Assembly: GCA_032433765.1 (NCBI GenBank)
Contig: JAVIAB010000124.1
Span: 72,465,746-72,529,745, forward strand
Length of the DNA: 64,000 nucleotides
Origin: Megaustenia siamemsis
Taxonomy: Eukaryota; Mollusca; Gastropoda; Stylommatophora; Ariophantidae
Direction: 5' to 3'
Shown here: positions 1-64,000 of the stretch, in pieces
How the letters are laid out: each line of letters opens with the position of its first letter
Position numbering within the stretch: the first letter of the stretch is position 1
Position numbers and translations under genes: made by a program
The notes under the pieces: model-generated
Told to the model about the DNA's origin: nothing
Seen by the model: only the letters and a program-made list of their open reading frames with translations
Databases searched by the model: none

Positions 1-420
1 CGGGACCACGTCAACCATGTGGTGCAAAATTCTGCAAAGGATTAGCCATCTTGAAGGTCATGGCAGCTGCCAACATCGAGCAGAGACTTACTTTTCTGTT
101 CCAGGGACTAGTCTTCGCACCATTTGAGTATGCCCTGGCAATTCTTACTATCAGTATAGCGCAAATTGACAGGCTGGAGAAAATACAGAATGAAGCTATG
201 CGCATTATCTTGGAGTGTACGAGGGACACTCCCTGTGAAGCAATGTGGATATCTTTTTGACTTTCCAACCATGGATGACAGGATCAAAGATCTGGAGGGC
301 ACGAGCATACCTGAAGGTAAATGCAGATAAAGAGCATCCATTGCATCATGACCTCAACACAGGCAACAGAACAAGAAGGCAATTCAAAGTCTAACAAAAC
401 TTGTAGGAGATGTGATTCCA
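1..420 (+). pseudogene. I-like LINE fragment, end of reverse transcriptase region
   Basis: The + strand reads through a piece with residues YALAILT, then QNEAMRIIL, a TRDTPCEAM block and WRARAYL, followed by a 'KEHPLHHDL' stretch. The same block order (QNEAMRIILGC, MRDTPC.AMRYLLDFP, WRAQAYL) appears on the - strand around 8342-8480 inside the nearly complete I-like LINE, so this is a decayed copy of that family, from the RT thumb region to the connector before RNase H. The frame shifts near 250. It is cut by the window edge on the left and by another LINE fragment on the right. It is not a functional gene. Confidence 0.7.
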
Positions 421-625
421 TAATATATTTTCTTCTACCTTTCAGCTCCCTGTAGAGCATAGGTCTTCAACAAACACTTCCCAAGCTGTTCCGTTTCTTG
501 CCATTCTTTTAAGATCACTCCATGTCTTCCCCATCATCTTCATCTCTGTTTCTATCTGTCTTCTCTCTTAGACAGAGAGCCTTTATCTTTCCTGGATGTC
601 GGATTTACTTTTATTTTCTTTGACT
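421..625 (-). mobile_element. 3' fragment of RTE-like LINE (family G)
   Basis: This stretch closely matches the - strand C-terminal end of the larger LINE copies at 39865-40030 and 57870-58040: the tract reading 'gagcataggtcttcaacaaacact' in all three, and the following 'cattcttttaagatcact' block. Only the last few dozen codons of the ORF are present. The fragment stops abruptly near 625. Confidence 0.7.
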
Positions 626-654
626 TGTCCATGTTTGTGAAGTTTTTTCGGCTT

Positions 655-780
655 ATTTTTTTACAGTATGGGATAGCCAGTCCCATACCCAACCATCCTT
701 ACGTCGCCTCTTATGTACATGCATTTTAGGGAACAGCACCACTATTCATTACTCCCCTTTCGGGTCCCAGCAGCGCACAG
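655..780 (+). repeat. Short repeat sharing the CGCCTCTTAYG core
   Basis: Contains TTACGTCGCCTCTTATG, closely resembling the core CGCCTCTTACGACATGC of the short elements at 25846-26117 and 13980-14222. Only this module is recognisable, and the flanks differ. It may be a piece of a LINE 3' UTR or a SINE body. Confidence 0.4.
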
Positions 781-1329
781 GCAATAATATATATAATAAT
801 ACATTTTAATTTTGTTTATTCATTTTTTTAAATCCCTTGCTCTGATCTCTAATAGTGAAATAGTTTTATGTAAACATTCTGATCCCTGTTCCCCCATGAA
901 AGACCAAACCAAACCAGTATCTCTAACCATGGTACACATTGATGTTCTAGAATATGCTGTTTGGGTGTTGTTTTGTTTGGAAATTTTCTGTACAGTGATG
1001 TATGTATCGATTGAGTCTGCTGAGTTTGAGTGTCTACTGTTGATTGTGTTCCTAAGGTGTTGATGTGAGACATTAAACTGTGAACATCTTCATATGCTTT
1101 CAGCGCATTAAAGATTTCTTTTAATTTGTAGGCCTTGTCTATGATTGAATGTTTTATGTGTACGCTAATGGGGTGATTATGACAGCTATGGTGAGGTCTT
1201 TATAAACTGCTGGTGTGAGGTACTTGTTGAAGTGGTTGCAATTGAAGCTTTACTGTGGTACTATTTTGTGATTGTGGAAGATTTTGTGTAAGAAGACACT
1301 AGGCATAGTTATCATCAAGTTATGCAAGT
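781..1329. other. No gene recognised
   Basis: AT-rich, non-coding in appearance. Short open stretches on both strands show no recognisable family signature. Confidence 0.5.
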
Positions 1330-1515
1330 TAGCATCAAGTTATGAAACAGGTAACAAACTTTAAATATCTGGAAACATCATTCTCTGGAGATGGTAAAAT
1401 CGGTGAAGAAATATAATATGATGCAACAAGGGAAACAAAATATTGGGACAGCTATCCCCTATACTTCAACACAAAGCAATACCTATTACCAGCAAGAAAT
1501 ATCTTATACAGAGTA
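1330..1515 (+). pseudogene. RTE-like LINE fragment (family D-like), RT C-terminal connector
   Basis: Reads KQV.NFKYLE.SFS.DGKI.EEI, the 'KYLGS..' block that follows the RT palm in RTE-like LINEs, then a frameshift and a segment (QLSPILQHKAIPI.SKKYL) matching the next block of the same ORF. It resembles the decayed element at 43340-43560. It ends where an oppositely oriented LINE begins. Confidence 0.6.
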
Positions 1516-2585
1516 TATCATCATCATCATCACCATTGAGTGCCGTCTCCGCATCAAAGGTTCTTGACCATGGAGGGCCATTCCGCTCTGTCTCTTGCTT
1601 TGATGGTGCAGGTTGTCATAGGCTGACTTGTCCATCTTTTGATGTTCTCATCCATGTTAGTCTTGGTCTGTCTGTGCCTCTTTTACCTTGTATTTTCCCT
1701 TCCAATATTACTTTTAGTAGGCTCTTATGTCTTTTAACATGCCCCAAAAATCTCATTTGTCTTGTTTTAATTGTGTATAATAGTTCTCTTTTCAGTTTTA
1801 GTTGTTTTAAAAATGTGTTTGTTTTATTTTCTTTCCATCCAATTCTACCTATTCTTCTATAAATTCACATTTCAAAGGCTTCAATTTTCTGTTCTGTTTT
1901 CTTGTCTAATGTCCATGTTTCTGCACCATACAGGAATGTTGAGAAGATATAACATTTTGCTATTCTTAGTTTTAGCTGTGGTGTTATTTGTTTTGATGTT
2001 AGTATTTTTTCATGGCATTAAAATTACATTTTGCCATTCCTATTCTTTTGTTTATTTCAGTTGTATGTTTTCCACCACTGGTTATAGTATGTCCAAGGTA
2101 GTTGTAGCTCTAAGTTGTCTCCAAGTTTTTTCTTTGCTTATTATAATAGTTTTAGTCTTTTTAATATTCATATCTAATCCATATTTTTTGCTTGTCATTG
2201 TTTATTTCATTAAGTACTTGTTGTAGATCTGTAGGATGTTCTGCTAGTAGTACAGTATCATCAGCATATCTTAGGTTATTGATTATCTTTCCATTAATGC
2301 TAATGACTATGATGTTTTTAAATATTTGCTCAGTATATGGATTGAACAAGCTTGGTGATAGGATGCATCCCTGTCTTACTCCTTTTTTTTATATCAATGG
2401 GTGTAGAGTTCTCTTTGTTATATTTTATTATTGCTGTTTGCTCCCAGTATAAATTACAAATTAGTTGTATGTCCGTGTCATCTAGATGTACATATTTTAG
2501 GCATTCCATAAGTTGTTTTTGGTGTATTCTATCAAAAGCTTTGAAGTATTTGATGAAGCAGGCATATATTGGTTTGTTTGCTTCT
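1516..2585 (-). pseudogene. RTE-like LINE (family C), RT palm to 3' end, decayed
   Basis: On the - strand, starting near 2585, the reading goes: ACFIKYFKAFDRI (RT motif A region), KKGVRQGCILSPSLFN (motif B), then NLRYADDTVLLAEH (motif C, the catalytic YADD) at about 2230-2290, and on to the C-terminal part with the GKRG.GRPRLTW-type basic block near 1650-1700. Frameshifts and stops break it. The 3' end is a short ATG/ATC run (about 1519-1535). A + strand copy of the same 3' half lies at 32636-33235. The intact RT signatures make the identification firm, but the element is dead and 5'-truncated. Confidence 0.8.
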
Positions 2586-2785
2586 GTATGACATGAAGAC
2601 TCTGAACATAGACCCTGCAGTCTGGGAAGAAATAGCTGCAGACTGCAATCGTTGGAAACACACTCTAAAGCTCCAACTCAAACAAGAAGCAGGCAGATTC
2701 ATAGAAAAAGAGAATACACAGCGAAAGAAAAGAATAAATAACATTTCTAGGGATGCTGGAAAATCCGTAGTCAACTATGACTGAT
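2583..2785 (+). pseudogene. LINE C-terminal fragment
   Basis: A continuous reading frame with MKTLNIDP, WEEIAADCNRWK, LKLQLKQEAGRFIEKE and a lysine/arginine-rich end. This is the typical extreme C-terminus of RTE-like LINE proteins whose ORF ends with 'W..LA.DR..WR'. A related, more decayed - strand copy lies at 6205-6300. The fragment abuts oppositely oriented LINE pieces on both sides. Confidence 0.65.
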
Positions 2786-2970
2786 ATCATAAACAAAGAA
2801 AATACTCAAAATCCACAAGTGGATATCAAAATTGAAGGAATAAACCTGGAGACAGTTCTGAACTACAACTACCTTGGACATACTATATCCAGTGAGGGAA
2901 AATGTAAAACTGAAATAAACAAAAAAAATAAGTATGGCGAAAAGTTATTTTAATGCTATAAAAATATCAT
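2786..2970 (+). pseudogene. RTE-like LINE fragment (family C)
   Basis: Reads NYLGHTIS.EGKC.TEINK then breaks down. It matches the opening part of the family C copy at 32650-32730 (NYLGHTIISDGKCTTEINKR). It terminates in a TCATCATCAT run. Confidence 0.65.
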
Positions 2971-3440
2971 CATCATCATCAAGCTTTCCTACATAGGTGA
3001 GAAGAGATATACCTCTGTATTGATTGCAGTCTCTTTTGCTACCTTTCTTTTTCCATATTGATATGATGATTGCCTGTTGCTAGTCTTCTGAGGCTTGTTG
3101 TTGGTGCCATGCTGCATTAAATATTCTGTGCAGCCATTGCATTCCTGTTTCTCCTGCTGCTGCTATTATTTCTATTGGTATGTTATCTATCCCCTGTGCT
3201 TTATTTCTTGGTGCATATTTGATTACTTCTTCGATTTCCTCTTTCATGATGTCGGGTTCAGTATTTGTGAGTTCTAGGGTGGTTTTTGTTGTCTTATTGG
3301 TAGTTGGTATGTTTAACAGGTCTTCAAAATATTCTTTCCATCTCTGTTGCATACATTGGTTATTTGATATTGGCTGTCCGTCTTTGTCATTTATCAGCTC
3401 GGTAGGATCATGGTTTTCTTTTCTCGCTCTTGTGGCTTTT
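2965..3440 (-). pseudogene. RTE-like LINE fragment, region before and at start of RT
   Basis: The - strand encodes a linker rich in charged residues (RWKEYFEDLLN), followed by the conserved RT entry block RNKAQGIDNIPIEII and then MQWLHRIFNAAWH. After a stop come IISIWKKKGSKRDCNQYRGISLL and the start of RT motif 2. This is the N-terminal RT part that the neighbouring 1516-2585 copy lacks, but they are separated by + strand fragments, so a single broken element is possible but not shown. Confidence 0.7.
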
Positions 3441-3560
3441 AATAATAATATACCGACCACATTACCCCAAAAGTCATGTGCCCGAGGGTCTCTAAAATTT
3501 ATGGTCACTAACACCATATTTCCTTTACGACACTTGGTGTGACGAGGGTACTTTACTTTA
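3433..3560 (+). mobile_element. tRNA-SINE family 2, 5'-truncated copy
   Basis: Matches, in reverse orientation, the body and tail of the SINEs at 28424-28665 and 47402-47643 (shared blocks: 'ATGACTTTTGG', 'ATGGTCACTAACACCATAT', tail 'GTACTTTACTTTA'). The tRNA-like head is missing. Confidence 0.75.
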
Positions 3561-4954
3561 TTTTATTGCTTGAGGCTGAGATAGATTTTCCAAAGAGGAC
3601 TTATGCTGCAGCGGTATTCACTTTGCCATAACGCTTTATTCTGGACATGTTTTTCAGTCTCAGCAACAGAATCTATGCCTGATATTTTGCCTATATTGTC
3701 AGTGTTATTCTCAATTTCTAATGCAATCAGTCTCTTTTTTTCTCTTTCCTGTTGTCTCCAATTTGAGTGCTTGCTTTTTTAATCTCTGGCTTCTTCTTTT
3801 CCAGATTATAGTTGATATTCATGGTTGCATGATATTGTCTCTTATTTTTGTTAATTCCTTCAAATTTTTGTTGATGATTTCTTGCTTATACATCTATAGG
3901 TTAGACATATTTTAATGAAATTAAGAAGTAAACTTTACTTGACACCAATTCACTGAGTTAGAAAGTGAATCATGAAGATGGTTGTGTAACTAGTTTTACC
4001 ATATAAATAGGTTTCTTGAAAATGTATAAATTAGTAGGAAAAACAATTGTAAGGGCATATTTATAAATGAACATAGTTCTACAGTTATCAGAAAAGGACA
4101 TTTATTATGTCATTAAATGTTACTGCTAACAAAAGTATTAACATACTTACACTTTTTTAATACTGAATTGCGAGATATGAAATGGAAAAAAATCAAGAAA
4201 AAATAAGTATAAAAAGACACAAAAGAAATTGGGGGCCTCTATAGCCTAGTTGGGAAAACCATGATGTCACATGACTTATATTGGCTAGTCTGGGAGGCGT
4301 TTAGTGGAAAGGTTTTGTGAACATCTTTGAGATATTCAACAGAATACTGGCACTCCAGTGGCATCCCACTTCAGATCCTCGGACCTCTATGGCAAAAACT
4401 ACATCTGTATCCCTGATATTGTCCTCTGCCGCTCCAGTGACCGCAGCCTTCTTGCCTTATAGATCGCTACAAGGCATTAATGTATCACACTCATATACAC
4501 ATAGTTTCCCTGTGGCTGGCCCTTCCCTATTGCATATTTTCTGTGGCTCATGTTTGAGGACATTAGTATATGCATATGCTATGCTATTACATCTCTCCAC
4601 TACTAGACCACACTGCAATACTTCAGCTGTTCCCTATATTTCTTTCTTAACTCTGCAACATCTCAATCTTTTCTCATCTCATGTACCCTGTATTCTTCTG
4701 GTCTGTTCTTCGAGCTTTGTGTATGCACATGGACCTGTGTGTGGGAACTTCTAGTTATTCATGCTGTGTGCGCACATTTTCACCTTGGTACGCACGTACG
4801 CACCCCATGCATGTACAGTGGCGTTTAATTTCCCACAACTCAGTTTGCAGGGAAGATCTTTTATTCTTATTTTTATTTCTCAATCTTGTTCGAAATTATT
4901 ATTTTTTTTATTTATTTATTTATTTTTTAAATACATATCTGTGTGTGTGTTGTA
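3561..4954. other. No gene recognised
   Basis: Non-coding in appearance. A TTTA-rich run at about 4903-4925 is the only simple repeat. Short ORFs around 4317-4750 have low-complexity, Ser/Phe/Leu-rich translations without family signatures. Confidence 0.5.
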
Positions 4955-5062
4955 TGTTTGTTCCTGCTGAAGGCCTGTTGGGCTGAAACATTGTTCTACT
5001 TAGTGTCGTCTGCTTATTACGTAAAGATTTAATTTTTTTTCCTTTTTTTTTTTTTTTGATAT
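4955..5062 (+). repeat. Penelope-associated repeat with hammerhead-like core, copy 1
   Basis: Contains CTGCTGAAGGCC, a short loop, GGGCT and GAAAC, then a T-rich tail. The same order (…GAAGGCC-loop-GGCC-GAAA…, then a poly-T run) is found at 31888-31985 (+) and 60300-60405 (-). The last is the 3' part of a Penelope-like element. CTGNTGA / GAAA separated by a small hairpin resembles a degenerate hammerhead ribozyme core. Confidence 0.5.
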
Positions 5063-5084
5063 ATTTTTTCTCATTTTTCCTTGG

Positions 5085-5260
5085 GAAAACCACCCGACTC
5101 GGCTACAGATGTTCAGACAACTGGTGTTTAATTCCCACTGGAAGCAGTGTGAGTTGTACTCATAGTTGGAAAACAAAAATACCTCCTCTGTCGACCCGGC
5201 CGCTGGTAGAAATAAGTACAGGGGTAGTACTCGAAAGTCATCTCAAGTCTCGTATGTTTA
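5085..5260 (+). repeat. Possible tRNA-like SINE relic
   Basis: Contains a weak B-box-like GGTGTTTAATTCCCA near 5125. No other copy of this stretch was noticed in the window, so the call is tentative. Confidence 0.25.
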
Positions 5261-5729
5261 CCTTTACAAGAGAAATCATGAATGATATAACAAATATTTA
5301 GATGGAAACGCTATTCTAATTATTCTCTTGCTCATGCTCAAATGAATGCCTTTTATGAATATAATTAATAGTTGACAACACTAGGTTTGACACACACAAA
5401 AAATGATTTTCAGTTTCATTCACAGTACGAAACTCACATTTAGCTGACACAAGTATTTTTTTCAACAGATAAAATAATTCTAGAGCTGACCATTATTCAA
5501 GGGAAGGACATGACAGCAATGGACAGAAATGGTTGGTAATATAACTGATAAATAGTAAACAAATTTAGTAATAGGTCTATAAATGTTTAATAAATGTATA
5601 ATAAATTCATGATGCAGCCTTTGTTCATTTAATCAAATTATAACATTTCCTACTAGCATAATGGTATCTATCTGCACCATCTCTTTCTTTTTGTTTAAGT
5701 TTTAATTTATTAAATTAAATGTTTGCATA
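5261..5729. other. No gene recognised
   Basis: AT-rich sequence without recognisable coding or repeat structure. Confidence 0.5.
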
Positions 5730-5805
5730 GTAAAAGTAAAGTTTCTCTCCATGACTTGCTAGGCATGTGGAGAATATGGTGTTAGTGACCATATTTTTCC
5801 ATAAA
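5730..5805 (-). mobile_element. tRNA-SINE family 2, tail fragment
   Basis: The 'AAAGTAAAGT' start and the 'GAATATGGTGTTAGTGACCAT' block match the tail end of the complete copies at 28424 and 47402 in the same orientation. Only about 75 bp remain. Confidence 0.7.
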
Positions 5806-6004
5806 CACAGCACAATTTTGGCAGTGCCCCTAGAAGTGTTATTTTTTTCTTTTCTTTCACCATGTATTCTCTTAAACAGCAGACTCAAGATGTTACAAAG
5901 CTTGTCAAATTATTGGACAGCTATCACCACTTTTGTCAAACAAGGAAATAACTCTAGAGGCAAAACAAGCACTCCACCATACAATCTTCATCCCAACGTT
6001 GTGC

Positions 6005-6205
6005 TCCCAGTACCAGTCCTAGATCCTAGATGCAAGTGTGTTAGACGCCAGATCCAAAGGCCAACTACGAAAAAGATGGATTAATAGAATTTTAGAAGCA
6101 CTAGGAAACATAACAGCAGCAGAGGTGAACAGAAGAGCAAAAGACCACACATTATATCTCCCCTCGACGCTTAAAGGCATATGAGGAAGGAAAGAAGAAG
6201 AAGAT
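6005..6205 (+). pseudogene. RTE-like LINE 3' end (family D)
   Basis: Reads ARSKGQLRKRWINRILEALG, then VNRRAKDHTLYLPST and a GRKEEE end. The same C-terminus (RGRPRKRWIKGTLESLGG … RRAKNHRLFLPST) ends the longer copy at 43035-43985. It includes the ORF end and stops at a GAAGAAG run. Confidence 0.65.
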
Positions 6206-6672
6206 ATATTCTCTTTTTTCTATGAATCTATCTGCTTCTTGTTTGAGTTGAAGTTTTAGAGTGTTTTTCCAAAGACTGTAGTCTGCAGCTATTTCTTCCC
6301 AGGCTTTTAAGGTCCCAGGCCAGGGATTATGTTCAGTTCATGTCATGTTTACATACATTTACAAATCAAAGTTTTGAGTGCTCCCTAGTTCTTTTGCCAT
6401 CTGCTAGTTGTCCATAGAGTATATCTTTTGGTATTCTGCCAACTTTCATACGGTATATGTTGCCAAGCCAGCATTAACAGCATTATTTGAGCAGCGTGTA
6501 GATATTTGGGAGACCTATGCGAGTGAGGACCTCCACATTTGTCATTTTTGTCCTTCCAGGTGATACCAAGAATATCGCACAGACATCGAATATGGAATGC
6601 ATTTAGCCTTCATTCTTGCTTTGCATAAGTTGTCAATGATTCGCTGCCATATAGAAGGATACTAATAATTAT
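6205..6672 (-). pseudogene. RTE-like LINE, C-terminal region, decayed
   Basis: The - strand reads from near 6670: a block like SLYGSESWTT..K..RRLNAFHIRCL, then ILGI.WKDK, a GR.P-type region and, near 6230-6300, the L.LQLK.EADRFIEK end seen also at 2583-2785 (+). Several frameshifts. It abuts the + strand family D fragment, giving a tail-to-tail pair. Confidence 0.65.
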
Positions 6673-6684
6673 ATTCCCGGTCCA

Positions 6685-7005
6685 TGGGGGACTTGTTGGT
6701 CTTGAGGCAAGACACTGGCCTTGAGACAGAGAGGTTGTAGGTTCAAATCTCGGCTAAACCACTTGGGATTTTTATTTATGATTTCTCTCTGCAGCAGCCA
6801 CCCCTGGTCTCAGCAGCGAGATCCGACTTGAAACTAAAGTTACTCATCAACAGAAAAAACATGAGTACCTACGAAGTCGGAGTTATCTGCCTGTGCGGCG
6901 AGGGACCCCTGCGCACACGGCTGCCAGGGAAAAATGGATTAACACGCAAAATTCAGTTCCTAGTCTCTAGGGACTTCGTCAGAGATGAAAGCTGGCAAAT
7001 GCAAC
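6685..7005 (+). mobile_element. tRNA-derived SINE family 1, copy 1
   Basis: A tRNA-like head with an A-box-like 'TTGGTCTTGAGGC' near 6697-6711 and a good B box GGTTCAAATCT at 6740-6750, followed by a unique body ending near GTCAGAGATGAAAGC. A second copy at 12710-13022 matches over the whole length, which defines the unit at about 310 bp. A CAA-rich stretch follows the end. Confidence 0.8.
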
Positions 7006-7029
7006 AGCAACAACAACATAGTGCAGGAA

Positions 7030-7171
7030 TTGTAAACTGCAGCCTTGTTTTAATTGTCAGTTTGCTGTTTTGCCAAACATGCTGTTTGAAAAAAATCCAC
7101 CACTTCTGGGAATCAAACCTGGACTCTTCTAATCAGGTGAGCATACTAACCACTCACCCACCTAGGCTCCA
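7030..7171 (-). mobile_element. tRNA-derived SINE family 3 (tRNA-like head)
   Basis: On the - strand, from 7171, the sequence starts GGAGCCTAGG with an A-box-like TGGGTGAGTGGTTAG (7146-7160) and a B box GGTTTGATTCCC (7108-7119), at tRNA-like spacing. The 3' CCA-bearing acceptor pairing is not kept, so this is a SINE head rather than a tRNA gene. Confidence 0.55.
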
Positions 7172-7844
7172 AAGTGTTTGTATAGATTTCATTTAAATGG
7201 AATGGGCTCCCACTACCAATGTCACACTACATCTGTGACCCATCTGTAATACACAGCCTTTTGCTACCTCTTTACTCATAACATCTATTTGTCTCTGCAT
7301 AATTGAAATTATTGTTTTCTGTAATCTGTGGTACAAATCGCTATATGAGTAATTGAATCAGTTAAGTGTATAACTGCTGAGGTCTTGAATTGTTATTGTT
7401 ATTGAGTTATTAGCAGATCATCGTCATTGCACTCCGAATATGTCCATAAGTGCTCAGATCCCCTCCTCAGCAAGTCTCGCAGTGTCCAGTAACTGACGAC
7501 TCCAGTTCTGTGTTGGTTGATTAGTCTTCATAGCATATGCCCACTATTTCTTGTTTCTGGCTTTGCCCAGTGTTCTTAACTCCCATCTCCATCATCCGAA
7601 GGAGTGACGAGGACTCATGGTTGTTGAAGTCCTGTATCCTTTCCACTTCCCGGAGGGCATTGATGATGTCTATCTGATCCATTTGTTGACTGTCCTAAAC
7701 AATAGCGCAGCTAGCCAACCTGTCCGCTCTTTCATTTCCCCATACTTACGCATGTCCTGGGACGTAGACAATGGTGACCTTACGTATTTTTGACTCCTGC
7801 AATGACTCTAACCATTGCATGCATACAGAGCTCGCCTCCACTTT

Positions 7845-8261
7845 TTAAAAAATACTTATCAAATTACTCAGTATGCAGGCATGGGTGTAGTCTTGTGACT
7901 CTAACCAGATGAATGCCTTAGTCACTGCCATCACCTCCATTGTCATACTACTCATGGTCATAATGTATGCATCACTGTCTTCCTTGACTATTCTGCCTAC
8001 CGAGTGTGCTGTAAATGCCCATACACTTCTTTGGTGTTGAATTATGGATCTGTCTGTATAAATGACTGCATCTTTCTCATCAGTGTTATCCCAGATGAGA
8101 CCATTGACCATGACTGAGTCCTGTTCCCTACATTTCCTGTCGAGTGTGGCAATACACGAGAATGTCCCCCTGAATGACGTAGGCACTTGTATCCACTCCT
8201 CGCTAGCGTTGATATTGGTAAGCCCACAGACCTGTTTGATGACATCTTCTGCTCGGTCCAT
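7845..8261 (-). pseudogene. Family Z RNase H domain, degraded
   Basis: The - strand frame contains DAVIYTDRSII (normally YTDGS, first catalytic Asp kept, Gly replaced), a VWAFTAHSVGRIV strand, and SMTMEVMAVTKAFIWLES (E of the DEDD set). The C-terminal HxGxxxNExAD part is no longer in frame. It lies directly downstream of the RT block, as expected in I-type LINEs, and would remove RNA from the cDNA hybrid in a live element. Confidence 0.65.
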
Positions 8262-8341
8262 CCATGATTTGCCTCTTTTTAGCCTAACACCCTTCCTGTG
8301 TTGAGCTCATGATGCAATGGATGCTCTTTTTCTGCACTTAT

Positions 8342-9274
8342 CTACAGGTATGCTTGTGCCCTCCAGATCTTGATCTTGTCATCCGTGGTTGGAAAGTCCA
8401 GAAGATACCTCATTGCTACACAGGGAGTGTCCCTCATACACCCCAAGATAATACGCATAGCTTCATTTAGTATTCCATTTGAGAACCATGCAACTGATGC
8501 TTTATTAGGATTAACCAATGCACCTGATACTCCACACCAGGAAGAGATGCGGTCACGTTCGTTTTGCATTGTGGAGGCGATTGCACTTCTGTCTCTTCCC
8601 TGTTGATATACCAGAATATCATCAGCAAAAGTCATAGTTCTTCCCCTTTCATCCAGCTGTTGTTCTGTGATCATTATTGTGTGCATGTTAAATAGAACTG
8701 GTGACAATGGTGAGCCTTGTGGCAGCCCTGGATAAGTGGATGCTGGCTCGGTTGATGAGCCACTTCCACATCAGAGTAACAACTTCCTTTGAAACAGAGC
8801 ATCTTCCAGATCTATAGCAGCAGTACATATCTCCTCTCATCTGTGAAAGCTTTCTAAGACTGCCGTATTGAGCCATGTCTCTTTGTTATACCTATAACCT
8901 CCGAGTGTGGGTGGGAATGCGCGTTTCGGTTCAAGGTGATAGATGAGGACAGGGGCAACTATTTTCTCCAGTAGCTTGCCAGCAGTGTTCTGCATCATGA
9001 TGATTCTGTAGGCACTGATCTGAGAATGGTCCTTGTTTGGCTTTGGTAGTGGTAGTAAGTAGCTGTGTAGCCACTCCTCCTTAATCTGGCCACTCTGAAA
9101 GCTAGCATTAAACCCTTTCGCCAGTTTTCGCAAGTTGTCATCGGCTAAATCACCTATGTCATTGTACCGAACGCCATCTGGACCAGGAGCAGTGTTGTGT
9201 GACCTTTTAAAGTGTTGTGCAAATGGTATTAGTTTGATTGTGAGATCCTCTCCCGGCACTACATCCTCACACAA
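8342..9274 (-). pseudogene. Family Z reverse transcriptase domain, broken
   Basis: The - strand reads KRSHNTAPGPDGVRYNDI (RT entry block) near 9190, SYLLPLPKPNKDHSQISAYRIIMM (motif 2), and GGYRYNKETW near 8890. After frameshifts comes TMTFADDILVYQQGRD with the catalytic FADD at about 8625-8640, followed by the RT thumb residues MRIILGCMRDTPC. The RT motif A/B region around 8700-8850 is frameshifted. It therefore cannot make an active enzyme. Confidence 0.75.
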
Positions 9275-9383
9275 TTCTGAAAGGGAACCCCCGTATCCTT
9301 ATTCTTACAGCCTCATTTCTTTGGTCAGACTGCTCACTGTAGCGGGCAAGCAGGGACTTCCCTTTGCTCTCATCAGATTTGTG

Positions 9384-10604
9384 TCATATCTGGCCTGTGC
9401 TCTGGAAGTCTGGTATGCCTCTCTGCCGTGTTGTGCTATTCATGCTCTGATGAAGGCGCCAGCATGTGGCTAGCGATTTTTCTGAGCACACTTTTTTACA
9501 GAAGTCATCCCATTTGGCATCCTTAGCCTGCTTAGCGCATAGTTTAAAGTGCATCATTTTTTGGTCGACCTCTACTTTCAGACACTTCAAGAGCTTAGGT
9601 TGTGTTCTTCCATTCCTTCTGGCTTTCTGCAATGTCTTGACCGTTTGTTTCTTGCTCCGCCAAGCTTCCTCGACATCTACGTTCCACCAGGGTGGCTGCC
9701 TCCTATGAGGGGCGCTCTGTTTCCTATGTCTGATTTTACTAATGACATCCTGGTCTGTTTTCTCGTAGTTGAATGTGTGGAGCTTTCTTTTCTGGCCTTT
9801 ATTTCTGCTTTTCTCAATTACGAGGACACATGGATAGTGATCACTTCCGTGGAACCCCAGTGCACTCCACCTGCAAACCGGTGCGAAGTTGGAACACACC
9901 AGTGCCAGGTCTATGACACTATCAGAGTCCCCTGTTCGAGTGGCCATTCTTGTTGCCCTTCCATCATTCAAGCACACTAAATCGGCCGACACCAGTGCGT
10001 TCTCTAGGTCTTCTCCCTGCTTGTTGGTTATGACGTTACCCCACTGGTTTCCTCTAGCATTAAAGTCTCCGCAGAAAATGACATTCTCTTCATCGAACTC
10101 GAAGAGATTCTGCCATTGTTGTGTGTTCACCTACCCATTACTGGCATACACATTAACAATCACGAAATGAACTGGGATCTGCACCCTAACCGCATGCACC
10201 TGCAATTCTGCATTGTTCCACACAGACATATCAACCTCAACTGCCATCATATTGTTGCGCACAAGGATGGCCTGCCCAAGGTGTCGTCTATTGTAAAAAC
10301 AATGAAAGCCAGTACTACTTACTGTCCTGTCACCAAGAAGAGTTTCTTGCAAAACCATTATATCAGCGCCACACAGTAGCTTATCAAGAATGGGCCGTCG
10401 TTGATTAATGGACCCACAATTCCAATAAGTAACGCGCACATACTTTAGGCCTAGCCTCTCACACTTAGACAGTTTTATGCCACCTTGCTTGCCTCGTCGT
10501 GTTTTCCTTCTTAGATGATGTCGTTTGGGCTGCATCTGAATACTTACACTTACCATCGTCATAGATGGACGTCGATGCTTTGGATGGTCTAGACTCATGT
10601 GCAC
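9384..10604 (-). pseudogene. Family Z endonuclease domain with one in-frame TAG
   Basis: Two collinear reading frames in the same phase, 10131-10604 and 9384-10130, are separated only by one TAG codon (10131-10133). The first carries a basic N-terminus and WNCGSINQRRPILD then VLQETLLG (the metal-binding Asn and Glu region of AP-type endonucleases). The second carries VIFCGDFNARGNQWGN and GFHGSDHYPCVLVI (the GDFN and SDH catalytic motifs), then a Lys/Arg-rich linker. In a live element this would nick the target DNA to prime reverse transcription. A single nonsense codon is the only visible lesion here, so decay is fairly recent compared with the RT part. Confidence 0.8.
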
Positions 10605-10780
10605 TTACTCAGTCGCACGGTCCAGAACCCGTTTCCACGTTATAAACTCGCCAACTCCAGTAAATAGCTCAGCAGCATGCGGATACACTGTGAGCCTTCC
10701 ACAAATGAAATGAATTACGCGTCCTTGACGACAGACCGGCGTAAACAAACCGCCATTTTTTGACGCTTCAATAGTGCAAT

Positions 10781-11340
10781 CAACAAGGATGAGTATAAGT
10801 GATGAAATGAGGAAATTGTAACAAAATGCAATGAATCAAAAGAAGTAAAGCGATTCAGCTTTACCAAGTTTTAGTTTTACCAGTGTCAGTGTTGATGTAA
10901 TTCTTGCTTATTTTATTGTTATTATCTCAGGTTTCAAACCATGATCATAAAATATATTTGAATTTTTTTTTATTGTGTTAACAGAAAATATCTGTTAATT
11001 ATATGTCTGTTATAATTCTTTCACAGCAATTAGTCCTCATATTATTTTCATTGGTGTTAATCTCCATTTGAATTGTCTAAGATGTTTTCTCAAGATTTTT
11101 ATCAGGAATTTTAACTCACGTACATTACTCTCAATTACATCAGTATTTTACAATACTTTTGCAATTTTCAAGAATTTTCTCATAACGCTTTCAAGGTACA
11201 TATTAACAAGTTAAACAATAGCAGGCTTTGAAGTAAGCTTTAACATGCATGACTCCTAAAGTGGTTTACTGGTTTAAAATCACTTTCTCAGGCTTCCATT
11301 GACCTGCACAGTACTTAAGGTTTTTACTTACTATTTTGGA
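10781..11340. other. No gene recognised
   Basis: AT-rich spacer between LINE Z and a family B fragment. No coding or repeat structure was identified. Confidence 0.5.
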
Positions 11341-11850
11341 AAAATAAACAGAAGAAATCTGAAACAAGTGCAACGTATCAAATACTTGGGCTCAATAATA
11401 AAATAGAAATTTTAAAATGTCTTATGCAACAAATCTATGTCAGTAGAAGTGAAAAAAGAGAGTTCATCGGTGCTATATAGAGCCAATTCTGACCTATGGA
11501 AATGAATCATGGACAGTAGACAAATAATTGAAAAGACGATTAGAGGCCACAGAGGTGAGATTTCTCAGAAGAATGTTGAAAGTTTCCCGGACAGCTAAAA
11601 AGACTAATGAGGACATTCAAGAGGCCAACACAAAAAGGGCGAAAGGAAGAGGAAAGTTGGAATATTTGGTTACAACTAGCAAAATACAGGGAAAGAGAGA
11701 TCGCAGATGAAGAAGAGAGAAGATACTAGATAGCTTGGTGTAATGGCATGGAAAACAGTCAACAACAGAATTGATATAATGCACTGTGGATAGAAGATTG
11801 TGGAAGAACATGAACGCCAATCGTATGCCACACGGTGATGATGATTTTGG
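11341..11850 (+). pseudogene. RTE-like LINE (family B) 3' portion
   Basis: Closely matches the copies at 62881-63495 (+) and 15675-16290 (-): 'CTGAAACAAGTGCAAC' start, EPILTYGNESWTVDK block, RRLEATEVRFLRRMLKV, and the ending GATGATGAT run. It has an internal deletion near 11400 and several stops. It lies upstream of the first C2-gene exon seen. Confidence 0.75.
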
Positions 11851-12133
11851 AAAAAAGCTTTCATATAACAGCTGATGCAAGCAAGTTGACAGGCATGTTT
11901 TCACTCTCACATTCCTCATAAATAGCCTTTAAATAATTTATTACTTAAATCAGACCTATATACTACTGGGGAGGAAAACATTTTTTTTATACATGCCTGA
12001 TATGATTGTGCATAGCCTTACTTTTAGAATGGCATTTTAAATTAAAACCACTCATCATGTGACCTATTCTTTTGTAAAAATGCTGTATGATTTAAATACA
12101 TGTCAAACATCACGAAAAATACATTTTTTTCAG

Positions 12134-12276
12134 GTTACAGTGACCCTTTTTGTGTTGTTAGCATTAAAGGGAAAAAGTTGTTCACAACCACAGTAAAGAA
12201 AAAGACTTTGTTTCCAAAGTGGAATGAAACTGTAACAACAGAAATGTCACTTGTGGATTCTCCTAATCTCACAATT
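12134..12276 (+). CDS. Exon of C2-domain gene (extended-synaptotagmin/tricalbin-like), first half of C2
   Basis: The exon starts after TTTTTTTCAG and ends before GTAAGT, so both splice sites are canonical. After two bases completing an upstream codon (probably Gly) it encodes 47 residues starting YSDPFCVVSIKGKK and containing a KKTLFPKWNETV block. 'G.SDPF' with 'T.K.TL.P.WNE' is the signature of strands 2-4 of C2 domains, including one calcium-binding Asp. C2 domains of this class bind acidic membranes in a calcium-dependent way; in extended synaptotagmins and tricalbins they tether the ER to the plasma membrane. The exon ends in phase 0. Upstream exons are not in the window or not recognised. 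MCTP- or RASAL-type proteins are alternatives. Confidence 0.85.
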
Positions 12277-12709
12277 GTAAGTTTTTGCATTTAAGTATTT
12301 TTTTTAATTGCTTGATGACATTACATTTGTTGAGGATGATATTTAACCCTGAGGGTAAAAATATTAAGTGGGGAAAAGACTCCTGGAAAACCTACAGTCA
12401 TTATTGGCAGATTGAAACATTGCATTTTTAAACTTTGCAGATGACAACTCATCATGTTTTCGCCTGAGGTAGTTGCTCAGTTTTTTATTTCTTTCTTTCA
12501 TATTGATTTAATAATTTTGCTTCTTTATGATGAATTTAAACATTTCAGTATTTTTTCCTAGGGTTAAATGACATGATTGAAGTAAGGATAATATTTCCTT
12601 ATGGATTTCAAAACGACAAAAATTAATCGTTGTGTTAAACTTCAGGTTTAATGATTCTGCTTCTTTTAAACCCATTCACTAGCAATAGATCATCCTCAGT
12701 TTTCATCAG
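12277..12709. other. Intron sequence, nothing recognised
   Basis: AT-rich intron of the C2 gene up to the SINE at 12710. Confidence 0.5.
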
Positions 12710-13022
12710 ATGGCTCCAAGGGACTGATTGGTCTCAAAGCAAAATTCCAATCTCGAAACAGGGAGGTTGTGAGTTCAAATCACAGCTGTACCAGTTGGGA
12801 TTTTTATTTGTGATTTCTCTCTGCAGCAACCACCCCATCTCAGCAGCAAGGCCAGCTTAAAACGTCAATTACTCATTGACGAAAAAAATGTCAGTACCTC
12901 CGAAGTTGGAGTTATCTGCCTGTGAGGTAAGGGACCCCTGTGCACACGACTACCAGAGAAAAACAGATTAACACACAAAATTCAGTTCCTAGTCTCTAGT
13001 ACTTCACCAGAGGTGAAAGCTG
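12710..13022 (+). mobile_element. tRNA-derived SINE family 1, copy 2
   Basis: Full-length partner of the copy at 6685-7005, with B box AGTTCAAATCA at about 12772-12782 and the same body ('GATTTCTCTCTGCAGCA', 'GTCAGTACCTCCGAAGT', 'TTCAGTTCCTAGTCTCTAG'). The end near 13022 is followed by an ACACAC/AAATAAA-rich stretch. It is located in the intron after the first C2 exon. Confidence 0.8.
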
Positions 13023-13049
13023 ACGAACACACACACAAAAAATAAAAAA

Positions 13050-13450
13050 TCAGACAACTCCGTAAGTGCCCTGATCTAATCCCTAGCATATCCTTCGTTG
13101 GGTGGCTACTGACAATCCCAGTTCTGCGTTGGTTTACCAGTCTTCTTCAGCTCCCTGCATAGCACTCTTGTCCTGCACCACCTCTTTTGATGCAGTGCTC
13201 CTACAATTTGTTCAGAGTTGTAGTTCCACATTTATTGCTTGAGTCACTTGCCCTGCCTCCTTTGGAGTGTTTAGAATGTCAGCCTGGTCCATTGCTTGTC
13301 CACTCTCCACAATGTCCAACTCGCTAAGTCTTCTACTCATTCATTGCTTCTTATATCCAAAAGACACAAAAATTATGTATTTTCATCAGACTTGACCTCT
13401 TCAAAGACTTCGACCATTGCCTTGAGTCAAATCTTTTTCAATCTTCCTGA
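13050..13450 (-). pseudogene. I-like LINE (family Z) 3' fragment
   Basis: The - strand keeps the DQADILN block seen as DQIDIIN in the nearly complete copy (about 7640-7680), and the 'CCCAGTTCTG..TTGG' 3' segment. Everything else is frameshifted. Confidence 0.6.
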
Positions 13451-13525
13451 GAATATACGCTGAGTAACGGAGAAAACAAACATTGGTAAAAGTTCTCTAA
13501 TCGAGCTTTATCACCTAACTTACTG

Positions 13526-13979
<454 letters not shown>

Positions 13980-14222
13980 ATCGTCCTTTGATAGCCGAAG
14001 ATGGCATATAGGGCAGAACCACAATCTCCAAAACAGAAACCTTGCATGCCAAAATGGCACCTATTGCAGAGATCTGTGCTTCTAAAATCTATGGCTGTTT
14101 CCATAACAATACTTTTTACAATGACAGCTTGTCAAGCCATCGTATCAACCTCCTTAGTCACCTCTTATGACATGCCTGGAAGGTCACAGTGTCACTATTC
14201 TCTCCTACTGTATTATAAAGGA
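13980..14222 (-). mobile_element. Short retroposon sharing the RTE family A tail, copy 1
   Basis: Matches 25862-26115 along its whole length (blocks 'CATAGGGCAGAACCACAATCTC', 'AACAGAAACCTTGC', 'AATACTTTTTACAATGACAGC', 'TGGAAGGTCACAGTGTCACTATT'). Read on the - strand it ends with GCC-ATCTTCGGCT-ATCAAAGGAC-GAT(AGATA)n, similar to the 3' end of the RTE family A element at 25780-25828. No ORF. SINE-like, although a tRNA head is not evident. Confidence 0.65.
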
Positions 14223-14225
14223 GCT

Positions 14226-14794
14226 TAATTGCCTAAGGCGTATGATGATATTGTGATAGTGTGACTCGATGTGTGTGTTCCATCACTTAGTGACTTCATA
14301 ACTTACAACTGGACCCTAGTTCAGCTCTCTCATTCTCAATCTGTTGAACTTATTCTGTGCTGTGCCATTGTGCGTATGGCCTATGAAATTGTACACCTGG
14401 ATAGATTACTCAGGACATTTCACAGACTTGACAACACTTAGAAACATCAATAAGATTGACTTGTATAGTAATAAAATGTCAGGTTGTCTGGCTCAGACAC
14501 GTCCAGCACCTCCGGTGGTTTAATTAGTGGTTTAATTATGTTGACATCAAAGAACAGTAATTTCAAAGGCACTGCAGACAATGACTTTACTTACTTCAAT
14601 ACTATTTCTGTCAATATGCAACTGCTAATTAGTTATTCTGTTTTACTTAAGTCTAACCAAATCTGTGAGATTATTAGCACTGTCCAAAACAGACAAAAAA
14701 ATTCTAAATCTTGCTAATCTAACCAATTTTTTTTAATCAACTAATTGTCACCAGATTCTTTGTCTTCAAGTGAACAAATATGTTGATTAAAGTC
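14226..14794. other. Intron sequence, nothing recognised
   Basis: No convincing coding or repeat structure. Confidence 0.5.
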
Positions 14795-15110
14795 CACAGC
14801 CTCATCCATTCAAGATTTTCATCTGTTTAACCTGATACCTTTCTGACTTCAGATTAAATGTGCAGCAGATGCTGTGTTGCCTCAAATGTAGGCATGTGCT
14901 CGACAAATTTTTCTTCTGCCATTCTTGGTGGGAAACTCAAGGATGTAATGCCTAGCTCTGCATGATGAGTCTTTTCTCCATCCAAGAATGATGCACATAG
15001 GGTTGTTCTGTATATTTCCAGCCTTTCTGTTTATATATAGCTAAGAGTCAGTATTGCCAGAGCATACTCAATTACAGAAAGAGTCAGACCATGATACAAG
15101 AGAACAAGAT
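14795..15110 (-). pseudogene. I-like LINE (family Z-like) RT thumb fragment
   Basis: The - strand reads LTLSVIEYALAILTLS, TERLEIYR, then CIILGW...SCRARHYILEFPT and ICRAHAYI. This is the same block order as at 1-340 and 8342-8480. It is decayed and frameshifted. Confidence 0.6.
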
Positions 15111-15209
15111 AACGCTGCGCAGGGCTCTTTTTTTCTTTATTTCACTGTTTTTTTAAATAAATGTTGACTGTTTATCAATATTGACATGCTACAAATTTTC
15201 TTTATTCAG

Positions 15210-15296
15210 GACGTTTTTGACAAGGACGTAATTTCTAAAGATTTTATGGGCCAACTTACACTTAGCATTGATCAGCTAAAAGAGCTCTCCATCAAG
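15210..15296 (+). CDS. C2-gene exon: second half of the C2 domain
   Basis: Bounded by TTTATTCAG and GTATCT, 87 bp, exactly 29 codons, phase 0 at both ends. It encodes DVFDKDVISKDFMGQLTLS then IDQLKELSIK. The '(V)FDKD...KDFMG' block supplies the second calcium-binding loop (two Asp) and the following strand of a C2 domain, as in extended synaptotagmins ('VFDKD..KDDFLG'). It joins in frame to 12134-12276, whose last residues are NLTI, to give a standard C2 core. Confidence 0.9.
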
Positions 15297-15674
15297 GTAT
15301 CTTTAGCTTTGAGTTTTTATACATTAGAAAATTATGTAACAAATGTTTGCTAGTCAACTTGTCCTAAATGAACAGACAGCAAATATTTGCCGTCAAGGAG
15401 AAAACTTTTCTCTTGAGGCTAATTTTTAAAATATGCTGTCACATCACTATAATCTTTTAATTACTCAGAGAACATATATCATCAGCAAATATTTTCCATT
15501 TGTTCCTATCTTTAACTAATTTCCTAGTTGTACTGACTCTCCATCATAATCTCTTTCTAATCATCTTGTGTTCATTGGTGTTCCTCTGCTTCCATTTCTG
15601 TTGGAGAAAAGAGACAAATCAAATACAAACATAACAGTGTGAGAATTGGTGTAAAGATAATGGTGATCATAAGA
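15297..15674. other. Intron sequence, nothing recognised
   Basis: No coding signal. It ends with an ATC-rich run that begins the 3' end of the next LINE. Confidence 0.5.
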
Positions 15675-16300
15675 ATCATCATCATCATGTGCCATACCAG
15701 TTGATTTAGGCAATCATGTCAATCCACAATCTTCTATCTATAGTGCATCGTATCAGTTTTGTTGACTGTTTTCCATGCCATGACACCAAGCTATCCAGTA
15801 TTTTCTCTCATTGTCTTTCGCGATCTCTCTTTCCTTTTATTTTGCCAGTTGTAACCAAGTATTCCAATTTTCCTCTTCTCATGATTTGCCCAAAAAATGT
15901 TGATTATTTCTTTCTGATGTTTTTTAAGAGTTCCCTTTTTGTGTTGACCTCTTTGAGAATTTCTTTATTGGTCTTTTTAGCTGTCCAGGCAACTTTCAAA
16001 CATTATTCTGAGAAATCCCATCTCTGGCCTCTAATCGTCTTTTCATTTGTTTATCTACTGTCCATGATTTGCTTCCATAGTCCAGAATTGGTTCTATATG
16101 GCACCAATGAACTCTCTTTCTCACTTCTATTGACATAGATTTGTTGCATAAGATATTTTTCATTTTCTGAAATGCTATTTTAGCCTGAGCTATTCTGCTT
16201 TTTATTTCTGTGGTGCATCTTCCATCTGATGTTATTATTGTGCCCAAGTATTTGATGTGTTGCACTTGTTTCAGATTTGTCCTGTTTATTTTTATGCTGT

Positions 16301-16311
16301 ATGATGGTGAT
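16301..16311. repeat. Target-site duplication, left copy
   Basis: ATGATGGTGAT, repeated exactly at 16926-16936. It flanks the truncated RTE family A copy. Confidence 0.9.
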
Positions 16312-16925
16312 AGCTAAAGCAGCAATGTCTTTCAGAAGCCTTGAAAAGTTGTGGAAATCAAAACTCATCAGCACAAACACAAAACTTAGGCTATTCAAAT
16401 CAAATGTACTATCAACCCTTACGTATGCGTGTGAAAGCTGGAAAACAACAAGAGATATAGAAACAAAGTTGAACGCATTCGAAAATAAATGTCTAAGGAA
16501 AATACTTGGTATAGCATGGAACGAATTCAAAACAAACGAGGAAATTAGAGAAATCGCCAATCAACCACTAATATCTTCAGTAATTAAGAAAAGACGATGG
16601 TCATATGTTGGACATGTGATGAGAAGAGATAATAACCGAATAGCAAAGCAAGCCCTCATATGGGAAACAACAGGTAAAAGAAAAAGAGGAAGACCCAGAG
16701 AGACACTGAGAAGAACATTGATGAGAGAGGCAAGAGCAGCAGGAATCGGCTCCCTCAATGAGATAGAACTGCTTGCACAGAACAGAGACAGATGGCGAGA
16801 TTTGATAAAATATCTTTAAAAGAAAACTGCTAGAACAAAAAATTCATATAGGAGAAGGTGTATCTTGGTCTATGACCTATGGGCCGGTTACGGCTCGAAA
16901 GGTCAATAGATAGATAGATGGATAG
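16312..16925 (+). mobile_element. Young 5'-truncated RTE family A copy
   Basis: This is the last ~165 codons plus 3' UTR of the RTE element whose full copy sits at 22755-25828. The protein parts differ at one residue only (ILGIAWNEF here, ILGIEWNEF there). It encodes the RT C-terminal connector, a RRRWSYVGHVMRR block, a KRKRGRPRE basic stretch and the NRDRWRDLIKYL end, stop at 16817-16819, then the GGCTCGAAAGGTCAATAGATAG tail. The 11-bp duplication at both ends and the clean break in the surrounding family B LINE prove a target-primed insertion. It is not able to move by itself. Confidence 0.92.
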
Positions 16926-16936
16926 ATGATGGTGAT
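16926..16936. repeat. Target-site duplication, right copy
   Basis: ATGATGGTGAT, identical to 16301-16311. Confidence 0.9.
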
Positions 16937-19303
16937 GATTGTTTCTTTTTCCTATGAATATTACTTCTGTTTTCTTACTATTCAGACTGAAACCCTTTTT
17001 GTTGCTTTCTTTCTATATTATGTCTATAATTTCTTGTAGTTCATTCTCTGTCTCTGCTATTAAGACTGTGTCATCCGCATATCGCAAATTATTTATGTTG
17101 TGACTGTTGACTTCAATTCCTTTTTTGTTTACTATTGATCTCATAATGTGCTCGCTGTAAAGTGAAAAGAAATCCGGCGACAGAAACACAGCCTTGTCTG
17201 ACTCCTTGTTTTATATATGTTGTTGTTGTTTTATATATTGAAATTGTTCTGTTTGGTTGCTAATTCGTATAGCTGCTGTTTGTTGCCAGTATATGCTTTT
17301 TTATGATTCGCAGATCCTTGCCATCAATGTTTAATTTCTCCAGCATATTGATTATTTCTACATGCTTTACTTTGTCAAATACTTTTGTGTAGTCTATAAA
17401 GCACATATATAGATCTTTCTTTACCTCTATAGATCTTTCTATCAATGTCCTTAAGATGGATATTGCATTATTGGTGCCCCTTTCTTCCACAAATCTACAC
17501 TGTTCCTCACTTATTTCTGGTTTTATTTTGTTCTCATGATGATTCTTAGTAATATTTTAGTCATATGGCTCGTGAGACTAATAGTGCGATGGTCCTCACA
17601 ATCAGTGGCACCTTGACTTCTTTGGTATGGCTACAAAGATAGATTTTAGTAGATGTTCAGGTATGTGTCCAGTGTTATATATGTCATTGAGTAGTTTTGT
17701 CATGACTTGTACTCCCAGCTCTCTTAATGCATTTAGATAATTTATCTCTTCGATTATTATATTGTCAGGACCTGGAGCTTTGCCTCATTTCATATGTTGA
17801 ATTGCCTCCTTCACTTCACTCTGCATTATTGGTGGTCCTGTGTCTTTGTTTGAATTGTTTAGCTCTGGTCTTTCATCATCATAGAGTTGACTGATATATT
17901 CTGTCCATCTTTCCATTGTCTTCTCCTGTCCCATTATTATATTTCCTTCCTTTGATTTCACACATACTGAAACTTTGACTTCTTTTCTTCCTGTTAATTC
18001 ATTTAATTGATTGTGCATAAATTTTGAGTCTTTCTTTTGTTGTTTTTCCATTTCTTCACCTTTTTGCTTTAACCATCCTTCCTTTGCTTCTCTGCATTTG
18101 TTCTGTATCTCTTTGTGCAATATTTTGTATGTCCGTTCTTCTTTCTTATGTTTTCATCTTTTGTCCATTAGTACTAATATTTCTTCTGTCATCCATTTGT
18201 TTTTGTTGATTCTTTTAGTTACTTGTATTACTTCTTTTGATGTTTGTTGAATCGATTGTTTGAGAGCTCCCACTGTTCCTCGATGTCCTGTATTTTCTCA
18301 ATAACATTATATCTATTCTGTATTATCATACTGTACTTATCACTCATCTGTCTATATACTCTAAGCATATCTAGTTCTAATTTTATATTTCTTGGGGATT
18401 TCTGTGTCTTCCGCAGTTTTATTCTTATCTTTCCAACTACTGGTACATGGCCACTATTGCAATCTGCTCCTGGCCTTGTTTTAACAGATGTTAGCCCATG
18501 CCTGAATTTTCTCTGTAGCAGCATAAAATCAATTTGATTGTGTACTTTTTTGTCTGGGCTTTGCCTTGATCATAGTCACCTAAGGTGTTGTTTGAACAAG
18601 GTGTTACCTATAATAATTTCATGTGTCCTTGTCCAATATATCAATCTATCCGCTTTGTTATTCATCTCTCCAAGGCCATGTTGTCGAGTCATATTTTGCA
18701 CTTTAGCTGTTCCTACCTATGCATTGAAATCCCCTAATATAATAGTTATTTCTTGGGATTTACACTGTTCCATGGTCATCTCTAGCTCATTGTAAAAAGT
18801 GTCAATGTCTTCTTCGCTATTACTTGTTGGTGCATAAGCTTGAGTTATGTTGATATCCATTGGTCTACCTCTCTGTTTTACTAGCAGAATTCTATCTGAT
18901 ACTGGCCAAAATCCTTTCACTGTTTTGCCTCTTTCTCTATCTAACATGATGCCTACTCCTCTTTCATGTGTGGTTCCCCCAGAGTAAATTACATTTCCAC
19001 TGTCATGTTGTAATAATCCTGCTCCTGTCCATCTCATTTCACATAGTCCCAATATGTTCAATTTCATTATCTTCGTTTCTTGGCTGATGTTTTCTAGTTT
19101 GCCAAATGGAATGCTGATCTAATGTTCCAAGTTCCTATTGCTAGTGTCTCTTTAATTTTGATACTGCATACAGTAGCTTGATGACGATTGGGTGTCACCT
19201 GTAGCACATGACGCTCCCTACCAGACGAGGTGGCTGTGGAGTCCCCATTAACGTCAAAAGCTGTAGATATTAAGTTGTGTTTTAACATGATTATTCTAGG
19301 CAA

Positions 19304-19520
19304 TTGTTGTTATTGTTATGGAAGGCCCCGGTATCATTGCAAACGAATTAAAATCCATAACTGCTCAACTGCCCGTGCCAGTGGAATCATCCGAATTACA
19401 AACTCTTCTCCCAAACAAAGAAAGGTAGCTGTAGATCCAACCCCATCATAGCAGTCTCAGCACATGCCAAAAGACATAAGGTGAAACCACACAGAAAGTG
19501 AACACAGCCAACTAGGTTGA
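19304..19520 (-). mobile_element. LINE 3'-end repeat (family X), minus copy
   Basis: Homologous to the + strand copy at 54990-55230 and the 64-bp copy at 30780-30843: 'GCAAACGAATTAAAATCCATAA', a 'CCCGTGCCAGTGGAATCATCCG' region and 'AAAGACATAAGGTGAAACC'. Its TTGTTATTGTTATGG end corresponds to an AACAAT-type 3' tail on the - strand. No RT is attached here. Confidence 0.65.
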
Positions 19521-20329
19521 CTATATAAGAAGGTAGTTTGCCATTCCTTTCCTTCTTGGCAGTGACATCCTAATCATATCATAAGAATATACACTAAGAA
19601 ACTAATAATTTTTAAAGACCAGCAGAAAAGACTAAACAGAACCCTGTTGTTGCCTGACATTGGGAAATTATTATTCTAATGTTTTGTGATTATAGAATAC
19701 CTTTTTTCTTCCTCTGGTGTGAAAATGTATAAATTTGTTGTTTTCACTCTAGAGCAAGCACAAATAGTTCACTGTGGAAAAAAAAACAGAAAGTAAGGAC
19801 TTTCCTGTGCAGGTTTCACTGAATATTTCTTTTGGCCTGAATTAGAATTTAATTTCATTAAATGTTATAGGAGTACATGAAATTAGTGTACTTCCTTCTG
19901 TAATGTTGATATTGTTGCTTCTCAACATTTGGTAAGACTGTTTTCACAGAAGTCTGCAAAAATTAGATAGCTCACAGTTACCATTCTACTATCTCTTTTT
20001 TTTATCTATTTCATCATCAAGGAAAATGGATGTTCTTGTTAAAGCTGTGCTTTATTCATTTATAGTTATATATATATTCATCTTCATCTAGTTTTGTGTC
20101 TTGATGAAGGTGATCACAACTCCTGAACTTTATATCCCTGCAGTTAGCATTTCGGTTGAATGACTTACTACCAAACTGCTATCTTAAACTGTCTTGTATT
20201 TTTTCTCTCAGTTACCCTCTCTGTTCTTTGCTTATAAGTTCCAGCTGTTTCGTTTTATTACATAGCTACAAAATGATGATTGTATCCTGATGTTAACAAG
20301 TTTTATTTTTGCTTTGGACTCTTTTAGAT
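19521..20329. other. Intron sequence, nothing recognised
   Basis: AT-rich. No recognisable feature. Confidence 0.5.
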
Positions 20330-20660
20330 CATCGTCATCACACTTTAGCTATCTCAACTTTCTTCTGTAATACCATATTTCTGTGACTTTCATTGATTTT
20401 CTTGTCTCTTTCTTTTGTCCAAGTTTCATTTCCATATGTTATCACTGGCTCTTCCTAACCCCGAGGAATCATTTTACTTCTCTCCTTATAAAAAAGTGGG
20501 TTGCATAATATTTTTATTGTGTTTTGGAATGCTGCCTTTGCCTTTAAATAATTTGCTCCAAACCTTAGTTGTACATCTACCATTGGTAGTTAAAATTGTT
20601 CTAAAATATTTGAATTATTTACTTGTTTTAATACTATTTCGTTAATATTAATTGTAATGC
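20330..20660 (-). pseudogene. RTE-like LINE fragment (family B-like)
   Basis: The - strand shows a KQVNN.NIL block near 20600-20640, AKAAFQNTIKILCN, and VITYGNETWTKER near 20400-20440, typical of the RT-to-C-terminus region of RTE-like LINEs. It is heavily decayed. Confidence 0.5.
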
Positions 20661-20679
20661 AATTACTAAAAATAACTAT

Positions 20680-21945
20680 TGCCCTAATACGCCATGCCAG
20701 CAAAATACTCCTGTGGATCATCTTGAATAGAATAGCAAGAAAGTTGGAACAAGAACTTCATATAGTTCAAAGAGGTTTCAGAGAGGTTTTAGAGGCACCC
20801 AGGGCCACATCTTTAACATGAAAAACATCCTTAAGAAGTGTTGGAAATACAACATAGAACAGCATACATGCTTCATTTACAGCACGGCCTTTGACTGCGG
20901 ACATCAAAAACTGTGAAACATCATGAAAGATAGTGGTTTTCCAGCACACCTAATGCAACTTATCAAATCACTATATCATGAACAGCTAGCAGCTATCAGA
21001 ATAGCAGATGAAACATCAAATTGGTTTGAAGTTACAAAAAATGGGGTTAGGCAGGGATGCATCCTCTCTCCATACTTGTCCAATATCTATGCTGAGAACA
21101 TCGTGAAAAATGTCAGAAATGATGATAGATTTGTGAAGTTTAACCCTTTCACAGTAAATGGCAAAATAATTCCAGATCTCAGACAGGTTGATGACACAGT
21201 CCTAAAAGAGCAATTGAGTGTGTTATAAAACACAGTGAGGAGAAAAACCTCTTATCTAAACATACAGAAAACTAAGATAATATTCAATGTCAAAACAAAA
21301 AGCCAACCCAAAATCATCATCAACAGTGAAGAACTTGAAATTGTAACAAACTCTGAATATCTGAGATCTGTAGTAACTAACAATGGAGACTGCTAGAAAG
21401 TGATCAAAAGAAGCCAGCAATAGCAACACAAAAATTAAATGCTGTGAAAAACATATCGCACAACACCAGCAAGGCAGTAACATTAAAATTACTGAGGACA
21501 AGTATCTTCCCAATAGCAACATATGGTTGTGAATCATAGACAATCTCACAAACAGCAAGAAAGAAAATTGATTCATTTGAAAGAAAATGCTACAGAAAAA
21601 TCATTAAGATACTTTGGATAATGAAAAAGAGCAATGAAAACATACTAAAAGATTTAAACATTAAAAATAACTGGCTTATTAACACCATTCTATAGAGGAA
21701 ATTAAAATACTATGGCCATGTAAAAGACACAGTGGGTTGGAAAGAACAATAATGGAAGGCATTGTTCTTGGGCGACACACCAGAAGCAGACCAAGAAGAG
21801 TGTGGTTTCAAGACATCAAGGAAACCCTGAACATGACAACAGAAGAAGTGAAAGATCTGGCTAGAGACAACGATTATTTCAGATGAGCTATGATGAATGC
21901 ATCATTCTGTAAAGGACATGCAACCTGATGATGATGATTATTTTG
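20680..21945 (+). pseudogene. RTE-like LINE, RT to 3' end, decayed
   Basis: Reads an FIYSTAFDCGHQKL-like motif A, then in frame HLMQLIKSLYHEQLAAIRI, VTKNGVRQGCILSPYLSNIY (motif B, 21030-21090), and DLRQVDDTVL where the catalytic YADD has become QVDD (21178-21200). Later blocks (NIQKTKIIFN, SNSEYLRSVV) are frameshifted. The element ends in CCTGATGATGATGATT. The Tyr/Ala to Gln/Val change and many stops show it is dead. Confidence 0.75.
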
Positions 21946-22624
21946 TGTTACACCTTAATGTGTTCACTTTGGGACAAAAATGTATAAAATATGGCATGTC
22001 CACTCTGGAGCAGCAACATGAGTCTAACACATGATTTGCTTTGAACCTGGAACTAAATCATCACTTGCTGTTATAGATATTTAATGGAAGCTGGTTAGAT
22101 TCAAAAGATTGTTGTTTTTATTTATCTAATCTTGTGCTTCACTTATGCGAATACAAGTCACACTAGATGGTACATAGCACTGACATTCAAAAGGCATATT
22201 GTTGGTTGCAATGGTACGTGTGAACTGTACACATCTTCTTCTTTGATACATGGTTAACATTTGAAAGTGTTGTACATGAACTTCTTCACACATAGCTTGG
22301 TTGCCTTACACAATTTAAGTGTGTCTAATTATACAGCAGTTTTGGTGATCCAGTATTCATAATTAACAGTATTTTAAGGAGCAAATTTTTCCAAAGAATT
22401 TATTAACACCGCTATTATATATGACTGTTGATCATATTCTTAGTGACTATTTCATATATTTTAAAAATGTTGTCCAGATTTGCCAAACACAGAAAAATAT
22501 ACACTGTCGGTTTGAGTCATATTAACTCCTTTCACCATAATCTTGTGCTGTGTCCACATTGAAAGTTACCATAGAGTGCTATTTCACCATATCTTTTGCC
22601 TCAATGGTATGCACTTACTTAGGT
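21946..22624. other. Intron sequence, nothing recognised
   Basis: No coding or repeat structure identified. Confidence 0.5.
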
Positions 22625-22745
22625 TCTTCAGTCCATCTCTTGATGTTGCCATTCCATTAGTCTTTATCTGCCTCTTTTACATTTACCTTGTATTTTATCT
22701 TCCAAGATGACTTTCAGTAATATATTTATAATTCTTTATGTATCA
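22625..22745 (-). mobile_element. RTE-like LINE family C, small 3' fragment
   Basis: 'CCATCTCTTGATGTT' and 'CTCTTTTAC..TTACCTTGTATTTT' match the C-terminal coding region of family C (1630-1700, -). It directly precedes the full-length RTE family A. Confidence 0.55.
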
Positions 22746-22754
22746 GTAATATAT

Positions 22755-25700
22755 GTTGTTAATGAAACGTAGACCTGATACAGAATGTGTAAATTAGCAG
22801 TAGATAGTAGTGATAGTTTTTTCGGCCCTAAAACAACAACAAAAATAGGATTCTGGAATGTGCGAACAATGGCCGCTCCGACGAAACATGCACAGGTCGC
22901 GAGCGAGATGGACAGATACGATCTAGATATTTTAGGATTAAGCGAAATGCGCTGGCCTGGAACAGGTAGGAGATCTATTGATAATAAAATAGTAGTTTTT
23001 TCTGGAAGGGAAGATGGAAAACACCGTGAAGGAGTAGGCATAATGATGACAGACAAAGCTGCAAGAAGTTTATTAGAATGGGAACCGGTAAATAGCCGTC
23101 TGATACGAACACGATACAAAACAAAACATGGAAGACTTTCAATTATTCAATGTTATGCGCCTACTAACGAAGCTGATGATGAAGTTAAGGATGATTTTTA
23201 TAACCAACTGCAACAACTTATAAACAAAATACCAAAACACGATCTTTTAATTGTAATGGGAGACTTCAACGCCAAAGTAGGACAAGATAACGCAGGAGTG
23301 GAACATGTGATGGGGAGAGAAGGCTGTAATACAACAAGTCAGAATGGAGAAAGATTAATAGAATTATGTTTAATAGAAAATTTAGTTATAGGTGGGACAT
23401 TATTTCCACATAAAAATATCCACAAAACAACATGGATATCTCCTGATGATAGAACATCAAATCAAATTGACCACCTATGTATTAAACAACAATTCAGATC
23501 ATCATTAATAGATGTAAGAGCATACAGAGGTGCTGATGTTAATAGTGACCACAACCTGTGCATTGGGAAAATAAGATTAAAATTTAGAAACCAACAGAAG
23601 AGGTCAATTACACATAAAATTGATAGTCATAAACTGAAAGATGAAGCAATAAAGGAAAAGTTTAACATAGAGCTAAGTAATTGTTATTCAGCACTTGGTG
23701 AAATAGACTTAGATATCAATGAAATGTGGGACTCACAGAGCAAAATACTAATGACAGCAGCAGAAGCAAGTGCTGGACTGAAGAAAATGGAAAAACGAGC
23801 TTGGATCTCAGACACCACATGGAAATACATCAAAGAAAGAAGAGAAGCGAAGAGAGCCATGACTAATGTAAAGACAGATCTTGGAAAGGTTCTGGCAAAA
23901 GCAACATACAAAGAATTAGACAACAAAGTGAAAAGTTCGGCAAGAAGAGATACAAGAGCTTATATAGACAACTTGGCAGAGAAAGCAGAGACAGCTGCAA
24001 TTACAGGAGACAGCAGAACTCTTTATACTGTACAAAAGATGCTGACAAACACCTATACATCCAGTGGAACACCAATTCTAGACAAATCTGGATTAATGCT
24101 AACAACAAGCGCAGACATAAAAGCCCGTTGGGCGGAACACTTCAAAGAAATTCTTAACCGTCCACTACCTCACAGTTTAATAGATTTTGAAACTGAAACA
24201 CCAGCAGCAGAATTAGATGTAAATTTAGATGACTTCACCTTGAGTGAAATAGAAACCACCTTAAAGCTAATGACCAATAACAAGGCTGCTGGAGAGGATA
24301 AGTTAACAGCTGAGATCCTCAAGGCAATTGATAGCCATAATTTAATACATCTCCAAAAAATGTTCAACATCATTTGGAAAACAGAGAAGACGCCTCATAA
24401 ATGGAAAAAAGGAATCATTGTTAAGATCCCAAAAAAGGGCAATCTTAGAGATTGTAACAATTGGAGAGGCGTGACACTTTTGTCAGTTGCCTCAAAATTA
24501 TTCTGTAAAATCATCCTAAATAGAATAAAGGATTCAATAGATACAGTAATGCGTGAAGAACAGGCTGGGTTTAGAAAAGGGAGAAGCTGTCTTGACCACA
24601 TTTTCACTCTACGACTTATATTGGAGGAACACATTGAAAAGCAAAAACCTTTTGTACTTAACTTCATCGACTTCAAAAAAGCATTTGATAGTATTCATAG
24701 AGATTCTTTGTGGAAAATTCTGAAGCAATATGGCTTACCATCAAAAATCATAAATATTATCAAAGACATGTATGATGGTTACACATGTGCAGTTCGAACA
24801 GAGGAAGGACTGAGCGAATGTTTCCCAATAGAAACTGGGGTTAAACAAGGATGTATTTTATCGCCCTTGTTATTTGGAATTGTTATGGACTTCATAATGA
24901 AGAAATGCTGCACTGGTAATAAAGGCATCGAATGGATACAAGGAGACCATTTGGAGGACCTCGACTTTGCTGATGACATAGTTCTCATCAGCAATCAGAT
25001 AAAAACGATGCAGGAAAACACAAATGAACTATCATCAATAGCCAGCAAAATTGGGCTTGAGGTCAATCATGAAAAGACTAAAGTCATGAAAAGTTTAATT
25101 CCAACAAGTGACAAAATATACATGGAAAACAAACCAGTAGAAGAGATCGATCACTTCATCTATCTTGGAAGTCACATTGATCGAGAAGGGGATACGAGCA
25201 AAGAAATTAGAATCAGACTGGCTAAAGCAGCAATGTCTTTCAGAAGCCTTGAAAAGTTGTGGAAATCAAAACTCATTAGCACAAACACAAAACTTAGGCT
25301 ATTCAAATCAAATGTACTATCAACCCTTACGTATGCGTGTGAAAGCTGGAAAACAACAAGAGATATAGAAACAAAGTTGAACGCATTCGAAAATAAATGT
25401 CTAAGGAAAATACTTGGTATAGAATGGAACGAATTCAAAACAAACGAGGAAATTAGAGAAATCGCCAATCAACCACTAATATCTTCAGTAATAAAGAAAA
25501 GACGATGGTCATACGTTGGACATGTGATGAGAAGAGATAATAATCGAATAGCAAAGCAAGCCCTCATATGGGAAACAACAGGTAAAAGAAAAAGAGGAAG
25601 ACCCAGGGAGACACTGAGAAGAACATTGATGAGAGAGGCAAGAGCAGCAGGAATCGGCTCCCTCAATGAGATAGAACTGCTTGCACAGAACAGAGACAGA

Positions 25701-25828
25701 TGGCGAGATTTGATAAAATATCTTTAAAAGAAAACTGCTAGAACAAAAATTCATATAGGAGAAGGTGTATCTTGGTCTACGCCCTATGGGCCGGTTACGG
25801 CTCGAAAGGTCAATAGATAGATAGATAG
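22755..25828 (+). mobile_element. Full-length RTE LINE (family A)
   Basis: A 3.07-kb non-LTR retrotransposon with a single intact ORF (22785-25727), about 30 bp of 5' leader and a ~100-bp 3' UTR ending in CAATAGATAGATAGATAG. A candidate 7-bp duplication AATATAT flanks it (22748-22754 and 25829-25835), but the site is AT-rich so this is weak. A second, truncated copy of the same family is at 16312-16925. No second ORF is present, as usual for RTE elements. Confidence 0.85.
22785..25727 (+). CDS. RTE LINE endonuclease-reverse transcriptase, intact
   Basis: 980 codons without interruption. Endonuclease (about residues 20-260): GFWNVRTM with Asn24, LSEMRWPG (Glu54), VMGDFNAKVG (Asp160, Asn162) and NSDHNLCIGKIRLKF (Asp255, His256), the complete AP-like set. 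A Lys-rich linker follows. Reverse transcriptase (about 490-780): NKAAGEDKL, NNWRGVTLLSV, EQAGFRKGRSCLDH, NFIDFKKAFDSIHR (motif A Asp), GVKQGCILSPLLF and LDFADDIVLIS (catalytic FADD near 728). The C-terminal part has YACESW, RRWSYVGHVMRR and KRKRGRPRE, then NRDRWRDLI. All catalytic residues are present and the ORF is open, so it may still be active or was until recently. Length is normal for RTE (about 1000 aa). Confidence 0.95.
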   Translation: MCKLAVDSSDSFFGPKTTTKIGFWNVRTMAAPTKHAQVASEMDRYDLDILGLSEMRWPGTGRRSIDNKIVVFSGREDGKHREGVGIMMTDKAARSLLEWEPVNSRLIRTRYKTKHGRLSIIQCYAPTNEADDEVKDDFYNQLQQLINKIPKHDLLIVMGDFNAKVGQDNAGVEHVMGREGCNTTSQNGERLIELCLIENLVIGGTLFPHKNIHKTTWISPDDRTSNQIDHLCIKQQFRSSLIDVRAYRGADVNSDHNLCIGKIRLKFRNQQKRSITHKIDSHKLKDEAIKEKFNIELSNCYSALGEIDLDINEMWDSQSKILMTAAEASAGLKKMEKRAWISDTTWKYIKERREAKRAMTNVKTDLGKVLAKATYKELDNKVKSSARRDTRAYIDNLAEKAETAAITGDSRTLYTVQKMLTNTYTSSGTPILDKSGLMLTTSADIKARWAEHFKEILNRPLPHSLIDFETETPAAELDVNLDDFTLSEIETTLKLMTNNKAAGEDKLTAEILKAIDSHNLIHLQKMFNIIWKTEKTPHKWKKGIIVKIPKKGNLRDCNNWRGVTLLSVASKLFCKIILNRIKDSIDTVMREEQAGFRKGRSCLDHIFTLRLILEEHIEKQKPFVLNFIDFKKAFDSIHRDSLWKILKQYGLPSKIINIIKDMYDGYTCAVRTEEGLSECFPIETGVKQGCILSPLLFGIVMDFIMKKCCTGNKGIEWIQGDHLEDLDFADDIVLISNQIKTMQENTNELSSIASKIGLEVNHEKTKVMKSLIPTSDKIYMENKPVEEIDHFIYLGSHIDREGDTSKEIRIRLAKAAMSFRSLEKLWKSKLISTNTKLRLFKSNVLSTLTYACESWKTTRDIETKLNAFENKCLRKILGIEWNEFKTNEEIREIANQPLISSVIKKRRWSYVGHVMRRDNNRIAKQALIWETTGKRKRGRPRETLRRTLMREARAAGIGSLNEIELLAQNRDRWRDLIKYL

Positions 25829-25845
25829 AATATATAATATTTCAG

Positions 25846-26117
25846 TTTTATATATCTATCTATCTATTGTCCTTTCGAGCCAAAGACGGCACATAGGGCA
25901 GAACCACAATCTCAAAAACAGAAACCTTGCGTGCCAAAATGGTACATATTGCAGAGATCACTGCTCTAAATATGGCGCTGTTTCCATAACAATACTTTTT
26001 ACAATGACAGCTTGTCAAGCCATCGATCAACCTGATTACTCGCCTCTTACGACATGCCTGGAAGGTCACAGTGTCACTATTCTTTACCTCCCTCATAATG
26101 AGGCCCCTGTAACACAC
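25846..26117 (-). mobile_element. Short retroposon sharing the RTE family A tail, copy 2
   Basis: The - strand ends GCCCTATGTGCCGTCTTTGG then CTCGAAAGGACAATAGATAG. The RTE family A end at 25785-25825 reads GCCCTATGGGCCGGTTACGG then CTCGAAAGGTCAATAGATAG. The bodies are otherwise unrelated. The two tails face each other across about 20 bp, giving an inverted, tail-to-tail arrangement. It contains the CGCCTCTTACGACATGC core. Copy 1 is at 13980-14222. Confidence 0.7.
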
Positions 26118-26133
26118 AGGATAGTTTTATATT

Positions 26134-26135
<2 letters not shown>

Positions 26136-26192
<57 letters not shown>
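26136..26192. repeat. TA microsatellite
   Basis: Uninterrupted TA repeat following the short retroposon. Confidence 0.9.
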
Positions 26193-26194
<2 letters not shown>

Positions 26195-26195
<1 letters not shown>

Positions 26196-26430
26196 TTAAA
26201 ATCTGCTCAAATTGTGTTGAAAAGTTCTTTCTCCAAAATTCAGCTGTTTCCAAATTTCATTATTTGTTTTCTTCACGGTCCACCCAATTATTCCCATTTT
26301 TCTATAAATCCACAGATCAGGGACTTCAATTTTCTTTTTATGTTTTATTGTTTAATTTCCATATTTCTGCACCACACAAGAATGTTGAGTTGATATAACA
26401 TTTTGATTATCCTCAGTTTTAGTCCTGTTA
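26195..26430 (-). pseudogene. RTE-like LINE family C fragment
   Basis: The - strand keeps LRIIKMLYQLNILVWCRNMEI, related to the 'LRIAKCYVFSTFLYGAETWT' block at 32790-32850, with substitutions and frameshifts. Confidence 0.55.
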
Positions 26431-26574
26431 TTTGCTTTTATGTATGTATGCACTTGGTCATTTTCAGAAGTTTATTTGGTTAGCTCCACCCCTGTAACAA
26501 ATTAGATTTGTTAATATTTCTGCTATGTAGTACCATTTTTCCCCACATTGAGATGTCATTACACTGCAAGTATA

Positions 26575-28375
26575 AAATAGGTCAAGATATCGAATGCATC
26601 TTCACAACGTCATGTGGAGTACTAACGAAAATATTAGAACAGCTGAAGCACAACTAAATAAAGACCTGAGGCACCTAGAAGAATACTGCAATACCTGGAA
26701 AATAAAAATAAATGTACAGAAAACAGTATATACAGTATTTACTAGAAGTAACAAAATAGCTAAGACAAACATCAAACTCAATCTCCAACACAATAGTCTT
26801 CAAAAAGAGGAACGCCCTACATACTTAGAAATACAACTAGACCGACAACTGAACCTGAAGAAACACGTAGAGAATCTCACTAAGAAGGCAACACAAAGAC
26901 TTCAACTAATGAAAAGGCTTTCCAGTACCTTATGGGGAGCAGATAAAGAAACTCTTAGAAATCTCTATCTGGGATATGTTCGCTCTGTTTTGGATCATGG
27001 TAGCTCGCTCCTAGTGACATGCAGCAAAACAACTAACATGGCACTGGACAAGATACAAAATAATGCCTTACGACTCATCAGCGGTGCAATGAGGTCCACT
27101 CCAGTTGCAGCCTGTGAAATCCACTGCAATGTGGAACCTTTAGAGTTGAGGAGAAACAAAGCCGCTATGTTTCTCTATGAAAGACAAAAAAGAATGGAGA
27201 AGGACCACCCTAACAGAAAATTAGTAGATACATGGACTCCAAAACAAAGAATTAAGCAGATGTCAGTATTACAACATGTTAGAAATATACAAAAGAAATT
27301 CCATCTACCTGAAAAATGACTACAAACATCAAGAGTCATCAAAGAAATGCCACCAAGTACGAATTATAAAAAACCTGAAATAAATGTAGAGATATGTAAC
27401 AGAATAGGTAAAAAAGTAGACCCAGTATCAGTAACACTAGCAGCAAGGAAAACAATAGATACTTATCCAGAAGACTGGATACATATATACACAGATGGTG
27501 CAGCCACTAACGCTACTTCAAAAGCTGGATATGGAATATTAATACATTATCCAGATGGGACAGCAGAAGAAATTTGTGGCCCTTGTGGTGAAGTCTGTAA
27601 CAATTATGAAGCAGAAATAACAGCTATTGAAACAGCAATTTATCATTTAAATACGATTTTCGATACCACACCATCAAAGAAAACAAACACAGTCATATTT
27701 ACGGATTCCAAATCGGCTCTGCAAGCACTGGAAAACAACACGAACAAACCAGAACTCACACAGCTTATCATAGACACAGACAAACTCATTGAAACACATA
27801 ACATAAGATTGGTAATGCAATGGATCCCAGGACACTCAAATATACCAGGAAATGATAAGGCAGATACATTAGCTAAGAGAGGATCTAAACAGACACAGAT
27901 ACATACATCCATCACACTAGACACAGCCAAACAAGTCATAAACTCCAGCAGTAGGGAGGAGTGGCTGAATGGATGGGCCTTAGGGAAAACAGGGAGAGAG
28001 CTTTTTAAATATATGGCAAGACCAAATCCACAAGACAACATCAACAACCTAACAAGAAGAGACCAAACCACCATCTTCAGACTGAGAACAGGACATGTTA
28101 TGCTGAATAACCACATAAATAGAATACAACAAAACCATACCCCAGTATGTCCACTCTGTAATCACCCACAAGAAACTGTAGAACATCACCTGTTTCAATG
28201 TCCAGAGCTCACTGACATCAGAACAACATTATTTCCCCAAAGACCCTCCAAATGGAATACTCTGTACGGAACAACAGCAGAACTTAAAAATACCTGCAGA
28301 TACTACTACATGGCATTGGGCCGAAGGGCATCAGCTCAAAGGTCACTGGATCCATAACAACAACAACAACAACAT
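26575..28375 (+). mobile_element. I-like LINE (family Y), 5'-truncated copy
   Basis: Begins within the RT thumb and runs to the end of RNase H and the C-terminal zinc knuckle, closing with GGATCCATAACAACAACAAC, an AAC tail. A second, older copy is at 29460-31110. It is related to the intact element at 35171-39236 but clearly a different family (different tail, diverged protein). Confidence 0.8.
26594..28357 (+). pseudogene. Family Y RT C-terminus plus RNase H, one stop
   Basis: One reading phase open from 26594 to 28357 except for a single TGA at 27317-27319. First part: LNKDLRHLEEYCNTWKIKIN, LEIQLDRQLNLKKHVENL, VLDHGSSLLV, DKIQNNALRLISGAMRSTP (RT thumb region). Second part: RNase H with IHIYTDGAATN (Asp), NNYEAEITAIETA (Glu), VIFTDSKSALQAL (Asp) and QWIPGHSNIPGNDKADTLAK (His, Asp), then CPLCNHPQETVEHHLFQC, a CCHC-type finger near the C-terminus. 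All RNase H catalytic residues are present. It has lost the endonuclease and RT palm by 5' truncation, so it cannot move alone. Confidence 0.85.
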
Positions 28376-28423
28376 CTTCACAACACAGAGATTATGTACT
28401 AAAGACTTAAATAAAGTAAAGAG

Positions 28424-28665
28424 CCCCAGTGATGCCAAGTGGCGTATAGGGAATATGGTGTTAGTGACCATATTTTTATAGGCCTTCGACACATGATTTT
28501 TGGGGTAATATGGCCGGTATTATGCCCGTACCGTTTCACTTTCCGAGAAAAAATCCAGTACCCATTTAATTAAGGGTGAACCCGGAATCCGTCAATCAGG
28601 ACTGAACCCGACCTCTTGTCCTTTGTAGTCAAGTTCACTAACCACTGAGCTATCGTGGCTCCAAA
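28424..28665 (-). mobile_element. tRNA-derived SINE family 2, complete copy 1
   Basis: On the - strand from 28665 it begins GGAGCCACGATAGCTCAGTG with an A box (TAGCTCAGTGGTTAG) and a B box GGTTCAGTCC near 28597-28607, followed by a ~170-bp body ending in ACTTTACT. It matches 47402-47643 throughout. It is located just upstream of the third C2-gene exon. Confidence 0.85.
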
Positions 28666-28856
28666 TATATATTGATGCTGTGAAAAAAATTTCAAAATCC
28701 AATATTATGAAATTATTATTGTTTCCTTCTATCCTGAATTTTAAAAAAAATTAATTAGAGTTAAAGTGTCTGAAGTTTACTTGTTTTGTAAACCCTATTA
28801 AATTTTATTTGTGAAACAAAAATGAATGTGTAAAATGTTACTTTTTTTGTTCTCAG

Positions 28857-28940
28857 GGTACAGCAGAGTGGTTTACATTAGATAAAATAAAGAGTGGGAA
28901 ATTGCAGCTGAAATGCCAAGTTATTGCTAAAGACACACTG
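28857..28940 (+). CDS. C2-gene exon: end of the C2 domain
   Basis: Bounded by TTTGTTCTCAG and GTGAGA, 84 bp, 28 codons, phase 0 at both ends. Encodes GTAEWFTLDKIKSGKLQLKC then QVIAKDTL. 'EWF.L.....SGKL.L' is the last strand pair of extended-synaptotagmin C2 domains ('EWFPL...SG.LHLRLE'). It follows exon 15210-15296 in frame and completes the C2 fold of about 105 residues. The intron between them is 13.6 kb and holds two full LINE copies plus SINEs. Confidence 0.9.
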
Positions 28941-29459
28941 GTGAGATAATTTTTTTTAGATAGAATAATGTATGTTCATATTTCACACTCAAGCATGCAT
29001 AATATTTAAACTTAGCTTGACCTCATCTTTGAAATAATTAATGCTATTTGCTCACCTGCAAGCAGTACAGGTTTGAATAGATAAGAATTATCTTATGACA
29101 TTGGCTGTAGTAAGATAAATCAATGAGACTAGTATTGTTTATGAAAAACATTAAATCTCCTATACATTTTTGAAAGAAATAAAGTGAATAATTTTTTTAG
29201 AATATGATTTTTTAATAATATCTATGAAAGAAATTAAATCTTGTAGACCATACGCAACCAGTGATCCACAGATTAAAAAAAAATGTTTATGATTCGGAGT
29301 AAAGGGCTGCTAAAACAAATTATGAATAAAAATTACTGGAATGAAATAGCCACTAAGCATATACAAGATTTTCTAAACTGCTTGAACATTTTACCATCCC
29401 GGGATGCAATCATTTCCTGGTATCATTTGTTCTTAAACTTCAAATCAGAGAGCTGTTAA
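28941..29459. other. Intron sequence, nothing recognised
   Basis: AT-rich, no features identified. Confidence 0.5.
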
Positions 29460-30494
29460 GGCAGTTACAAGGATAGAAAAACATCTGGGTTATGTTCAGT
29501 CTGTTCTGGAACATGGTAGCTTGCTACTAGTAACATGCAGCAAAACAACTAACATGTCACTTCACAGGATATAAAACAGTGCACTATGGCTCATCAGTGA
29601 CACACTGAGGTCTACACTGAATGCAGCATGTGAAATACACTGCGATGTGGAACCTTTAGAGATGAGAAGGATAAAGCTACTATGGTGCATTATTAAAGAC
29701 AAAAAAGAATGGAGAAAGACCATCCTAACAGAAAGTTAGTGGATACATAGGCTCCTATCCAAAAATTAAACAGGCCTCAACTTTGCAACGTATCAGGAAC
29801 ATACAAGAAAAATCAACAAACATCAAGACTCATCAAAGAATTGTCACCAAATGCAAATTACATGAACCCAGAAATCTGTATAGAAATATGTGACAGAATA
29901 GATAAAAATGCTGACACAGTATCAATAACCGCTGCAAAGAAAACCATAGATACTTATCAAGATGACTGGATACATGTATATACTGATAGTATAGATACAA
30001 AGGCAACTATAAAAACTGGAAATGGGATATTTATACAATATCCAGATAGAATAGCAGAAAAACTTTGTGGCCCATGTTGTGAAGTCTACAACAATTACGA
30101 AGCAGAAACAGCAGCCTTAGAAACTGCAGTATGCCATCTCACCATTACTGTTCTTGATACCATATCATCAAAGAAAAGAAATACAGTCATTTTTATTTAT
30201 TCAAAATCAGGCCTGCAGGCGCTGGGAAGTAACATAAACAAGTTAGAACTCACACAGGGCTCACCATAGACATAGATAACCTCATTAGCACACATGACAT
30301 AAGACTAGTAATGCAATGGATCCTAGGACATTCCAACACACCAGAAAATGAGGAAATGACAAGGCAAATACATTAGCAGAGAGGATCCAGACAGACACAA
30401 TTTATCATCAACATCTCATTAAACAAGCCAAACAAATCATAAACTCCAACAGTAAAGAAAATGGAAAACAGGGTGAGATCATTTTAAATGCATT

Positions 30495-30610
30495 GAGTTA
30501 TTTACGGGTCATCATCATTGCACTCCGAACATGTCCTTAGGTGCTCAGATCCCCTCAGCAAGTCCCACAGTGTCTAGCGACTGATGACTCCAGTTCTGTG
30601 TTCTTTTTTA
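30495..30610 (-). mobile_element. Nested 3' end of I-like LINE family Z
   Basis: Matches 7400-7520 (-): 'ATCATTGCACTCCGAA.ATGTC', 'AGGTGCTCAGATCCCCTC', 'GACTCCAGTTCTGTGTT'. It is inserted in the family Y copy. Confidence 0.75.
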
Positions 30611-30769
30611 ATACATGTCAAGATACTATATCTGGATCTATCTATTGACATATTTACTACACTATCTGGATATTGATGATACTTTTTAAATAAATGTCAA
30701 GGCCAAATCCCCATGACAACCTTAACAACTTAAAAAGAAGAGACCAAACCACCATCTTCAGACTGAGAA

Positions 30770-30779
30770 CCAGTCATGT
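30770..30779. repeat. Target-site duplication, left copy
   Basis: CCAGTCATGT, repeated exactly at 30844-30853. Confidence 0.85.
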
Positions 30780-30843
30780 TATGGTTATGGTTAGTCGATG
30801 GCCCCGATATCACTGCAAACGAATTAAAATCCATAATTATAAT
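30780..30843 (-). mobile_element. 64-bp family X retroposon
   Basis: An extremely 5'-truncated copy of the 3' end of family X (see 19304-19520 and 54990-55230). It keeps the segment complementary to ATTAAAATCCATAA plus the GGTTATGGTTA side that represents its tail. The perfect 10-bp duplication on both sides, and resumption of the family Y reading (CATGTTATG… in the parent at 28094), show true insertion. Confidence 0.85.
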
Positions 30844-30853
30844 CCAGTCATGT
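30844..30853. repeat. Target-site duplication, right copy
   Basis: CCAGTCATGT, identical to 30770-30779. Confidence 0.85.
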
Positions 30854-31454
30854 ACCATTGAACAACCACATCAATAGAATGCAACAAAATTAAACTCCAG
30901 CATGTCCACTCTGTGAACACCTACATGAAACAGTAGAATATCATCATTTTGACTGTCCAAAGCTCACTGACATCAGAACAACTCTACTTACTCAAAGACC
31001 TTATAAATGGAATACCTTGTATGGAACTACAAGGGAACTCAGAAATAACTGCAGATATCACTACGTGGCATTGTGCCAAAGGGCATCAGCTCACAAGCTT
31101 TTGAAACCATAACAACATAGAAAAATAGGTAATGCAGGGGAGCCCTTCTTTCCTCCTCCTCACAGCCATAAGTAGCATAAAATAATGGAGCAATAAAATA
31201 CCGATTGCATCAATGGCAATTGGTTAGTGTTTTGTAGATTTTCAGATTTCAAATAATGGATTACTTGCTGCATATCTGTATTGTGAATTACAGCATAATC
31301 ACTTTCTTAAAATGAAAATATAGTGGTGTTCTCATCATGAAGTTATTACAGTAACTTCCACATTTTAACACATCCACTGATATATCAGCTCAGGCCAAAA
31401 TCTCAAAGAGAGTTCAGCAGTGCTATATAGAGCCAATTCTGACCTATGGAAGTG

Positions 31455-31688
31455 GTCCAAGGGCCTTTTTTATATTGTCATGCATGGTTTTTGAGTCGCC
31501 CCTGTCTGAGGCTTTCTGTATTTCAGAGCATAGATTGTTCCAGTATTCGTTTGCGCATCTTCATGCTTCGCGTTGTAGGGTGGCTTGCGCATGTTTGAGC
31601 TGATCCTTGGTGATTTGATTGGGATTATTATTGAAGTTCAGTAGAGCCTTTTTCTTATTAGCTATTAGTGGGTCTAGTCTTGCTGCAT
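31455..31688 (-). mobile_element. Internal LINE fragment inserted between AAGTG repeats
   Basis: Nearly identical to 45769-46000, the first coding part of the truncated LINE at 43995-46007 (the AARLDPLIANKKKALLN… to DNIKKALGP region on the - strand). AAGTG occurs at 31450-31454 and 31689-31693. The fragment contains neither a natural LINE 3' end nor a tail. Confidence 0.8.
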
Positions 31689-31797
31689 AAGTGAATCATA
31701 GACAGTAGACAAACAAATGAAAAAAAGATTGGAGGCCAAAGAGATGGGATTTCTCAGAAGAATTTTGAGAGTTCCCTGGACAGTTAAAAAGGAGTAA

Positions 31798-32010
31798 AGG
31801 CATCAAGATGCACAGAGATGCAAAGCTACTGACCAAGATGCACAGATATGTGAAGCTGCTGACCAAGATGCACAGAGATGCGAAGCTACTGAAGGCCTAC
31901 TTGGCCAAAACATCGTTCAACTTTTGTTTTGTTTCTTACCTCATAAAGCTGTTATCATATCACTTTTTTCTCTTTTTTTTTTAAAGAGGAAAACACTTTT
32001 GTGTTACAAA
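31798..32010 (+). repeat. Penelope-associated repeat with 30-bp tandem units and hammerhead-like core, copy 2
   Basis: Begins AGTAAAGGCATCAAGATGC (same as 60231-60252), then about three imperfect copies of a ~30-bp unit 'GACCAAGATGCACAGAGATG', then CTACTGAAGGCCTACTTGGCC-AAAAC, TTTTGTTTTGTTTC, AAAGCTGTTATCATATCAC and a T-run. The latter half is the reverse complement of 60300-60410. Confidence 0.75.
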
Positions 32011-32299
32011 AGCCAACGAGAAATTCTCAAAGAGGCAACATAAAATGGGAGTTCCCTAGAAACATCAGAAAGAAACAATCAATATTTTTTGGCACATCCT
32101 GAGAAAAGGAAAGTTGGAATACTTAGCTACAGTTGACAAATAGAGGGAAAGAAAGATCATGAATGATAATGAGAGAAGATACTGGATAGCTTGGTGTCAT
32201 AAAATGGAAAACAGTCAACAACAGAATTGATATGATGCACTGTATATAGAAGATTGAGGAAGGACATGATCGCCTATGCCAACTGGTATGGCACATGAT

Positions 32300-32490
32300 G
32301 AAGATAGCTCTTTCTTTCAATATTCTCAGGATATATATTGATTGCATTATTGGTGCCCTTTCGTTCTACAAATCCACATTGTTCCTCATTTATTTCTAAT
32401 TTTATTTTGTTCCTTACATGTCTCATGATGATTCTTAGTAATATTTAGTGGTGCCTGACATCTTTGGTATGGCTAAAAGATAGATTTTAG
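32300..32490 (-). pseudogene. RTE-like LINE family B fragment, RT region
   Basis: The 'GATTGCATTATTGGTGCCC..TTCTTC.ACAAATC' and 'TTTATTTTGTTC' blocks match 17455-17560 (-) of the long family B copy. Short and decayed. Confidence 0.65.
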
Positions 32491-32635
32491 CAAGTATATA
32501 CCTTTTTTTAAATAACAATTATATTATATTTTTATAACCTTTGTGAGTATATATAACACATAATATGATTTCTTTAATTTCTTTTCAAATGAATTATGGT
32601 ATCCTTCCTTTCTAACATTAGATGTGTTGTGGAAA

Positions 32636-33235
32636 ATTTGTTTGTATAACATAAAGAACTACCTTGGACATACTATAATCAGTGATGGAAAATGTACAAC
32701 TGAAATAAACAAAAGAATAGGAATGGCAAAAAGTAATTTTAATGCCATGAAGAACATACTAACATCAAAACAAATAATACCAGGGCTAAAACTAAGAATA
32801 GCAAAATGTTATGTCTTCTCAACATTCCTATATGGTGCAGAAACATGGACATTAGACAAGAAAACAGAACAGGGAATTGAAGCCTTTAAAATGTAGATTT
32901 TTAGAAGAATAGGTAGAATTGGATGGAAGGAAAAGAAAACAAATGATGAAGTCTTAAAACAACTAAAAATGAAAAGAGAACTACTAAACACAATTAGAAC
33001 AAGACAAATGTGATTTTTGGGCCATGTTAAAAGGCACAACAGCCTACTAAAAGTAATCCTGGAGGGGAAAATACAAGGTAAAAGAGGCAGAGGCAGACCA
33101 AGACTAACATGGACGAGTAACATCAAAAGATGGATAAACCAGCCTGCACCATGAAAGCAAGAGACAGAGCAGAATGGCGTTCCATGGTAGCCAACCTTCG
33201 TTGTAGAGATGGCACTCGATGATGATGATGAACAT
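32636..33235 (+). pseudogene. RTE-like LINE family C, C-terminal third
   Basis: Reads NYLGHTIISDGKCTTEINKR, AKSNFNAMKNIL, LRIAKCYVFSTFLYGAETWT and, after a TAG near 32894, IGRIGWKEKKTNDEV, a RGRGRPRLTW basic block and the '…MALDDDD' end in a GATGATGATG run. This is the best-kept copy of the family 3' part. The others are at 1516-2585 (-) and 26195-26430 (-). Confidence 0.8.
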
Positions 33236-35043
33236 AGAGAGCAATTTGACTATAATTTGTCAATTTTATATGCTTTTTAAAAATGTGTGCTACCAATTTA
33301 TTAATTTCTTTTTTCAATTTGTTTTCATTAATTTATGTAAAAGTGAATGCTGTAAATGACTGTATTAAAGATTTTCATAATAATCTTCATACTTTTTCTC
33401 TCTCTTGGTAAGTATTTATGTTGTATTATTAGGTCAGTGTTTATTTTTAGTAACAAAGAAACTAGGTTCCATTATTAAACAAACACATTCTAATTCCAAA
33501 AACATTAACAATGAACAAAAGCTCATCCAATCCTCTATTCAGCTATATATAGTAAGCTTAGGTTCAAACCAAAGATTTACTTCTGTGGCTGTCCACAAAA
33601 AGGAACCTGAAAATTCTAGGATTTCCTAGTTCAAATTTTGAATCTAAAACAATGGCGCATTAAGAAAAATCAGCATTCCATTCAGTCCTTCATACATTTT
33701 CCAACAATTTCTTTTAGACTTTCATAGAAAGCAGATGAATTTATTGCAGGTCTGTGTTATTTATTTATATGGCTCCTTTGAAATTTATTGAGATTTTTAG
33801 GAGAAATTACTGTAGTGTGACTTGGATTTTCAATTCTTTCTGCAAAAATTTTAATTGTTTTAATTTTCCTTCTCCCTGCTTTATGCACAAATCAATATTT
33901 TATTATTGTAAAACAAAATTTTGTTCATTGAGTTTTTGGAGAGCATCAAACATGAGATTCAAATTGAATGCAAATTAGCATAATTTTATTTCTCTTGATA
34001 GATACTCATAAAGACAGAAATCTATTTTGCTTCTATTTTTTTTTTTTATAAAGTGATAAAACAAGGCTTAATAATCTTTCATAGTTCATAATTAGTAATA
34101 CTTGTAGAAGTATTCCAAATTTTTTCAAGGAATTTAGGATTTATTAAGTGGTCTACACTACCCAAATTAAAAACAATTTGTGAAAACTGAAAACAACCTA
34201 GCAAGTGTTAAAGAAATTTTCCAGTTTATAGAAGCTGTAGTTCTAAAGTTGCTGCACATTCTGCGATCTCCTAGCATCCTTGGAATGGACAATTTCAAAT
34301 TTATGGTTAGCACAATGCCAGAAAACAACTTCCATATTTTCTCTTTTTATTAACATCCAATTACCATTACATACATCTATCAATAATTTAGGACCATCTA
34401 CTGTCATGAGGATCTATTATCTGAGAGACAATTTATTTCTCTTAGCTCCGTCAGCCTGTTCTTTGAAGTTGTCATCGCTTTTCCTCCACCACCACCACCA
34501 CCACCAAATAATATTTTTCAAATGCCCATGTTCAGACTTTCGTTTAAACTTTTCTAGAGTTCTCATAGCTAAGATTTTATTGTTTCCCACTGATCAAAGA
34601 CACCAATCACCTTTATTTTCCTCATGTCTGTCAGATCAGCTCATTCTTTGACATTGCAAAGTTCTTTGCTTTTAAAAACTTGTAATTATACTAAAAAAGA
34701 AAGTTTATTTCCATTAAAGGCACAGATATCACGGTTATGCCATAAACTAGCAACACAATGCATTTGTGCCCACTTAATGGGTGAATGCACAGAAGGTGAG
34801 AGTTCCTTCTATGGCTGAATCTGTCAATAGTGACAGAATCCAAAACAGCACCTGGCCTGATTACACAAACATGTTACCAAACTACTGACAAGTTGTTTGC
34901 TTCCTATCGCTATCAACCATCTATCAAGACACAAAAGTGTTATGCTATATAGTGTTGTGATTTATAAATTGTAAATTTTGAAACTGTTCTTTATGAGTGT
35001 GATAAAACTTACATCCTTTTTATTTCTATGGTTCCATTTTTAG
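33236..35043. other. Intron sequence, little recognised
   Basis: About 1.8 kb of AT-rich intron. The only marked feature is a short (CCA)n run at 34483-34505. Confidence 0.5.
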
Positions 35044-35106
35044 AGCAAGATGAATGAACACTCCATACCCTCCGATGATGTTTTTGAGCATGCATCAGCA
35101 AGCATG
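35044..35106 (+). CDS. C2-gene exon after the C2 domain (linker)
   Basis: Bounded by CCATTTTTAG and GTAATG, 63 bp, 21 codons, phase 0 at both ends, encoding SKMNEHSIPSDDVFEHASAS plus Met. The composition (Ser, Asp, His) suggests a flexible linker rather than a folded domain. It follows the C2 exon in frame. Exon support rests on splice consensus and reading phase. Because it is 0-0 symmetric it could be skipped without a frameshift. Confidence 0.65.
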
Positions 35107-35157
35107 GTAATGTATTTTTTAAATATTATTTAATAGGCTTTGACAGCTAATTATATT

Positions 35158-35170
35158 GATCAATTACCTT
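35158..35170. repeat. Target-site duplication, left copy
   Basis: GATCAATTACCTT, repeated at 39237-39249. The first three bases of the right copy could also belong to the GATA tail, so 10-13 bp are secure. Confidence 0.92.
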
Positions 35171-38100
35171 CCCCATCAAGGCCAGCTCCTTGTCGTGGGG
35201 ATGGGGCTTAACAGTCACCAGGGACTGAAAACCAAGACTGGCCAGGCCTTCCTACACCCGTGCAAGACCACAGTCTGCTCTAGCAATTTTAAGTGCTGAA
35301 GTCGGAGGCAACCAGCCAAAAGGCGCACTACAAAAATCAGGATGCCACGCACTCACGCCAATGGGAAGCATGCCTATAACTGCAAATCGATATGGCACTC
35401 GCCCTGTGATGGACACTCAGGCAGGTGCAGCGCCGGGCCCTCAGCCTCGAAAGGGCCCAACCTATATTACTGGATGTCCTTCTCAATCGCTCTGTGGAGT
35501 CAGGGGGCGAGAGAATAGAGTTACTGGCCAACCCAAAATAAGACCACTCAAAATAATGCACTGGAATGCTGAAGGCATCAACAGCAAAAGAGATGGGTAC
35601 AGTAAAAAGATAGAATTAGAAAATATCCTGCATGAAGAACAAGTAAGCATATGCTGTTTGCAGGAAACCCATCTAAACAACGACATAGCCTTGAAGATTA
35701 GGGGATACCAGTGCTACCGATCTGACAGGAAAAACAGACAAAAGGGCGGAATACTGACTCTTGTAAGGAACAACATTAATGCATGTCAGATTGAAGTGTA
35801 TATGGATGGGGCGGAATATCAAATACTGCACCTCAGGACAGGAAATACAGACTTCCATCTACTAAACTACTACTGTCCGAGTGACCGCCCACTAGCACTA
35901 GACACAATTACATTAAAAGAAAGAATAATTGTATGTGGAGACTTTAACAGCCATTCACAGAGCTGGGGCTATGAAGATATGGACAAGAGAGGTGAAGAAC
36001 TTGAAAATTGGCAGGATGACAATGGGCTTATACTATTAAACCAGGCAACAGATCCACCAACATTCTATTCCAGATCATGGCATACCACATCTACACCAGA
36101 CCTTGCTTTCCATTCACCAGACCTGGATTGGAATATCACACGTATTGTTGGGAAACAACTTGGAGGCAGCGACCACCGACCTGTCTTTTTAGTGGTGCAA
36201 AATGAGGCCGTCAGGGAGAGCAGCACTCTCTCCAGATGGAATTACAAAAAGGCAGACTGGAAAATGTATCAACATTACACCAGTGTACTGACTAAAGATC
36301 TAAATACAGACAGAGACATCAACAAAATAGTTGATGAATTCAGTAGACTAATAATACAAGCTGCCAGTGAAACAATACCCAGAGGGGCACGGAAACACTA
36401 CAAACCATACTGGAATAGTGAACTAGAGCAACTGCACAATGACATGGAAACATCTCGAAAACAAGCAGAAAATAACCCCTGCCAGGAACACCACAATAAC
36501 TATCAGCATGCTAAAGCCAAATTTCAATGGGCTAAACTACAAGCCAGACGGAGAAGTTGGAAAGAGAAAACAGAGTACATGAATCTAGAACGAGACACAA
36601 GAAAAGTGTGGAAGCTTGTAAAACAGCTGAATGATGAGGGTACAGAAGGGAACACAAAAATTACACTGAAGAAGGATGGAAACATTCTAACAGGTAAACA
36701 TGCAGCAAATCACTTTGCAGACTCCTTTGCAAATGACAACAATATTGAAATTAGCCTAGAGAAACGTCAAGAGACCCGTCTAAAACAACAAAATGCAAGA
36801 CAAGAAGAGACTGCACATGAAGTCATGGAAATACCCATTACACAAAGAGAGCTAGAGCTGGCAATATCCAAATTAAAAATGAAAAAGTCACCAGGTAGTG
36901 ATGGAGTGTCTAATGAAATGATTAAGAACTTGGGAACTGCAGCTAAAGCAAAACTACTGCAGATCTACAACATTTGCTGGATCACAGGTAAAGTGCCACA
37001 GGCATGGAGAGAAGCAATTATGATACCATTACTAAAGCCAGGAAAAGATGGTTCAATGACATCCAGCTATAGACCAATCAGCCTTACAAGCTGTTTGTGC
37101 AAAACAATGGAACGTATAATCAATCTCAGACTGCAGTGGTACCTGGAAAGTGAAAATCTCCTTGTCCCACAACAAGCAGGCTTTAGACAGTGTTACTCTA
37201 CCGAAGATCAGGCAACCTATCTTTCCCAGGAAATTGAGGATGCGTTTCAAGAAAAGAAACTGGTACTAGCAGCATGGATAGACCTAAAGAAAGCATTTGA
37301 TAAGGTATGGAAGGAAGGGCTTTTGAAGAAACTGAGAAATTATGGAGTAAATGGCAGGATGTACAAATGGGTCAAAGCATACCTGCATAACAGGAGAGCC
37401 AGAGTGCAACTGGATGGTCTTAAGAGTAAGAAGGTCTTACTGCGCCAGGGCGTTCCACAGGGAGGGGTACTATCTCCAACACTTTTTCTGATCTACATCA
37501 ATGACCTAGTTACTGAACTACCACATGGTATCAAAGTGGCAATGTATGCAGATGACTTGGTAATGTGGTGCACAGAGGAGTATGCAACAGTGGCCTCCAA
37601 ATTGTTACAAAGAGCTATGAATGCACTGAATTCATGGACAAATAGATGGTGTATCAGCATCAATACAGACAAATGCAGTACTACACTTTTCACTCTTTCC
37701 CCAAAACAAAAAGCAGGAGCCATCTATATAAACAATGAGCCTGTGAAAGAAGACATACAGGCTACGTATCTCGGAGTTACATTTGATAACAAACTATCTT
37801 GGAAACAGCAGATAAATAAGGCAACCCAAAAAGCAAGGAGAAAATTGGCTATTCTAAGAAAGCTGTGCGGAACTACGTGGGGTGCGAGTGGGAAAATACT
37901 CAGTAAAGTTTACCAACAGAGTATACGCCCACATTTAGAATATGGATCATCTGCATGGTGTTCAGCATCAAACACCACACTTCAAGAACTGGATAAAGTA
38001 CAAAACCAGGCACTTAGGGTCATCACAGGAGCAATGAAATCAACACCAATATTAGAGATGGAGAAATTGTGGAGGATACCAGCACTGAGAGAACGGAGGG

Positions 38101-39236
38101 ACACAAAGGTGCTGATACAGGCAGAAAAATTTGCTTGCATGCCGAGACATCCAATGAAGGACCGATTCCAAAATCTTGCATTGGGACGACTTAAGAGAAG
38201 CAGTTTTATCCACCAAGCCAAGCGTATTAGTAGACAAACACCAGACATGCCAAGAGCTGTTAACCCCCTACTGCCCATACCAGAACAGACTCCCTGGACA
38301 GAGGAATCTGGATTATCAGTTCAAATACGGACAGAAGTGAAAGGAATAGTTGATAAAGAGGAACAGAATAGTCTACAGCGAAAAACAATAACTCTCAGTT
38401 TCCTGGATGAAGAATACCCACAAGACCTATGGATTCGTGTGTATACAGATGGATCAGCACAGAATGCAGTAAAAAATGGGGGAGCAGGTGCATATATAGA
38501 ATACCCAAATAACACTAGGGATATGAATAAAATAGCAACAGGGAAATATTGTCACAATTATGATGCAGAAATACAAGCAATAAAGTTAGCAATAGAAAAA
38601 CTGCTGAACATTAATCTTAGCCCGCAGCCTGTAGTGTTTTTGACAGATGCAAGATCAGTACTCCAGGCACTACAATCCAGAAAATTACCACATCTGCAGA
38701 CCTTATTGACTGAACTCTGCAAGCACCACAGGGTTGCCCTGCAGTGGATCCCATCTCACTGTGGAATACCAGGAAATGAGAAAGCAGATCAGTTGGCAAA
38801 GGAAGGTTCAACAGGCACACAACTAGATACACCTGTTACATACCATCATAAGAAACAGATAATCAAATCAATCAGAGGACCACAAGCCCCAAATCAGGAT
38901 GCCTTTTATAATATGAATAGATATGAACAAGTTATCATTATACGTCTCAGAACAGGACACAATCGACTCCATAGTCACATGTATACAAAATTCAAGATCG
39001 GCACCTCAACTACTTGTACATGTGGACAGGCGCCCCAGACTGCTGAACACATACTTCAAGACTGCACTGAATATAGTAGACTGAGGAAAATCCATTGGCC
39101 CATAGATACAACACTACAGACAAAACTATATGGGCCACTGCAAGAATTACAAAAGACAGTAACATTTATACAGGAAACGACATTGCAGATATAGACAATG
39201 CTTCAGGCGAACGAAAGATAGATAGATAGATAGATA
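35171..39236 (+). mobile_element. Full-length intact I-like LINE (family W)
   Basis: A 4.07-kb non-LTR retrotransposon. It starts CCCCATCAAGGCCAGC, with a 190-bp GC-richer leader and one ORF, and ends with CGAACGAAAGATAGATAGAT, a GATA tail. It is flanked by a 13-bp direct repeat and sits in the C2-gene intron in the same orientation as the gene, 64 bp after exon 35044-35106. It has no separate gag-like ORF1, which many I elements carry; here the element either lacks it or relies on the same protein. Confidence 0.95.
35361..39194 (+). CDS. I-like LINE polyprotein: endonuclease, RT, RNase H, zinc knuckle; intact
   Basis: 1277 codons without interruption. Endonuclease: IMHWNAEGIN (Asn69), CCLQETHLN (Glu about 102), IVCGDFNSHSQSWG (about 192) and GGSDHRPVFLV (about 269). 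RT: KKSPGSDGVSNEM, SYRPISLTSCL (about 570), QQAGFRQCYST (606), AAWIDLKKAFDKVW (638), RQGVPQGGVLSPTLF (694) and VAMYADDLVMW (catalytic YADD about 729). RNase H: RVYTDGSAQN (1026), NYDAEIQAI (1066), FLTDARSVLQAL (1093) and SHCGIPGNEKADQLAKEG (1130), a full DEDD set. A CTCG…HILQDC CCHC motif lies near 1219. It would nick target DNA, prime and copy its RNA, and degrade the hybrid. All motifs are intact, so the element is young and possibly active. Confidence 0.96.
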   Translation: MGSMPITANRYGTRPVMDTQAGAAPGPQPRKGPTYITGCPSQSLCGVRGRENRVTGQPKIRPLKIMHWNAEGINSKRDGYSKKIELENILHEEQVSICCLQETHLNNDIALKIRGYQCYRSDRKNRQKGGILTLVRNNINACQIEVYMDGAEYQILHLRTGNTDFHLLNYYCPSDRPLALDTITLKERIIVCGDFNSHSQSWGYEDMDKRGEELENWQDDNGLILLNQATDPPTFYSRSWHTTSTPDLAFHSPDLDWNITRIVGKQLGGSDHRPVFLVVQNEAVRESSTLSRWNYKKADWKMYQHYTSVLTKDLNTDRDINKIVDEFSRLIIQAASETIPRGARKHYKPYWNSELEQLHNDMETSRKQAENNPCQEHHNNYQHAKAKFQWAKLQARRRSWKEKTEYMNLERDTRKVWKLVKQLNDEGTEGNTKITLKKDGNILTGKHAANHFADSFANDNNIEISLEKRQETRLKQQNARQEETAHEVMEIPITQRELELAISKLKMKKSPGSDGVSNEMIKNLGTAAKAKLLQIYNICWITGKVPQAWREAIMIPLLKPGKDGSMTSSYRPISLTSCLCKTMERIINLRLQWYLESENLLVPQQAGFRQCYSTEDQATYLSQEIEDAFQEKKLVLAAWIDLKKAFDKVWKEGLLKKLRNYGVNGRMYKWVKAYLHNRRARVQLDGLKSKKVLLRQGVPQGGVLSPTLFLIYINDLVTELPHGIKVAMYADDLVMWCTEEYATVASKLLQRAMNALNSWTNRWCISINTDKCSTTLFTLSPKQKAGAIYINNEPVKEDIQATYLGVTFDNKLSWKQQINKATQKARRKLAILRKLCGTTWGASGKILSKVYQQSIRPHLEYGSSAWCSASNTTLQELDKVQNQALRVITGAMKSTPILEMEKLWRIPALRERRDTKVLIQAEKFACMPRHPMKDRFQNLALGRLKRSSFIHQAKRISRQTPDMPRAVNPLLPIPEQTPWTEESGLSVQIRTEVKGIVDKEEQNSLQRKTITLSFLDEEYPQDLWIRVYTDGSAQNAVKNGGAGAYIEYPNNTRDMNKIATGKYCHNYDAEIQAIKLAIEKLLNINLSPQPVVFLTDARSVLQALQSRKLPHLQTLLTELCKHHRVALQWIPSHCGIPGNEKADQLAKEGSTGTQLDTPVTYHHKKQIIKSIRGPQAPNQDAFYNMNRYEQVIIIRLRTGHNRLHSHMYTKFKIGTSTTCTCGQAPQTAEHILQDCTEYSRLRKIHWPIDTTLQTKLYGPLQELQKTVTFIQETTLQI

Positions 39237-39249
39237 GATCAATTACCTT
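39237..39249. repeat. Target-site duplication, right copy
   Basis: GATCAATTACCTT, identical to 35158-35170. Confidence 0.92.
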
Positions 39250-39439
39250 AATCAGCCTTCTTTGTAACCAACCATAATATTGCCACCATTGCTGCTACTC
39301 CATTCTCATGCTGGACACCGAAATGCTACAGTTGTCAAATTCCGTAGCCATTTCTCTGTCATGTTGGTATGCCACTAAACTCCAACCACTACACTGTCTG
39401 TGGGATACAGAACCATTCATGTAGATGATGAGGTGATGA

Positions 39440-39860
39440 CACTTTTTTGAGGGATTCCCTTATTACAACCTCGGTAGCTCTATAAGCCCAGTTGTGACTC
39501 TCCCTGCCAACCTGAATGGTTACTTTAGTTAGGCTCTTTTTTTTCCCGCTGTTACTTCTTTCCAGTCCTTGCCAGCCTTAATGACATTCAGATCACATAC
39601 TCTCATTATGGACTCTTCCGCCTCTGCCATCCAGGATTTTCCATGAATGAAACGCTTCTCTTTGATGTACTCAGTTCCAAACGCACAGGATTCTTTATGT
39701 TTCTTAACACATTTAAATAGGCCTGAGGCTGAGCATACTCGTGCCACACTCCAATGCTTGGTAAGTCAAGTACTACATTAAACAGATTGGTGCATCCCAG
39801 CACTGTCTGTAGGTCCCTAAACCCATCCCAACCTTGCATTCTGCGTTGATGAGTGAGTGA
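39440..39860 (-). pseudogene. I-like LINE fragment (family V), RT thumb and connector
   Basis: The - strand reads DLQTVLGCTNLFNVV, LDLPSIGVWHEYAQPQAYLN, RNIKNPVRLELSTSKRS then HGKSWMAEAEESIMRVCDL. The same series (…VLRCIRNTS, IDLPSIT, YAYLNM, GATKG) occurs at 62151-62365, continued at 60000-60215, where it is split by the Penelope-like element. It is decayed but in one phase over about 80 codons, so it forms the artificial tail of the neighbouring ORF. Confidence 0.65.
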
Positions 39861-40916
39861 GCATCTTCTTCTTCTACCTTTTTCGCTCCCAGTGGAGCAT
39901 AGGTCTTCAACAAACACTTTCCACGTCGTTCTGTTTTTTGCCCTTCTTTTAAGATCATTCCAAGTCTTCCCTATCATCTTCATCTCTGCTTCTATCTGTC
40001 TTCTCCAGGAATTCCTTGGTCTTCCTCTTTGTCTTTTCCCCTGGGGATTCCAAAAAAGGGCCTGTTGTGTAATACTCTCAGTTGGCTTCCGCAGTGTGTG
40101 TCCTATCCAGCGCCATCGTCTTCGCTGTATCTCTTTAACCACTGGTATTTGACTGGTACATGTCCATAATTCTATGTTAGTGATTTTGTCCTGCCATTTC
40201 CATCCTTTTATTCTGCGTAAGCATCCATTAATTAAAGGCTGTATCTTCATGATTGTCACTTTTGTTGTTCTCCATGTTTCACAGCCATATAATAGGACCG
40301 ACTTAACATTTGAGTTGAAAAATTTTATTTTTGTATTTAACCTAATTTCTTTGGATTTCCATATGTTTCCCAGTGCAGCGAAAGCTCCTCTTGCTTTTGA
40401 TATCCTTATTTTGGTATCATTTTCTGTTCCTCCCTCTTTATCTATATTACTGCCCAGATATATGTAAGATTGTACGTCTAGTAGAGGTATTTCTCCTAAT
40501 TTTATTTGGTTATTGCCAACTGCATTAATTCTCATAATGTTGGTCTTATCGCTATTAATCTTCAGTCCTAGCTGTTGTGATCTCTCATCAAGTATGCTCA
40601 TTTTATCCTGCATCTGTTGATGGCTGTGTGATAGGAGAGCTATGTCATCAGCAAAGTCTAAATCATCAAGTTGCTTGGTCAGTGACCATTGGATTCCATT
40701 TCTGTTGTTTTGAGTTATTTTCATAATCCAATCTATGGCCAGTAGAAAAAGAAATGGAGACAGAAGGCATCCCTGCCTTACTCCTGTTCTTATTTCAAAT
40801 GCTTCTGTAAGCTGTCCTTCATGCACCACACTACATTTCGTTCCTTCATACATTGTTTTAATCAGTTTAATAAACTTTATGGGGATTCCGTAATGACTCA
40901 GCAACTTCCAAAGCAT
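39606..40916 (-). pseudogene. Family G reverse transcriptase, C-terminal 340 codons open
   Basis: A 436-codon open frame. LWKLLSHYGIP, RTGVRQGCLLSPFLFLLAID (motif B), DDLDFADDIALLSHS (catalytic FADD), LGLKINSDKTN, SYIYLGSNIDKEGG, then SVLLYGCETWR, RRRWRWIGHTLRK and the basic GKRQRGRPRNSWRR, ending NRTTWKVFVEDLCSTGSEKG. The last ~90 codons (from RRRRCSLTHQ on) come from the adjacent I-like fragment read through in the same phase, so the true element protein ends near 39865. Motif A is just upstream, after a stop. The endonuclease is missing. Confidence 0.8.
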
Positions 40917-41840
40917 TCCTCTGTCTAAACTATCAAATGCCTTTTCGTAATCTATGAATCCAATATAAAGTGGGGATTTTAGTTCTAAACTTTGTTCAAC
41001 TATTATACGTAGAGTAGTTATTTGATCAGCACATTATCTGTTCTTCCTAAAATCTGCTTGTTCATCTTTCAAATGTTTCTCTATGGCCTCTTTTAGCCTC
41101 TCCAGAATGATTCTGCTTAATATTTTCCCTGGCACTGATAGTAGCATAATTCCCCTATAATTTGTGCACTCCTGTAAACTTCCTTTCATTTGGTAGTTTG
41201 ATCATATAACCTTCTTTCCAGTCTTTAGGTATTTCTTCACTCTCCCAAATTTAATCTAATAGTTTATGTAACATCTTGGTAGAGGTGTTAATATCTGCTT
41301 TGATGGCTTCTGAAGGAATTTCATCTGGTCCTGTGGCTTTACCATTTTTTAATAGCTTGATGGCTTTCATTATTATGGCTTTCTTCTTTGCTTGGTTTTC
41401 CGCAGTTAACGTGTAACTCTTCTTCTGCTGGTAGTATATCTGGAGGATTATTTGAGCCGGGTCTATTCAAAAGTTCTTCAAAGTGCTCTTTCCATCTCTC
41501 CATTTGTTCCCTTATATTACTAAGCAGATTTCCTTTCTTATCTTTAAAAAAAGCATTGATCTGTTTGTATTTTCCACTTAATTTCTTTGTGCTGTTGTAC
41601 AGTTCTTACATATTCCCTTTATTTGCTGCTTCCTCTGCCTCTTTAGCTAGTTCATTTATATATTTCCTCTTATCCCTTTTAATGCATCTTCTCACTTCTT
41701 TGTTCACCTCTGTGTAAGCTTCCTGTGTCTTGGTTTTATTACTTCTCGTTTTGCTTTTATTTATGTCTGCTTTCTTGTTCTTTCTTTCTTTCTTTACCCA
41801 AACCATAATCCTTAAACTGCTGATCACGCAGTCTTGGTGA
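39865..41840 (-). mobile_element. RTE-like LINE family G, RT to 3' end
   Basis: The - strand from about 41840 reads a Lys-rich linker (KKADINKSKTRSNKTK), then an RT entry region, KHLKDEQADFRKNR and LYIGFIDYEKAFDSLDR (motif A, near 40940), continuing into the open frame 39606-40916. The ORF upstream of 40916 is broken by stops and frameshifts. Other copies of family G are at 57865-58840 (-) and 421-625 (-). Confidence 0.8.
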
Positions 41841-41849
41841 CAGACTCAC

Positions 41850-42655
41850 AAGGGATGCTACGGAAGAATGACTACCAGTTTCTTCAGCAGGAGTGGATGC
41901 AGGCTCTAAATTGAGTACATTAACCTGGGTGTATTGTCCAAGACATGTTGGTGTGCATGATTTTGAATAGCGGATAAGCTCACTGGATAAAAAGGACATC
42001 ACAAAGTTTGTTCTTCATTTCCTAAGAGAAGAAGGATGAGTGTAATAAGAATGTATATGTTGAGAGACTGATTAGTCTAATTGTGGAATTGGGGTCTGGT
42101 TGATCTGAAATGCATAGTGGGAAAAGCAGATGTCATCAACACCTTACAGGAACTGTCATTCTGCATATGCTTCAAAAAATGATAGGACAGGCAATGGGAA
42201 GGATATGAGGATGCCACAACTACAAACAAACTAATTCCATGATTACATACTTTCCATATTATATGAGTTACTCATATTTTATACGTTTTTTATGTTTTTT
42301 TTAACACGCACTATACTTTCAATTAATATGGAACCATTTTTGTAAAATTCCACATTTTTTTTCCTTCTTAAAATTTTGAAACACATAAAATTATTTGTAA
42401 AAATAAGATGTATGCAGAACTGCAAAAAATTGCTCTCCTTACACTTGAACAGCCAATGAAATCACACCAAAGTATGTTTGAATTGGCATTATAAACTACC
42501 TCCAATTGAATTATTGGATCATTGGATGATCTGTTGAATTCAGTCTGACTGTTTTACTACATTTATCGTGTTGCATTGCTGCAAACCACAATTAATAGTG
42601 AAACTGCAAGTCAAACAATATATCAACCAAATAACATTACTTTTTTTTCAACTGC
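41850..42655. other. Intron sequence, nothing recognised
   Basis: AT-rich intron, no recognisable element. Confidence 0.5.
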
Positions 42656-42663
42656 AGTGAGAG

Positions 42664-42699
42664 ATTGCAATTCAAAGTAGAAGTATTATTTGTCAGCAG
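42664..42699 (+). CDS. Doubtful micro-exon of the C2 gene
   Basis: A T-rich tract (ACTTTTTTTTCAACTGCAG) is followed by TGAGAG and then ATTGCAATTCAAAGT…CAGCAG before GTAAAT. With the AG at 42662-42663 as acceptor the exon is 36 bp, phase 0, encoding IAIQSRSIICQQ. The better-placed acceptor at 42657 would begin with an in-frame TGA. Either the downstream AG is used, the exon is non-productive, or it is not an exon. Kept only because phase and donor fit the gene. Confidence 0.3.
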
Positions 42700-43034
42700 G
42701 TAAATATTTCTAATAACTTTAACTCAATTGTGTAGTTTTTTTAAATGCTGCAGAAAATTAGCATTGTAGTACAGTAATAATACATTTTGATTTTTAAATT
42801 AATTGCTGCCTATTTAATTATTAACAATTACCAAATTTACATTTTCGTTAAGTGAGAATTTAAAGAATTTATTATTTATTTAAACTTTTGTGGAAAATGC
42901 AAGTAAACTAAAAATTTAAAAATTATACAGTGATAATTCACTTTATGGAACTGCTGTCATCTCAGACTGAAAATACTGCCATAATAATTGTCAGTTCTGA
43001 ATTTAGTATGTGACCGTAACCAATTAAAAAAAAC
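42700..43034. other. Intron sequence, nothing recognised
   Basis: AT-rich, no features. Confidence 0.5.
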
Positions 43035-43985
43035 ACAACTGACAAGAGATATTGGGCAAATTAGCATGCCCAATCAAAGGAAATATACCAACACGGATGA
43101 TAACAAGCGATAACACAAAAGAGAATGAAATATACGTACCAGAAAACAACAGAAGAGAGGAAGAAATACATGAAATACTATTTGCAGACGACCAAGTTCT
43201 GATACATGAAACAACTGAGGACCTACAAGAACATATCAACAGGCTAAACAACACTTGTAAACAATACAACATGAAGATCAACATAAGCAAAACCGAAGTA
43301 ATGGCAATAGCTAGAAAGAAAAAAAAAAACTAAACATCATAATAGATAATACGACTTTGAAGCAAGTTGACAATTTTAAATTTCTGGGTAGCACGTTAAC
43401 ACGAGACAATAACCTAACCAAGAGACCGAGGTAGATATAAGAGGTAACAAAGCATGCCAAGTTATAGGCCAAGTATCAACACTATTGAAAAACAAAGCAA
43501 TAACTACGGATGCAAAAAGGGCAATATATAAATCAATTTTTCTACCAACTCTATGCTATCAGTGCCAGAATTGGACGCTGGACTCTAGAACAATAAGAAA
43601 GATAATGACCAGCGAAATGAAATGTGTCAGAAGAATGACAGGAAACAGCTTAAGAGACAGAGTAAGAAACACTGACCTGAGGAAGAAACTCAAAATTGAA
43701 CCAGCCATCTAATACATAAAGAAACAACAGATAAATTGGTTCGGCCACATAACAAGACAAAAAGAACTAACAATGAATCAAAGAGCCATAAACAAACACT
43801 ACGAAAATGCCAGATTAAGAGGAAGACCGAGAAAGAGATGGATAAAGGGAACACTAGAGTCACTAGGAGGAATAACATCAGAAGAGACCAAGAGAAGAGC
43901 AAAGAATCACAGATTGTTTCTCCCCTCGACGCCAACGGCAGCAGAGGAAGGATTGAAGAAGAAGACAACAGATATATAATATATA
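43035..43985 (+). pseudogene. RTE-like LINE family D, RT catalytic region to 3' end
   Basis: Reads EIHEILFADDQVLIHETTED (catalytic FADD near 43180), then KQYNMKINISKTEVMAI, a KQVDNFKFLGS block with frameshift, NKAITTDAKRAIYKSIFLPT, CYQCQNWTLDSRTIRKI, SEMKCVRRMTG, and at the end RGRPRKRWIKGTLESLGG with RRAKNHRLFLPSTP. It closes in GAAGAAGAAGAC. A related - strand copy is at 51545-52745. Confidence 0.8.
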
Positions 43986-44021
43986 TGGCCCTTTTCGTCT
44001 TGTCAGACGGTCTAGTGGAGG

Positions 44022-44920
44022 CTATTGCGTATTTTTTTGAGGTATTGTTTTTGCCGAACAGCTTCTCTCGTGGCTAATTCTACCAATGTTTGACAAACAC
44101 ACGCGGTCACATAATGAACAGGTCAGGCTCGCTGGTCCACAGGGTTTACCATCCTTTTTCATGAGTCTCTTCTCTTCTAAGTCCTGTCTTAGCACAGTCT
44201 CAAATGTTGTTATACCGTTCCTTATACATGCTCTCCATGATGTGCGATCACTTGCCAGATGTTGCCAGTCGTTTTCACAGATGGAGAAGTCTTTCAGAGA
44301 TGATTTGCAGATATCTCTATATCGTAGTTTAGGTCTGCCGATTTGTCTTTTTCCGTGTTTTAGCTCACCATATAGTATTTGCCTAGGAATGCGTTTTTCT
44401 TCCATCCGTTGGACATGCCCCAGCCATCTTAGCCTTCGACTTCTGAGCATCGACATGATTGTTAGGGTCTTAGCACGTTGCAGGACAGTTAAGTTGGTTA
44501 TTTTGTCTTGCCATTTGATGTGCATTATTTTGCGGAGACATCGCATGTGGAAGACATTTAGTCTTTTTTCCTGGTTTGAGTATGTTGTCCAGGTTTCGGA
44601 TCCATATAGTAGTGTGCTAAGCACACATGTTTGATATATTAGGAGTTTAGTCTTTCGAGTTAGTTTCGTGTTGTTCCATGCCCTTTTTGTGAGTTTGCCG
44701 AAGGCCGTAGCTGCCTTACCAATTCGACAGTTTATTTCTTCATCAAGAGAGATGGTTTGCGTAACTGTGGATCCAAGATATGTAAATTTCTGTACTGATT
44801 CTAGTGGGCAGTCTTTTAGAGTAATAGATAGAGGTTTGAAGTCACCTTGATTTAGTATTACTGTCTTCTGAACATTAATTGACAGTGAAAAAAGGTCGCA
44901 TGCTTTATCCAGGTTGTTGA
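44022..44920 (-). pseudogene. Family U C-terminal part with C2H2 finger
   Basis: After a frameshift the - strand continues KACDLFSLSINVQKTVIL, KFTYLGSTVTQTISLDEEIN, LLIYQTCVLSTLLYGSETWTT, FHMRCLRKIMHIKWQDKITN, SRRLRWLGHVQRMEEKRIP, KRQIGRPKLRYRDICK and WRACIRNGITTFE, ending with CSLCDRVCLSNIGRISHERS then C: a C2H2-like C-x2-C-x11-H-x3-C finger. Such a terminal finger is known from one group of RT-bearing LINEs. The frame 44022-44624 is intact for 200 codons. Confidence 0.8.
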
Positions 44921-46005
44921 TCAGCGACTGTAGGGTGCCTCACTATGAGCAACTAGGGCTGCATCGTCAGCAAATAAAAATTCTTTAAGTAGGGCAACAT
45001 TTGTTTTGGTTTTTGCTCTTAGTCGTGCTAGGTTAAACAGTGAGCCATCTGGTCTAGTGCGAATGTAAATATCTCCTGAGCTGTTTTCGAAGGCGTAATT
45101 TAGGAGGGCAGCAAAAAATATACCAAAAAGGGTGGGGGCGAGGACACATCCCTGTTTCACTCCTTTGTTGACTTTGAAATTCTCTGATGGACTCCCATCA
45201 AAATGGACTTTGCCATTCATGTCTTCATGGAAGGAAATTATCAGCCTAAGTAATTTAGGAGGGCAGCCTATGCCTTCTAACACCTTGTAGAGACCATCTC
45301 TGTTTACTGTGTCGAATGCCTTTGTGAGATCCACAAAGGGAATATAGAGCTGCATATTTTGTTCCCGACATTTTTCCTGCAGTTGTCTAAGAGTGAAGAT
45401 CATATCATTTCTCATATCATGAGGTATTTCTCCGTTTCTCCAGAATTTTATTAGCAGTTTGTATAGGTGTGGAAGTAGTACGCTTAGGTTGTCCTTTAGT
45501 ACATCTGTGGGAATGTTGTCATTTCCTGCAGCTTTTCCTCTTGAGAGGGCATGTATAGCGTCAGCAAGTTCGTTCATAGTAGGCTCAACATCCAGTTCAA
45601 ACATTGTAGGATAGTTGGGTATTGATTGTGCTAGAGCTGTGTTTGCTGGTCTGTCGTCACTGTATAGATTAGAGTAGTGTTCAACCCATCTTTGCATTTG
45701 TTGTCCCTTGTCAGTAATAGGTTCTCTAAACTTGGATTTTAGGGGGGCTAATTTTGTTATTTTTGGTCCAAGGGCCTTTTTTATATTGTCATGCATGGTT
45801 TTTGAGTCGCCCCTGTCTGAGGCTTTCTGTATTTCAGAGCATAGATTGTTCCAGTATTCGTTTGCGCATCTTCTTGCTTCGCGTTGTAGGGTGGCTTGCG
45901 CATGTTTGAGCTGATCCTTGGTGATTTGATTGGGATTATTATTGAAGTTCAGTAGAGCCTTTTTCTTATTAGCTATTAGTGGGTCTAGTCTTGCTGCATT
46001 TTATA
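44921..46005 (-). pseudogene. Family U reverse transcriptase with in-frame internal deletion
   Basis: Open from about 46005 to 44921. It carries CANEYWNNLCSEIQKA, MQRWVEHYSNLYSDDRPAN, SRGKAAGNDNIPTDVL (RT entry), LLIKFWRNGEIPHDMRND, then directly MIFTLRQLQEKCREQNM, LYIPFVDLTKAFDTVNRDGL (motif A), VNKGVKQGCVLAPTLFGIFF (motif B) and KEFLFADDAALVAHS (FADD). In related LINEs about 50 residues with the '…YRGISLL…GFR.GRST' motifs lie between HDMR and DMIFTLRQ. Here they are missing in frame, with GATATGA repeated at the junction, as expected of a microhomology deletion. The RT fingers are therefore incomplete and the protein inactive. Confidence 0.8.
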
Positions 46006-46015
46006 TAATATACTA

Positions 46016-46054
46016 GGGAGGTCAAAAAGTAATGCACACCAATTTTTTTCTCGG
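46016..46054. repeat. Mariner terminal inverted repeat, left
   Basis: 39 bp beginning GGGAGGTCAAAAAGTAATGC. A perfect reverse complement of 47307-47345. Directly preceded by TA. Confidence 0.95.
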
Positions 46055-46118
46055 AAACTATTCGGGCAAAATGTGTGAAATTTTCACAGATTGTAGCTGA
46101 ACATCCCCTTTACACTAC

Positions 46119-47189
46119 CTATTTTTCAACATAATCTCCGTCCAAGCGTATTGCCTTACGCCAACGCGAAACTAGGTCATGAATGCCTCGTTTGTACCAA
46201 GTTTTGTCCTGCTCGCGTGGCCATTTTTTAACTGCACGGATCACACCCTCATCATTGTCAAAGTGTGTCCCACGCAGGAATTTTTTGAGTGGTCCAAACA
46301 GATGGAAATCTGAGGGAGCCAGATCAGGGCTGTAAGGAGGATGGGGCAGTACAGTCCAACCAAATTTGTTGATTGCTTCCCGTGTTACCAGACTTGTGTG
46401 AGGGCGTGCATTGTCATGTTGAAGCAACAAATCTGCAGATGGCTTATTAGGCCGAACTCTGTGGAACCGATTTTTGAGTTTTGTCAGTGTATTGATGTAA
46501 GCTGTCGAGTTGATTGTCTCACCTCTTGTCATTACATCAACAAGAATCACACCATCAATGTCCCAGAAGACAGTGATCATCACCTTTCCGGCTGATGGAG
46601 ATGTTTTGAATTTTTTTCTTTTTGGTGACTGCGGATGATGCCATTCCATTGACTGCATTTTTGTTTCAGGCTCATAATAATGTGCCCACGTTTCATCACC
46701 GGTAACAATTTTTGACAAAAACATTTCTCCTTCAACACCGAAACGCTCCAACAATTCAGAACAGAATGTTTTCCTTTGAACTCTGTGATCATTTGTTAGG
46801 CACCGAGGAACCCATCGAGCGCAAATCTTTGAATATCCGAGAGTTTTAAAAATTGCGATTGCACTTCCCTTGCTGACTGTAAGCTGCAATGCCAATTGCT
46901 GACTAGTGATACGCCTATCCTTACGAATAATGGCATCAGCCCGGTTTAACATGTCTGTGCTGGTAGCCTAGGCAACACGTCCAGAACGCGGTAAATCATG
47001 CAGCTCCACTCGTACACTTTCTGCAGCTTTAATTCTCTGAACCCAGCGACTAACTGTGCTCCTATCGACTGCAGAACATTTGTACACTGCACACAGTCGT
47101 TTATGAATGTTTGCCACAGTTTCTTTTTCCGCAACCAGAAATTCTATGACAATTCGCTGTTTGTAACGGACATTGTTGACAAGCTCCAT
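46119..47189 (-). pseudogene. mariner transposase (D,D34D) with a single TAG
   Basis: One phase from 47189 to 46119, 356 codons, interrupted only by TAG at 46968-46970 (codon 74). N-terminal helix-turn-helix region: RIVIEFLVAEKETVANIHKR, VDRSTVSRWVQRIK and then ITSQQLALQLTVSKGSA. Catalytic domain: VTGDETWAHYYEPETK (first Asp), LLQHDNARPHTS (second Asp) and PYSPDLAPSDFHLFGPLKKF, with exactly 34 residues between the second and third Asp. This is the hallmark of true mariners. C-terminal region WYKRGIHDLVSRWRKAI. Everything except the stop is intact. Reading the stop through in thought is not evidence of activity; as it stands the gene is broken but young. Confidence 0.93.
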
Positions 47190-47306
47190 TTTAACGGTTC
47201 ATAGATTGCGTAATATTTATCAGAATGCTGTGCAATTTGGTACACATAATTGGAACATGTCATATTCCAAGTGTTCACAATTTCATATTCCTATCTTTAT
47301 TATTAG

Positions 47307-47345
47307 CCGAGAAAAAAATTGGTGTGCATTACTTTTTGACCTCCC
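47307..47345. repeat. Mariner terminal inverted repeat, right
   Basis: A perfect 39-bp inverted match to 46016-46054, ending …GACCTCCC. Confidence 0.95.

Positions 47346-47401
<56 letters not shown>
47346..47401. repeat. TA microsatellite
   Basis: A (TA)n run between the mariner and the SINE. A shorter TA run at 47643-47665 lies on the other side of the SINE, so the SINE may have inserted into a TA tract. Confidence 0.9.
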
Positions 47402-47404
<3 letters not shown>

Positions 47405-47643
47405 TAAAGTACCCCCGTCACGCCAAGTGGCGTATGGGGAATATGGTGTTAGTGACCATAAATTTTACAGGCACATGATTTTTGGGATAATGTGGTCGAT
47501 ATTATGCCCATGCCGCTTTACTTTCCCAGAAAAAAATCCCGTGCCATTAAAGGCTGGGTGAACTGGAAGCTGTCGGTTGGGATTGAACCCTACCTCTTGT
47601 ACTTTGTAGTCCAGTTCACTAAACACTGAGCTATCGCAGCTCA
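47402..47643 (-). mobile_element. tRNA-derived SINE family 2, complete copy 2
   Basis: Read from 47643: GAGCTGCGATAGCTCAGTG (A box) and GGTTCAATCCC (B box, near 47580), then the family body and ACTTTACTTT tail. It matches 28424-28665. Confidence 0.85.
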
Positions 47644-47974
47644 TATATATATATATATATATATATTTGTATTTTGTGTTGGAAAATAGCTGTGTTCAAA
47701 TGTGTCATCAATCATGTCTACCATTAATTTAAATGACCAAAAATCTTAGATTATAATTTTTTATAAAATTTTTCCAATGCAGTCAACACCCACGATGTAG
47801 TCAACACCCAAAACTTTGTCTGTAGTTTTCCATTAACAAAAATCACACAAATACAAAAATTTGACCGAAAAGTATTTCAAATTTATGTATACATTAAATT
47901 ATAGTTAAAGAATACAAAATTGTTAGACTCCAGCAAGAATAAAATTTCAGCCTAACTCACTCTAAGAAATGCAT

Positions 47975-50130
47975 GCTTGATAAACCTAGCACTTGCTGTG
48001 GAGGTACTGACAGATATCTTATATGTAGAGTGGTTGAAACTTTACCCTGACATTGTACATGCCTCCACAATCGGATCACTGCACGCATATTACAAAATGT
48101 GCAAAAAAGACATTAGAGTGTCAGCCTCTGGATTGTATGATCTAAAAGCTCATTTCAAGATTCATGAATCAAACTTTGAAATGTGAAAGGTAGGATCATT
48201 CCAAACCTACTTTATTCAGACAATACAGGACAATGATTGTGTGATAGCGGCAGAATTGTTATTTACAAATTTTGTTGCAGAACACAATTTACCTGCATCT
48301 GTTGCTGATCATTTTATCTGGCCTTGCAGTTGAAATGTTTCCTGAAAGTGCAGTTGCTCAGGAATTGTGCTCCAAGTAGATGAAAATAACTATTAAAAAT
48401 TGCGTAGCCTCAGAAACAACAGCTTCTGTATCCAGTTATGCAAGCAAAAACCAGTCTCCTTAATGGTTGTGTTACAGTGTATCTCGGTCATGAAGACTTG
48501 GGAAGAGTGGAAGAAGAATATGACGATGACAGAGGAATGGAAGAATGATATGATATGACGATACGACTATGATAGGAGGTAAAATAGTTTTGGGCGGCTT
48601 GGAATTAAGGTCATGTCTTAAGAATTAGCGAGGAGACGTTAAGTCTACCGAACTCAGACGCAGTGGCATAAACGGCTTTAAGATTACAAGGAAATGACCA
48701 ACAAAGTTACATAACACAATGACGCTGGACCCCGTCGAACAGGTGTTGATGCGAGATAGCTATAATATGACTAGCCCGGAAACATCCTTTGAAGGGCTGA
48801 GCCGAGCAAAATAAGGGGAAATTCTTGTGTTGGCAGGCGCCTTTGAGGTACAGATAGACAGTCTGGGATTGACGGGTGTCGACAGGATGCTTAAAGCAAT
48901 AAGACCATGGACATAATTAAAAAGGAGGAGCTAATGATATAGTGACAGCAGACGGACGAAAGATAAGCCATATTTAGAATAGATTCCCATGACCTTTGGC
49001 CAGGTGGGAGTGGCTAAATGGACACTAAAAGGCCATGACTTGATTTGAAACAAGACATGACAGGACAGAGACAGAGAAACTTAGATACTGACTGACTTAC
49101 TTACACTTGGAGTAAGATACACTCGGGACCCACGAAGTAGAAGGGTACGTACGCATCAGTGAGAATGTAAAAGAGACTAGATATCTGCCTCAAGGCAGAT
49201 GATAGGGTTAGGAGTTAGAAAACTTAGATCTTAGCTTAATAGAGACAGAACAGAACACACAGAAGAGAACTTGGATTTAGATAAAGAGAACTTAGACTCT
49301 AGACGCATCACTTAAAGGAACATTTAGATTATAAGAGGACAATATAGTTTGTTCATTGTACGAAACCGGTCAGATGAGCAGGAGAAAGTAGTGAACCTGC
49401 CTGAAGTTAGAGTAGAGAAATCAAGAGTTTGACTAATAGAGTTCCTATTTTGAGAACTATGAAGATGTTGGAAGAACATTCATGATATGCAAAAGTCACC
49501 ACTAACTCTATGACTGTGATTTATTCATTTTGTTCTTCCATTTTTCGCTGAATTTAACTTAAATATTCCAAACAGATGAGTCACAATTTGGTGGTATGAT
49601 GGTGGAGATGGACAGATTACTATAGTAGTTTCTGGTCAAATTTGTCAAGTTGGAACATGTGAAAGAAGTGCCTATTTAAAACTTGTCAAGTTTGATGATC
49701 TTGAGTTGCAACATGCTAATACTATATTAGCATTCCAATGGAAAACTTATAGGGGAAACAGAAGTAGATGCTAGTTGTATAACATCATTCCTTAAGGATG
49801 TGAGAAAGTTTTACATGGCGATGATGAACAAAATTAAACTTTGAAAGTTATGAATCCAACTTTGTCATGTTACCAACAATACACACACAATTGTCGATCA
49901 GCAGACATATTTGTGCCTCATGTGGATCAGCAAGCACTTAAAAATGAGTACAATGATTATAGTATGATGCCAGATAATTGTGTATCTATTTTGAATGAAA
50001 GTGGTCAGAAAAGAAACATTTGTAGTTACTGCTTGGATGCTTTCAGTCAGAGAACAAGTATGGCAACACTCATTTTTCTCTTACAAAATGAGGTATTCAG
50101 TGTCTGCTAGTATTGCCACACAACAATGCA
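47975..50130 (+). pseudogene. hAT-type (BED finger) transposase pseudogene with a large insertion
   Basis: The first part (47977-48460) reads VEWLKLYPDIVHAST, YYKMCKKDIRVSASGLYDLK, AHFK.HES (a BED-finger-like C-x2-C…H), then, past a stop, DNDCVIAAELLFTNFVAEHN and LPASVADHFIWPCS. The block 'AE.LF.NFV.EHNLP.AVADHF' is typical of ZBED-like hAT transposases. Weaker matches resume at about 49580 (WWYDGGDGQI, then FDDLELQHANTILAFQWKTY) and 49780-49850 (CEKVLHGDDEQN or FLKDVRKFYMAMMNKIK in another frame). Numerous stops. The intervening 1.1 kb (about 48465-49575) shows no transposase similarity and looks inserted. Confidence 0.6.
48465..49575 (+). mobile_element. Unidentified 1.1-kb insertion (possible solo LTR)
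   Basis: Purine-rich, less AT-rich than its surroundings and free of long ORFs. It starts near TGTGTTACAGTGTATCTCGG and ends near AACTTAAATATTCCAAACA. TG…CA ends and the lack of coding fit a solo LTR, but no flanking duplication could be shown and no second copy is in the window. Confidence 0.35.
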
Positions 50131-50889
50131 GAATGTGAGATAATTTTTTCAATGAGGAAAAAAACGCACATAGATTGTAGAAAGTCATTGAATGCAGACA
50201 CAAACCACTTATTTGCAATGTAATACTAATACAGATAACTGCTACTCGACTTTAAAACTACAGACTGTATACTGAAAATTGCAAAAGGAGTCAGTTATGA
50301 ATATAATGTTATGCACTTATGCTTTTTTTTATTTATATAAATATATATTACTGGATTGAAAGTGAGTACTCATTTAAAATCTGTTTTTAAAAAGTGATTA
50401 TTGAAAGATGTATTGAATTGTTAATACTAGTGCATTAACAGACCCATTGAAATGTACTGTTTAACTGTAATAAAACAATTAAAATTGACGTAAAAGGTTT
50501 TTTTTCCAATTTATAAACCTTTTTTTGGTCCAGTGTACAGGTTTGCTTTAAAAAAAAGATATTGAAGATATGCATGAATAGAGTAGAACAAAATAGAATA
50601 CCTTAATCAGTAAAAAAAAAAAAAAAGCTGGTTTTCTTGGACAATGAGCTTTTTACTAAAAGTTGTTAATGCTTGATATGAACAGTGAAGATTTTTTACC
50701 TAATTTGGAACAGATCATGACTACCAGGTACAGCTCTTTAATATCAATAACAGTAATAATTAGACCTGGATGAGTATAATCACCTATCTATTCACAATGC
50801 AGTGCAGTGAAAACACCTGTGATCTTATAGAAGAAATGCCAAGATTATCAAACAGTTTGTTTAGCATAAATAATTTGAGATATGATAAC
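50131..50889. other. Intron sequence, nothing recognised
   Basis: AT-rich, with short A and T runs. No features. Confidence 0.5.
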
Positions 50890-51480
50890 ATCACCGCATT
50901 GCACAATAAAGACAAATGGAATAATATTAAAACAGGTAAATGAATTTGAATATCTCGAAACAATGTTAACCTCAGATGGTAGATATACAACAGAGGTGAG
51001 ATGCAGAATGGCTCAGGCAAAAGCAGCTTTCCAAAAAAATAAGGAAGATACCGCGCAATCCATTTTTGACAATAGAAACAATAAAAAGAGTTCTTAAATG
51101 TTATGTAGAGCCAGTTTTAACATATGGATGTGAATCATGGACAATAGGACAACAGACAAGAAATCACTGGAAGCTGTAGAAATGTGCTTTTACAGAAGAA
51201 TGTTGAGAATACCATGGATAGCTAAAAAGAGTAATGAAAACATTTTTAAAGAGGCCAAAGCAAAAAGAGCTAATTTCCAATATTAGGAAAAAACAATCAT
51301 CATTTTTTGGCCATGTAATGGGAACAGCTGAACAACTGGAAAAGTTGAGGGATGAAGAGATAGAGGGAAGCAAAGAGAAAAGATACCAAACAGCTTAAGA
51401 GAATGGCTTGACAGATGATCAACAACAGAAATGATAAATAACTATCGAGATAAAAAGTTGTGGAGAAACATTCTTTCAAG
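50890..51480 (+). pseudogene. RTE-like LINE family B, diverged copy
   Basis: Reads IKTNGIILKQVNEFEYLETM, TSDGRYTTEVRCRMAQAKAA, FQKNK, then frameshifted EPVLTYGCESWTI, KKSLEAVEMCFYRRMLRIP, and FFGHVMG. The same order as the copies at 62881 and 11341, but more diverged. Confidence 0.7.
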
Positions 51481-51544
51481 GTATAAAATCTGTCTATAAC
51501 TATATGATTATGTTTACTTTCACGGTTGCATTGATAAAACTAGA

Positions 51545-52745
51545 AAACGTTTGTCATCTTCTTGTTCTTCTTTTCTCTTTTCACTGATACCTAAAGGGTA
51601 TCGTGGTTTATATCATTTGTCGTTCTTGAGCTGCTCGAACTGTCTGAATTAGTGACTTTCCTTTGTTGTTACATGTCTCTGTCGCTGCATCTATCCATCT
51701 TCTTTTGGGTCTTCCTCTTGGTCCTTTTCCATGCATTCTCAAGAAGAACGCCCTTGATGGTGATTGGTAAGGATTCATTCTGACCAGGTGGCCAAACCAT
51801 TTAAGTTGTTATTGTTCTATATATTCTTGGCAGGGTTTTGTTCCTACTATTTTTCTTATGGTTTCATTCTGTATTCTATCTCTTCTTGTGTGGTTTGTTA
51901 CTTTTCTCAAGCATCGCATCTCACATGTATTGATCTTTCTTAAATGGGATTTAGAAAGGGTCCATGTTTGACTTTCATAGCACAAAGTTGGTATAAAAAT
52001 GCTATTTATCATTTGTTGTTTAGCTGGCATAGAAATGTTTGGATGTCTTAGCAATGGTGAAAGCTGGTATGTGACAGCATTTGCTTTTTGTATTCTCATG
52101 TCAATTTCTCTGTCTAGTTTTCCATCTTCTGTGAATATTGTGCCTAAATACTTGAATTCCTCTACTTGTTTTATTTCTTTATCTTTGATCTTAATGTTTA
52201 ATGGGTGTCTTAATTAGCTTATTCTTATAGCCTCTGTTTTTGCTGTGTTAATTTTCATACTGTAGTTTGTGCAGCTTTTATCTAGAGATGTTAAGTGCTG
52301 TTGTAGCAGGTTTTCATCCTCATATATTAGGCATTGGTCATCTGCGAAGAGTAGCTCGTTGATGTTGGAGTTTTCTACCTCTATGTTATTATTTGATTTT
52401 TCCTTATTGTTGGTTGTTTCCTGATTTATTTTGTCCATATATATGATGAAAAGGAGTGGTGAGAGGACGCATCCTTGTCTTACACCTGTTGTAACCTGAA
52501 ACCATTCTGACAGATCTTCCGATGTTCCAACGGCACTTTGACTGTTTTTACATAATGCCATTATATTATCTAGTAGTTGTCCTGCTACCCTGTAGGTTTC
52601 TAAAGTTTGCCAAAGTTTGTTCCTGTCCACACGATCAAACGCTTTTTCCTGATCTATAAACACTATTTTTAGGTTTCAGTCATATTCTATTGTTTTTCCA
52701 CATAGTTGTCTCAATGTAAATATAGCATCAGTACAGCTTTTGCAT
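51545..52745 (-). pseudogene. RTE-like LINE (family D group), RT to C-terminus
   Basis: The - strand from 52745: VFIDQEKAFDRVDRNKLWQT (motif A), VTTGVRQGCVLSPLLFIIYM (motif B), NINELLFADDQCLIYEDENL (FADD) and CTNYSMKINTAKTEAIRIS to 52214. After a stop and small shift it continues AKQQMINSIFIPTLCYESQT, CEMRCLRKVTNHTRRDRIQN and, past another stop, the GPRGRPKRRWIDAATE basic block near 51690-51730. Upstream fingers are missing. Two or three lesions only, so it is moderately young. Confidence 0.8.
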
Positions 52746-53145
52746 AAGAATAAATCACAAATAATTCAGTTCGAAATAACACAAGAACGCTTGAATTTCT
52801 TTTACTACGGGCATTGAAATTCACTTATATCTTAAATTTGACTTCCATTGGAAATTGTATCGTGTTGCCAGCACAGTCACACACCGGAAGTCTCCAATCA
52901 TTGAAAACTCAGATAAATTTTAACAACACTTTATCATCATTACTATGAGTTTGTATGTTGTAATTCATGTTGTATCATACAAATGTATTATTGTACATAA
53001 TTTTGTGCATTAATTTTCAGAACATTTTATATATTTAAAACTTTTAAAGCATTTCAAGTGTGTTCATGCATTTATGCTGTGTCCTATATTTTTTTTAAAT
53101 TTTTATAAGTAAAAACACTTTATATATACTGTTGACTGAAAACAA
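52746..53145. other. Intron sequence, nothing recognised
   Basis: AT-rich, no features. Confidence 0.5.
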
Positions 53146-53149
53146 ATAC

Positions 53150-53580
53150 AACCCATTCCAGCTTATCCATGCCTTCACAGAAGGATCCACAGAATAAGCT
53201 GCCTATAATGGAGGAGTGGCATCTATATATAGAAGGACCAGAAGAACTTTGCAAAAAAGGCAAAATATCTTTCAACTACAAAATAGCATTATTTGAAACC
53301 ATCAGAACATTTAAACAAGAAAATAAGGAACCGCCAGCTAAAATTGTCTTCTTCACAGACTGCAAGTCACTTCTAGAATGTCTTACACCATGAAAAAAAT
53401 CCCCAAGCGACCATACATTTTTTCAAAATTAAATCAGCTGCCATAATCCACCAAAGTGGTCCTGCAGTGGTGACCCTCCCCCTGTAAGACTGCTGGAAAT
53501 TGGGTAGTGATATTCTCTCAAAACCAGCAGCATAAAAGCCTTATACACTCATACAGTGAACTACAGAGAGGTTAAGACCA
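53150..53580 (+). pseudogene. LINE RNase H fragment
   Basis: AFTEGSTE (degenerate TDGS) followed by a TAA, then in frame AAYNGGVASIYIEGPEELCK, ISFNYKIALFETIRTF (Glu/Ala region) and AKIVFFTDCKSLLECLTP (catalytic Asp in TDCKS). After a stop the 'LQW.P.HC' part is scrambled. This belongs to a LINE RNase H of a family not otherwise seen here. Confidence 0.6.
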
Positions 53581-53990
53581 TTATACAAAGTAAATGACAA
53601 CAAGTTGAAAGCAGAACACCATATTCCCTGGACGTCATGGGACGCACCAAAATGGCAGCTTATTTATATTCGAGCTATGGACCAAGCAATGTTTACATTG
53701 AACAACACGATTAATGTTATTGCTGCGAGTTGGCAGATTTTTGAAAATGTTTTCAAGGGTTTGAACATAAATGTTTGTTCACAGTTCGTTAACCTTCGCT
53801 GTAGATAAAGTCGTTAATTGGATGGCTTCGTTTCAGACATTTTTGACGTTGGTAGCTAAGGACCTAACTTGTGCAAACGGATGGCATTGGCAAGGATCAT
53901 TTTGAATCTATGAAGTGGGCTCATTGTGTGTTTAACTCAAACGCATATGTGCTTTTTAACCAAAGACCTTTTTTTGGGGACTCAATGCAG

Positions 53991-54793
53991 ATATCCCCGA
54001 TGGAAGAATAAATTGTACTATTAGTCCCATAAATGATTCGCTTCCAGAGGTTTATGATGTAAACAAAGCAGTCTTGTCATTGCAAGTGAATAATGTCCAC
54101 ACCTATAATTGGTCAGGATTGTGTAGCAGCAGCAGCTTTATAGCAAACACAGAAAACATCATAGGATTGTGCTGTTCTGAAACAGCTATGCCATGCTACC
54201 CTAGAATTGCCTTTAATGGGATTAATGTGACCACAAACCACTCTCCATGTGTGTGCCACATATTTACACCCCAGAAAGAAATACTGAATATAACAACGCC
54301 ATGTGCCGTCTGTGATATTAATAACCACAGACCAGGAGCCTCCAGTATGATTGATCCAACTGTTGCACCAAGCACTTCATCAGCAGAGCCATATCTATGG
54401 AATGTTAATCTGACATTGTTCTTGAATGATGTCCAAGTTAATGAGACATCAGAATCGTGTGGCAGCAGCTACAAGAAGGGAGCGGAGAACATCAAGTTCT
54501 GCTGCTATAAAGGAGACTTGCCTTGCTATCCCAGAATTGCCTTAAATGGAATCACTGTAGTTGAAAACTTCTCCTCTTGTGTAAACTACACATTCATATC
54601 TAAGAGTGAATCAGTGAAGGTCACAAAATCATATTCTCTCTGTGGTTTTACTAACTACAGGTCATGTGGCTTCTGTTGGATTGGAAATGACAAATTACCA
54701 CCACTGTGTGTCTATATGTTTGGAATTGGAGTCATCAATGACGGCCTAACATCATCAAGTGCTATGACGATCATCATTTTCGGGAGGACGTGA
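53991..54793 (+). CDS. Cysteine-rich, internally duplicated extracellular-type ORF of unknown function
   Basis: Open from an AG acceptor-like CTCAATGCAG at 53990 through 54793. It encodes about 265 residues with two homologous repeats of about 100 residues: LCCSETAMPCYPRIAFNGIN then CVCHIFTP, and FCCYKGDLPCYPRIALNGIT then CVNYTFIS. Each repeat has the order W/N…C, CC, PCYPRIA.NGI.V, C..(Y/H).F, C..C, plus several N-x-S/T sequons. This suggests a secreted or cell-surface protein of disulfide-rich or Ig-like fold. A threonine/serine/proline linker (SSMIDPTVAPSTSSA) joins the repeats. No signal peptide or membrane segment is visible in this exon. The last ~20 codons may be intron or repeat. I do not recognise the family. 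The two repeats have diverged at many positions while keeping the cysteines, which argues for real selection at some time. Confidence 0.55.
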
Positions 54794-54794
54794 A

Positions 54795-55230
54795 CTCCCA
54801 TGGTATATGGTGGATAGGCGGCAGGAACCATTGAAGGCTATGTCTGAAAAGTGTTCCTTCTTGCAGTTTCCTCATAATTCAAGTCCGGCTTGTTGCAGGA
54901 GCTACTGAGTTAAGTGCTCTGTGCACACCGTGAGCTGTGTGTCTCATCCGTTTTGATCCTGCTTCGATATCCCGCTTGTTTACGATGAATGATGATATCG
55001 TATGACAGGGAACAGTTGGCTGTGTTCACTTTCTGCGCGGTTTCGCCTTATGTCTTTTGGCGTGTGCTGAGACTGCTACGATGGGGACTACAGTTACCTT
55101 TCTTTGTTTGGGAGATGAGTTGGTAATTCGGATGATTTCACTGGCACGGGCGGTTGAGCAATTATGGATTTTAATTCGTTTGCTGTGATGCCGACGCCTT
55201 CCATAACCAATAACAATAACAATAAGTTGA
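54795..55230 (+). mobile_element. LINE 3'-end repeat (family X), plus copy
   Basis: The part from about 54990 matches the reverse of 19304-19510 ('GTTGGCTGTGTTCACTTTCTG', 'TTATGTCTTTTGGC.TGTGCTG', 'ATGGATTTTAATTCGTTTGC') and ends CCAATAACAATAACAATAAG, an AACAAT tail. 54795-54990 is probably the upstream 3' UTR of the same element. Confidence 0.65.
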
Positions 55231-55439
55231 AAGCATAGGCTACAAATCTATGACATGTAGGACCCAGTCCACTAATTGCCAAGACACACCCAGACGATCA
55301 TTTTCTATGTGGAGAAAGCCACACAATGTCACCGCCATCACCTAGGAATAACCCAAACTCATGAATGCCACTGCAAAGTGGTAGCCCAAACTCCGAAACA
55401 CATTTTTAAGGACCATGTTGAACTTTAACATCAAACCTG
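55231..55439. other. Nothing recognised
   Basis: Short spacer without identified features. Confidence 0.4.
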
Positions 55440-55850
55440 ATCTAATAACAGAGACGTGGAACAAAAACATTGGAAATACTATGAGAGAACTGCAAACTTC
55501 ATCTTGGTGTCAGGTGAAAATCATAACATGACCAGAACAATTTTTGAACACAGAGAGAGAGTGGAAGAGAAACTACCCATAGTGAGAAACAAATATGTGA
55601 TGATGGATATAAAAAGTACTATATACAACTCAGCATTTCTGCCTGTATTTTGTTACTAGTGTTAAAAATGAATATTAACAGTAAAGAAAGAAAAAGATCA
55701 CAATTACTGAAATCAGATGTCTTTGAAGATCGCTTAATATAATAAAAGACAATGATAAAAGAAAAAATTAGGAAAAGAGTAGGAGTAACAACTGAGCTTC
55801 ATCCAGTGACAATAAATGGTTTGGTAACAGGATTACCAACAAACAGCTGC
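55440..55850 (+). pseudogene. RTE-like LINE C-terminal fragment
   Basis: Contains STIYNSAFLPVFCY, then ITITEIRCL and a KNDRK..KRRSNN region. This is the 'YNS.FLP.L.YGSE…TE.R.LR..' block of RTE-like LINEs, heavily decayed. Confidence 0.5.
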
Positions 55851-55862
55851 TTTTCACAAGTA

Positions 55863-56810
55863 TTAACCCTCCATACCGCTGTCCCTAGTTTCCTGTAATT
55901 TCCTAATCTGCTGCTATGCCGCTGTCCCTAATTTTTGGTACTTTGCCTAGTACGTGAAAAAATGCATCACAAACTAAAAATAACCAACCAATCGTGGTTA
56001 AACCTCATAGTTAGCCATTGCAAATGTCTGCCCCCATATGTATGAATTGACATTGTGTGGTTTGACGTGAACAAATTATGAAAATTGACAGTGAAACAAG
56101 TGGCTGATGAACCAAGCACTTCAACAGGAGAGCGAAGTAGGTCTAGGCTTTTCACATTCCAACAGGAGATCAATACTTTCATGAATTCAGACTTTGAGGA
56201 GTCAGATTTTCATTAAAAATATGTTTCTAGTTCAAGCGACACAGACAGTGAGAGTTCGAGTGATAGGAGAATCTTGAACTTTATAGATCTAGAGCTAGAT
56301 CGATAGTAAGAGATGTTGGACATGTCCCTCAAATAGATGATGGTGGTACCTCAGTGTGAAACAAGCCTCATCTTGCTGGATGGATTGACACACAAAGATG
56401 GAATATTGCTGCTAGATGAAAGGTGGACCTATTTTCTACAATGTCTCCAAGTTCTATCTTATTCTAACCACATGTTTGCATGTAACTAACATTTTTCTAT
56501 ATCATGTTGGTTTTTTCTATTTAGTGCTCAGGAGCCTAGAGACAGTTAGGTTCAGGGCCTCAGGTCTGGTAGGGTAGATGCAACAACAGAAGAGGGAGAG
56601 GAAGACCTCCTAAGACAATTGGACATTTCGACCAAATATCTGACATTACACTAAGCTTGTGAACCAAGGAGCACTTTCCAAAACACTCCATTTTCCTTCA
56701 ACACTGAAATGCAAAAGAAGATAGAAAACAGGAACAAAATATAATAATTTTATTATGGACAAGGTCCAACAAATGTGTAATGTGCAGTTTGACAGTTTTT
56801 GTTTAGTCTT
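55863..56810 (+). pseudogene. piggyBac-type transposon remnant
   Basis: Starts TTAA at 55863-55866 followed by CCCTCCATACCGC, the TTAA-CCC end format of piggyBac elements, with the 15-bp subterminal direct repeat AT(A/G)CCGCTGTCCCTA at 55873-55887 and 55916-55930. A Ser/Asp/Glu-rich N-terminal reading follows (ADEPSTSTGERSRSRLFTFQ, then FEESDFH and SSSSDTDSESSSDRRI, 56098-56290). Near 56600-56760 there is a C-terminal-like reading: GRGRPPK, then TKEHFPKHSIFLQH and NKCVMCS (the 'RLT.RHFP…CVVC' end of piggyBac transposases). The catalytic middle is deleted, and no right end with TTAA was found. Confidence 0.6.
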
Positions 56811-56913
56811 TCACATCTTATGCTTTGAATAGCCATATAGACATACTTTGAAATATTTTTTTTTCTAAACATTTAAACAAAGCTTCAAAATATTTCTTTG
56901 AATGTTTAAACAG

Positions 56914-57009
56914 GCTGTGGTTTCAGATACAGTTGTCGCAGACAGCTTTAAAATTGCTCAGAAAACTAGTATGGAAGAGCTCAATCTAAATTTTAATTCT
57001 CCACTGAAG
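56914..57009 (+). CDS. C2-gene exon (linker or helical segment)
   Basis: Bounded by ATGTTTAAACAG and GTATGA, 96 bp, 32 codons, phase 0 at both ends. Encodes AVVSDTVVADSFKIAQKTSM then EELNLNFNSPLK. The amphipathic pattern at the start could form a helix. It continues in frame from 35044-35106 (with or without the micro-exon at 42664). No domain is recognised. Support comes from splice consensus and phase, so it may belong to a different transcript. Confidence 0.6.
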
Positions 57010-57622
57010 GTATGACAGTCATTATTCAACTTCAAAACACTAATCCAACACCAATACTATAATGTTAAATCTTTTGAACAAATATAAGTAGGCCTAATGC
57101 TACTGCACATTTTAACTCAAAGAAGTGCTTGGTTTTTTTTAAAGTATTTTTGTATATTTCAGATTCCTATATGTGGACAACCACAGAAGTCAATATTCGG
57201 TTTGAACCTTAGCTTATTATATATATTGCTAAACTGGATGAGTTTTTATTTAGTGTAAATGTTTTTGAAATTAGAGTGTGTCTGTTTAATAATGTGACCT
57301 AATTTCTTTGTAACTAAAAATAAACACTACCTAACACACAACATAAACAGTTGGGGGGGGGGGGGGTGTAAGTGAAAATTATTATATAAATCTTTAATAA
57401 AATTATTTACAACATTCATATATAAATTAATGAAAATACATTGAAAAAATATTTTTTTAATAAGTTAGTAGTACACAGTTTTATAATGTATATAAAGTAA
57501 CAAATAATAGTCAAATTGCTCTCTATATTATACAGACACATCTAGTTCAACAAATCTAATGTTAGAAAGGAAGAATGCCATAATTCATTTGAAACGAAAT
57601 TACAATTAAAGAAATATTATGT

Positions 57623-57702
<80 letters not shown>

Positions 57703-57864
57703 CGCAAAGGTTATAAAAATATAATATAATAGGTAATTAAATAAGTTTATGTGCACATGCAAACACACACACTTACACACTCTCATACACAAACCAAAAT
57801 ATGCAATGAATGAAAGAAACCTGACATGCTGGTTAGGAAGACATTTCCATCAGTTATCAGTCAT
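57010..57864. other. Non-coding, with simple repeats
   Basis: Holds a G14-type run at about 57353-57366 and a TA microsatellite at 57628-57693. No coding signal. Confidence 0.6.
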
Positions 57865-58840
57865 ATTATAACTTCTTCTTTTCAACTCCCTGTGGAGCAA
57901 AGATCTTCAACAAATACTTTCCAAGCAGTTCTGTTTCTTGCCATTCTTTTAAGATCATTTCCATGTCTTCCCCATCATTGTCATCTCTGTTTCCACCAAG
58001 AATATTTTGGTTTTCCTCTTTGTTTTCTCCAAGAATATTTTGGTTTTCCTCTTTGTCTCTACCCCTGGGGATTCCAAAATATGACCTATTGTCTAATACT
58101 CTCTGCTGGATTTGCAAGTGTGCATCCTATCCAATGACATAGTCTTTATTTTATCTCTTTGCCTGCTGATATTTGACTGATACTTTTCCATAAGTCTATT
58201 TTAGTGATTTTGTTCTGATATTTATACTTTTATTCTGCACAAGCATCCATTAATGATGGTCTGTATCTTTGTGATTGTCATTTTTATTGTTCTCCATGTT
58301 TCACAGCCGTATTATAGGACTGATTTAACATTGGAGTTGAACATTTTTATTTTTGTATTAAACCTAATTTCTTTGGATTTCCATGTGTTTCCTAGTGCAA
58401 CAAAGGCTCCTATTGCTTTTGTATCCTTATTTTGGTATTATTTTCTGTTCCTCCTTCTTTGTCTATATTACTGCCCAGATATATATATAAGATTGTATGC
58501 CTAATAGTAAGTCTAGTAGAGGTTTTTCTCCTATTGTTATTTGGTTATTGCCAACTGAATTCATTCTCATAATTTTGGTCTTATCTCTATATATTTTCAG
58601 TCCCAGCTGTTGTGATCTCTTAATCAAGTATGCTCATTTTGTCTTGCATCTGTTGATAATTATGTAATAGGAGAGATACGTCATCAGCAAAGTGTAAGTC
58701 ATCAAGTTGCTTGGTCAGTGACCAGTGGATTTCATTTCTGTTGTTCTGAGTTATTTTCATAATCCAATCTATGGCCAGCAGAATGAGAAATGGAGATAGA
58801 AGGCACCTGTTACTGCATCTATGATCTGCTGCTACCCACA
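57865..58840 (-). pseudogene. RTE-like LINE family G, second copy
   Basis: The - strand from 58840: CLLSPFLILLAIDWIMKITQ, DDLHFADDVSLLLHN (FADD kept, 58690), then QLGLKIYRDKTKI. It goes on to the GRDKEENQNILG region near 58000, which is a tandem duplication (AAGAATATTTTGGTTTTCC twice at about 57999-58052) replacing the GRPRNSWRR block, and the 3' coding end. Collinear with 39865-40830. Several frameshifts. Confidence 0.8.
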
Positions 58841-59367
58841 ATTTTATTCTTCATTTTGTTGATTTATCCTTGATGTACTTACTATCTTAATGTCCATCAG
58901 CATAAGAGTGAAATTTCTGAGTCACATGAACAGGTGGTTGAATGGTTAAGAGCTCTGTTAAGAAATATATAAACATTTGTTCATTACAAGATAAATATTT
59001 ATGTAATAACTAAAGCTATAAATTGTATTCTTTTAGATAACAAAAGCATTACTGGACAAAAGATACATAAATGAACCCTTCTTAAAAATGCATTGTAGCA
59101 ATAAATTGTTTGTTTATTATCATTGCAAAAAAAAGCAGACCTCCCTATGTATATGTGAACTGTTGCAAACATTTCCATAGCAACTGTTGCTAGGGGAAGA
59201 AAATAATTAAATGAAGCACAAATATTCACATTTTTTGTTTAAATTATTAAATACTATGTTTTATCTATAAAAACACACAAAAATGACAGACTCTGCTTTC
59301 AGAAACCTAATAGAGCAAAGAAACACACTTGCATTTGAGACATACATATACCACAATGTTAACATAC
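58841..59367. other. Nothing recognised
   Basis: AT-rich sequence. A likely first intron if the minus-strand exon at 59368 is real. Confidence 0.4.
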
Positions 59368-59510
59368 CTCACTGCGAGTATTGAGCTTGTTGACTCAAGT
59401 TCAGTATCTTCATCATCCTTAGTTAACAATTCCCCATCTGTAATGATATCATCACTATCTGCAGCACTTAAATTCAAAATAGGGATGTAGCCAGAATCAT
59501 TAGATGACAT
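59368..59510 (-). CDS. Candidate first coding exon of an unknown minus-strand gene
   Basis: From an ATG at 59508-59510 (another in-frame ATG at 59540) the - strand reads MSSNDSGYIPILNLSAADSD, DIITDGELLTKDDEDTELES, TSSILAV and ends in GAG|GTATGTT, a good splice donor, in phase 2. The sequence is acidic and Ser/Asp-rich without domain signature, as in many cytosolic N-terminal tails. Base composition is less AT-rich than its surroundings. No matching second exon was found, so it may belong to a gene running leftwards or be chance. Confidence 0.4.
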
Positions 59511-59854
59511 TTTATTTGTAAAATGATCAATTTTAGACACTCAGTTGAAGAGACTTGAACTGTCAACTACTAAAATGGCATTATTGGACAAAAATAATTT
59601 TGCATGCTCTCCAGATTAATTTTTTTTAAATTAAAATTGAAAAATATTTTTTTTTTTACATTTTATTAAAGTCTTAGATATTAATTTTGATATTATGTGA
59701 TATCTCTTAATTTTTTTCCTCAAAAAATATCTTATAAAAGGCTCGACTAATATCAGAGAGCCCATAGGAAAGAAAGTTCCGAAGGTAATGTACCAGGATG
59801 TTTAGGAGTTAATAAACCATGAAAAAATATGGCAGACGTGTTCTAGACATTCTG
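59511..59854. other. Nothing recognised
   Basis: Very AT-rich, with T runs. Confidence 0.4.
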
Positions 59855-59864
59855 GGACACAGTC

Positions 59865-60000
59865 ATCCTACGCTATGGTCTTGACCCAGTATTCTGGACT
59901 GTTATGGGATTTGCTCTTCGACAAGACCACAGTAAAGTGCAAGTCCTACTCAGACATTGACATATATCAGTTTGTAGAGCATGGTCTGCAGAGTGCTATC
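59865..60000 (+). pseudogene. Decayed fragment resembling a DNA polymerase B-like ORF
   Basis: One frame reads YGLDPVFWTVMGFA, and after a +1 shift another reads LLFDKTTVKCKSYSDIDIYQ then FVEHGLQSAIG. The pattern 'YGLDP..(Y/W)…G…W..LL.KT.V…..L.DIDM..F.E.G.RGG' is one I associate with polymerase-B-like ORFs of Maverick/Polinton-type elements. This is family memory and the fragment is short, so the assignment is weak. Confidence 0.3.
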
Positions 60001-60215
60001 GGAACACTTTTATTTTTTTCTTAATATGACCTTGGTAGCTCCATAAGTCCAGTTGCGATGCTCCTTACCAAGCTGAATACTTACTTTAGTTAGTATCCTT
60101 TTTCTGCTGTTGCTTCTATACAATCCTTGCCAGCCCTGATCTTGTTCGGATCACATACTCTCCTTATGACTCTTCTACCTTGGCCATCCAGGATTTTCCA
60201 TGTCTGAGGAGCCTG
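60001..60215 (-). pseudogene. I-like LINE (family V), downstream half
   Basis: The 'GCCATCCAGGATTTTCCATG', 'GATCACATACTCTC.TTATG' and 'CTTTAGTTAG' blocks match 39495-39640 (-). It is the continuation of 62151-62365 across the inserted Penelope-like element. Confidence 0.7.
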
Positions 60216-60227
60216 CCCTTGGTAGCA
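60216..60227. repeat. Target-site duplication, left copy
   Basis: CCCTTGGTAGCA, repeated exactly at 62139-62150. Confidence 0.85.
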
Positions 60228-62138
60228 GTAAAGGAGTAAAGGCATCAAGATGCGAAGCTGCTATAAAGCTGATGATAATGACAATTTTATAAAAAAAAAA
60301 AAAAAAAGAAGAAAAAAAGTTGTATGATAACAGCTTTACATGGTAATTAACAAAACAAAAGTCGACGTTTCGGCCAAGTAGGCCTTCTGCTGGAACAACA
60401 AACACAAAAAATATATATGAGGATATGTACACAAATCTCACTACATGGCGATAATATGCTAGATACTCAAGAAAGGAAATAAAAAAAGGCCACTTCCCTG
60501 TGGTCCAGAGCATAGTCAGCTTCTGAATGAACTAAAATAAGTGGGCAGGCTGACCAACTATATATCTCACTGACCAGACAGTCAGGTGAGAATACGGAAG
60601 GGTTCTAAAAATATGGGGAGGTGGGTACAAGATACGTATAAACTGTGTATATCTAAATGTGCGTGAGCACAGTGAACAGATGTGTAAAAAAGCATGTGTA
60701 TATAACCATACATGCGTACAAGCATAAATCCGTATATATTACCACAAAGCACACAAAAGAAAACCCAAAGGTGTCCAAATGGGCCAATACATATTCAGAA
60801 AAATATACATACATGTATAGGTTTGGTAGTGCATGGGGATAAGAAATGTGTGGTAGGTATCCTATGTGAATGAGAGTGATTTGTTCATGCCTTGGGGGGA
60901 CAGCGAACCCAACTGGACAATGAGGCGATTCTCAAGGGTGAACAGTCTATGATTGCTGGAGTAACACGAGACAATGCCAGTAACTTGCATGTCAGGTTTA
61001 CCACTATGGCCAGGTGAGTTGAAATGGGCAGACACCGGGCTGCCAGTCTTTCACTCAACATCACGAAGATGCTCACAAAATCTGTCACTCAAGCGTTGTC
61101 CAGACTCGCCTGCATACATCATCTGGCAATGCTTACATATTATGGCGTAGATAATATTCCGTGACACACAAGTGAACCCTCCTTGATGTCGAATCGCCTA
61201 TTAGGGAACAAGACCGAATCGGTGCAAAGCACATAGTCACAAATTCTGCAAACTCTTATGTCCACAACGAACAGCACCAAGGTGTTTGTGGTTTGAGCAT
61301 GGGAGGTGGCTCATGACAAGAATGTTTCCTGGGGAACAGGCAAATAATTGCAACGCTGCGGTAAAGCTGAAGAACAAGGATGGACGAGGAGTAGAAGCCC
61401 CAAGAATGTCTCCTGTCGCTTTTGAAGTTTGAAGGCGACCAAAGGAGGATCACTGAAAAGTAGGCGGGTAGTGGGATCTGAGTGGAGAATGGAGCGGTAC
61501 TGGTTAAGGATTCTCACCGCAGCCAAGTTGTGAGGGTGGTAGGTGAGGGTAAATATAGTCCTATCAGAGGAATGGTGAGTAGATGGGGTGAGTACCACAG
61601 GACAGGAAATATTGAGAGCTCGTTGGAAGGTAGATTGAAGAAACGAGTCAGGATAGAGACAACACCTAAAGAAATTAAAATCAGGTGGGCCTGTTGGAGA
61701 AAATCTTGATCATCCTGGCAGATATGAGGAAAGTCATAATAATTGAGAATATGAAATTTAATCTCTGCAGTGAGATGTATGAGACGAGGTGTAGAGAAGA
61801 TATCAGTGGACATCTGTGGGTTTTTATAAGATGGAAGTGTGGAGGCTGGAGGTACCAAGGGAGATGATCAGATCAAGAAAGATGATGGACGAGGTAGAGA
61901 TATGTGATATAATTTTGATGGATTTATGAAAGTTGTCAATGTAGTCGATGAACCTAGAGATGTCATCTTCAGGCAAGTCAGTCAATCCAAAACCGTCATT
62001 GATGTACCGGAGGTATTTATGGGGAAGGGGGCCACAGTACGAGTTCAGTATTTGATGTTCAAGGTGACCCAGGAGCAGACAAGCATAACTAGGACCCATC
62101 TTGGTTCCCATAGCTACACCACTGACTTGGTCATAGGT
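60228..62138 (-). mobile_element. Penelope-like element, 5'-truncated, with GIY-YIG relic
   Basis: On the - strand from 62138: GVAMGTKMGPSYACLLLG, HKYLRYINDGFGL (RT motif with the catalytic Asp pair as IND), then HKSIKIISHISTSSIIFLDL (61824-62115), the RT C-terminal part, and a long frameshifted region. Near 61000-61170 comes the C-terminal endonuclease reading (IYAI.CKHCQMMYAGESGQ, LSDRFCEHLRDV), a GIY-YIG domain as in Penelope-like retroelements. The 3' portion carries the hammerhead-like core (60361-60405), a T-rich run and a terminal piece (60228-60297) inverted relative to the rest. Flanked by a perfect 12-bp duplication and nested in an I-like LINE. No longer functional: stops throughout. 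Confidence 0.85.
60300..60410 (-). ncRNA. Hammerhead-ribozyme-like core in Penelope-like element, copy 3
   Basis: The - strand order is GTTCCAGCAGAAGGCC, TACTT, GGCC-GAAAC-GTCGAC, then TTTTGTTTTGTTAATT and AAAGCTGTTATCATACAAC. GGCC/GGCC can form a 4-bp stem next to GAAA, as in stem II of hammerhead ribozymes, but the CUGANGA box is degenerate (CAGCAGA). Hammerheads are known from Penelope-like elements. Self-cleavage of this copy is unlikely. Confidence 0.45.
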
Positions 62139-62150
62139 CCCTTGGTAGCA
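62139..62150. repeat. Target-site duplication, right copy
   Basis: CCCTTGGTAGCA, identical to 60216-60227. Confidence 0.85.
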
Positions 62151-62400
62151 CCAATTTCTTAATGCAAGGGATAATTTATTTTTCTTACCATGTTCAAATA
62201 AGCCCAGACCTGAACATATCTATGTCACACCGTAATGCTCGGTAAGTCAATAGGTACCTATTTTGAATGGATAGATGTATTTCTGATGCATCTGAGAACT
62301 GCCTGTAGGCCCACATTCTGAACCCTGTCCAACCTTGCGATCTGAGTTAATGAGAGAGTGAGCGTACCCAAACAATAATCTAATAAACCTATAACTTCTT
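62151..62400 (-). pseudogene. I-like LINE (family V), upstream half
   Basis: The - strand reads LTLSLTQIARLDRVQNVGLQ, AVLRCIRNTS, IDLPSIT and YVQVWAYLNMVRK, the RT thumb series also seen at 39600-39860. It breaks at the duplication 62139-62150 where the Penelope-like element entered. Confidence 0.7.
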
Positions 62401-62880
62401 GGTAGACATGAGATATATTCATGACTTGAAGAAAAGAATTGAGTTGCCATGGACGGAGGAAGAATCAGAGATCATAAATCTTATTCAGAGAGATGCAAAA
62501 AAGTACCGCCATATAGTTTTAAAAAGGAGGCCATACCATATCTCACAAGTCACTGTATAGCCGCAAGGAGTAAACCCAGCATTTTTACTAGTAGAGGTAC
62601 TTATCAATAGGTGCTTATCCAGATTTAGCATGTGGGAAGCACTTACACTTAGCAGCATCTATATATGGATGACATGTGATGTGTATCGGCACTTGAAACC
62701 TAGCCTAGCATACACGCAGGAAGAGATTTTGCCTAATGAACTACTTCTTCTTCAATCACCAAAGAGTTCATTGAGATATTCCTTTGTTAACAAAACCTGT
62801 GTGAACCAAATCCCAGGACACACTTTCAAAACCCTAATCTCATATCGAAGAAACAATCATCACCAGCATGCAGCATAAAA
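62401..62880 (+). other. Unidentified, possibly old retroelement coding
   Basis: Fairly open on the + strand (RIELPWTEEESEIINLIQRD, and later a LYMDDM-like triplet string at about 62655 in another frame, resembling an RT 'YMDD' box). The evidence is too thin to name an element. Confidence 0.25.
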
Positions 62881-63495
62881 ATAAACAGGACAAATTTGAA
62901 ACAAGTGCAATGTGTCAAATACCTGGGCACAATAATAATATCGGATGGAAGATGCACCACGGAAATAAAAAGCAGAATAGCTCAGGCTAAAATAGCATTT
63001 CAGAAAATGAAAAATATCTTATGCATCAAGTCTATGTTAATAGAAAGGAGAAAGAGAGTTCATCGGTGCTATATTGAACCAATTCTGACCTATGGAAGTG
63101 AATCATGGACAGTAGACAAACAAATGAAAAGATGATTAGAGGCCACAGAGATGGGATTTCTCAGAAGAATGTTGAAAGTTCCCTGGACAGCTAAAAAAAC
63201 CAATGTGGAAGTTCTCAAAGAGGCCAACACAAAATGGCAGCTCCTAAAAAACATCAGAAAGAAACAATCAACATTTTTCGGGCACATCATGAGAAGAGGA
63301 AAGTTGGAATACTTGGTTACAGCTGGCAAAATAAAAGGAAAGAGAGATCGCGGACGACAAAGAGAGAAAATACTGGATAGCTTGGTGTCATGGCATGGAA
63401 AACAGTCAACAACAGAACTGATATGATGCACTGTAGATAGAACATTATGTAAGGACATGATCGCCTACGCCAACCAGTATGGCACATGATGAATC
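62881..63495 (+). pseudogene. RTE-like LINE family B, best-kept 3' copy
   Basis: In frame KQVQCVKYLGTIIISDGRCT, TEIKSRIAQAKIAFQKMKNI, EPILTYGSESWTVDKQMKR to a TGA at 63133-63135, then the same phase family blocks GFLRRMLKVPWTAKKTNVEV, FFGHIMRRGKLEYLVTAG, KGKRDRGRQREKILDSLV, and a 3' end near GGCACATGATGAATC. Its upstream sequence, AGAAACAATCATCACCAGCATG, equals the uninterrupted form of the site where RTE family A inserted at 16312. Confidence 0.8.
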
Positions 63496-63725
63496 TAGAA
63501 CAGTGGGATTAGATTTTACCTTTTCCATTAGTGAAAATAAAGTAACAATTTTATTTTTAAAACATTTCTTAATTTCCCTTTTGACTTTTTTTTTCTTTTC
63601 ATATAACTTATTTTAATTTTATTTTCTGTACAACTGCAATAAAAATTATTGAACATAAAGTAAAAAAAAAAAAAATTGTTAATATCATTTTCAAATAAAT
63701 AACATACATTTTCCTTCTCTAAGAT
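63496..63725. other. Nothing recognised
   Basis: AT-rich with A and T runs. Confidence 0.4.
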
Positions 63726-63990
63726 GAAGCAGAGTTGCTTTACTTTCCAGAAGAGAGAATTTTCTTGAAAAGATCCTTCTTTGTAAGCAGCATCTGAAAA
63801 AGCTCGACACACATTTCCTCATATTTCACTTTGGTGATCAAAATAGCTTTCAAAGTTTCCATGTTTAGCAATGTTTTATCATTTCTCCACAAGCTGTTCA
63901 TCAAAGAAAACATTCTTTCTCCTGACAGAATTCGTTCCAGCTAGACAGAAATCTCAGGCAACTTCAGAATACTCTAAACTGGCATATGAT
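63726..63990 (-). pseudogene. hAT/ZBED-type transposase C-terminal fragment
   Basis: The - strand reads LPEISV, a TAG, LERILSGERMFSLMNSLWRN, DKTLLNMETLKAILITKVKY, EEMCVELFQMLLTKKDLFKK and ILSSGK stop. The block 'ERxFSLMN..W…R..L..ET..A.L' is the dimerisation region at the C-terminus of hAT transposases and their domesticated ZBED relatives. The in-frame TAG shows it is a pseudogene. The element extends beyond the window edge on its 5' side. Confidence 0.75.
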
Positions 63991-64000
63991 TGTTTTTGAA

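Follow-up and report, generated by a model that had tools for sequence, protein, structure and literature searches.

A stem-III-less hammerhead-like motif in two Penelope-like element families of Megaustenia siamemsis, one with a substituted uridine turn

Small hammerhead variants of Penelope-like elements (PLEs) are said to have been described by Cervera and de la Pena in 2014 and by Lunse, Weinberg and Breaker in 2017, and PLE cores in which U4 is replaced by A (U4A) may have been seen before in the earlier literature. These PLE variants lie in the pLTR, have a minimal type I layout without stem III and have been proposed to work as dimers (PMC7761336; here and below, PMC numbers refer to the available excerpts of these papers). 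Their role in PLEs is called unknown, "still a mystery", in the same paper. The RNA of PAc, a Poseidon PLE of Anolis, reads CUGAGGA-U-GCC...GGGC-GAAAC-GUC-AGG (PMC11167929). It was cleaved in the assay only together with its protein, mutants of its catalytic core left insertion in vitro unchanged, and its reverse transcription starts inside the RNA; the paper also cites earlier Mg self-cleavage of a PLE hammerhead (PMC11167929). Natural hammerheads with A6 replaced by C (A6C) are known; they cleave slowly with Mg and perform better with Mn (PMC3088659, PMC7151607). Changes in the CUGA motif gave low activity in a mutational scan of a type III hammerhead, and no rescue by up to two mutations was found there except for a G:C swap (PMC9901934). 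Among molluscs, 235 hammerhead 1 ribozymes are reported from the giant squid genome (PMC6962438); a paper on Octopus vulgaris repeats lists Penelope families, and the words hammerhead and ribozyme are absent from its available part (PMC13282606).

The motif studied here was found in a window of 64 kb, the whole stretch of DNA that was analysed. The first-pass annotation had quoted three sequences as copies of a recurrent hammerhead-like core. All three are present, at positions right to within a few bases, and the motif CNGNNGA-A-GGCC-loop-GGCC-GAAAC occurs three times in the window (copies A, B and C). These copies and their surroundings comprise:

60355..60402, minus strand: copy C, hammerhead-like motif of the beta family (sequence, 26-mer search, covariance model)
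60392-60386, minus strand: core CAGCAGA of copy C, followed by an extra A at 60385
60384-60381 and 60375-60372, minus strand: the two GGCC sides of the predicted stem II of copy C
60371-60367, minus strand: GAAAC of copy C, followed by GUC at 60366-60364
60364/60363, minus strand: predicted cleavage position of copy C
60300..60363, minus strand: conserved block 3' of the predicted cleavage site, with a T tract at its end, which is the 3' end of the PLE
60865..61197, minus strand: GIY-YIG endonuclease domain with one in-frame stop (Pfam PF01541, 26.0 bits, cut-off 22.6)
61827..62204, minus strand: reverse transcriptase fragment of the PLE of copy C, an open reading frame with GVAMGTKMGPSYA and YIND
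4954..5001, plus strand: copy A, decayed, of the alpha family (sequence, covariance model)
4964-4970, plus strand: core CTGCTGA (A6C) of copy A, followed by an extra A at 4971
4972-4975 and 4981-4984, plus strand: predicted stem II of copy A, followed by GAAAC at 4985-4989 and AUU at 4990-4992
4265..4459, plus strand: GIY-YIG remnant of the PLE bearing copy A (tblastn, E 7e-16)
31889..31982, plus strand: copy B, the 3' end of a beta element truncated on its 5' side (82.8% identity over 93 columns with copy C)

With up to 3 mismatches allowed, a 26-mer consensus matches copies B and C and gave no match in 100 shuffles of the window; copy A carries more mismatches and was missed by this search. 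A covariance model (R1) built from 24 genomic sequences scores C at 70.4 bits and A at 55.8 bits, both being members of its training set, and B, which lies outside that set, at 28.5 bits (E 2e-5); the next-best match in the window reaches 15.3 bits (E 0.17). Copy B is homologous to C over the 3' half of the motif and the downstream block, aligns to the model at positions 14-39 only, and its 5' half, CTACTGA, reads by eye like flanking repeat and not like element. The block at 60300..60363 is common to copy B and is also found when alpha is compared with beta. Copies A and C are members of two different PLE families: A is taken as alpha by its loop TGTTG and its U4, and its CATT in place of CGTC would fit CpG decay; C, judged by its core, would belong with the older beta subfamily (beta II). 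A second repeat, with 24 identical bases (GGAGTAAAGGCATCAAGATGC...), adjoins both B (31788-31811, plus strand) and C (60253-60230, minus strand), in opposite orientations relative to the motif.

The fragment at 61827..62204 scores 12.6 bits with Pfam RVT_1, below the cut-off of 29.6. We take it to be PLE reverse transcriptase from its motifs (GVAMGTKMGPSYA, YIND), and a related open frame at locus L031 leads to the same assignment. Copy C lies about 470 nt 3' of the GIY-YIG domain at 60865-61197, which in turn lies 3' of the reverse transcriptase fragment. Copy A lies about 0.5 kb downstream of its GIY-YIG remnant, which is more decayed and shares 47.7% amino-acid identity with the domain near copy C. 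Since A and C are each 3' of their own GIY-YIG, they represent two independent PLE copies with the motif at the same place, and the proposed link to a GIY-YIG-bearing PLE holds for both. The PLE reading frame within the window itself is broken. Elsewhere in the window, three frames were noted by eye: one of 1,321 aa without a stop at 35229-39194 (plus), which reads like the endonuclease, reverse transcriptase and RNase H of a LINE; one of 982 aa with endonuclease and reverse transcriptase at 22779-25727 (plus), another LINE; and one of 282 aa resembling a mariner-type transposase at 46119-46967 (minus).

The anatomy of the elements was also read from loci outside the window. A GIY-YIG sequence, for the most part in the same orientation as the motif, accompanies it at 5 of 30 beta loci and at 11 of 30 alpha loci, and locus L031 carries reverse transcriptase and a C-terminal GIY-YIG in one open frame with a beta motif downstream. 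The beta copy L109 has the organization pLTR-ORF-pLTR: a 251-bp direct repeat, 98.8% identical, surrounds reverse transcriptase and GIY-YIG, and each repeat holds the motif (CAGATGA), the two being 3,760 nt apart. Between them lies a frame starting MPSLKQL, with reverse transcriptase and GIY-YIG in a broken frame. L109 also has an inverted segment on its 5' side (94.5%), and the 5' end of L034 carries 544 bp of its 3' end in inverted form; the direct-repeat evidence for pLTRs comes from one beta copy, and the inverted copies from L109 and L034. Where neighbours among the matches listed lie on opposite strands within 3 kb, a count by eye finds them arranged head to head in all 8 alpha pairs and in 6 of 8 beta pairs. 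At L003, L005, L013, L090, L104 and L106, inverted motif pairs stand head to head, some of them joined in or next to the motif.

The genome (2.59 Gb, 155 contigs) was searched with short patterns, each controlled by the same pattern reversed. For the 21-mer of copy C there are 2,475 exact matches (1250 + 1225), and none for its reversed form. The pattern CTGANGAAGGCC-N5-GGCCGAAAC, which carries the CTGANGA form and defines alpha, occurs 779 times (397 + 382; control 0), and CAGANGAAGGCC-N5-GGCCGAAAC, which carries the CAGANGA form, 1,052 times (515 + 537; control 0). Both patterns demand the GGCC stem and GAAAC, so that families with another stem II would be missed. Among 100 alpha matches listed, the core is CTGATGA in all 100 and the loop TATTG in 93; among 100 CAGANGA matches listed, the loop is TACTT in 95, and one combines a CAGATGA core with the alpha loop TATTG. 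The loop TACTT was not seen with a CTGANGA core among 100 matches listed, where one copy has TGCTT. The CAGANGA copies are the younger part of the beta family.

Core letters were tallied for sampled beta copies that match the 21-mer exactly. Counting identical fragments once, the 44 copies read CAGCTGA (16), CAGATGA (14), CAGCAGA (4), TAGCTGA (3), CAACTGA (3), and TAGATGA, CAAATGA, ACGATGA and GAGCTGA (one each). Beta copies collected without the exact-motif requirement agree: A4 is present in all 8 with a readable core, and among 20 anchored copies, 17 of them readable, 16 have A4 and one G4. U4 is therefore absent from all 69 sampled beta cores (44 chosen by the 21-mer, 8 and 17 not), which makes the altered core an amplified family trait. 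Alpha copies that were not chosen on the motif and are readable have U4 in 6 of 6, one of them with A9 changed; the 30 alpha loci sampled for context were chosen for the canonical motif, so that U4 is built in there. The earlier suggestion that the three cores are decayed forms of CUGAUGA thus survives for copy A, whose family is CTGANGA (779 copies), and fails for B and C, whose family lacks U4; the core of copy C, CAGCAGA, is not a simple, one-step decay of CUGAUGA. Likewise, the consensus of the genomic copies contains CUGANGA in alpha and lacks it in beta, with a GUC site in both.

The hammerhead-like layout proposed for the motif is supported. In both families the letters of stem II (GGCC/GGCC) adjoin GAAA, and an extra A follows A9, a nucleotide that lies outside the textbook core. 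The NUH site of beta is GTC in 32 of 44 copies, GTT in 5, ATC in 4 and ATT in 3; in most alpha copies it is GTC or GTT, and A15.1-U16.1 is present in most. Stem I can form as GUC/GAC in most young beta copies and is elsewhere shorter or carries U-U mismatches. By age, the young beta subfamily has A6 and mostly this 3-bp stem, and older copies have C6 or a stem I with UU opposed to UU. Stem III is absent as a closed stem in both families, where ACGU stands without a loop; it would be possible only between two copies, as proposed for dimeric PLE variants. A shifted register of the beta II core (CUGAAGG), which breaks A9 and stem II, was rejected by eye.

The Rfam hammerhead models, which had been recommended as a check, gave no match in the window, in one beta copy (L031) or in 16 alpha loci; since they also miss the canonical alpha copies tested, they cannot decide hammerhead identity. 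Covariance support for the proposed pairs was not found either. In 20 distinct rows no pair has changes on both of its sides, and each of the five measures falls short of its shuffle mean. The rows were mostly chosen by the exact stem, which is partly why three of the four stem II pairs never vary. The stem I pairs are formed in 58% of the cells of this test. Minimum-free-energy folds of five single motifs pair the 5' half in a way unlike a hammerhead and are not unusually stable (z from -1.9 to +0.8); they are uninformative. Scans of a viral collection for the motif gave no match, and the 19-base motif pattern has 24 matches in 257 Gb of GTDB prokaryote contigs, bacterial or archaeal by title.

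An identity profile of 8 alpha and 4 beta copies shows how the motif region stands out from its surroundings. The approximately 480 nt that follow the stop codon (3'UTR) cannot be aligned between the families (0-0.6 identity per 30-nt window), whereas the stretch from the motif to the T tract is 0.70-0.83 identical in such windows, comparable to the coding region before the stop (0.57-0.80). Identity inside the motif is partly built in, as the patterns prescribed one stem plus GAAAC for alpha and beta alike; the approximately 60 nt after GAAAC, which the search did not select, are 0.70-0.80 identical. Because this downstream block is 70-80% identical while the preceding 3'UTR is unalignable, it looks constrained. 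A further conserved element, CACGTAAAGCT...CATACCA, is found in both families some tens of nucleotides 3' of the predicted cut; a 30-mer from it has 1,555 exact beta copies in the genome, and it is possibly the region where reverse transcription starts. Relative ages were estimated from about 52 nt downstream of the motif, leaving out 8 copies with other cores or loops. Mean pairwise distance, halved, is 0.018 for the young beta subfamily (beta I, CAGATGA; n=23), 0.026 for alpha (n=29) and 0.128 for beta II (n=27), the exact-motif choice favouring young copies in all three groups. Thus, the young U4A branch was amplified about as recently as alpha.

Insertion ends were compared with the predicted cut. 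Of 87 distinct motif copies, at least 86 continue past it: a GTAAAG-like element beyond the cut is present in 83, three of the other four visibly continue, and L026 alone loses it. Since these copies span the predicted cut, their inserted templates were uncut at that site, which agrees with PAc and is compatible with cutting at the 5' pLTR. None of the 20 anchored copies collected without the exact motif (part of those listed, on contig C1) has its 5' start at the end of the predicted 3' product; 17 contain the core and three are truncated or rearranged elsewhere. A sample of 25 rows not chosen on the motif comprises 14 copies with a readable core, the rest being repeats at a shifted offset, truncated or rearranged. 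The 5' ends of 60 motif-bearing copies are scattered from 27 to 1,529 nt upstream, and ends at the site cannot be seen in copies of this kind. Among the truncated or rearranged rows of the 25-row sample, the breakpoint of L003 (plus strand) may fall at the base after GUC, those of L089 and L022 lie 5-9 nt before that base, and those of L023 and L106 fall within stem II or beside it; such copies are too few for a peak test. L089 also holds, on its minus strand (about 1615-1830), a tandem array of six 38-bp units from the downstream block of alpha; the first unit starts ACGTC/GTTTAG, next to the predicted cut.

The motif shares with the small PLE hammerhead variants its location in the pLTR and the minimal type I layout without stem III, and differs in that U4A is a family trait of beta, with A6C in addition in older copies. 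By our own reading of the published RNA, PAc has the same single extra nucleotide between A9 and stem II, a 3-bp stem I, GAAAC-GUC and no stem III, and it further resembles the elements described here in CUGANGA (alpha), the pLTR-ORF-pLTR organization and GIY-YIG (PMC11167929). It differs in its stem letters, in having the U4 that beta lacks and, again by our reading, in that the start codon of its ORF begins at A9, whereas by our count the first ATG of the PLE frame in L109 comes some 350 nt past the site. When the Anolis RNA was aligned by plain MAFFT, its 5' half was misaligned, and this alignment was not used. Copy A (CUGCUGA) and many beta copies have C6 like the A6C hammerheads, e.g. Bcep176, which however keep the U4 missing from beta; copy A, for its part, is a single copy and decayed (PMC3088659, PMC7151607). 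Metazoan retrozymes likewise place type I hammerheads in animal mobile elements, but they are non-autonomous, whereas the elements here encode reverse transcriptase and GIY-YIG (PMC7761336).

The family, position, conservation, core letters and relative ages of the copies follow directly from the data; their fold, catalysis and protein binding are inferred. We consider it very probable that the motif is a PLE pLTR hammerhead of the known stem-III-less type, and that beta is a U4A variant of it, probably weak or dead as a ribozyme and still amplified. Alpha and beta both carry it near their 3' end, with ACGU in place of a closed stem III; alpha keeps the canonical CUGAUGA core, and beta has a fixed U4-to-A change in the CUGA uridine turn, joined by A6 to C in its older subfamily. 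Self-cleavage of alpha is plausible by analogy with the Anolis element. As U4 belongs to the uridine turn, where changes gave low activity elsewhere, beta is predicted to be a poor ribozyme, and its self-cleavage is probably weak or absent. Selection would hold the block in place, presumably since the PLE protein relies on this part of the RNA to recognise its template or to define its ends. More tentatively, we suggest that beta lost normal catalysis through U4A, that selection maintains its ribozyme fold as a non-catalytic RNA signal, and that it spreads no less well than alpha; we hold this stronger version a little less probable than its opposite.

The block could instead be a protein-binding or reverse-transcription-initiation hairpin that only resembles a hammerhead, catalysis never having mattered here. 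The PAc core mutants without effect on insertion in vitro (PMC11167929) would fit such a hairpin, as would the amplification of beta despite its U4A core, the conservation that extends some 60 nt past the motif, the at least 86 of 87 copies that span the site uncut, and the lack of covariation. A mere hairpin, however, would not need the CUGAUGA, GAAA, mostly A15.1-U16.1 and GUC or GUU of alpha, and the Anolis PLE hammerhead has the layout seen here (own reading; PMC11167929); we regard the hairpin as rather unlikely. Less probable still is that the altered core of beta makes an active hammerhead, assisted by protein, for instance, or preferring another metal ion. The young beta subfamily indeed carries A6 and, in most copies, a 3-bp stem I (GUC/GAC) where older copies have C6 or UU/UU, PAc RNA was cleaved in the assay only with added protein (PMC11167929), and A6C hammerheads cleave with Mn (PMC7151607); against this stands the position of U4 in the CUGA U-turn, with the low activity seen in the type III scan (PMC9901934). 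Chance resemblance in AT-rich repetitive DNA might be entertained for so short a motif, whose 19-base pattern does turn up 24 times among the prokaryote contigs. It is already refuted by the reversed-pattern controls (none against 2,475 and 779 genome copies), the linkage to GIY-YIG and the empty window shuffles, and its probability is negligible.

Two points are of wider interest. The Rfam hammerhead models gave no match on the PLE motif copies tested, even on those with a canonical core. Furthermore, two sister families that spread recently coexist in one genome, one keeping the canonical core and the other having a substituted U-turn, which amounts to a natural test of whether PLEs need self-cutting. 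If beta is indeed non-catalytic and yet spreading, the PLE "ribozyme" would matter as a structure and not as a catalyst.
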